Shown: positions 1 through 34,029 of the stretch, one piece after another
Numbering within the stretch: the stretch's first letter is position 1
Layout: every line of letters begins with the position of its first letter
Virus record (IMG/VR): IMGVR_UViG_3300017917_004510
Coordinates: 1-34,029 of that record
Reading direction: 5' to 3' (one strand)
Source of the DNA: a virus
DNA: 34,029 bases
Notes under the pieces: model-generated
Database searches by the model: none
The model's input: only the letters and a program-made list of their open reading frames with translations
Told to the model about the DNA's origin: nothing
Made by a program: the position numbers and the translations under genes

Positions 1-1
1 A

Positions 2-580
2 CCGGAGGGGAACAAATACCCCTCCGTAACTACTATGTTAAGTTATTTCAATAAAGACACAATAATGGAATGGCGTAAAAGAGTAGGTGCGGAAGAGGCA
101 AATAAGATATCTAGGCAGGCGACCACCCGAGGAACCAAACTTCATACTATAGTTGAAAAATACTTAGCTAATGAAGATATGGAAATAGAAAATCCTCTAC
201 AACTTGAACTTTTTAAAAATTTAATTCCATATCTTAACAATATAGATAATATACATTTACAAGAAAAATATTTGTATTCAAATCATCTTCGATTAGCTGG
301 TACTGTAGATTGTATTGCAGAATATAAGGGTAAATTAAATGTCATCGATTTTAAAACTTCTTCTAAACCAAAAAGAGAAGAATGGATCGAGGATTACTTT
401 GTTCAAGCTGCTGCATATGCAATAATGTTTGAGGAAAGATATAAAATACCAGTACCAAGAATAACTATTTTAATTGCTGTTGAAAATGATTATCCACAAA
501 TTTTTCATAAGAAACGTGACGATTTTGCAGGAAAGTTATTAAAGATGAGAGACAAATACGAATGGTCAACTAAAGACTAG
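2..580 (+). CDS. PD-(D/E)XK nuclease, RecB/Cas4-like exonuclease (5' end outside window)
   Basis: The reading frame is open from base 2 and carries YPSVTTMLSYFN before the first internal ATG at 35. A YPSVTT-type stretch is normal near the N-terminus of this phage nuclease family, so the true start lies left of the window. Visible family motifs are RGTKLHTIVEKYL (helix with an active-site His), GTVDCIAEYKG (the GxxD metal ligand), NVIDFKTSSK (the D/E-x-K core) and QAAAYAIM (the QxxxY motif). Together these define a metal-dependent PD-(D/E)XK nuclease of the RecB/Cas4 type. Such single-domain exonucleases occur in T4-like cyanophages and pelagiphages and are thought to act in DNA recombination or host DNA degradation. 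The exact role is inferred. The stop codon sits next to the promoter that serves the following gene. Confidence 0.85.
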   Translation, partial: PEGNKYPSVTTMLSYFNKDTIMEWRKRVGAEEANKISRQATTRGTKLHTIVEKYLANEDMEIENPLQLELFKNLIPYLNNIDNIHLQEKYLYSNHLRLAGTVDCIAEYKGKLNVIDFKTSSKPKREEWIEDYFVQAAAYAIMFEERYKIPVPRITILIAVENDYPQIFHKKRDDFAGKLLKMRDKYEWSTKD

Positions 581-606
581 ACATTAACGTCTTTATCTAA
601 TATAAT
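578..606 (+). promoter_or_regulatory. sigma70-type promoter for the peroxiredoxin-tmRNA unit
   Basis: TAGACA (578-583, five of six matches to TTGACA) is followed after exactly 17 nt by a perfect TATAAT (601-606). The expected start of transcription is near 612-613. That excludes the in-frame ATG at 607 as the peroxiredoxin start and leaves about 50 nt of leader before the ATG at 664. A weak inverted repeat (AAAGAC 572-577 / GTCTTT 589-594) overlaps the -35 region and may help end transcription of the nuclease gene. The match is strong by sequence but activity is not shown. Confidence 0.65.
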
Positions 607-663
607 ATGTTTATGCGAAGATACCCTCCCCTAGAAACTTTAAAGCTAAAAAGGAAAAAGCAA

Positions 664-1251
664 ATGCTGACTGTTGGTGATAAATTAGAACCGTTTGAAA
701 TTGTTGGTGTTAAGCCCGGTGCTCTAACACCCGAAGGTGCTTTCGAGACCCTAACGGAAAAATCTTTCCCTGGTAAGTGGAAAGTTATTATGTTTTATCC
801 AAAATCATTTACGTTCGTATGCCCTACAGAAATCGTTGCATATGATAAATTAAATGGTGATTTTAAAGATCGCGATACAATCTTATTAATGGGTTGTACA
901 GATAATGAATATTGTTCATTAGCCTGGAAAAATCATCACGAAGATCTAAAGAAAACTAATTCATGGATGTTTGCAGATTTAATTAAACAATCGCAGGATT
1001 ATAATAATGATCGTTATGTTGAAAATGGTTTAGCTGCTACGTTAGGTGTTTTAGATAAAGTAAATGGTGTACCCTTACGTGCTACATTTATTGTGGATCC
1101 TAATAATGTTATTCAACATGTCACAGTAAATAATCTTGATGTTGGGCGCAGTCCAGAGGAAACTCTTCGTATTCTTGATGCACTACAGACCGGTGAACTT
1201 TGCCCTTGTAATCGAGCAGTAGGTGGTGAAACAATCTGTAGTATTGTTTAA
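664..1251 (+). CDS. Peroxiredoxin (AhpC/Prx family)
   Basis: The product is a 195-residue thiol peroxidase that should reduce H2O2 or organic peroxides in the cytoplasm. The peroxidatic cysteine is C53 in FTFVCPTE, the family signature. A C-terminal GELCPCNRAVGG stretch (C180, C182) and C192 supply candidate resolving cysteines, so it is probably a 2-Cys type. The start is set at 664 because AAGGA lies 8 nt upstream (651-655) and homology begins with LTVGDKLEPFEI. An in-frame ATG at 607 lies directly beside the promoter -10 box and adds only a basic, non-homologous 19-residue stretch. Arginine is almost always CGT/CGC here, unlike the AGA-rich structural genes, which suggests high expression or later acquisition. 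It is the first gene after the sigma70-like promoter and lies directly before the tmRNA. As a phage gene it is best seen as an auxiliary oxidative-stress function. Confidence 0.92.
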   Translation: MLTVGDKLEPFEIVGVKPGALTPEGAFETLTEKSFPGKWKVIMFYPKSFTFVCPTEIVAYDKLNGDFKDRDTILLMGCTDNEYCSLAWKNHHEDLKKTNSWMFADLIKQSQDYNNDRYVENGLAATLGVLDKVNGVPLRATFIVDPNNVIQHVTVNNLDVGRSPEETLRILDALQTGELCPCNRAVGGETICSIV

Positions 1252-1328
1252 TAAATAAAAATATCATCGTATGAAGCGAAGCGAAACGAGGTTCGGACGG
1301 GGCTAGCATTATGCCCCCAGGTCCACCA

Positions 1329-1400
1329 TAAAACACATTGTTACAATAACAGGCAAAAGTCTTAAGCTTAAAGTTAAAACTAGATAGTGTGTTTTATAAT
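1329..1400 (+). other. Intervening segment of the permuted tmRNA precursor
   Basis: The segment between the CCA end and the first G of the coding piece begins and ends with a perfect 10-bp inverted repeat (ATAAAACACA 1328-1337 / TGTGTTTTAT 1388-1397). In the precursor this nearly continues the acceptor stem, with only AAT (1398-1400) unpaired. A small internal hairpin (TGTTA 1339-1343 / TAACA 1347-1351) is also present. By analogy with two-piece tmRNAs, this loop would be removed by tRNA-type processing enzymes to give separate acceptor and coding RNAs. Removal here is inferred. Confidence 0.75.
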
Positions 1401-1486
1401 GGGCCTGAACAGATTCGACGGATCTACTAGTAAATTAGCAGACGGTGCGTAAGGCGAAGGACGTAATCCTAGCAAACTAAATAGAC

Positions 1487-1531
1487 GCAAACGACGACTA
1501 TTTTTATCAGGACCTTAAGCTAGCTGCTTAA
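1487..1531 (+). other. tmRNA tag reading frame (14 residues)
   Basis: The resume codon is GCA at 1487 in the conserved context TAGACGCAAACGAC. The frame encodes ANDDYFYQDLKLAA and ends with TAA at 1529-1531. The AND start and the AA end match known proteolysis tags, and LAA is the ClpXP-recognised end of the E. coli tag. The end of the tag and its stop lie in a hairpin (CAGG 1508-1511 with CCTG 1533-1536; TTAAGC 1515-1520 with GCTTAA 1526-1531), as in helix 5 of bacterial tmRNA. Confidence 0.88.
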
Positions 1532-1546
1532 ACCTGAAGGGGTTTT

Positions 1547-1578
1547 GGTAGTTCTTCCTTTTTACCCAAAGAACTGCC
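1547..1578 (+). other. Hairpin at the 3' end of the tmRNA coding piece
   Basis: GGTAGTTCTT (1547-1556) pairs with AAGAACTGCC (1569-1578) over ten pairs with one G-U. No run of T follows, so it is more likely the 3' terminal helix or a processing boundary of the coding piece than a terminator. The ribosome binding site of the next gene (AAGGA, 1581-1585) starts 3 nt after it. The tmRNA and the oxygenase message may therefore come from one transcript. Confidence 0.6.
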
Positions 1579-1590
1579 TAAAGGATAATT

Positions 1591-2208
1591 ATGTCTTTTC
1601 TTAAAAATGGTTACGAAATAGTTAAAAAAGCAATTAGTATAGAACATGCTAATTGCTGTGCTTTAGAATTTCAGTTATTTCATGATTTTTTGAATTATAC
1701 AAATAAAGAAATTTTAAGTAAAAATGCAGACGATGGACAAGTAAAGAATGCTTTTACCTGGTATTCGCCATTCTTTGGAGAAGCATTACTAATTCATTTG
1801 AAATCTAAAGTTGAATCCATTACCAATATGGAATTATTACCTTGTTATAGTTATGGCAGAATTTATTATCCTGGGTGTATAATGAATAAACACAAGGATA
1901 GACCAAGTTGCGAAATAAGTGCATCTTTAACTTTAGAAACAATAGGTGAAAGTTGGCCAATACATTTTACCGATCTCAACAATATGGATATAGAATTAAA
2001 AATTGATCCGGGAGATATGGTTGTATATCAAGGAACAGAATTATATCATTGGAGAAAAATGATGAAACATAAAAATACTAAGATGCAAACACAAGTGTTT
2101 TTGCACTTTGTAAATGCAAATGGTCCTTACAAAGACCATGTTTATGATACTAGACCATTTTTAGGATTTTCTTCAGATTTTAAAAATTCTAGAGTTATCG
2201 ATCTCTAA
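1591..2208 (+). CDS. 2OG-Fe(II) dioxygenase, prolyl-4-hydroxylase-like
   Basis: This is a 205-residue protein of the 2-oxoglutarate/Fe(II)-dependent oxygenase superfamily. The iron ligands appear as H101-x-D103 in NKHKDRPSCE and the distal H153 in GTELYHWRK, inside a double-stranded beta-helix pattern (SASLTLETIG, DPGDMVVYQG, TQVFLHFV). C-terminal FLHFVNANGPYKDH resembles phage homologues annotated as prolyl 4-hydroxylase-like. The substrate is not evident; protein, nucleic acid base or small-molecule hydroxylation are all possible. AAGGA lies 5 nt before the ATG. It follows the tmRNA with no room for a separate promoter that I can see. Such oxygenases are common auxiliary genes in T4-like marine phages. 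Confidence 0.85.
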   Translation: MSFLKNGYEIVKKAISIEHANCCALEFQLFHDFLNYTNKEILSKNADDGQVKNAFTWYSPFFGEALLIHLKSKVESITNMELLPCYSYGRIYYPGCIMNKHKDRPSCEISASLTLETIGESWPIHFTDLNNMDIELKIDPGDMVVYQGTELYHWRKMMKHKNTKMQTQVFLHFVNANGPYKDHVYDTRPFLGFSSDFKNSRVIDL

Positions 2209-2236
2209 AATCGAATCCACACACAAAGGAGACCCA

Positions 2237-2779
2237 ATGAAAAAGACTATTTTAGCATTAGCATTAACAGTTGCTGCTACAGCAACTCATGCAGCCAATT
2301 ACGTCAGTTTTGATGTAGACCAAGTTAAAGACACTCGTAACAAAGATGAAAGTACTGCCCAGTATTTTCGTGCTGGTAAGGATGTGGCTGGATTAAATTT
2401 GGATCTACAAGTTCGTACCGCGGTATTCGACAAGGGCGGAATGCTTAACAGTGTAGAAGTAACTGCAGGCAAAAATATTGCCGGAGTGAATGCTTTCGGC
2501 GGTATTGGTTATGACAATGGCTTCAATGGTAAAGTTAATGGTGACTTTACCTATGGTTTAGTTGGATTAAAAGCAGGTGTCCCTATTGGTTCACTTTACG
2601 CCTTTACTGGTGTAAAGACTCGTGTCAACTGGGATAATGATAATCCGAAGCAAACTGTAACTTGGTTGGGTGCGAGTATGCCCGTCACTAAAGCCGTTAG
2701 TGTCAGTGCAAGTGTAAGTCGTTCATTGCAAGACATTCAGGAAAAAGCTGTAGGTGTAGGGTTAAGAGTTTCCTACTAA
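2237..2779 (+). CDS. Exported outer-membrane beta-barrel (porin-like) protein
   Basis: This 180-residue protein starts with a clear signal peptide (MKKTILALALTVAATATHA, probable cut before ANY). The mature part alternates polar and hydrophobic residues in short strands separated by Gly/Asn/Asp turns (for example VNAFGGIGYDNGF, TYGLVGLKAGV, TVTWLGASM). It ends VGLRVSY, with an aromatic last residue as expected for BAM-dependent barrels. The mature length of about 160 residues suits an eight-stranded barrel of the OmpX/OmpW size class. The Shine-Dalgarno is strong (AAAGGAG 2225-2231). Arginine codons are mostly CGT and G+C looks higher than in neighbours, consistent with strong expression or host origin. 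A role in masking receptors, excluding superinfection or changing permeability is possible but not shown. It sits between auxiliary and lysis genes, not among virion genes. Confidence 0.8.
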   Translation: MKKTILALALTVAATATHAANYVSFDVDQVKDTRNKDESTAQYFRAGKDVAGLNLDLQVRTAVFDKGGMLNSVEVTAGKNIAGVNAFGGIGYDNGFNGKVNGDFTYGLVGLKAGVPIGSLYAFTGVKTRVNWDNDNPKQTVTWLGASMPVTKAVSVSASVSRSLQDIQEKAVGVGLRVSY

Positions 2780-2838
2780 TATAAGGTTTGGCGGAACCTA
2801 AAACCGCCCCTCTAACACACAAACACAAGGAGTAGTAA

Positions 2839-3108
2839 ATGAGTAATATGACACCTTTCGAGATTCGTTTGGAGCTACTAAAGATGGCTCAGACAATGCT
2901 TGAGCATGATTATCATGGTAAACGTGAATCTATAAGTAATGATTGGCAAGTCAAGGTAGAAAATGCAAGACATGCTGGTCAAATTCCTCCAGATCATCCT
3001 GGGTTTCCCCCATATCCAACAGAAACGGATATTATTGCCAAAGCGCACATACTAAATGGCTTTGTATCCCAACTTCCACAAACTTCAGAGAAATCTTCTA
3101 AGAAGTAA
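2839..3108 (+). CDS. Small conserved T4-like phage protein, function unknown
   Basis: An 89-residue acidic-basic protein without signal peptide or membrane segment. The N-terminal half is helical (TPFEIRLELLKMAQTMLEHDY), then a proline-rich stretch (PPDHPGFPPYPTETDIIAKA) leads to a helix ending in a lysine tail. Short proteins with the same FEIRLELLKMA start and the HPGFP-PTE-IIAKA pattern are, to my recollection, common in T4-like cyanophages, but no function is known to me. The start is supported by AAGGAG (2827-2832), in a leader resembling that of the preceding barrel gene (both have a run of ACACA before the ribosome binding site). Confidence 0.7.
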   Translation: MSNMTPFEIRLELLKMAQTMLEHDYHGKRESISNDWQVKVENARHAGQIPPDHPGFPPYPTETDIIAKAHILNGFVSQLPQTSEKSSKK

Positions 3109-3115
3109 TCTTAGT

Positions 3116-3131
3116 GAGGGCTTCTGCCCTC
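3116..3131 (+). other. GC-rich hairpin between genes
   Basis: GAGGGC (3116-3121) and GCCCTC (3126-3131) form a six-pair stem with a TTCT loop just upstream of the SleB ribosome binding site (TAGGAG). Only a short, interrupted T-run follows, so it could be a weak attenuator or an RNA-stability element rather than a full terminator. Confidence 0.4.
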
Positions 3132-3146
3132 TTATAGGAGAACAAA

Positions 3147-3686
3147 ATGGAAAAGCTTGTGAAGTATTTCTTGGTATGTCTTGCCGCTGTAATTGTTGGC
3201 AATCTATTGTTGAAAGTTATTGATCACAAGTTTAATTATTTAAAACAAGAATCAGTTAAACCATCTGTATTTAGCTCATTAACTCTAGAAAAAAGAGAAC
3301 AACAACTTGAATGTTTAGCTCGTAACATTTATTTTGAAGCGGCTAAAGAACCTTTCGAAGGAAAGGTTGCTGTTGCTCAAGTTACAATTAATAGAGCAGA
3401 ATCTGGTAAATTTCCTTCAGACATCTGTAAAGTCATTTACCAGAAAAATATTTTTATGGAAAAAGTAGTATGCCAATTTAGTTGGTATTGTGAAACATCA
3501 GCTAAAATGCGACCTATGCATACTGCCGCCTACACTGAATGTATGGCTGTAGCTAAGAAAGTATTACTTGAAGGTTTTAGACTTGAAGGATTGACAGAAG
3601 CAATGTATTATCATGCCACCTATGTTTCTCCCGGTTGGGGAAAAGAGAAAGTAGCGAAAATCGGCAATCATATCTTTTATAAGTGA
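3147..3686 (+). CDS. Membrane-anchored SleB-type cell-wall hydrolase (endolysin)
   Basis: This 179-residue protein has one N-terminal hydrophobic segment (about residues 7-23) followed by a SleB/Hydrolase_2 domain. The catalytic glutamate is probably E64 in ARNIYFEAA. Further family landmarks are EGKVAVAQVTINR (71-83), FPSDICKVIY, CQFSWYC (109-115), YHATYVSPGWG (155-165) and GNHIFY near the end. Proteins of this type cut the glycan strand of peptidoglycan. The N-terminal segment could act as a signal-anchor-release sequence, letting the enzyme wait in the membrane until lysis. The start is fixed by TAGGAG 6 nt before the ATG. Its neighbour is a three-segment membrane protein, consistent with a lysis cassette. 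Confidence 0.88.
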   Translation: MEKLVKYFLVCLAAVIVGNLLLKVIDHKFNYLKQESVKPSVFSSLTLEKREQQLECLARNIYFEAAKEPFEGKVAVAQVTINRAESGKFPSDICKVIYQKNIFMEKVVCQFSWYCETSAKMRPMHTAAYTECMAVAKKVLLEGFRLEGLTEAMYYHATYVSPGWGKEKVAKIGNHIFYK

Positions 3687-3694
3687 GATATATA

Positions 3695-4021
3695 ATGAAA
3701 ACACCTAAGATAAAAATGCCAACCATTGATATCGAAAAAATAAGTGATTTTTGTAGAACAAAGTTAACTGCTGCCACAGCAGAAACTATTGCCTGGATTG
3801 CTGTTATAGTTATCCACGCTGCTACTATTCCTACATTGTTAGCTGTTATGTCCGGCTTAACTGAAAAGATGCCGCCAATAGATTTAGTGTTATTTATTTG
3901 GGCTGGATTGTCTTTATTGTTTGTTAGAGCTACTATTCTAAAAGACATGTTAAATATTGTAACAATTGGATTTGGTTTTGTCATTCACGCTACTATTCTT
4001 GCACTAATTTTATTTAAATGA
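3695..4021 (+). CDS. Small three-segment membrane protein, holin candidate
   Basis: A protein of 108 residues from the ATG at 3695. A GTG in the same frame at 3683 overlaps the previous stop and looks less likely. It has a short charged N-terminus, then three hydrophobic segments around IAWIAVIVIHAATIPTLLAV, DLVLFIWAGLSLLFVRA and MLNIVTIGFGFVIHATILAL. Size, three membrane spans and position directly after an endolysin fit a class I holin, but no holin family motif is recognised. It overlaps the heme oxygenase start by an ATGA (4018-4021), so translation is probably coupled. Conserved membrane proteins of this kind occur in T4-like cyanophages without known function. Confidence 0.65.
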   Translation: MKTPKIKMPTIDIEKISDFCRTKLTAATAETIAWIAVIVIHAATIPTLLAVMSGLTEKMPPIDLVLFIWAGLSLLFVRATILKDMLNIVTIGFGFVIHATILALILFK

Positions 4022-4560
4022 CTACACTTAAAGAAGCAACTGCCGAAAAACATAAAATAGCTGAATCTTTACCCTTTATTCAATCTATTTTTAAGGGAGA
4101 GGTAGACAAGTACAAATATACAGATTATTTGTATCAGCTTCATTTTATTTACTATATTTTGGAAAGCCATGGATCCGAAGTAGGATTATTCGAAGGCATT
4201 GAGGATCTTAAAAGAGCCCCAAGAGTAAGAGCAGATTTTGTAGATTTAGCTTCAAAAAATTATAATCATTCTGCCCTGCCTGCCACTAACAACTATCTAA
4301 CATATCTAGATAACATTTTCTATGATGATATTGAAAACAGACGCCATCGTCTTATGGCGCACATCTATGTCAGACACATGGGAGATTTATTTGGAGGACA
4401 ACAATTAGCTAAATTGGTTCCGGGCAATGGCAATATGTATAAGTTTGAAAATCTCATTTCTTTAATTACTGAAATGAGAAAACGTATTGATATATCTATG
4501 GCAGTAGAAGCTAATATTGCATTTGATTTTAATATAGAAATTTTAAAAGCATATGGCTGA
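4018..4560 (+). CDS. ho: Heme oxygenase (biliverdin-forming)
   Basis: A 180-residue all-helical enzyme. Heme oxygenases open heme with O2 and reductant to give biliverdin IXalpha, Fe2+ and CO. The proximal heme ligand is H12 in LKEATAEKHKIAES, the usual N-terminal helix. The distal glycine motif is RHMGDLFGGQQLAK (119-132, compare YLGDLSGGQ). The protein is shorter than cyanobacterial Ho1 (about 240 residues) but keeps the full heme pocket and resembles short phage HemO forms. It overlaps the upstream membrane protein by ATGA and the downstream bilin reductase by eight nt, so heme opening and biliverdin reduction are translationally linked. Reductant is presumably host or phage ferredoxin; none is visible here. 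Iron release from heme during infection is a second possible benefit. Confidence 0.92.
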   Translation: MTTLKEATAEKHKIAESLPFIQSIFKGEVDKYKYTDYLYQLHFIYYILESHGSEVGLFEGIEDLKRAPRVRADFVDLASKNYNHSALPATNNYLTYLDNIFYDDIENRRHRLMAHIYVRHMGDLFGGQQLAKLVPGNGNMYKFENLISLITEMRKRIDISMAVEANIAFDFNIEILKAYG

Positions 4561-5242
4561 TATCTGGGATAAAGCAGAGGAATTAGCATCTTATACTTTA
4601 GGATCCTTGCTTCGAACATCTAGTTTTGTTCCTTATAATTTTGATCATACTCAATATGATTTTAATTGGGAAAACTATATTTTCAAAAGTGATAAATTTC
4701 GACGAGCACATGTCGAAGTAGTAGATGCTAGAGAAACTAAAAAGATATGGATAATGCATTTTTGTATCTTCCCTCACTATGATGATTCTTCACCTATATT
4801 TGGTTTTGATATTGTCTGCGGTAAAGATAAAATTACTGGAATGTTTCATGACTACTCTGTCTCTGGATCATCAAGACATTTTATGCTTGATAAATTTAAG
4901 GAAATATCAAGTACATATTATCCAAATAAGAAAAGAGAGTTACCAGAATGGGCTACTCAAATATTTTCAAACAGTATGATAGCAGCAGGCAATTTGGATA
5001 AAAATGAATTTGAGGTAGCATCCGAAGTATATTATAATACATTTAGATATTATTTAGCTAACGTTGGAATCACAAGAGATAAAAATAAAGATTATTCTAT
5101 ATCTCAAGATCGATATTGCTACTATCAAAAACAGAATCCTAGAACACCGCATATGATGCATAATTTGGGAGTGAACAAAAACTTATTTCAAGGATACATG
5201 GACAGTGTTTTATTTCCAGAAAGAAACGAACGAAATGGATGA
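4553..5242 (+). CDS. pcyX: Ferredoxin-dependent bilin reductase, PcyX/PebS-like
   Basis: A 229-residue member of the ferredoxin-dependent bilin reductase (HY2) family, radical enzymes reducing biliverdin without a cofactor. Diagnostic stretches are RRAHVEVVDARETKKIW, WIMHFCIFPHYDD, SPIFGFDIVCGKDKITG and QDRYCYYQKQNPRTPHMM. H69 and D86 line up with the central catalytic His88 and Asp105 of PcyA; D86 also corresponds to Asp105 of cyanophage PebS. The SQDRY region occupies the place of the second substrate-binding aspartate. The pairing with heme oxygenase and the short N-terminus suit PcyX, described from oceanic phage contigs as making phycoerythrobilin from biliverdin. The symbol is given on that resemblance; the product specificity is not provable by eye. 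The start overlaps the heme oxygenase stop (ATGGCTGA), and the end overlaps gp33 the same way. Confidence 0.88.
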   Translation: MADIWDKAEELASYTLGSLLRTSSFVPYNFDHTQYDFNWENYIFKSDKFRRAHVEVVDARETKKIWIMHFCIFPHYDDSSPIFGFDIVCGKDKITGMFHDYSVSGSSRHFMLDKFKEISSTYYPNKKRELPEWATQIFSNSMIAAGNLDKNEFEVASEVYYNTFRYYLANVGITRDKNKDYSISQDRYCYYQKQNPRTPHMMHNLGVNKNLFQGYMDSVLFPERNERNG

Positions 5243-5498
5243 ACTAAAAAAAGAACTAACAGATTCCATTATTATAACTAAGAGATTTAGATCACCCAAT
5301 GAATTTTCTCTTTATATTGAAGAAAAGGTACAACTTGAACATTTAGGATATATGGATGCAGTTATTCAATATTGTAATGAGATAGATATAGATGTTGAAG
5401 CCATAGCAAAATTAATCAATCAAACACTTAAAGAAAAAATTCAAATTGAAGCAGAAGAAAATAATTATTTGAAGAAACGGGGCAAACTTCCTATATGA
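5235..5498 (+). CDS. 33: Late-transcription accessory protein gp33-like
   Basis: An 87-residue protein from the ATG at 5235, which overlaps the bilin reductase stop as ATGGATGA. Longer in-frame starts lie inside the reductase gene. The pattern FRSPNEFSLYIEEKV, GYMDAVIQYCNEIDIDVEAI and AKLINQTLKEKIQIEAE with a final KLPI resembles the gp33 homologues of T4-like cyanophages. In T4, gp33 binds the RNA polymerase beta flap and links it to the gp45 sliding clamp so that late promoters are used. The gene order gp33-gp59-gp32 is the same as in T4, which supports the call. Its stop overlaps the gp59 start (ATGA, 5495-5498). Late promoters of the T4 kind are present in this window near 11960. Confidence 0.75.
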   Translation: MDELKKELTDSIIITKRFRSPNEFSLYIEEKVQLEHLGYMDAVIQYCNEIDIDVEAIAKLINQTLKEKIQIEAEENNYLKKRGKLPI

Positions 5499-6106
5499 TT
5501 ATAATGGACGCATTTGAAGTTTACAAATATTACTTGGCATTGAAATTACATTTTACCACAGACAAATACGACGTTATTAAACAAAAAGGTAAAGTAAGAG
5601 CTAGCCGGCAGGCATTCGCAAAAAGAAATGATTTATATGCACTCAATAAAATAGCTAAAAAATATTCAGATGAAGAAGTAGCAAATTTTCTAATAGCAAA
5701 CTTTGTGTCAGGTGATAGGTGGGGAGGAGTGTTTGATATCGAATCTAGAGAAACTTATCTATCTTGGAAAAAACGAACAGAGGGCCTATCATATACTTTT
5801 AGTAAAGATTTGGATAACATTATTCTAGAAATGGAAACCAATAATATTTCTTTTGATCAGATTTTTGCCGTGTCAAAAGATTCTCACCCATATATAATTA
5901 AAGCGTATCTGAGAAGAACTATTACGATCGAGACGTTGGTAATTCTAGACCATTTACTAAATCTTGTAGAAAAATATGATAATGAGATAAATGATACAAT
6001 AGTGTATCCTGATATATCAAGATTAGTAAAGAAGTATAAACCATTTCTAAAATTTGACTCGGAAAAATTAAATGGACTTTATAGAAGAAAATTTGGACTT
6101 GAATAG
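5495..6106 (+). CDS. 59: Loader of the gp41 DNA helicase (gp59)
   Basis: About 203 residues, all-helical. The N-terminal FEVYKYYLALKLHFTTDKYD and the following YALNKIAKKYSDEEVANF, FIL-like SFVSGD equivalent (NFVSGDRWGGVFD) and SWKKRTEGLSYTFSKDL are the recognisable core of the T4 gp59 family. gp59 binds replication forks and gp32-coated DNA and loads the replicative helicase. The ATG at 5495 overlaps the gp33 stop; a second ATG nine bases later (5504, starting MDAFEVYKYY) is an equally plausible start. The gene lies directly between gp33 and the gp32 region, as in T4, so partner proteins are co-expressed. Confidence 0.88.
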   Translation: MIIMDAFEVYKYYLALKLHFTTDKYDVIKQKGKVRASRQAFAKRNDLYALNKIAKKYSDEEVANFLIANFVSGDRWGGVFDIESRETYLSWKKRTEGLSYTFSKDLDNIILEMETNNISFDQIFAVSKDSHPYIIKAYLRRTITIETLVILDHLLNLVEKYDNEINDTIVYPDISRLVKKYKPFLKFDSEKLNGLYRRKFGLE

Positions 6107-6296
6107 ACAAAAGATAAAAGCATTGGAAACACAGATTGCTTTTCATATGGATACTATTCAAGAACTATCCGAATCATTAAAAGAAACACAAAGATATTTA
6201 GTAAAACTTGCACATAATCAAATGGAGCTAACTAAAAGAGTATCGCAATGGCCTTACATTGTAGTTAGCCAAAATAATGAGGGAGATTCTGTTTAA
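6072..6296 (+). CDS. Small coiled-coil protein, function unknown
   Basis: A 74-residue protein that overlaps the end of gp59 by 35 nt in another frame. The first 55 residues are a single amphipathic helix with heptad spacing (FIEENLDLNRQKIKALETQI, then DTIQELSESLKETQRYLVKL), followed by a short WPYIVVSQN strand. It resembles small conserved proteins that accompany gp59/gp32 in T4-like cyanophages, recalled from family layout only. Probable oligomerisation or protein-binding role in replication; no enzymatic motif is visible. Confidence 0.65.
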   Translation: MDFIEENLDLNRQKIKALETQIAFHMDTIQELSESLKETQRYLVKLAHNQMELTKRVSQWPYIVVSQNNEGDSV

Positions 6297-6299
6297 AAA

Positions 6300-6488
6300 A
6301 TGAGTAAGACCAAAAATTTTGACTCTATAGATCGAGAAAAAAGAATACATCGAATCGAAAAGGGTAAAAATAAAATAGACAAGCATCGTAAGATAATATA
6401 TAATTATGCATCATCTAAAAGCAATGAGGATGATGCGTTTGATGAATATTTAGATTATGCTTTCAATAATAAAATCAAACGACGTTAA
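6300..6488 (+). CDS. Small highly charged protein, function unknown
   Basis: A 62-residue, lysine/arginine-rich protein (DREKRIHRIEKGKNKIDKHR) with an acidic patch (NEDDAFDEYLDYAF) and a basic end. It starts 3 nt after the preceding stop, in the gp59-gp32 cluster, and has no signal or membrane segment. The alternation of basic and acidic parts suggests nucleic-acid or protein contacts, but there is no family I can name. Confidence 0.5.
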   Translation: MSKTKNFDSIDREKRIHRIEKGKNKIDKHRKIIYNYASSKSNEDDAFDEYLDYAFNNKIKRR

Positions 6489-6521
6489 TACAACTTATAC
6501 AACGCAAATACGGAGAATTAA

Positions 6522-7445
6522 ATGGCATTCACATCTTTATCTGAACTTCGCAAATCTCGTAGTGGTTTTGAAAACCTCATGAAAGAGGTAGAAAAAATCT
6601 CTAACCCTCAAGGGGAAAAACAAACAGATGATCGCTTCTGGCAACCAGCAGTAGACAAAGCCGGAAATGGTTATGCTGTTATTCGTTTCTTGCCTCAGTC
6701 CCCAAATGAAGACTTTCCATATGTTCGCATTTGGAATCATGGTTTCCAGGGCCCTGGTGGTAAATGGTACATTGAAAACTCTCTGACTACCATTGGTCAA
6801 ACTGATCCGGTATCCGAATATAATACCGAGTTATGGAATTCTGGATCTGAAGCAAATAAAGAAATTGCTCGTAAACAGAAGCGTAAACTTACTTATATTT
6901 CCAATATTCTAGTCATTAAAGATCCAGCTAATCCTGAAAATGAAGGCAAAGTATTTTTATTTAGATATGGTAAAAAAATCTTTGATAAGATTAAAGATTT
7001 GATGAGCCCTCAATTCGAAGATGAAAAACCTGTTAATGTATATGATTTCGACACTGGGGCAAACTTCAAATTAAAGATTCGTAATGTTGAAGGTTATAGA
7101 AATTACGATAAATCGGAATTCGAATCCCCGAATCCATTATCTGAGGATGGTGAATATCTCGAAAAGCTTTGGAATTCTCAACATTCTTTAAAACAATTTT
7201 TGGATCCTAAACATTTTAAATCTTATGATGAACTAAAGAAAAAACTCCAAAGTGTTCTTGGTGCTCCAGGGACAACGAAAAGAGCTGAGGAGGTTTCATT
7301 GGAGGATGAACCTTTTAATTCGGTTTCTCCTAAGACACAAATTGTTTCTAAACCAACTTCAAAGGCAGTTCCGCCTAAAGAAGTAGACTTTGATGACGAT
7401 GATGAATCGCTATCATATTTCGCTAAACTAGCAAACGAGGAATAA
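6522..7445 (+). CDS. 32: Single-stranded DNA-binding protein gp32
   Basis: A 307-residue T4 gp32-type protein. The N-terminal basic region carries the cooperativity segment (SLSELRKSRSGFENLMKEV). The OB-fold core includes GYAVIRFLPQ, GPGGKWYIENSLTTIG and EIARKQKRKLTYISNILVIK. The C-terminus is acidic (EVDFDDDDESLSYFAKLANEE region), the tail that contacts replication partners. T4 gp32 holds zinc through one His and three Cys; this protein contains no cysteine at all, as is typical for the cyanophage branch, and the site is replaced by the WYIENSLTT segment. CGGAG precedes the ATG, and several CGT/CGC arginine codons suggest high expression. It coats unwound DNA in replication, recombination and repair. 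Confidence 0.95.
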   Translation: MAFTSLSELRKSRSGFENLMKEVEKISNPQGEKQTDDRFWQPAVDKAGNGYAVIRFLPQSPNEDFPYVRIWNHGFQGPGGKWYIENSLTTIGQTDPVSEYNTELWNSGSEANKEIARKQKRKLTYISNILVIKDPANPENEGKVFLFRYGKKIFDKIKDLMSPQFEDEKPVNVYDFDTGANFKLKIRNVEGYRNYDKSEFESPNPLSEDGEYLEKLWNSQHSLKQFLDPKHFKSYDELKKKLQSVLGAPGTTKRAEEVSLEDEPFNSVSPKTQIVSKPTSKAVPPKEVDFDDDDESLSYFAKLANEE

Positions 7446-7447
7446 AC

Positions 7448-7675
7448 ATGAAATATTTTATCGCATTATTTGCAGCGATTGGCATGGCCGCATCTGGTTA
7501 CGCCGCCGAGGCGAAAAAAGAGGAGCCAAAGAAAGATGCTCCTAAAGCTGAGGCAAAGAAAGAAGAACCAAAGAAGGATGACCATAAGGGGGATAAACCT
7601 AAAGTCAAACCAATTGGTAAAGATGGCAAGCCTGTAGATGACGCAAAGAAGCCTGCAGATTCAGCTAAGAAGTAA
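7448..7675 (+). CDS. Exported lysine-rich, low-complexity small protein
   Basis: A 75-residue protein with a signal peptide (MKYFIALFAAIGMAASGYA, cut before AEA). The mature part is almost only K, E, P, D, A and G, with an imperfect repeat of the form AKKEEPKKD and no aromatic residues. It is probably periplasmic and disordered. It begins right after the gp32 stop and ends just before a terminator. No family is recognised. Contacts with negatively charged envelope polymers are possible, but that is speculation. Confidence 0.6.
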   Translation: MKYFIALFAAIGMAASGYAAEAKKEEPKKDAPKAEAKKEEPKKDDHKGDKPKVKPIGKDGKPVDDAKKPADSAKK

Positions 7676-7680
7676 GTATA

Positions 7681-7702
7681 AGGGACTTAGGTCCCTTTTT
7701 TT
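7681..7702 (+). terminator. Rho-independent terminator
   Basis: AGGGAC (7681-7686), loop TTAG and GTCCCT (7691-7696) form a six-pair stem followed directly by six further T. It closes the rightward replication unit. The last bases overlap the stop codon of the leftward gene (TAA on the minus strand, 7703-7701), so the two transcription units converge tightly here. On the minus strand the T-run is weak, so it probably works only rightward. Confidence 0.85.
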
Positions 7703-9461
7703 ATGCAAGCACACTATATGCTGATAAAAATCGTTGTGCTGTTATATCGGGATTATTGGGTGTTGCTCTCGCAGCCATTACTGTAGTTTTACTACTATCT
7801 ATATTGTTTTGTGTAACTGTACTAATATTACCAGCACCAGGAACACTCATTTTCAAATTACTTTTCTCCTTTAAAGATTCGTTTTCCTTCATTTGAGTTT
7901 CTATCATCTGTGCTAGAGTAGAGGGAATAGATGTCGGAGTGATTTCTGATTGAAGTAGACTTGAAGCGTCAGTTCCTGGTACTGCTTTTTGTACAGCGGC
8001 CATCATTCCGCTGTGTTCTTTATTTTTAGTTTGAATATACTTTCTTGCATCATCATCTGTGACAGATTTTATAAATTCTTCTTTAGATTTTGGATCCTTG
8101 ATATTGCTTGCATAATCTTGAATTAAATCAAATTTATTTTTTACTATTTCTTCTGAAGTAAATTTAGTTGTTTTAGTGCCTGTTCTAGGATTATAAATTT
8201 TTTGTTCTGTTTTAAGTTTACCTTGTACATCTGATGGCAATTTAGAAAATAATAAATCTGTTTTTGCCAGCAAAGCATCTTCCATAGTATAACCATATTT
8301 TTCAGAATATTTTTGTTGTATTTCTTCATTATCAGATAATTTTCCAGTGGCTAATTCATTAGGATTTAAACCTATTTGTGCAGCAAGAAGTGCGGGACTG
8401 CTCAATACTCTCATTAAGCCAGATCCAGCAGCTTTACCAATATTACCTGCACTTTGCAATCCAGGATACATTCTTCTAGCAAAACTTCCTGGAGCATTTT
8501 CTGCCACATAAGCTTTTTTTGCTGGATCCCATTCCATAGTAGTACTAGTTTTTTGATTTAATATACTACTTGCCCCAGCTCTTGCCTCACCTTTAATTAT
8601 TTTTTCCGAATCTAAAATATCAACGGTGCCCTGAGGTTTAGGTAATCTAGGCATATTAGGACCTTCGACCATTGGAACTCTTGGTGGAGCTGGTATTCTA
8701 GGCGGTATCTTTTCTTGGCTAGTAATTGTAGGTTCTGTAGTTACAGTTACCGGGGGTTTATTGGCAGCACTTATTTTAGGCCCTTTGCCCTCATCTGGTA
8801 ATACTCTCGGCTCAGACTTGGGTGCTCTTTCTCCAGTGGTTGGAGTTTTACCCCTAGGATCAGTCTTTCTGCCTCCAGCCCCACCCGGTATCCCTCCAGG
8901 AATCGGCAGTATTGAGGAACCATTATTTAAATTGCCCAATAAAGCAGCTAGTTTTTCCGCTATCATATCTGATAATTCTTCATTATTTTTTCTTCTAAGC
9001 ATTTCAGCAGTTGGATCGGCTGATCCTGCCATAGATAATGTCTTCGCGGCTGGTTGTGAGGCATTCATTCCAAAAATATATTTAAAAGTATCAACAAAAG
9101 GATCCCCCATCCCCTTAACGAAATCTTTGGCATCTTGTTTTAAAGAATTTCCTCTAGTAAATTTTTGCCCTAGAAAAGATGTAGTATATGATTTGTTATA
9201 ATCTACATTTGGTTTTATATTACCCGAAGACAAAATCTTTTCTAATCTTTTATTCACATTTAAATTAGATTCAGATACTTTTCTAAGAAAATTTAATTCA
9301 TCTAATATTTTATTTTGCACTTTGGTGGAATTAGCACTAGATAATGCAGACATTAGTTGCGTGGATATAGGTACAGATGAGGATGATTTCTTATCCGTGC
9401 TATTATTTAGTAAACTTGGTATTTTAGATTGATTCAAATTATAATCCTGGGCATTTGCCAT
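7701..9461 (-). CDS. Large structural protein in tape-measure position (gp29 candidate)
   Basis: A 586-residue protein at the end of the leftward operon. The N-terminal 80 residues are helical and polar (ILDELNFLRKVSESNLNVNK), a glycine/proline-rich linker follows at about 190-285 (GGIPGGAGGR, PPRIPAPPRVPM), then a mixed helical part to the end. No catalytic motif is seen. It follows a tube-fold gene, gp26 and a frameshift-reachable small frame, the standard order tube, chaperones, tape measure in tailed phages. Its length is close to that of T4 gp29 (590 residues). The proline-rich middle is unusual for a tape measure, so a baseplate-hub role is an alternative. GGGAG (9476-9472) precedes the ATG; the upstream small frame ends 6 nt before it. 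Confidence 0.45.
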   Translation of the reverse strand: MANAQDYNLNQSKIPSLLNNSTDKKSSSSVPISTQLMSALSSANSTKVQNKILDELNFLRKVSESNLNVNKRLEKILSSGNIKPNVDYNKSYTTSFLGQKFTRGNSLKQDAKDFVKGMGDPFVDTFKYIFGMNASQPAAKTLSMAGSADPTAEMLRRKNNEELSDMIAEKLAALLGNLNNGSSILPIPGGIPGGAGGRKTDPRGKTPTTGERAPKSEPRVLPDEGKGPKISAANKPPVTVTTEPTITSQEKIPPRIPAPPRVPMVEGPNMPRLPKPQGTVDILDSEKIIKGEARAGASSILNQKTSTTMEWDPAKKAYVAENAPGSFARRMYPGLQSAGNIGKAAGSGLMRVLSSPALLAAQIGLNPNELATGKLSDNEEIQQKYSEKYGYTMEDALLAKTDLLFSKLPSDVQGKLKTEQKIYNPRTGTKTTKFTSEEIVKNKFDLIQDYASNIKDPKSKEEFIKSVTDDDARKYIQTKNKEHSGMMAAVQKAVPGTDASSLLQSEITPTSIPSTLAQMIETQMKENESLKEKSNLKMSVPGAGNISTVTQNNIDSSKTTVMAARATPNNPDITAQRFLSAYSVLA

Positions 9462-9467
9462 TTATAC

Positions 9468-9668
9468 TTATCTCCCGGCGGATGCTGCTCGAAGTTTCAT
9501 TTTTTCATTTTGTTCTTGTATATAACCAACCAACATTGATACGTAAATTTCTCTTTCCCATGGTAACATCATTTCGATTTCTGATAACGAATACTTATGA
9601 TGTTGTACTAACGAAAAATTTAATTTGTAAAAATTTACAAGGTTTTCATGAGAAAGAGTTAGACGAAA
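9468..9668 (-). CDS. -1 frameshift extension of gp26 (tail-assembly chaperone T-like segment)
   Basis: Directly after the gp26 coding end, the -1 frame stays open for 66 codons and ends at TAA 9470-9468. It encodes a segment including FSLVQHHKYSLSEIEMMLPW and EREIYVSMLVGYIQEQNEK. The YSLSEIE-MLPWER pattern is typical of the second frame of tail-assembly chaperones and of gp51-like hub proteins. The first in-frame ATG (in EMM) lies after the conserved FSLVQHHKYSLSEIE part, and there is no ATG, GTG or TTG upstream, so separate translation would lose the conserved part. A slippery sequence in the correct phase lies at 9674-9668. The predicted gp26 fusion would be 296 residues (230 plus 66). Confidence 0.65.
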   Translation of the reverse strand, partial: FRLTLSHENLVNFYKLNFSLVQHHKYSLSEIEMMLPWEREIYVSMLVGYIQEQNEKMKLRAASAGR

Positions 9669-10357
9669 AAATTTTGTAGGCCCTCCAACACTATTTCATT
9701 TTCTTTATTACAATTTTCGCAATTATGTTTCATTTCATGTATTACTTTTGGCATAGACAAGAAAAATTTTTCAAGTTTTTCAAACTGATTTTTACTAAAA
9801 GATTCGACAAATGCCAATAATTCTTCTTTAGATGAATCCTTGGATTCAAAAATTTCTTCTTTAGTAAACACTTTGTCTATACATGCTGCTACTAGCTCTA
9901 TTATTTTTTCAGATTTTAGATTATCGTAAATGTCAACTATTTCATTAAATCTAGGATATCTCATAATAACACCAACACTATCATCTATCATAATTTTGTT
10001 AGAAAAGTTCTCATCTGATTTTATTATCTTAACATCTAATAAATTAATACTTATATTGTTTGAATGTTCACATTCGCATTTATATACTAATTCTGTTATT
10101 TCACCTATGGATTTAGCTCTTAAATTGATGAAAATATATTCAATATCAAAATGAGCTAATTCACTTACATTTAATTTTTTGAAAGTACAGTTATCTATTA
10201 GATCTATAAGTATTCTAGTTACTTCTGATTCATCAGACTCCAATGTTGTAAGTAATACTTTGAATTCTTTTACTAAGAACGGTCTATAAACTATTTTTTT
10301 GCCAGATGACGGTAGAACCAATTCATAGGTGGGTGTTTCTAATATAGGTAATGCCAT
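9659..10357 (-). CDS. 26: Baseplate hub assembly protein gp26-like (chaperone-type first frame)
   Basis: A 232-residue protein starting MALPILETPTYELVLPSSGK. It follows the T4 baseplate gp26 family pattern: YRPFLVKEFKVLLTTLES, then a helical core. Two paired-cysteine sites, YKCECEH and HNCENCNKENEIVLEGL, look like a zinc knuckle. T4 gp26 is needed for hub assembly. The last codons read CAA AAT TTT TTC GTC TAA, which contains a slippery A AAT TTT and lets ribosomes enter the open -1 frame described separately. AAGGA lies 5 nt before the ATG, the same AAGGATAATT-ATG leader as the oxygenase gene at 1591. The start lies 2 nt after the stop of the upstream tube-fold gene. Confidence 0.75.
   Translation of the reverse strand: MALPILETPTYELVLPSSGKKIVYRPFLVKEFKVLLTTLESDESEVTRILIDLIDNCTFKKLNVSELAHFDIEYIFINLRAKSIGEITELVYKCECEHSNNISINLLDVKIIKSDENFSNKIMIDDSVGVIMRYPRFNEIVDIYDNLKSEKIIELVAACIDKVFTKEEIFESKDSSKEELLAFVESFSKNQFEKLEKFFLSMPKVIHEMKHNCENCNKENEIVLEGLQNFFV
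9668..9674 (-). other. Slippery heptanucleotide A_AAT_TTT for -1 frameshifting
   Basis: In the gp26 frame the minus strand reads CAA AAT TTT, giving X XXY YYZ with X = A and Y = T. Both tRNAs can re-pair one base back (AAA, TTT). It lies four codons before the gp26 stop and in the exact phase needed to enter the open downstream frame. A short AT-rich inverted repeat (TTGTAAA/TTTACAA, 9640-9625) lies about 27 nt downstream; it is farther than usual for a stimulator and weak. Confidence 0.6.
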
Positions 10358-10359
10358 AA

Positions 10360-10923
10360 TTATCCTTCATTTTCTTTTATAGGAATCCATTTTCTGTAAG
10401 CAAATGTAACGTTTAATCGATGAGGTGTATTTTGAGATGAACTATTCAATTCCATAATTCCCATATTTCTCGGAAATGCTTTTAATAGTTTTATAGAATA
10501 GGTTGGCCTATCTAAATCATCCAATTGATTTATTCTAATGTCTGCAGTGTATCTATCATATTGTCCAGATAAACCGTTTTGATATTTTGGATTATAGGTT
10601 TCAGAATTTACTATATAGTTCATCCAAGTATCAAAAAATTTTTTCACTCTCATTTCTCTATCAACATAAAAAGTCATTGTGATTGCTTCGCCGCCGTAAT
10701 CTACGGATATCGGATTTTGATAATTTGGACCATAGATTCTTTGTGAAGCTACACTAATATTCAATGAAGGTAGAGTTGTAATCTCACACATCATAGAAGA
10801 CAACACAACATCATCCAAAAACACTATGTTTGGTGCTGCCATAATAACTTCAAATTTAGTAGGTCTTGCAACACCCCTACTTCTGATTTCTGAAATAAAT
10901 TTTTGTAAAGAAAATAAAGCCAT
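10360..10923 (-). CDS. Tail-tube-fold baseplate protein (gp54/gp19-like)
   Basis: A 187-residue protein. FEVIMAAPNIVF, CEITTLPSLNISVASQRIYGP, VDYGGEAITMTFYVDREMRV and FDTWMNYIV follow the T4 gp19/gp54 tube-fold pattern, where a WxxYI segment and a beta-sandwich build the hexameric ring. It could be the tube initiator gp54 or a tube paralogue; the length is nearer to gp19, while neighbours are baseplate genes. It is translated with its upstream neighbour (10923 overlap) and ends 2 nt before gp26. AGGA lies a few bases before the ATG. Confidence 0.65.
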   Translation of the reverse strand: MALFSLQKFISEIRSRGVARPTKFEVIMAAPNIVFLDDVVLSSMMCEITTLPSLNISVASQRIYGPNYQNPISVDYGGEAITMTFYVDREMRVKKFFDTWMNYIVNSETYNPKYQNGLSGQYDRYTADIRINQLDDLDRPTYSIKLLKAFPRNMGIMELNSSSQNTPHRLNVTFAYRKWIPIKENEG

Positions 10924-11504
10924 TATTGTCCTGATTTTTTTCTAGAATCTAACCATACTTTAGTCTTATCCGCACCTTCAAATTGTTCTATAGGTAGTTG
11001 TGAGGCAGTGATCCAGTCTGGATAATCTATCTTTAAAAATCTCGATTTAACATGATCAGATAGATAATGTTTAACCGAACCTGCCAATGGTGCTAATCTT
11101 GCATATCTATTTAAAATATTCCAAGATATTTTTATCTTTGTGGTAGAATCATATTTATCGTTAGTCGCAAGATCAGATAAATTTTGTAATAATCTATATC
11201 TTACTAAATATGGCATATAGTGTAGATTAATAGCATAAAATCCATCTGACACTGCTCTAAAAGGAAGAGCTAAAGGAAATGTATCATAATAAGGGAGTGT
11301 TTTTTTATGTTTTGGATCATAGAAAAACAAATACATTTCCCCAGGATTCACACTAGTTTGCAATTGAGAAGAATTTTGCATTAGACGATTAGGATTGATT
11401 CTGGATCCAAGTCTTTTGATTTGACTTTGAAACCATCGGTAAGATTTTTCCACATCCCCTGCAGTAGTTCTAAGATTGGAAAATATATCTTTTTCAGTTG
11501 CCAT
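10923..11504 (-). CDS. Conserved T4-like virion-cluster protein, function unknown
   Basis: A 193-residue protein starting MATEKDIFSNLRTTAGDVEK. The middle, LFFYDPKHKKTLPYYDTFPL and FYAINLHYMPYLVRYRLL, is aromatic-rich and resembles a conserved gene next to gp4 in cyanophages. I cannot name the function. There is no signal peptide or membrane segment. Its start overlaps the gp4 end by 11 nt and its stop overlaps the tube-fold start, so it belongs to the same leftward late operon. In T4, gp2 (DNA-end protector) neighbours gp4, but I see no motif that proves that relation. Confidence 0.6.
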   Translation of the reverse strand: MATEKDIFSNLRTTAGDVEKSYRWFQSQIKRLGSRINPNRLMQNSSQLQTSVNPGEMYLFFYDPKHKKTLPYYDTFPLALPFRAVSDGFYAINLHYMPYLVRYRLLQNLSDLATNDKYDSTTKIKISWNILNRYARLAPLAGSVKHYLSDHVKSRFLKIDYPDWITASQLPIEQFEGADKTKVWLDSRKKSGQ

Positions 11505-11952
11505 TAGTTTTAATACCTAAATCCTTTTCGGTTAATATCATGAATTTCATTTTTCTATCTTCACAATACTCAAATGCTGCTTTCCATTTTGCTTGATTCA
11601 CGCCATATTGAAACACTTCATCTATAAATCTTTTAGTTTTTCTTGCAGGAATATCTGGAGGCTTAGTAAATTTCTTCGGTTTTATTTCTATTAAATATTT
11701 TTGTATTCTATTATCGCTAGATTTTACTTTCATATAAAAATCTACAAAATATCTATGAACTTTATTGTCCACAGGAGAGATATAAGGTATAATTATGGTC
11801 TCTGATCCCCACTCTATTACTGCAGCATTTCCATCGCACCATTTCATAAATCTTAGTTCCCAAAGTGATCTATACACAATATTAGTAATATCTCCTCGGT
11901 ATTTACCGGGATCGTTCGGTCTAAAACGCCCCTTATAGGTTTTTGTATACAT
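11494..11952 (-). CDS. 4: Head completion nuclease gp4
   Basis: A 152-residue member of the T4 gp4 (gp50) head-completion family, which has a TnsA/PD-(D/E)XK-like fold. YRSLWELRFMKWCD carries the first acidic residue, RYFVDFYMKV the aspartate, and KYLIEIKPKKFTKPP the E-x-K core. NQAKWKAAFEYCEDR and FMILTEKDLG complete the family pattern. In T4 it is needed to finish filled heads before tail joining. It is the first gene of the leftward operon, 27 nt downstream of the predicted late start site on the minus strand. An unstable overlap in the opposite direction with the gp48 frame is removed by starting gp48 at 12000. Confidence 0.9.
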   Translation of the reverse strand: MYTKTYKGRFRPNDPGKYRGDITNIVYRSLWELRFMKWCDGNAAVIEWGSETIIIPYISPVDNKVHRYFVDFYMKVKSSDNRIQKYLIEIKPKKFTKPPDIPARKTKRFIDEVFQYGVNQAKWKAAFEYCEDRKMKFMILTEKDLGIKTNGN

Positions 11953-11959
11953 ATTTGGA

Positions 11960-11973
11960 TATAAATATAAATA
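11960..11973 (+). promoter_or_regulatory. T4-type late promoter for the rightward baseplate operon
   Basis: The segment contains two overlapping TATAAATA octamers (11960-11967 and 11966-11973), the exact T4 late-promoter box recognised with gp55, gp33 and gp45. Starts would fall near 11973 and 11979, leaving a 21-27 nt leader before the gp48 ATG at 12000. The presence of gp33 in the same window supports use of this promoter class. Confidence 0.75.
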
Positions 11974-11984
11974 AGTCTTATCAT

Positions 11985-11992
11985 TATTTATT
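11985..11992 (-). promoter_or_regulatory. Late-promoter-like box for the leftward operon
   Basis: The minus strand reads AATAAATA, seven of eight matches to TATAAATA. The predicted start is near 11979, giving a leader of about 27 nt for gp4 (start 11952). It lies back to back with the rightward boxes in the 47-nt space between divergent genes. AT-richness makes a chance match possible, but a promoter must lie here for the operon. Confidence 0.55.
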
Positions 11993-11999
11993 TAAAAAG

Positions 12000-13223
12000 A
12001 TGGCAACCAATTTAAAAGCTACTACCAAAGAAACTATCGAAGACTTTAATCAAGCTCGATTTAAAAATTTTGATATCAACAAATACAATTGGAGCTTACA
12101 CGAATATCCAGAAGGTCTTGGTACTTTGCCAGATTTACAACATTATGTAGCATTTTATGTTAACGTAAGAGAAAAAGCTATAGAAAGAAATCAAGATGCA
12201 TACAATACTTTCGGCAAGGGTGAGATTGCTGTAACAAGAACAACTGAAAAACTAACAGCAGACCAAATTTCTGGAAAAATAGGTGAGGTAGTAGGTATAC
12301 AAACAGCATTACTAAGCTTAGGTATAACAAGTGTTAATTCTATTTTTAAAAAATTAGAACCATCAAGTTCTCCCACTTTACCCAATGCCCGTACCGCAGG
12401 TGCTTCAGCAACGTCTAGAGTATTGCAAGGTATAGGTGGAATTTTTAAGGGAGCAGCTATTGCCGGATTAGCGGGCACAGCAGCCGGATATACGGCACAA
12501 ACTGCAGTTGATAACGTACCGATTCTAAAAACTACTTCATTTCTAAGACTAAAGGATGTGATAACTTTACACATAGAAGATCGTCCGACAGTAAAATATG
12601 GTATGAATTATGCTGAAGCAGATTTGGGATTGCTAGCAGGTTTAGTGGCTTCGGGTGCTGCAAGTATAGAAACTCTATCTAATCTTGAAAACTATAATTT
12701 AGATACTATTTCCAAAAGTGAAGGTGTAGCAGCTATACTTGCAACATTGGCCAAATTACCAGCAGCTGTCGGTGGAGGTAGAGCCCAAGACTTGTTGGGT
12801 GCGTCTGCAGGAGTAAATATCAATCCTTTTAGAGAAGCTTTATTTGAATCTATAGATTATAGAACATTCAATTTTAAATATAGATTTTTTCCAAAAACAG
12901 AAATAGAAACTAGAAATATACAAAATATAATTAACACTTTTAAATTTCATATGCATCCTGATTTATCATCAAGTAGATTATTTTTTATATACCCTTCAGA
13001 ATTCGAAATAGTTTATTATCATGTAGATCCAAAAACAGGTAAGAGTAGAGAAAATCCTTATCTTCATAGAATAGGCAATTGTGCTTTGACAGATATGGCA
13101 GTTGAATATGGCGGAGACACTTTCTCCACTTTTGATAACGGTGCACCAACACAGATTAATTTAACTTTGACATTTAGAGAGCTTGAACAACTTACAAAAC
13201 GAGAAATGAGGCAAGGATTCTAA
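12000..13223 (+). CDS. 48: Baseplate tail-tube cap gp48-like
   Basis: A 407-residue protein from ATG 12000 (MATNLKATTKET). The same frame extends upstream to 11943, but that part overlaps gp4 and the promoter boxes. The C-terminal part, YRFFPKTEIETRNIQNIINT, SSSRLFFIYPSEFEIVYYHV, LHRIGNCALTDMAVEYGGD and INLTLTFRELEQLTKREM, is the gp48 tube-cap pattern. The N-terminal and middle parts include an alanine/glycine-rich stretch (IFKGAAIAGLAGTAAGY), which might be a flexible or membrane-like insertion. In T4, gp48 and gp54 form the platform on which the tail tube starts. It overlaps gp53 by one base. Confidence 0.8.
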   Translation: MATNLKATTKETIEDFNQARFKNFDINKYNWSLHEYPEGLGTLPDLQHYVAFYVNVREKAIERNQDAYNTFGKGEIAVTRTTEKLTADQISGKIGEVVGIQTALLSLGITSVNSIFKKLEPSSSPTLPNARTAGASATSRVLQGIGGIFKGAAIAGLAGTAAGYTAQTAVDNVPILKTTSFLRLKDVITLHIEDRPTVKYGMNYAEADLGLLAGLVASGAASIETLSNLENYNLDTISKSEGVAAILATLAKLPAAVGGGRAQDLLGASAGVNINPFREALFESIDYRTFNFKYRFFPKTEIETRNIQNIINTFKFHMHPDLSSSRLFFIYPSEFEIVYYHVDPKTGKSRENPYLHRIGNCALTDMAVEYGGDTFSTFDNGAPTQINLTLTFRELEQLTKREMRQGF

Positions 13224-13810
13224 TGTATTTCAAATCTTTTCCTTTAACTATGTATAGTTTAGATGATTTGAATTCAGTTCAAGCTATACGAGATATTACT
13301 AGAAGAGTAGGATTTATTCAAGAATTTATAGCTAATAATTCCAATTATGATTTGTATGATATTAAAGACGAAGAAACACCGGAGATAGTTTCAGATTTAT
13401 TTTATGGTAGTCCATTGTTTCATTGGGTAATTATGCATGCCAATGATATAATTGATCCAAGATTTGATTGGCCACTATCACAGGCTAATCTTAAAAATTT
13501 TTGTATTCAAAAATATGGCGGCGAAAGTGAAATATATAAAACTAAATTATATACCAATGCCGAATCATATATAGTAAATAGTTATAGGGCTTTAGAAGAA
13601 TCATCTTTTACTGGTAATAAAGAAGAAGTTTTTTTCACTTTTGAGGAAGGTATAACTTTATTACTTAGAGATCCTCCAACACCCTTAACTGCTGTGTCAA
13701 GATTAGAATATGAAACGGCTATTAATGAATCTAAAAGAAGAATCAAAATACCAAAATCTAACATTATTCCTCTTATACAAAATAATTTTATTAGTCAAAT
13801 TAATAGATGA
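13223..13810 (+). CDS. 53: Baseplate wedge protein gp53
   Basis: A 195-residue protein, close to T4 gp53 (196 residues). YFKSFPLTMYSLDDLNSVQA, YDIKDEETPEIVSDLFYGSP and FHWVIMHANDIIDPRFDWPL match the LysM-like N-terminal gp53 domain (W-ANDIIDP-DWPL is the clearest signature). gp53 joins the wedges around the central hub in T4. It overlaps gp48 by one base and the following hub gene by four (ATGA). Confidence 0.9.
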   Translation: MYFKSFPLTMYSLDDLNSVQAIRDITRRVGFIQEFIANNSNYDLYDIKDEETPEIVSDLFYGSPLFHWVIMHANDIIDPRFDWPLSQANLKNFCIQKYGGESEIYKTKLYTNAESYIVNSYRALEESSFTGNKEEVFFTFEEGITLLLRDPPTPLTAVSRLEYETAINESKRRIKIPKSNIIPLIQNNFISQINR

Positions 13811-15156
13811 ATGATACTTTAGAGAGTTTGAATCACGCCGGTGACGTGATTGTAGAAGAATTGGTTTTATTTTCTTCCAATGGTCTATATGTAGATTTAA
13901 GAAATTTTTTTAGAGAATTAAGTATCTATGAATCTATTTTCGCCCCAGTTATGACTGGAAGTATTTTGATTGGTGACAATAGAAATTTAATAAAATACTT
14001 AACTATGACTGGGGATGAACATTTAACTGTAAAAGTTAAAACACCTGGTCTTAAATCGGAATTGACTATCACGAAAACTTTTAGAATTTACTCAATATCT
14101 GATAGAAAAATAATTGATCAAAGTACTCAAATTTATGTTTTAAATTTTATATCAATAGAAGGGTTTGTAAGTAATTTAGTCCCAATAAGAAAAGCATTTT
14201 CAGGTAAGGTATCAGAAATAGTTGCGAATATCTTTGATGACTACTTTACTAATGTAAGATACGTTACTACTGATGGGCAAAAGATAGAAAATTTAGGTAA
14301 AAGTCAATTAAATATCTTAGATGAAACTTCTAATAGTATAAAGTTTGTTAGTCCCGGATGGTCTCCAATAAAATGTTTTCAATGGCTCAGTTCAAAAGCA
14401 ATACCAAAGAGTGGTAAAGCCTGTAATTATTTGTTTTACGAAGGAAATAAATTTTTCTATTTTACTCCAGTAGAGACAATATTTAATCTAGGAGTCAACA
14501 TTTCCATAGGAATGTATAGATATTTTCCACCAGGAGTTATTGAATCTACAGACGCGGAGAAAAAATTATTCCAAATACAAAGTGTTAGAATGCTAACCGC
14601 TCTTAACAATTTAGAAAACATAACTAATGGATATTATGGTAGCAGAGTCATTGACTTAAATATAATGGATAAAGATTACTCGTATACTGATTATTTTTAT
14701 CCAGAAAAATTTAACGAATATACTCACTCAGCAGGTTCAGCCAACGAAGGAGCGAATCCTCTATTCCTTAATGGTGCGGTCGTGGCACCTCAAAATAATT
14801 TTAAATTAAATTTTGTACATCCCGGATTGCATACAGATGTGGAAGATAATTTTACTGAAAAAATATCAGAAATCTATGGTAATAGAGTATCAAATATTTT
14901 AAATTTGTCTAACTACAATTTAGAAATAGTTGTTCCAGGCAGAACTGATGTAGAAGCAGGCTCATTGATGTATATAGATTTGCCAGACACTGGACCTTTA
15001 GACGATAGTGATAAATCTGTAGATAATTTTGATCCCCTTATATCCGGGAATTATCTCATCACAAAAATTCACCACAAAATAACTGCACTTTCAAGACATA
15101 GTATGATTATGGAAGTAGCTAAAGACTCATTTACTTACACTACAGATGTTTACTAA
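13807..15156 (+). CDS. 27: Baseplate hub protein gp27-like
   Basis: A 449-residue protein. N-terminal ELVLFSSNGLYVDLRNFF, YESIFAPVMTGSILIGDN and TFRIYSISDRKIIDQSTQIY follow the hub layout in which two tube-like domains form a hexamer-like ring under the tail tube. The C-terminal part (YNLEIVVPGRTDVEAG, SGNYLITKIHHKIT) resembles the domain that holds the spike. It lies directly before gp5 (overlap of 11 nt), its partner in the T4 (gp27-gp5)3 complex, which supports the identification. Confidence 0.75.
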   Translation: MNDTLESLNHAGDVIVEELVLFSSNGLYVDLRNFFRELSIYESIFAPVMTGSILIGDNRNLIKYLTMTGDEHLTVKVKTPGLKSELTITKTFRIYSISDRKIIDQSTQIYVLNFISIEGFVSNLVPIRKAFSGKVSEIVANIFDDYFTNVRYVTTDGQKIENLGKSQLNILDETSNSIKFVSPGWSPIKCFQWLSSKAIPKSGKACNYLFYEGNKFFYFTPVETIFNLGVNISIGMYRYFPPGVIESTDAEKKLFQIQSVRMLTALNNLENITNGYYGSRVIDLNIMDKDYSYTDYFYPEKFNEYTHSAGSANEGANPLFLNGAVVAPQNNFKLNFVHPGLHTDVEDNFTEKISEIYGNRVSNILNLSNYNLEIVVPGRTDVEAGSLMYIDLPDTGPLDDSDKSVDNFDPLISGNYLITKIHHKITALSRHSMIMEVAKDSFTYTTDVY

Positions 15157-17767
15157 TAAACAGCCGAATAGTTTAAATTGGTGGGTAGGAGTCGTTGAGG
15201 ATAGAAACGATCCAGAAGAATTGGGTAGATGCCGAGTAAGAATTTTCGGTTTTCACACTGAGGATAAAAATATTCTTCCCACTAAAGATTTACCTTGGGC
15301 CTTGCCCCTTCAACCTATTACTTCCGCAGCTATATCTGGTAAAGGGACTGCTCCTGTAGGCATCTTAGAGGGTTCTTGGGTAGTCGGTTGGTTCTTAGAT
15401 GGTTCTGATATGCAGCAACCCATAATGATGGGTACCATAGGTGGCAAAAATAAATCGAATCCATTTGAGAAAGAAAGAAGAGTAGATAAACCAGAAAACA
15501 ATTATGTGACGTCTAGTGATGGCAAAATTGTAACAGATGGTTCAGGTGAACCTGTATTAGTATCAAGTGCAGTCAATACCGATCCTGCTACTAAAGATTA
15601 TATCACAAATAATCTTCCTCCATTAAGCACAGCTCAAATAAAAAAATTAATGGACGAAATCGGAAAATCAGAATCTTCATCTGTGCCCGGTGGTAAACAA
15701 AATTATAGAATAATTAATAGTAAGGGATATGTTGGGAAATATCAATTCGGATATGAGGCATTGGCTACCCTCGGGTATGTAAAACATTTTGGATTAGGTG
15801 ATTCGAGAAACAGGGACAACAGCAATTTAAATAATAATGAGCTTTGGTTGAATAAGAATGGGCTTAAATCTTTAGAAGATTTTTATAAAAATACTACTGT
15901 TCAAGAAAATATAATGTTTAAAAATCTTGAATATAGTTATAATTTTTTAAAGAAAAAGAATGTTATAAGCAATACTGATCCTCCAGAAAAAATAGCAGGG
16001 TTACTAAGTGCAGCACACTTGGGCGGGATAGGCGGTGCTTTACAATTGGCGACTAAAGGCATAACAGCTTCTGATGGTAGAAAAACTACACAGGATTATT
16101 ATTCTTTGGGTAGTAAAGCTCTAGGAGGAGATGCTACATTACCAACAGATTCTTTGATAACTGACATTTTTGATTACAATGTAGATAAGAATTCTCAACT
16201 ATTAAGTTTACAAGGATTTAAAGACCCAAATGCAGTGTATCCAAGACAAGAATATGCAGGTCAACCAGATACTAACAAATTAGCAAGAGGCGTAAAAGAT
16301 CATCCCTCCATTTCATTGAAAGATAATACAAGAGCAACTGAAGTAGGACTAGCCAATTCAAATAAAGTGTGGAGTCAACCCGCAAGTCCATTTGGTGGCG
16401 TATATCCTTATAATCAAGTATTAGAGACAGAAGCGGGGCATCTACTTGAATTTGATAATACTCCAAACGGTGAAAGAATAAATATTTACCATAAATCAGG
16501 AACATTTATTGAAATAGACGTCAATGGAAGCAGTGTTAGAAAAACTATTGGTGATAGATATGAAGTCATAGATAATAACGATTATATTTACGTCAGAGGT
16601 GCGCATAATTTAACCGTTGATGGTTCTACAAAAATTTATGTTAAAAATAATGCCGATATACAAGTTGTTGGTTCAACCAACATAATAGGCAATAACGATG
16701 TAAGTATAAAATCTGCAGGTATACTAAATCTAATAGGAGAATCTGTAAATATTTCTGCTAAAAAGGGATTCTCCATAGTTTCAGATGAACAGCTTAAAAT
16801 TCAAGGCAAAGAAGTTAATTTATTTTCGAAATCTAATAATTTAACTATAAAATCTAGTTCCAAATTAGTTTTACAAGGAACTGAGTCTACAAGTATTGAT
16901 GGCGGTTTTGAATTAAAAATGGATGCCAGTGTAGTAAAAACTAAGATGGGTTCTACGAAAATTCAAGAAATCAAAATCCCAGCTATAGACCCGCCTGAAA
17001 GAATAACCCCCGTCATTGTAGAAAAATCTCCTAAAAATGGTGTAGAAACTAATCAAACAACTTTTTTGCATGATGATCCTGAATCAGCAAATTCAAGTGC
17101 TGCGAAACAATTAAGAGACGATAAATTGCAAGAAGGATTGATAGAAGATGCAATATATAATGTTGCAGGCACAGATTCTGGTAACGGTTCTAAGCCTTCT
17201 TCTATTAGTAGTGCTGTCATATCTGCTAATTGCTCAGATTTTATTTCATTTGATAAACAAAATAATTTTCCAAAATCTATTAAATTATCTCTTAATTTCG
17301 TTCTAGGAAATTTTGTGACGGTAGACCCCTTGAAAGCTCAATTGGGATTAACTAGAGCAGATATAGTATGTAATATTAAATTTTTAGCAGAACAGATAGA
17401 ACTTATTAAGAAAAAGTATCCAGACGTAATTGTCACTTCTGGATTCAGAGAAGATGGAAAGCTTTTTTATAATAAAACTACAGGTAAAAACGAACCAAGA
17501 AGAGAACAGGATCATGGTAGGGGTATGGCAGCAGATCTTCAGTTTCCTGCATATTCCTATCCACAATATTTTACTATTGCAAAATGGATAAGAGATAACA
17601 TTCCTCACAAACAATTGCTATTAGAATTTGAACGAAGAGGTACTATAGTTATTTCTTGGATACATTTTGCCTTTGATAAATCTGGTACTACGTCAGCAAT
17701 GAAAACAGGAACTATGGTAAATCATGTTGTAACAGCCAAAAATCAGTTAGTAAATTATTTTGGATAA
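15146..17767 (+). CDS. 5: Baseplate spike gp5 with lysozyme-like and M15 peptidase-like domains
   Basis: An 873-residue spike. Residues 1-115 form the gp5 OB fold (NWWVGVVEDRNDPEELGRCR, SWVVGWFLDGSDMQQPIMMG). Residues 160-325 are a lysozyme/transglycosylase-like domain, with E176 in GKSESS as likely acid and GYVGKYQFGYEAL (194-206) around the substrate site. Residues 415-600 are short VNISAK/LTIKSS-type repeats of the triple-stranded beta-helix. Unlike T4 gp5, the protein continues with an M15-like D,D-peptidase domain (695-873): SGFR (765-768), HGRGMAAD (H790, D797), E827 and WIHFAF (H840), the zinc ligand and catalytic pattern of that family. The spike should therefore pierce the outer membrane and attack both glycan and peptide parts of peptidoglycan. 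It overlaps gp27 and lies 11 nt before gp25. Confidence 0.85.
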   Translation: MFTNKQPNSLNWWVGVVEDRNDPEELGRCRVRIFGFHTEDKNILPTKDLPWALPLQPITSAAISGKGTAPVGILEGSWVVGWFLDGSDMQQPIMMGTIGGKNKSNPFEKERRVDKPENNYVTSSDGKIVTDGSGEPVLVSSAVNTDPATKDYITNNLPPLSTAQIKKLMDEIGKSESSSVPGGKQNYRIINSKGYVGKYQFGYEALATLGYVKHFGLGDSRNRDNSNLNNNELWLNKNGLKSLEDFYKNTTVQENIMFKNLEYSYNFLKKKNVISNTDPPEKIAGLLSAAHLGGIGGALQLATKGITASDGRKTTQDYYSLGSKALGGDATLPTDSLITDIFDYNVDKNSQLLSLQGFKDPNAVYPRQEYAGQPDTNKLARGVKDHPSISLKDNTRATEVGLANSNKVWSQPASPFGGVYPYNQVLETEAGHLLEFDNTPNGERINIYHKSGTFIEIDVNGSSVRKTIGDRYEVIDNNDYIYVRGAHNLTVDGSTKIYVKNNADIQVVGSTNIIGNNDVSIKSAGILNLIGESVNISAKKGFSIVSDEQLKIQGKEVNLFSKSNNLTIKSSSKLVLQGTESTSIDGGFELKMDASVVKTKMGSTKIQEIKIPAIDPPERITPVIVEKSPKNGVETNQTTFLHDDPESANSSAAKQLRDDKLQEGLIEDAIYNVAGTDSGNGSKPSSISSAVISANCSDFISFDKQNNFPKSIKLSLNFVLGNFVTVDPLKAQLGLTRADIVCNIKFLAEQIELIKKKYPDVIVTSGFREDGKLFYNKTTGKNEPRREQDHGRGMAADLQFPAYSYPQYFTIAKWIRDNIPHKQLLLEFERRGTIVISWIHFAFDKSGTTSAMKTGTMVNHVVTAKNQLVNYFG

Positions 17768-17778
17768 TAAATATTTAA

Positions 17779-18180
17779 ATGGCAACCGTAAATAGAATAA
17801 TCAAAGAATTTTCAGACTTGGATTTGTTATTTCAAGCGCATCCCTACACAAGAGACGTAAATAGAAAATATAATATAGATGCTATAAAAGCATCAGTAAA
17901 AAATTTAGTTTTAACTAAAAATTATGAAAGACCTTTTCATCCAGAAATAGGTTCTCAGGTAACTCATATGATGTTTGAAAATTTTACGCCAGCAATAAAA
18001 AATGCTGCGGAAAAATCTATAATGACAACTATAGAAAGATTTGAGCCTAGAGTTAGATTGATCTCTGTAGAATTAATAGAAAAACAAGACACCAATGAAA
18101 TTTTAGTAGAAATAGTGTTCGCACCAAAAAATATAGATACGCCCATTACAATAACACAAACTTTAGGTAGATTAAGATAA
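17779..18180 (+). CDS. 25: Baseplate wedge gp25
   Basis: A 133-residue gp25-type protein, almost the length of T4 gp25 (132). FSDLDLLFQAHPYTRDVNRK, NLVLTKNYERPFHPEIGSQV and NFTPAIKNAAEKSIMTTIER are the defining segments. In T4, gp25 starts sheath polymerisation and sits in the wedge core with gp6 and gp53. Its stop overlaps the gp6 start (TAATG). An AATAAATA box ends 5 nt before the ATG; see findings. Confidence 0.93.
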   Translation: MATVNRIIKEFSDLDLLFQAHPYTRDVNRKYNIDAIKASVKNLVLTKNYERPFHPEIGSQVTHMMFENFTPAIKNAAEKSIMTTIERFEPRVRLISVELIEKQDTNEILVEIVFAPKNIDTPITITQTLGRLR

Positions 18181-20048
18181 TGGCAAATCTTAGAGTTTCG
18201 GAATTGGATTTTGATGACATAAAACAAAATCTTAAAACATTTTTAAGTACATATAGAGACGGAAACGGAGATCTTGTTTTCTCAGATTATGATTTTGAAG
18301 GCTCGGGATTATCTGTTTTATTAGATTTGTTATCATATAATACACATTATAATGCATATCTGTCCAATATGCTTATAAATGAGATGTTTTTAGATTCATC
18401 TGTAAAAAGATCATCAGCTGTTTCTATAGCAAAACACTTGGGGTATACTACAAGATCAGTAAGAGGATCAAGAGCCATTATTAGTTTTACAGTATCAAAT
18501 CCTACAGGATCTCCAACCTCACTGACTCTTGACAGATATACCCCATTTACAACTACAATTAATGGTTCACCTAGAACTTTTGTAAATATTGAAACTAAAA
18601 ATATTCAAAGAGTTTCCGATGCCTACACTTTCACAGATATTCAAATAGTAGAAGGTGTACCTTTAGAATTTGTTTTTAGAGTTAGAAATCCCGGATTATC
18701 TGAAAAATATGAAATACCGAATCCTGATGTAGATACCTCCACCATGTTGGTGACTGTGCAAAATTCCAACACTGATTTAACAACAGACACATTTACCTTG
18801 GCGGATGATTCTTTAGGATTGGATGGCACATCTAAAGTATACTTCTTAGAAGAAAATCCAACAGGATTATATCAAATAGTATTTGGTGATAATATTTTAG
18901 GTAAAAAACTAAGTCCCGGCAATCTTATTAAGGTACAGTATTTAATCAGTAGTGGTTCGTCAACAAACGTGTCAGGATTAATTAATCAATCCTTCAGTTC
19001 TTCAGCATTAGTCGGCGGCGGACAAATAACTGGTGTTACGGCATCTCAAAATTCAGCCTATGGTGCGGATAAAGAAACAATTACTGAAATTAAATTTAAC
19101 GCTCCCAAGTATAGATCATCACATAATAGAGCAGTAAACTATAACGACTACAAGGTGTTAATTGATTCATACAATCCGGGATTGATAGATTCGGTAGCAG
19201 TATGGGGCGGAGAGGATAATATCCCTAGAAAATATGGTAAAGTAATGATTGCTCTAAGTCCTGCTCAAGGATTATCTATCACCGAAAAAGTTCAAGATGA
19301 GATAACTGAATTTCTCAGGAATAAAAGAATATTATCAGTTAATCCTGAATATGTTAATCCAGAATATTTTTACGTTAATTTGGATATTAATGTAAAATAT
19401 GATTATAAAACTTTATCCATTACATCAGATGATTTAAAAAATCAAATCATACAAACTGTGGAGACATATTTTAACACAGATCTGAAAAAATTTGATAAAG
19501 ATTTTATCTATTCAAAACTATCTAAACTGATTGACAACACCAATCCGTCAATACTTGGCAACTTGATGTCTCTAAAAGTCCAAAAAAGATTAAAACCTAT
19601 ATTAAATACAAACAATCTACTATTAGGGAATAATAGTATAAAGTTTTATATAGGTATTATGCCTGGTAGTCTTAGTTCAACTAGATTTGCTTATCTAAAT
19701 GATTCTATAGTATATTCTGTCGTGTTAAATGACCTGCCCAATGACTCTACACCTAATTATACTGGTACTGGAATAGTAAGATTAGTTGATCCAACAACTT
19801 TAGAAATAGTAAATACCAATTATGGAACTATTAATTATGGAACAGGTGAAATAATAATTCCCGCACTCAATATCTATGGTTATTATGCTAACAGTTCTGA
19901 TCTTAGAATTTTAGTTCAACCACAGAATGATTTTTTAGATGTTGCAGTAAACTTCAATCAAATTATATTACTAGACGATAGTACTTTGGATGTTAATACT
20001 GGTAGTTCAGCAGGCCTTACAGTAAGTATGGTACCAATTAATGCCTAA
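18180..20048 (+). CDS. 6: Baseplate wedge gp6 (J-like)
   Basis: A 622-residue gp6 homologue (T4 gp6 is 660). DFDDIKQNLKTFLSTYRDGN, DYDFEGSGLSVLLDLLSYNT and HYNAYLSNMLINEMFLDSSV form the N-terminal J-like signature. The later KAPKYRSSHNRAVNYNDYKV-like region (FNAPKYRSSHNRAVNYNDYK) and DEITEFLRNKRILSVNPEYV belong to the core beta fold. gp6 dimers form the ring that opens on sheath contraction. It overlaps the following gp7-like gene by 8 nt. Confidence 0.93.
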   Translation: MANLRVSELDFDDIKQNLKTFLSTYRDGNGDLVFSDYDFEGSGLSVLLDLLSYNTHYNAYLSNMLINEMFLDSSVKRSSAVSIAKHLGYTTRSVRGSRAIISFTVSNPTGSPTSLTLDRYTPFTTTINGSPRTFVNIETKNIQRVSDAYTFTDIQIVEGVPLEFVFRVRNPGLSEKYEIPNPDVDTSTMLVTVQNSNTDLTTDTFTLADDSLGLDGTSKVYFLEENPTGLYQIVFGDNILGKKLSPGNLIKVQYLISSGSSTNVSGLINQSFSSSALVGGGQITGVTASQNSAYGADKETITEIKFNAPKYRSSHNRAVNYNDYKVLIDSYNPGLIDSVAVWGGEDNIPRKYGKVMIALSPAQGLSITEKVQDEITEFLRNKRILSVNPEYVNPEYFYVNLDINVKYDYKTLSITSDDLKNQIIQTVETYFNTDLKKFDKDFIYSKLSKLIDNTNPSILGNLMSLKVQKRLKPILNTNNLLLGNNSIKFYIGIMPGSLSSTRFAYLNDSIVYSVVLNDLPNDSTPNYTGTGIVRLVDPTTLEIVNTNYGTINYGTGEIIIPALNIYGYYANSSDLRILVQPQNDFLDVAVNFNQIILLDDSTLDVNTGSSAGLTVSMVPINA

Positions 20049-21657
20049 ACTTTATAGTAACACTTCATCTTTAGTTGCAGGACAATTACCAGATTACATA
20101 AAAGGAGATTATATTTCCTATGTATCTGGTAGTAATATAACAAATGCTGACTATTCTAAATTTATTCAATTCGTAGAAGCTTATTATAAATTTTTAGAAA
20201 AAGAAACGAATCCCACAGAAGTATTGCAAAATGCAAAAGAATACGCTGATGTAGAAACAACTTTAGATACGGCTAACGTCTCACTAGTAGAATCATTTTT
20301 TAAGAATTATGGTAATGATATACCTAGAAATTTAATAACTAATAACAAGAGTTTTGTAAAATTTTTTAAAGATATATACAAAACAAAAGGAAGTGAAGAA
20401 GCTGCTAAATTATTATTCAGAGTTTTATATAACACTAATGTAGAATTCCTTTATCCTGGCAATTTTGTACTAAAAACATCAGATGGTAGATGGGTTAGGC
20501 AAAAGACATTATTAGTAACGCCTGTTAATAATTCAAATCTATATCAGTTAATAAATACCACGGTTACAGGTCAGGACTCAAAAGCTACTGCTAAAGTATC
20601 TGATGTTTTAAAAATTCTTAAAACTAATAGATTTTTTAGTTCTACTGCAATAGTAAATTCTGATGTAGAATTTTATGAATTAACTTTAGAAGGTCTCGAA
20701 GGAAATTTTAAAAGAGAAACAATAGTTTCTTCATATTCTTCAAATATTAAAGCCAATACAAATTATCAATTAGTTGGTGTGGATATACTGGACGGGGGAG
20801 CAGGTTATACTCTTGATAATAGTATAAATTACAGTGGCTCGATTTTAAAAATATCTAAAATAGATGAACGTGGTAGTATTAAAAATGTTTCAGTAGTTGA
20901 TACTGGAGTATATTTTGTTGATCCTTCTATCACTGATAGTTTTACTCAATCATTTTTATCTATTGGACTATCTACTTCCAATAAACTAATTACAGGTAAT
21001 GTGAAAATTACTGGTAGAAATGGAACATTTGAATCAAATGTATATCACAAACTTAAAAAACAAGATACTATAATATTAAACTATTTTGGCAATACTAATT
21101 CCAATTTAAATAATGTGTCTAATTCTACAGTAGTATCTAAAATATTAGACGATAATAGATTTAGTTTTTATTTAGATATCTCTGCTAATACAAATCTTAA
21201 GTCTAATGTTTTGATAAGTAAACCAGCTAGTCTAAATGCTAATCTAGGTATAGTAAAAATTAGTGATGGATATTATATAAACAATAAGGGAAGATTATCG
21301 GATAGTTATTATTTACAAGGATCTTTAGTAGATGCGCCTGATCCAAGTATACTATATTATCAACCCTTTTCATATGTTATACGAAGTGAACAATCCACAT
21401 TCAAATGGAGGGAAACGGTTAAATCAACTATCCATCCTTCTGGGGTTGAAGTATTTGGTGATGTTTTATCTATCAAAGATACCAGTATAGTAATAAAAGA
21501 AACTGGTAAATCTGAAATACAAGATTATTTAGGATTGACTGCTGATTACGAAAATCTAGAAATAACTGCGGATGGTACTTATTATACTATACCAAAAACT
21601 GGTTACAAAATTCCAATTAATGCAGATACCGTTATTTTAATATTCGGATACTTATAA
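20041..21657 (+). CDS. Baseplate wedge protein, gp7-position
   Basis: A 538-residue protein between gp6 and gp8, where T4 places gp7 (1032 residues), so it is about half the T4 length. N-terminal YISYVSGSNITNADYSKFIQ, FVEAYYKFLEKETNPTEVLQ and SFVKFFKDIYKTKGSEEAAK are conserved-looking helical parts typical for the cyanophage-type gp7. The rest is Asn/Ser-rich beta structure, as in wedge proteins. The identification rests mainly on position. No enzyme motif is seen. Confidence 0.55.
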   Translation: MPKLYSNTSSLVAGQLPDYIKGDYISYVSGSNITNADYSKFIQFVEAYYKFLEKETNPTEVLQNAKEYADVETTLDTANVSLVESFFKNYGNDIPRNLITNNKSFVKFFKDIYKTKGSEEAAKLLFRVLYNTNVEFLYPGNFVLKTSDGRWVRQKTLLVTPVNNSNLYQLINTTVTGQDSKATAKVSDVLKILKTNRFFSSTAIVNSDVEFYELTLEGLEGNFKRETIVSSYSSNIKANTNYQLVGVDILDGGAGYTLDNSINYSGSILKISKIDERGSIKNVSVVDTGVYFVDPSITDSFTQSFLSIGLSTSNKLITGNVKITGRNGTFESNVYHKLKKQDTIILNYFGNTNSNLNNVSNSTVVSKILDDNRFSFYLDISANTNLKSNVLISKPASLNANLGIVKISDGYYINNKGRLSDSYYLQGSLVDAPDPSILYYQPFSYVIRSEQSTFKWRETVKSTIHPSGVEVFGDVLSIKDTSIVIKETGKSEIQDYLGLTADYENLEITADGTYYTIPKTGYKIPINADTVILIFGYL

Positions 21658-21672
21658 TAAATATTATTTAAG

Positions 21673-22959
21673 ATGCCTCAACTAATAACAAAAAATTTTA
21701 GAACCTTTTTCGCCAATAGTTTTATTAATTCATTGGCTGATGCTGATACTACCTTATATGCGTTTATTGGTAAATCTACGCCTTGGAGTAATGAAAATTC
21801 CCCAGATACACCTGCAAATAATGTGATATCTGAAAAGGATGCCTGGCATGATATGATATCTTTGAAAAAAATAAATTCAAATGATATGAAACTAGTTGTG
21901 CCAAGAGTAAATTGGGCACCCGGCGTTAGATATACTAGATATGACGATAAAAGTACTAATCTTATTGGTAGTAATTTTTACGTATTAGTTTTACCTCAGT
22001 ATAGAGTTTATTTATGTATAGACAATAATAACAACGGGTCATCTGTTATAAAACCATCTGGAATTAATACAAATATATTTACTACAGCCGATGGTTACAA
22101 ATGGAAATATCTTTATTCTTTATCTGATAATGATATTTTAAAATTTTTAACTAATAGTTATATGCCGGTCAATATAGATGAGAATGTTTCAAGTACTACT
22201 GTTGGTGGGGAAATAAGAAGTTTTGAAATAATAAATTCTGGTAATAACTATAACAGTGCGGTAATAACTATTAAGGGCAACGGAGTATCGTTCGAAGGTA
22301 CTCCAGTATTAACTAATAACACTATTACAAGTGTAAACATAACTAATCCGGGATATGGATACACCTATGCTGAAGCTATCATTACAGGTAATGGAAACAA
22401 AGCTAATATAAGACCTATACTCACTCCTATTAAAGGTCACGGTAAAAAAGTTATAGAAGATCTTGGAGTAAAACATGTTCTAATTAACTGCAGATTCAAC
22501 TATGCTGAAGGTGCTGAGGATTTCCCCATAGTAAATGATTATAGACGAATAGGGCTGATAAAAAATCCTTTAAATAATCAAGGAAATCTTGCTTCCAATG
22601 CCACATTATCTGCTACAGGAAAAATTACTGCTAGAAGATTAACAGGATCCTTTATATTAGATGAAAAATTTTCGGGAAACGTAAATTACGGAAATGGTAT
22701 AATTCTTAGTGCTAATTTAGTTGTTCCTAACATTATCATAAAATATACTACACCAAAAGAATTATTTTCTGGCAATTATAGTTTTTCAGTCAACGAAGGT
22801 ATCACTGGTCAAAATTCTAGCGCATTTGCAAGAGTACTACGTATAGAACCACCTGAAGTACAAAAATATTCAGGCGAAGTATTATACATAGAAAATAGAG
22901 AAAAGATAACTAGATCATATGATCAGTCCGAAAACGTTCATATAGTTATAGAATTTTAA
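21673..22959 (+). CDS. 8: Baseplate wedge gp8
   Basis: A 428-residue gp8 homologue (T4 334). FRTFFANSFINSLADADTTL, LYAFIGKSTPWSNENSPDTP, WHDMISLKKINSNDMKLVVP and RVNWAPGVRYTRYDD, plus DGYKWKYLYSLSDNDILKFL, are recognisable gp8 segments. The extra length lies in the C-terminal half, which has repeated FEIINSGNNYNSAVITIKGN-like glycine-rich strands. gp8 links the wedge to the peripheral baseplate in T4. The gene begins 15 nt after the previous stop. Confidence 0.85.
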   Translation: MPQLITKNFRTFFANSFINSLADADTTLYAFIGKSTPWSNENSPDTPANNVISEKDAWHDMISLKKINSNDMKLVVPRVNWAPGVRYTRYDDKSTNLIGSNFYVLVLPQYRVYLCIDNNNNGSSVIKPSGINTNIFTTADGYKWKYLYSLSDNDILKFLTNSYMPVNIDENVSSTTVGGEIRSFEIINSGNNYNSAVITIKGNGVSFEGTPVLTNNTITSVNITNPGYGYTYAEAIITGNGNKANIRPILTPIKGHGKKVIEDLGVKHVLINCRFNYAEGAEDFPIVNDYRRIGLIKNPLNNQGNLASNATLSATGKITARRLTGSFILDEKFSGNVNYGNGIILSANLVVPNIIIKYTTPKELFSGNYSFSVNEGITGQNSSAFARVLRIEPPEVQKYSGEVLYIENREKITRSYDQSENVHIVIEF

Positions 22960-22968
22960 GGTATAGAA

Positions 22969-25900
22969 ATGGCAATTGTAAACATTACAGGTTCTCCTTA
23001 TTATGATGATTATACTGAGAATAAAAATTATCAAAGAATCCTATTCAAACCTGGAGTTTCAGTTCAATCTAGAGAACTGAATCAAATACAATCTATTTTC
23101 CATAATAGTGTATCTAAAACTGCAGATGGTATCTATGGCGACAATGCTAGAATTACCAATGAACCAGTAAGTTATACTATATTAGATGATGCACATAATC
23201 AACTAATAAGATCAATCAAATTAGAAGGAGCGGGCTCAAATGTTTCTTCATACGTTGGAAAATATGTTACTGGGGTAACATCAAATACTATTGGATTAAT
23301 TAAATTCGCATTCCCAAAAGATGATCCAGATTTAGGTGATCCAACCACATTAGTAATATCAGTAGAATCATTTAATGGAATTCTAGAATTCGGTGATAAT
23401 GAAACTATAAGAGTTTACAATACTTTTGTTGATGCATACAATAGAACATCAGCAATAGCAGCAACCGAAACTACTACTACAGACGTTAATATTACTGGAA
23501 GTGCAGTTGCTTCAGCATATGATGATGAAATTACCTTTTTGAGTTTATCCAATACATTACAAATAGGCGATGAATTAGAGTTGCCTCCAGAATTTAGAAA
23601 AGGATTAGTTGTAACTAAACTAATTGGGTCATCTGGTGTTAGGTTATCCAATTCTCTTAATGCTGATCTTAATAATTCTATTCCAATCAAAATAAAAAGA
23701 AAAAATACTTGTGCCACCTCTATAGTAACCATTTCCCCCGGCGTATATTATAAAAAGGGTTACTTTACTAAAATAAATTCTCAATCTATAGTTCCAAGTA
23801 AATACACTTCTCTACCCACCAAATCTATAATTTTAAAATATTCCGAATCTATTATTGATTATGCTGATGATTCAACATTATTAGATCCGGCTTTTGAAAG
23901 TTCAAATTATTTAGCTCCTGGCGCGGATAGATTTAAAACCACATTAACTATTGATTCTGTAGATTTAAATAGTAATGGATTGCCCGATACTTTAGATGAT
24001 TATATAGAAGTAGTAAGATTCGTCGAGGGGCGTCAAGAATTTGTAGAATCTTCTAGAAACACGTTACCAGTTTATCTTAATAATATTCTAGCGGATAGAA
24101 CTTATGATGAATCAGGCAACTACGAGGTAGTGCCTTTTAGATTATCAGCTAAAGGTTCATCGTCTGACGATACATATGCCAAATTTCATATAAATCAAGG
24201 CAAGGTAGTAGTTGGCGGACAATTTATCGAAACTATTGGCCCTACAGAATTAAATATACTTAAATCTAAAACATATGAAAATGTTGAAGATATTTATTTG
24301 AATGCTAATCAAGATGGTTACGTAGTAATAGATACGCCGTCTTTCGGTTATATCGACCCAAATAAAGTGAAATTTTTCGATGTGTTAGAATGTCATAATA
24401 CTACTGACAGATCATCTATGACAAGCCCTGGAACTCTAGTAGGTTTATTATTAGTAAAACATATAGTTTATGATAGTGGTGAAGGGGCAAATAAAAGATA
24501 TAGATTATATCCTTTATGGTACTATCAAGCATCATCCACTTTAAGTGTATATGACATAAGATCCTTTATAAGTAAGCAAAACGCCTTATCCACTATAGGC
24601 AATAATACTGGCACATATAATTCCCCGAAATTTTTTGCTAATGTCAACTCCACTAAAGGTATTGTTGACGGCAAACTTTATGGTTATGATCTTGGATCAA
24701 AAACTAGATTAATATTCCCGATAGACAATAAATTCCTAAAAAGTATTTCCAACATACGAATATATTATAGCAAAAAAATAGAAAATCAAACTGTTTCCGG
24801 AAGTAGTGTTACTATAAGTTTAACTGGAAATGAATTTTTTGTTGGGAATGCCGGAGTAGTATCAACTGATACTAAAAGAAGATACTATCAAGCATTAGTG
24901 AGATCAAGTTCTTCCGGAACTCTTGTTGCAGGTCAGCCAATAGATGTAGATAACTTCACATTCACTTTAGATAGCACCAAAACATCTTTGACAATAAATT
25001 TAAGCACTTCTTTAGTTACAGGGGCAATAGATTTATTTGTGACAGTATATAATACTGAACTGCCTAGAAAAATTAAAACGCTAAATAGAAATTTTCCTAC
25101 CGAACCTATAAGTATACTTTCTTCTAATTTCCCATATAGTACATATAGATCTGATGTTTATGCTTTAAAGGGAATATATTCAATAGGTAGTAATTCTTTT
25201 CACAGAGAATATAACAATAGCACTGCTTATATAACAAATGACTTTGTTTCAAAAGATGGATTAATTTATAGAGCAGTGGCTGGATCTACTGGACAACCAG
25301 TAACTAATAAAACGTATTGGGCAGAAGTTACTAAAGAGCCATCTGGAATTTATTCATTCAATTATATGAATAAAGATACTCATTACGAACACGCCACGAT
25401 TACATATAAAGGAAATATTCAACAATATAATCCTGGTAATGTAATTTTAATGTTGGATTATTTTACTCATTCTGGCACAGGAGTTATTGATTTTTCTTCT
25501 TATCCAGCTTCTATTCAAAACAATATACCTTTATATAGAGCCGAGGATGGTACAGTATTTGATTTGAGACAATGTTTTGATTTTAGACCAAAAAAGAATG
25601 ATACCAATGTAACTGCTAATGCTTGGGCTGATTTTAATTCTAATACCTATGTTATCCCTAACCCTGTTTTAGAAAACGCTTTACAAATAAATTATGATTA
25701 CTATCAAGCAAGAATAGATAGATTATACTTGTTGAACAGACAAACCACTAAAGATAGTAAAGGTTATAATTTTCATATTGTCAAAGGTACTCCAAGTTTA
25801 TATCCCGTAGCGCCTAAAGATGAATCTTCTAAAGATAAATTTTTAATCGGCACACTTAAAGTACCTCCGTTTACTAAAACTTCGCATGACATAGAAATAA

Positions 25901-26958
25901 TTTATAATAGTGCTCCTCGTTATACAATGTCTGATATTAATACTTTAGATAAAAGACTTACATCTTTAGAAAAACGAGTAAAAAAACAAGGATTGGATAT
26001 AGTAGCTCTTAACAATCAAGTTTTTGACAGGGGCAATACAGAACTTTTACTTTTCAAGACAGGTATTTTGGTCGACGATTTCTCAAGTATTTTAACCAAT
26101 GATCTAAGAAGTCCACATTCTACATGCACAGTAGATATAGTAGGCAGAGAACTTAAACCTTCTTATTCAGCAGTTTCGTATAATTTATTTTTTGAAAACG
26201 AACCAGATTTAAATGTAGAATATGATATGGTAACATTTAATGTATTAGAAGAAGAATCGTATATAAAAGTTACTGAACCTACTTTTACTAGATCTTCTTC
26301 CACTAATAATGATCAGACATTAGTATCTGTATCTACAGTTAATCCAAATGATGGAGGATTAAAATCTGTAGGTTCCGGATTTATCTCAATGCCAGATGTA
26401 GCAGTCCTCGGAGTAGCAGGAGCTGCAGCACTATTAGCTCCACAAATTGGCTCAGCAGCTATAATAGCAGGTGGAAAACTTTACGAAGCAGCCGAAACTG
26501 GAGTAACTTTAGTTAAGGCAGCAGGAGAAACTTTAGCTGAAAGTGTGGGATTAGGATCCGCAGAGGGTGTCAGTGCCAGTGGTCTTATTTCTACAGCTTC
26601 AACTGCTTTGGGAGAAGCTGCGGGGTCGTTTGCAACATCTGCAGGACTTGGTTCTACTGCGTCTGGATTATTAGCTTCTGCAGCAAGTGCTGTCCCATAT
26701 GTAGCAGCCGCTTATGCTGGTTATAAATTACTTAAGAAGATTTTTAAGTGGTCTGACGAAAGATTAAAGAAAAATATAGTAAAAATTTACACAGATAAAT
26801 CAGGTATAAACATATATCAGTATGAAATTTTTGGTATAAAAGAAATTGGGGTTTTAGCTCAAGAAATAATGGTTACCCATCCTCATTTAGTTATTAAAAA
26901 AGATAATCTATATATGGTAGATTATGATAAGTTAGAAAAATTATTATTAGGATACTAA
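22969..26958 (+). CDS. Large baseplate/fibre protein with C-terminal S74 chaperone-like peptidase
   Basis: A 1329-residue protein. The N-terminus (YQRILFKPGVSVQSRELNQI, IFHNSVSKTADGIYGD) is the domain found in large cyanophage structural proteins (DUF4815-type), probably attaching to the baseplate. The centre is beta-rich. From about residue 1130 a hydrophobic Ala/Gly/Ser-rich stretch of more than 100 residues follows (for example VAVLGVAGAAALLAPQIGSA, SGLLASAASAVPYVAAAYAG). The last 68 residues are a short peptidase S74 intramolecular chaperone: SDERLKKNI starts at S1262 with K1267 at the right distance for the Ser-Lys dyad, then YEIFGIKEIGVLAQEI and YDKLEKLLLGY. S74 domains help trimer folding and then cut themselves off. 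It abuts the next gene at one base. Confidence 0.75.
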   Translation: MAIVNITGSPYYDDYTENKNYQRILFKPGVSVQSRELNQIQSIFHNSVSKTADGIYGDNARITNEPVSYTILDDAHNQLIRSIKLEGAGSNVSSYVGKYVTGVTSNTIGLIKFAFPKDDPDLGDPTTLVISVESFNGILEFGDNETIRVYNTFVDAYNRTSAIAATETTTTDVNITGSAVASAYDDEITFLSLSNTLQIGDELELPPEFRKGLVVTKLIGSSGVRLSNSLNADLNNSIPIKIKRKNTCATSIVTISPGVYYKKGYFTKINSQSIVPSKYTSLPTKSIILKYSESIIDYADDSTLLDPAFESSNYLAPGADRFKTTLTIDSVDLNSNGLPDTLDDYIEVVRFVEGRQEFVESSRNTLPVYLNNILADRTYDESGNYEVVPFRLSAKGSSSDDTYAKFHINQGKVVVGGQFIETIGPTELNILKSKTYENVEDIYLNANQDGYVVIDTPSFGYIDPNKVKFFDVLECHNTTDRSSMTSPGTLVGLLLVKHIVYDSGEGANKRYRLYPLWYYQASSTLSVYDIRSFISKQNALSTIGNNTGTYNSPKFFANVNSTKGIVDGKLYGYDLGSKTRLIFPIDNKFLKSISNIRIYYSKKIENQTVSGSSVTISLTGNEFFVGNAGVVSTDTKRRYYQALVRSSSSGTLVAGQPIDVDNFTFTLDSTKTSLTINLSTSLVTGAIDLFVTVYNTELPRKIKTLNRNFPTEPISILSSNFPYSTYRSDVYALKGIYSIGSNSFHREYNNSTAYITNDFVSKDGLIYRAVAGSTGQPVTNKTYWAEVTKEPSGIYSFNYMNKDTHYEHATITYKGNIQQYNPGNVILMLDYFTHSGTGVIDFSSYPASIQNNIPLYRAEDGTVFDLRQCFDFRPKKNDTNVTANAWADFNSNTYVIPNPVLENALQINYDYYQARIDRLYLLNRQTTKDSKGYNFHIVKGTPSLYPVAPKDESSKDKFLIGTLKVPPFTKTSHDIEIIYNSAPRYTMSDINTLDKRLTSLEKRVKKQGLDIVALNNQVFDRGNTELLLFKTGILVDDFSSILTNDLRSPHSTCTVDIVGRELKPSYSAVSYNLFFENEPDLNVEYDMVTFNVLEEESYIKVTEPTFTRSSSTNNDQTLVSVSTVNPNDGGLKSVGSGFISMPDVAVLGVAGAAALLAPQIGSAAIIAGGKLYEAAETGVTLVKAAGETLAESVGLGSAEGVSASGLISTASTALGEAAGSFATSAGLGSTASGLLASAASAVPYVAAAYAGYKLLKKIFKWSDERLKKNIVKIYTDKSGINIYQYEIFGIKEIGVLAQEIMVTHPHLVIKKDNLYMVDYDKLEKLLLGY

Positions 26959-27597
26959 ATGTCTATTAATACTATTATAGAGGCTTTGAATACTCCAGCT
27001 ACTCAACAATCCTATGTTGATTTAGTTGGGCTTATTCTTAGAGAAAGACAAATAAATACAGCCAATGCTAATGTTCAATATAATTGGTTAGGCAATGCGT
27101 TGACAGATGTGTCTAGAATAATGATTTCTGACGGAGTAAGAGTACTAGGCATTAATAGTATTGAGTCATCTAGTAATTTTGCCAATTCTCTTATAAAAAG
27201 TCCAGGATCTGATTTTTATGATACAGGAGTCCTAGAATCATTTAATACTATGCCCGGTAATGTAGGGGCCAACGTTTTTGTAATAAATTCTTATAATGTT
27301 TTAATACCAGAAAAAGATTTTGCGTTTGCTAATGCAGCAGCCAATACAAATATTATTAATCAATCTTATTTGAATACTTATACTAATAGCTTACTATCTA
27401 ATAGTAATGTATATGCAAATTTATCTATAAGAACAGGTTTGGATTATGCGTTATCAAATAATTATTTACAAGCCTATAGTTTTACTGCCAATTCTTTAAT
27501 TTCGGAACAGGATGTTGAAACTATAGAAGCAGCTTTAGAATTAGTATTAGGCGATACCAAATCAACAACATTAAGTGTTTTAGGTGGAGGGTTATAA
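26959..27597 (+). CDS. Structural protein of the baseplate-fibre region, function unknown
   Basis: A 212-residue protein that begins directly after the S74 protein and overlaps the next gene by one base. YVDLVGLILRERQINTANAN and NWLGNALTDVSRIMISDGVR begin it; the middle is Asn/Ala/Ser-rich (FANAAANTNIINQSYLNTYT). The C-terminal helix (EQDVETIEAALELVLGD) may mediate oligomerisation. No family is recognised. Gene position makes a virion role likely. Confidence 0.55.
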   Translation: MSINTIIEALNTPATQQSYVDLVGLILRERQINTANANVQYNWLGNALTDVSRIMISDGVRVLGINSIESSSNFANSLIKSPGSDFYDTGVLESFNTMPGNVGANVFVINSYNVLIPEKDFAFANAAANTNIINQSYLNTYTNSLLSNSNVYANLSIRTGLDYALSNNYLQAYSFTANSLISEQDVETIEAALELVLGDTKSTTLSVLGGGL

Positions 27598-29426
27598 TGG
27601 GATTTCCTGCTATTCAGCAAGAATTTTTAATATCTACAGACTATCCGGGACAACAATTATTTGTTGAAATAAATGGTATAGATTTTACACAGTGTGCAGC
27701 GCAGTCAGGTAAAAATTTTGGTGACGGATTAACTACTGACCCAAATACCGGCAGACTATCCGGACAACTAGTTATAGTTGATACTTTAGGTTTAGATATA
27801 CTTACCAAACCGGGTACTGTTTTCATTGATTTTGTAATTAGACAACCGGTAAATGACACCACAACAATAACTAAAAACAGTGGTGTCAGAGTTTTTCAAG
27901 AAGATAACGGAAACGTAGATAGAAGAATTTTAGCTGCTCGTATTCCAATGAATATAATTGGCCCTAATGATTCTTCGAGAACTCCCGTAGTAGTGGATAA
28001 CAATACAACCATAGGGATTAAAGATACAGGTCTTACTAATACATCTGCAACTACAACTAATACAAATAATGATAATGTTACGTCAACCAGTATAAATCCA
28101 TTGGCACAAACATTTATAATAGATGGTTCAAATTATAGAAATGGTATTTTTTGTACTTCAGTGGAGTTATATTTTTATTCTAAATCTACTACCAATGGTG
28201 GAGATATTAGAATAGAATTAAGAGAAGTTCTAGAAGGACTGCCCTCAAATCGAGTAGTTGATGGTACATCTGTGTTTCTCGGACCATCAAGTATAAATGT
28301 TTCTACATCTGCACCATATACTTCTACCAAATTTAAATTTAGTTATCCTGTATATTTGTTTCCAGGTAAAGAATATGCTTTATGTATTAAAGCTCCCGAT
28401 GAAAATTATGGCTTGTATATGAGTAAAATAGGAGAATATACTTCTGTTGATTCTACAAATACTCTTTCTAGTAAACAACCTAATGTAGGTAAGCTTTATA
28501 AAATGACTAATACTGGTAGTCAGATAGAAGAAACCGGGACTAGTATTTTATTTAAAATAAATAAAGCAATTTTTGAAACTGGTACTAAATCCTTTGTTAA
28601 ACAAAATTCAAGTGTGTCACCTGCAAAATTTCTGTATCAAGCTGCAGCTGTACAAGTAAATAGTAAAAATTTCGGTAGTGATACTGACATAACTGCAGAA
28701 TTAATATCAAAAGATATTGCCGGCACTGAATTTACTGAATCCTTGCCCGTAGGATCAATAAAAATTTTACCTTCATATAGAATAGTAAATGAAACAGGCG
28801 ATGCAAAAGTAAAATTTACTATAGAAAATAAAGATAAAAATATTAGTCCGGCATTGAATATGTCATCTCTTACATTTACAACAGCTAAGTATGAAATAGA
28901 TAGTATAAACGATCAATCAACAGTAAGAGAAACTGAAAAATTTTATCTGAATGGTATTGGCAAATCTAAGTACATTAGTAAAGTAATAACTTTGAATCCA
29001 GACTTTGATTCTACAGGTTTGGAAGTAAAATTAAATGTTAATAGAAAAAATAATACTGATATAGATGTTTTCTGTAGAGTAAAGAGCAATTTTGATAACT
29101 CAATAGATTCTAAAATAGAAAATCTAAATTGGGTTTATATGCCTATTTACAGTTCTGCAAATGCTAAGAGTTTTTCCGGAACTAATTTTTCAGTAGTCTC
29201 ACCTACGAAAGTTAGTGTTGGTTTAGATGATACTATTTTTGTTCCCGAAACCTATAGAATTTTAGAAACAGACAGTGCAAATTTATTGTATTCATCTAAT
29301 GTGGGCGGGGTAGTCACATCTTTCAACACATTTAATCAGTTTCAAGTTAAAATAGTAATGTATGGTGATAATGAAAACGGGCGTGTGCCAAAAGTAAAAA
29401 ATTTAATTGCAACGGCAGTAATATAA
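27597..29426 (+). CDS. Beta-rich tail/baseplate structural protein
   Basis: A 609-residue protein. After an N-terminal FPAIQQEFLISTDYPGQQLF part, a PLAQTFIIDGSNYRNGIFCT segment leads into a carbohydrate-binding-like beta sandwich: VELYFYSKSTTNGGDIRIEL and KFKFSYPVYLFPGKEYALCI. This PLAQTF-VYL-G-EYAL pattern is common in cyanophage and pelagiphage baseplate/fibre proteins. The function is probably as part of the peripheral baseplate or fibre network; no enzyme motif is seen. It overlaps neighbours by one base on both sides. Confidence 0.6.
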   Translation: MGFPAIQQEFLISTDYPGQQLFVEINGIDFTQCAAQSGKNFGDGLTTDPNTGRLSGQLVIVDTLGLDILTKPGTVFIDFVIRQPVNDTTTITKNSGVRVFQEDNGNVDRRILAARIPMNIIGPNDSSRTPVVVDNNTTIGIKDTGLTNTSATTTNTNNDNVTSTSINPLAQTFIIDGSNYRNGIFCTSVELYFYSKSTTNGGDIRIELREVLEGLPSNRVVDGTSVFLGPSSINVSTSAPYTSTKFKFSYPVYLFPGKEYALCIKAPDENYGLYMSKIGEYTSVDSTNTLSSKQPNVGKLYKMTNTGSQIEETGTSILFKINKAIFETGTKSFVKQNSSVSPAKFLYQAAAVQVNSKNFGSDTDITAELISKDIAGTEFTESLPVGSIKILPSYRIVNETGDAKVKFTIENKDKNISPALNMSSLTFTTAKYEIDSINDQSTVRETEKFYLNGIGKSKYISKVITLNPDFDSTGLEVKLNVNRKNNTDIDVFCRVKSNFDNSIDSKIENLNWVYMPIYSSANAKSFSGTNFSVVSPTKVSVGLDDTIFVPETYRILETDSANLLYSSNVGGVVTSFNTFNQFQVKIVMYGDNENGRVPKVKNLIATAVI

Positions 29427-29647
29427 TGTTAATTAAGATAGAAGATGAAAATCAATTTCAAAAGAACGTATTGAACAATTCCTTATTGAATACTGATAGA
29501 GTAGCTTTAAGTGAATACAAAAATAAAATTAAATTAAAACAAAAAGTAGATGGTTTGAGTGAAGAAATAAATATAATGAAATCTGATATATCTGATATCA
29601 AAACTATGCTTATTCAATTAATTAATTCGAAAAAAACGGAAAATTAA
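29426..29647 (+). CDS. Small coiled-coil protein before the tail fibre
   Basis: A 73-residue protein with a predicted helix over residues 25-68 (KIKLKQKVDGLSEEINIMKS, DISDIKTMLIQLINSK) with heptad-like spacing. It shares its start with the previous stop (TAATG) and ends just before the fibre ATG. Such short coiled-coil frames are common before fibre genes and could assist fibre attachment or folding. No family is recognised. Confidence 0.55.
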   Translation: MLIKIEDENQFQKNVLNNSLLNTDRVALSEYKNKIKLKQKVDGLSEEINIMKSDISDIKTMLIQLINSKKTEN

Positions 29648-32600
29648 ATGTCATTTTGTTACATAAACATAGGCTCATCTGCTAATGATGGATCTGGTGA
29701 TCCGTTACGAACTGCTTTCAATAAAATAAATGATAATTTTAATTATGTTATTGGATTAACCGGCAATGTCTCATCCAATGTAAATTTGGCTGGTTATGCT
29801 ACTATATCATATGTAAATTCTGGATTAGCAAATGTTTCTGGTGTTGATTTATCTACATTGAATAGTGCCTTAGCAAACGTAACATCGGTAAATTTAAGTA
29901 ATCTTAATAATGCATTAGCTAACATAAATGTTACTTTGCTTAGCAATGTAGGAAACTTGATTGCTGCGGTAACTGCTAATACTCCTCCAAAAATTGGAAT
30001 AGTTTCTAACTTAGAAACGTCTGGTACAGTAACAGGCCAAACAGTTTTAAACAATAGTGATAATGGATTATATGTATGGAGCGGTTCTGCATGGATAACA
30101 GCGAGTGCAGCCTTTACTCCTAATGCTAATTCAATTGCCAGTGTACAAGTTGTTAGTTCCTTGCCTGTTTCAGGCAACTTTGAAGGACGTCAAGTATTTC
30201 TTAATGGTAAACTTTATATTTACAGCAGTAGTCAATGGAAATCAGCAGCAGAAGCATTGACTCCGACTGCTAATGCTCTTACTGGTATACAAATTTTTAC
30301 AGGCGCAAGTTTGCCTGCCACAACAGCAGCAGATAGTGGCAGAACACTTTTTTGGACAAATCAATCAAATCTTTACATTAATATAGAAGGTGCTTGGAAT
30401 AACTACAATAGTTATATACAAGGATTTGGTAATGCTACTATAGGTCCAGGAACAATTAATTCTGCAGCATTATTGGATAATGTAATTGTATCTTCTAAAA
30501 TAGTTGCAGGAGCAATTGGAACTGACCAGCTAGCTGCTAACGCTATTACTGCCAATAAACTTGCAGCTGATTCTGTAACAGCTGCAGCTATCGCAGCTGG
30601 AACAATTACCGCAGCACAAATAGCAGCAGGAACTATATCTTCAGATAATTTAGCTGCTAATGCTGTTATTGCTGGAAAAATTGCTGCAGGATCAATATCT
30701 GCTACAGAAATAGCAGCTGGATCAATTGGTGCTGAACTTATAGCTGCTAATGCCATAACTTCTGCAAAAATTGAAGCTAATGCTATTACAGCAGTTCAAT
30801 TAGCTGCTTTTTCAGTTTATGCAAATGCTATACAAACCAATTCTATAACATCAGCACAAATTGCAGCAAATGCCATAACATCGGTGCAATTGGCGGTGAA
30901 TTCTGTTTACGCAAACGCATTGCAGTCCAATTCAGTAACAACAGATGCTTTAGCAGCAAACGCGATAACATCTAAACATATTCTTGCGAATACCATTACT
31001 TCTGCGATGATAGACAGCAGAGGTTTAACTATAAGAGATAGTACAGGCAATTTATTACTTGGGCAAGGTGCAGGTGCTCAAATAGTTTTAGCGAACACAA
31101 TAGTTGTAGCAGATAATTCGGGGACATTAAGAAGTTTATCTAACGTTGTCACACAAGTTTCAACATCTGCTGTTCAATATATTGGCACCTATGCTAATAA
31201 TGCCTCTGCTGATGCAGCGTATGGTGGAAGTGCCCCCGTCAATTCTGTATATAGAAACACTACAGATAATAATTCTTACGTAAAAAATTCATCTGGCAAT
31301 TGGGTATTATTTTTATCAGGTGGTTCTAGAGGAAATTACAGAATAGCTAAATCAATTTCTGGAAGTGAATGGGCAGGCGCTGGAGTAGGAGATGCGCAAG
31401 CAGTTGCAGCTCTTACAGAATTAGGATTGTCCGTTGTCATTAGAGACGAAGTTACTCTTTATAATAGTAGCACAGGATTTGCCGAAACTAGATTTTGGAC
31501 CGGAAGTGCTTGGTCAGCTATATCTCAGTATATTAATGGTGGACTAGTAGTGAACGGTACAATATCTGCTAATCAATTAGCAGCAGATTCTGTAACTGCA
31601 GCTAAGATATCATCTGGGGCAATTACTACTGCAAAATTGGCGGCAGATGGTATTGACGGTTGCTGTATTAGTGCTGGAACAATATCTGCTTCTAAATTAT
31701 GCTCAGGTACAGCTTCGTTAACCTGTGGTAGTTTTTCATTAGGGGCAGGAGCTACAATTTGTGTGGCTCAATGTTGTTGGGGTAGTACTGGCGTGTTTCA
31801 GAATAGTCTGGCTAACAATTCCGCTGGTATTTTTGATCAGACAGGTAGAGGCTTCGCTCTTATAGCAGCCAATAGAGATAATGCTGGTGCTTATAAACAA
31901 GGTGCGGCTGCTGCTTTCGGTAAATCTATTGAAAATGCTTATAATTCTAATTGGAGAGCATTAACTATTGCTTCTGAATGGGAAACAGGACTTACTTCGG
32001 TTATTTATGATAATACAGGTAAAACTATAGCATCATCTTATTTAGCTTATGATCAGATCGGGGGTAAAGACGGTTTTATCGGCTCATATAGAAACAGTGT
32101 AACTAGCGGATTACAATCTTTTCAATACAATGGGACTGATTATCTTAGAGCATCTGCCTGTTTAGCTAATTATAGTGTAACACGTTATGATACGAGTTGT
32201 CCAAAATCTTATTCAGGGGCGGAATTCTATTACCATGAAGCAGATAATCGAACTTGGGATATTTTGTCTGGCCATGCATTTGCATTTTCAAATGTTTGTA
32301 AAATAGGTGCTAGTATTAGAACAAGACACCCCGGTTTAAATGTCCTTTCCACTCAAGTAGATTTAGCAGGTTACGTCTGTGGTGTCGCAGCGGGAGTGCA
32401 AGCAACTTCATATAATACTGATGGGAGTAGACTTGGGCAGGCAACATTAGCGTTTAATGGTTACGCTTTTTTGTCATCTGGTTGTGCCATATATGGTCCC
32501 TTCACAGGAGGACACGACGCATACATTCATCCAGATGAAAACATAGAGATAGGTGATATTGTAGTAGATACAGAAATTATAGCGAAACCTAGTGTATCAG

Positions 32601-33046
32601 AAACTATAACTAAAGTTACTTTATCATCTATACCTAATCAAAAATCTGTGGTTGGTGTTTATAGTAGTTTTATGGGCAAGGGGAATCTTTCAACTGCTCC
32701 TGGTGCTATAACTGAACCTAGAACATCAAATGTGGATTCAAACAGCGAATTGTCTGGCAATTTAAGTTTTTTAATAGATCCAGTAAAACCTGAATATATT
32801 GATACACATTTAAACTTTAACTATATTGTAATTAATGCATTAGGCGAGGGCCTAGTAAATGTATGCGGTGAAGGGGGCGATATAGAGATAGGAGATTTAA
32901 TAACATCTTCTTCTATACCCGGCAAAGGAATGAAACAGGCAGATGATATAATTAGAAATTATACTGTTGCAAAATCTAGAGAAGCAGTAACATTTTCATC
33001 TCCTACAGAAATTAAACAAATAGCAGTAATCTATCACTGTGGTTAA
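29648..33046 (+). CDS. Long tail fibre with decapeptide repeats and cysteine-rich C-terminal half
   Basis: An 1132-residue fibre. The N-terminus has NIGSSANDGSGDPLRTAFNK, the attachment motif common in T4-like marine phage fibres. Residues 288-457 are 17 consecutive decapeptides of the form NAITAAKIAA, with further copies around 639-690. Two LPVSGNFEGRQVFL/ETSGTVTGQTVLNN-type units near the start are short beta repeats. Cysteine is almost absent until residue 672 (only C4), after which 14 follow, seven of them in 672-710. The C-terminal part ends with EGGDIEIGDLITSSSIPGKG, TVAKSREAVTFSS and IAVIYHCG, a conserved tip-like domain I recall from similar phage fibres. It presumably recognises the host surface. 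Confidence 0.8.
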   Translation: MSFCYINIGSSANDGSGDPLRTAFNKINDNFNYVIGLTGNVSSNVNLAGYATISYVNSGLANVSGVDLSTLNSALANVTSVNLSNLNNALANINVTLLSNVGNLIAAVTANTPPKIGIVSNLETSGTVTGQTVLNNSDNGLYVWSGSAWITASAAFTPNANSIASVQVVSSLPVSGNFEGRQVFLNGKLYIYSSSQWKSAAEALTPTANALTGIQIFTGASLPATTAADSGRTLFWTNQSNLYINIEGAWNNYNSYIQGFGNATIGPGTINSAALLDNVIVSSKIVAGAIGTDQLAANAITANKLAADSVTAAAIAAGTITAAQIAAGTISSDNLAANAVIAGKIAAGSISATEIAAGSIGAELIAANAITSAKIEANAITAVQLAAFSVYANAIQTNSITSAQIAANAITSVQLAVNSVYANALQSNSVTTDALAANAITSKHILANTITSAMIDSRGLTIRDSTGNLLLGQGAGAQIVLANTIVVADNSGTLRSLSNVVTQVSTSAVQYIGTYANNASADAAYGGSAPVNSVYRNTTDNNSYVKNSSGNWVLFLSGGSRGNYRIAKSISGSEWAGAGVGDAQAVAALTELGLSVVIRDEVTLYNSSTGFAETRFWTGSAWSAISQYINGGLVVNGTISANQLAADSVTAAKISSGAITTAKLAADGIDGCCISAGTISASKLCSGTASLTCGSFSLGAGATICVAQCCWGSTGVFQNSLANNSAGIFDQTGRGFALIAANRDNAGAYKQGAAAAFGKSIENAYNSNWRALTIASEWETGLTSVIYDNTGKTIASSYLAYDQIGGKDGFIGSYRNSVTSGLQSFQYNGTDYLRASACLANYSVTRYDTSCPKSYSGAEFYYHEADNRTWDILSGHAFAFSNVCKIGASIRTRHPGLNVLSTQVDLAGYVCGVAAGVQATSYNTDGSRLGQATLAFNGYAFLSSGCAIYGPFTGGHDAYIHPDENIEIGDIVVDTEIIAKPSVSETITKVTLSSIPNQKSVVGVYSSFMGKGNLSTAPGAITEPRTSNVDSNSELSGNLSFLIDPVKPEYIDTHLNFNYIVINALGEGLVNVCGEGGDIEIGDLITSSSIPGKGMKQADDIIRNYTVAKSREAVTFSSPTEIKQIAVIYHCG
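30509..31018 (+). repeat. 17 tandem degenerate 30-bp units encoding decapeptide repeats
   Basis: Seventeen in-frame units of 30 bp encode ten-residue repeats, residues 288-457 of the fibre. The consensus is close to (N/G)-(A)-(I/V)-(T/S)-x-x-x-(I/L)-A-A. Nucleotide identity between units is only partial, which indicates old duplication under protein-level selection. Three copies differ in having SVYANAI/L in place of the usual motif. Confidence 0.85.
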
Positions 33047-33049
33047 AAA

Positions 33050-33379
33050 ATGGCAGCTACAAAAAATTTAGCAATAGATCAGGGTACTACTTTTTCTGAT
33101 TTCATTATCTATAGAGACAAGTCAAAAACTGTTATAGATATTACTGGTTTATCTCCTCGTGCTAGTATGAGAAGATCTTACTATAGCGCCAACGCTACTA
33201 CTCTTAACACTGCTATTAATAGTAATTCTGGAGGAAATATCAATATTTCTTTAAGCTCATCTGAAACGTCTAACCTGAAAATTGGCAGATATGTATATGA
33301 TGTTGAACTTTATAATTCAAATGTAGTATATAGAATACAAGAAGGCATCATAACAGTCTTTCCAGAGGTCACAAAATAA
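33050..33379 (+). CDS. Small beta-sandwich virion-associated protein
   Basis: A 109-residue protein starting MAATKNLAIDQGTTFSDFII. FSDFIIYRDKSKTVIDITGL, ASMRRSYYSANATT, INISLSSSETSNLKIGRYVY and DVELYNSNVVYRIQEGIITV form the familiar immunoglobulin-like pattern of small phage proteins placed between fibre and neck genes. A role as accessory baseplate, fibre or neck component is likely from context, though unproven. It starts 3 nt after the fibre stop and overlaps gp13 (TAATG). Confidence 0.65.
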   Translation: MAATKNLAIDQGTTFSDFIIYRDKSKTVIDITGLSPRASMRRSYYSANATTLNTAINSNSGGNINISLSSSETSNLKIGRYVYDVELYNSNVVYRIQEGIITVFPEVTK

Positions 33380-34029
33380 TGGCTAATATTACTACTAGAG
33401 AACAACTTAAAGATTATTGTCTTAGAGCTTTAGGCCATCCTGTTATTGAAATAAATGTGGATGATGATCAAGTAGAGGATCGAATAGATGAAGCTTTTCA
33501 ATTTTATAGAGAATACCATTATGATGCTGTAGAAATGGTTTATCTAAAAATTCAGTTTACTGAAGAAGACATTACCAATCAATATGTGTCAGTTAGCGAT
33601 ATGGTTGTTGGTGTTAATCGTATTTTGCCTCTTACAAATAGAACAAGAGGTTTAAATATGTTTGATATTAGATATCAGATATTGATTAATGATTTATATT
33701 CATTGATGTCCACTGATTTGATTTATTATTCTATGGTAAAAATGGAACTAGAATTAATTAATCAATTACTTGTAGGACAAAAGCCTGTTAGATTTAACAG
33801 ACATATGAATCGTTTATATATTGATTGGGACTGGGAAGCTGATATCGATCCAGGTAGTTATGCCATAGCTGAATGTTATAGAATACTCGATCCAAATACT
33901 TACACCGATGTTTATAATGATATGTTTTTAAAGAAGTACACTACTGCACTTATTAAAAGACAATGGGGAGTGAATCTAAAGAAATTCTCAGGTATTCAAC
34001 TACCTGGAGGTGTTATGCTTAATGGAGAT
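33379..34029 (+). CDS. 13: Neck protein gp13 (3' end outside window)
   Basis: The frame starts at ATG 33379, overlapping the previous stop, and stays open for 217 codons to the window edge. NITTREQLKDYCLRALGHPV, EINVDDDQVEDRIDEAFQFY, YYSMVKMELELINQLLVGQK, RFNRHMNRLYIDWDWEADID and ALIKRQWGVNLKKFSGIQLP are typical for gp13 of the cyanophage/pelagiphage T4 group. In T4, gp13 and gp14 form the neck that closes the filled head and accepts the tail. Confidence 0.88.
   Translation, partial: MANITTREQLKDYCLRALGHPVIEINVDDDQVEDRIDEAFQFYREYHYDAVEMVYLKIQFTEEDITNQYVSVSDMVVGVNRILPLTNRTRGLNMFDIRYQILINDLYSLMSTDLIYYSMVKMELELINQLLVGQKPVRFNRHMNRLYIDWDWEADIDPGSYAIAECYRILDPNTYTDVYNDMFLKKYTTALIKRQWGVNLKKFSGIQLPGGVMLNGD

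Follow-up and report, generated by a model that had tools for sequence, protein, structure and literature searches.

The window analyzed here, a linear IMG/VR record of 34,029 bases from an aquatic T4-like phage, carries on its plus strand a complete circularly permuted tmRNA gene (1262-1578) which we read, with a probability of roughly 0.82, as a functional, phage-resident RNA that would depend on host factors and would fold with an A18-G55 elbow. Permuted tmRNAs of phages are already known, and on its own this gene is one more member of that set. What it adds concerns the elbow. Almost all tRNAs have the G18-Psi55 contact; in these tmRNAs A18-G55 has replaced it several times, both bases changing together, and has done so inside three T-loop classes. 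A tertiary contact of tmRNA can therefore be tested through single-base swaps.

Identification and Family Membership

The T4-like character of the phage is given by gp32, gp59, and gp6 (Pfam) and by a gp33-type late promoter regulator (PHROGs). When the whole window was searched, the covariance model RF04321 (tmRNA_permuted) matched positions 1265-1531 (+) end to end (model 1-213) with 93.7 bits and an E-value of 4.2e-17, about twice its cut-off of 47 bits. The gene is thus a member of this family, and the proposal of the sequence-only reading that a phage encodes a two-piece tmRNA, with the CCA-bearing half upstream of the 5′ half, is borne out. That reading had also suggested scoring the region with the models of individual bacterial clades, which proved less receptive than RF04321: alpha_tmRNA (RF01849) gave 41.5 bits against a cut-off of 50, beta_tmRNA (RF01850), the best of these three older models, gave 51.4 bits against a cut-off of 84, and cyano_tmRNA (RF01851, cut-off 70) gave no match in the window at E ≤ 0.001. 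ARAGORN did not detect the tmRNA in the window, presumably because of its atypical T-loop; some phage tmRNAs escape this standard finder.

The same reading knew of no well-characterized permuted tmRNA in a phage, a statement overtaken by published and annotated cases. A study of 2022 classed 53 of its 133 unique phage tmRNAs as two-piece, 50 of the 53 being marine or aquatic; Methylophilales phage Melnitz (MZ577097) was the worked case, and 17 of 47 contigs of the Melnitz cluster carried a two-piece tmRNA (PMC9004378). Another publication deals with 79 phage tmRNA sequences (PMC11915505). Like the gene of the window, that of Melnitz is permuted, lies upstream of gp32 (at a distance of about 2.4 kb in Melnitz) and has a G55/A18 elbow, but its T-loop is GGCAGTA and it is associated with a glnA-type riboswitch (PMC9004378); no Rfam match to such a riboswitch was found in the window. 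Also comparable are the permuted tmRNAs of phages Mosig (EXVC030M; MT647606, annotated as SsrA in GenBank) and HTVC008M (KC465899), which score 93.6 and 90.6 bits with RF04321 and share the G55/A18 elbow, although they differ from the window in their 7-nt T-loops (TGCAACT and TGCAATA), their acceptor stems (CACCTCC) and their tags.

Anatomy of the Gene

The upstream acceptor piece (1262-1328, +), delimited by the RF04321 alignment and the sequence, holds the 3′ half of the tRNA-like domain, i.e., a P2 strand, the T-arm, the acceptor 3′ strand, and an encoded CCA. A GGAC motif (1295-1298) precedes the T-stem, formed by GGGGC (1299-1303) and GCCCC (1313-1317), which encloses the 9-nt T-loop TAGCATTAT (1304-1312); alignment to other loop classes places G55 at 1306 and C56 at 1307. 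The acceptor 3′ strand CAGGTCC (1318-1324) is followed by the discriminator A and CCA (ACCA, 1325-1328). Between this CCA and G1 lies an intervening segment of 72 nt (1329-1400), predicted from the known two-piece architecture to be removed.

The coding piece (1401-1578, +) comprises the acceptor 5′ strand, D-loop, P2 strand, PK1 region, tag frame, and 3′ hairpin, and is delimited by RF04321 up to 1531 and by the RF01850 alignment and the fold over the 3′ hairpin. Its acceptor half GGGCCTG (1401-1407) pairs with CAGGTCC at 7/7 positions, including the G3-U70 pair that the sequence-only reading had noticed, so that the alanine identity elements are present (G3 = G1403, U70 = U1322, A73 = A1325). 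The D-loop AACAGATT (1408-1415) contains A18 (1411) and G19 (1412), and a TTCGAC motif occupies 1414-1419. The resume codon GCA (1487-1489) stands in a UAGAC-GCA context and opens a frame (1487-1531) that encodes the 14-aa tag ANDDYFYQDLKLAA and ends with UAA (TAA, 1529-1531). Folding places the stop codon in a P5-like stem-loop (1507-1537; z-score −2.5 for 1496-1580) and predicts a 10-bp hairpin of GGTAGTTCTT and AAGAACTGCC (1547-1578) within the last element of the gene (1539-1578), which aligns with the last elements of RF01850. By eye, GGGT (1540-1543) and ACCC (1564-1567) could form a pseudoknot at the end of the gene. For the whole tmRNA region the fold z-score is −3.2.

Covariation of the Acceptor Stem

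Paired segments that fail to covary in related phages would have refuted the sequence-only reading; the acceptor pairs do covary. The relatives carry eight distinct acceptor stems in which 100% of the cells are paired and G3-U70 is invariant, in rows for most of which the script demanded pairing when choosing the 5′ half. Double-sided changes affect three of the seven pairs. The covariation score is 0.592, compared with 0.110 after shuffling (0/500 shuffles reach 0.592), and it collapses once the partner strand is slid. Because of the pairing demanded by the script, the covariance-model matches are cleaner evidence than the rows that it picked, and the RF04321 matches that it missed also show 7/7 pairs.

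The T-Loop and the 18/55 Elbow Coupling

The 9-nt T-loop is real: the identical TAGCATTAT recurs in independent assemblies (L091, L100, L114, L158, L469, and L491), and a sequencing error was rejected as its origin. The canonical 7-nt loop UUCRANY is absent from the window tmRNA; it is no requirement of the tmRNA family, since sampled tmRNAs of the alphaproteobacterial type lack it too. The alphaproteobacterial two-piece tmRNA (RF01849; Caulobacter, SAR11) is permuted and combines G55 with A18 like that of the window, but has mostly a 7-nt GGCRGTA loop and a G53-C61 closing pair. As for the betaproteobacterial two-piece tmRNA (RF01850), the window match runs through the 3′ hairpin, whereas the consensus loop UUCGAUU and the UGG in the D-loop are unlike the window. 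A pattern search for the class C-TA[T/G]C[A/G]T(N)AT-G found it in 59 IMG/VR stretches, in permuted as well as one-piece tmRNAs, and in 0/793 sampled bacterial genomes, all from two phyla (398 Pseudomonadota and 395 Bacteroidota). This 8-9 nt class sets the window gene apart as a variant within RF04321. One-piece phage tmRNAs with the TATCGTAT T-loop class were also seen (L455, L460, L478, and others), with GGGGATG…TCGAC about 320-500 nt upstream.

To call the loop atypical, as had been done from its 9 nt, is right as far as length goes and incomplete otherwise, for the key base of the loop changes in concert with the D-loop. With loops aligned on C56 to number position 55, this position is U or G and D-loop position 18 matches it, as U55/G18 or G55/A18, in 140 of 143 phage sequences (86 + 54). 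Of the three exceptions, a 1-nt insertion in the D-loop would account for two (L380 and L431), and the third (L136) has a 6-nt loop. After de-duplication the table is [[46,1],[2,56]], on which a Fisher test ignores relatedness. The rule is kept within the TNCRA, GGCR, and 8-9 nt classes, the last with 14 U55/G18 and 11 G55/A18. On a gp32 tree of 28 phages, position 55 needs five changes, at least three of them forced by supported branches, and position 18 is in the matching state in 28/28. C56 occurs together with G19 in 209/213 sequences. D-loop/T-loop contacts at the elbow of these tmRNAs are therefore indicated, indirectly, by the 18/55 covariation together with C56/G19.

The G55/A18 pair was rejected as a phage invention: it is also the alphaproteobacterial form. 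Bacterial sequences selected only for G55 have A18 in 69/70 cases, and the best 30 permuted tmRNAs from a sample of 120 Pseudomonadota genomes, with neither base preselected, are all G55/A18 (30/30). For Caulobacter and for the mitochondrial tmRNA of Reclinomonas, G in place of U in the T-loop was pointed out in 2005 (PMC1168896); a literature search that did not include key papers of 2000 and 2004 found no report of a D-loop partner for G55.

The minimal TruB substrate is 53-GUUYRANYC-61 (PMC7912444), which the window T-loop does not fit. The elbow would instead be closed by A18-G55 and G19-C56 in place of G18-Psi55, the U55 targeted by host TruB being missing. It may follow that independence from host T-loop modification is a gain for the phage. 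This could be of no special importance, because alphaproteobacterial tmRNAs also lack U55. A bolder version, which we consider tentative and rather unlikely, holds that the 8-9 nt C-TA[T/G]C[A/G]T(N)AT-G loop is a phage-own elbow type, absent from bacterial ssrA and present in one- and two-piece phage tmRNAs alike, that passes as a module, together with a promoter-like leader, from one phage to another unrelated one. On this view the elbow would fold with no need for the host to modify the T-loop, and phage ribosome rescue would be independent of the RNA-modifying state of the host.

Genomic Slot and Mosaicism

In the clade of the window phage the order of genes is PD-(D/E)XK nuclease, tmRNA, a variable set, gp33, gp59, and gp32, and Mosig has its tmRNA in the same PD-(D/E)XK - tmRNA - gp33 - gp59 slot. 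The variable set between tmRNA and gp33 includes a peroxiredoxin, an outer-membrane-like protein, a SleB hydrolase, a heme oxygenase, and a bilin reductase. Among contigs of gp32 relatives, RF04321 matches 30/48 at E ≤ 0.001, 27/48 above the cut-off, mostly in this one syntenic slot. Capture from a host with permuted tmRNA, as first supposed, is consequently not favored as a recent event: the slot is shared across the clade and with Mosig, and the alpha, beta, and cyanobacterial models fare as described above. The gene is long established in the phage lineage, with losses or moves; in L016 and L019 it is absent from the usual slot.

The sequence of the gene itself is a mosaic exchanged among phages. 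L091, L114, and L158 share with the window an identical stretch of 79 nt (1250-1328), joined in each to a different coding piece, with the tags ANDSQFRMVA, ANDSVYALAA, and ANDDYYSQDLKLAA, respectively. In the flanks retrieved for L091 and L114, no neighbor gene of the window is present except a peroxiredoxin (66%), 6.5 kb off, in L114. Conversely, the exact tag of the window is found beside another T-loop in L182. Tag and elbow thus evolve separately in phage tmRNAs. A blastn search of phage records with the tmRNA itself returned nothing useful.

Such traffic could also be that of a passenger or decaying gene, spread by recombination and without a role, and both the identical block on different coding pieces and the absence of the gene from the usual slot in L016 and L019 would suit it. 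Covarying stem and elbow, an intact frame and persistence of the gene across the clade argue against a roleless gene, and we regard it as highly improbable.

Directly upstream of the acceptor piece, AATAAATA (1250-1257, +) is a possible T4-type late promoter, conserved in L091, L114, and L158. The motif also lies 12 and 16 nt ahead of two baseplate-region genes, and its count over the window is not above chance, being below the shuffle mean. A late promoter at this position is therefore suggestive only.

Proposed Function

From the anatomy, covariation, synteny, and tag recurrence read in the sequences, we infer that the tmRNA is probably a working one with a variant elbow, expressed, processed, charged, and used in ribosome rescue to the benefit of the phage. 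A single precursor would be transcribed and its 72-nt intervening segment cut out by host tRNA-processing nucleases, with P2 and the 7-bp acceptor stem holding the two mature pieces together. The G3-U70/ACCA end would be charged by host AlaRS, and host SmpB would bring the charged tmRNA to ribosomes stalled on broken mRNA. Translation would resume at GCA, (A)ANDDYFYQDLKLAA would be added to the product, and the LAA end would direct the tagged product to ClpXP-type proteolysis. Ribosomes could in this way stay available while infection destroys host mRNA.

An SmpB gene was found in 0/16 phage records, four of which were isolate phage records searched in full. Function of the phage tmRNA would therefore depend on the host, whose SmpB is presumably used. 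The same result would agree with an antagonist of host trans-translation that titrates SmpB or AlaRS and blocks host ribosome rescue, along the lines proposed for mycobacteriophage DS6A. The DS6A molecule is, like that of the window, a phage-encoded tmRNA relative, but consists of the tRNA-like domain (TLD) only, has no tag frame, and is not permuted (PMC4131195), and TLD-only molecules of this kind inhibit tmRNA (PMC4131195; PMC11915505). A decoy would need neither tag frame nor resume-codon region, stop codon, or 3′ structures, all of which the window gene has kept, along with a tag that recurs with synonymous changes. Antagonism is for these reasons improbable.

Tags and Other Phage tmRNAs

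Because automatic extraction picked a wrong frame in many SAR11 and some phage genes, tag statistics rely only on tags read by eye or matched as exact peptides. The tag of the window recurs in L182, L013, L027, and L031, in some with synonymous differences, and variants of it occur in L007, L008, L018, and L158. Among close phage relatives, tags vary widely and some end in LVA, MVA, or LAV; such variation, together with tags of about 26-31 aa elsewhere, might mean that ribosome rescue is coupled to an altered fate of the product (stability or another protease), sparing or redirecting phage proteins. For the window, whose tag ends in LAA, an ordinary ClpXP-type end, this is quite improbable, and rescue followed by ordinary proteolysis is the reading we keep.

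The long tags belong to a separate family of phage tmRNAs (L100:8560-8670, L362, L406, and about 68 contigs among L528-L596). They are basic and conserved (A[NK][AT][NS]TGEVTVSGK[NG]VKFSAR[TS]…), a conservation that is not an unbiased estimate, since some of the residues were already specified in the search pattern, and they end mostly in LAV, FAV, or similar, not LAA. The long tag had no match in phage isolate records or Pfam; it resembles an extended cyanobacterial tag. Three further contigs (L222, L225, and L223) carry permuted phage tmRNAs whose acceptor strand (CATCTCCATTC, CATCTCCAAGA) is not followed by an encoded CCA and whose intervening segment is very short.

Neighboring Genes

A peroxiredoxin gene (AhpC-TSA, 607-1251) lies directly upstream of the tmRNA and is 91-96% identical in L007 and L158. 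Further downstream, 4018-5242 encodes a heme oxygenase and, after it, a ferredoxin-dependent bilin reductase. These two genes had raised the idea of capture from cyanobacteria, which is not supported, given the missing RF01851 match and the bilin reductase itself, whose closest isolate relative is in Pelagibacter phage Mosig (36%), cyanophage types reaching 27-30%. The 205-aa protein encoded at 1591-2208 has no Pfam match and falls in a PHROGs family named ferrochelatase; the spacing of its HKD…H residues looks like that of an iron/2-oxoglutarate oxygenase.
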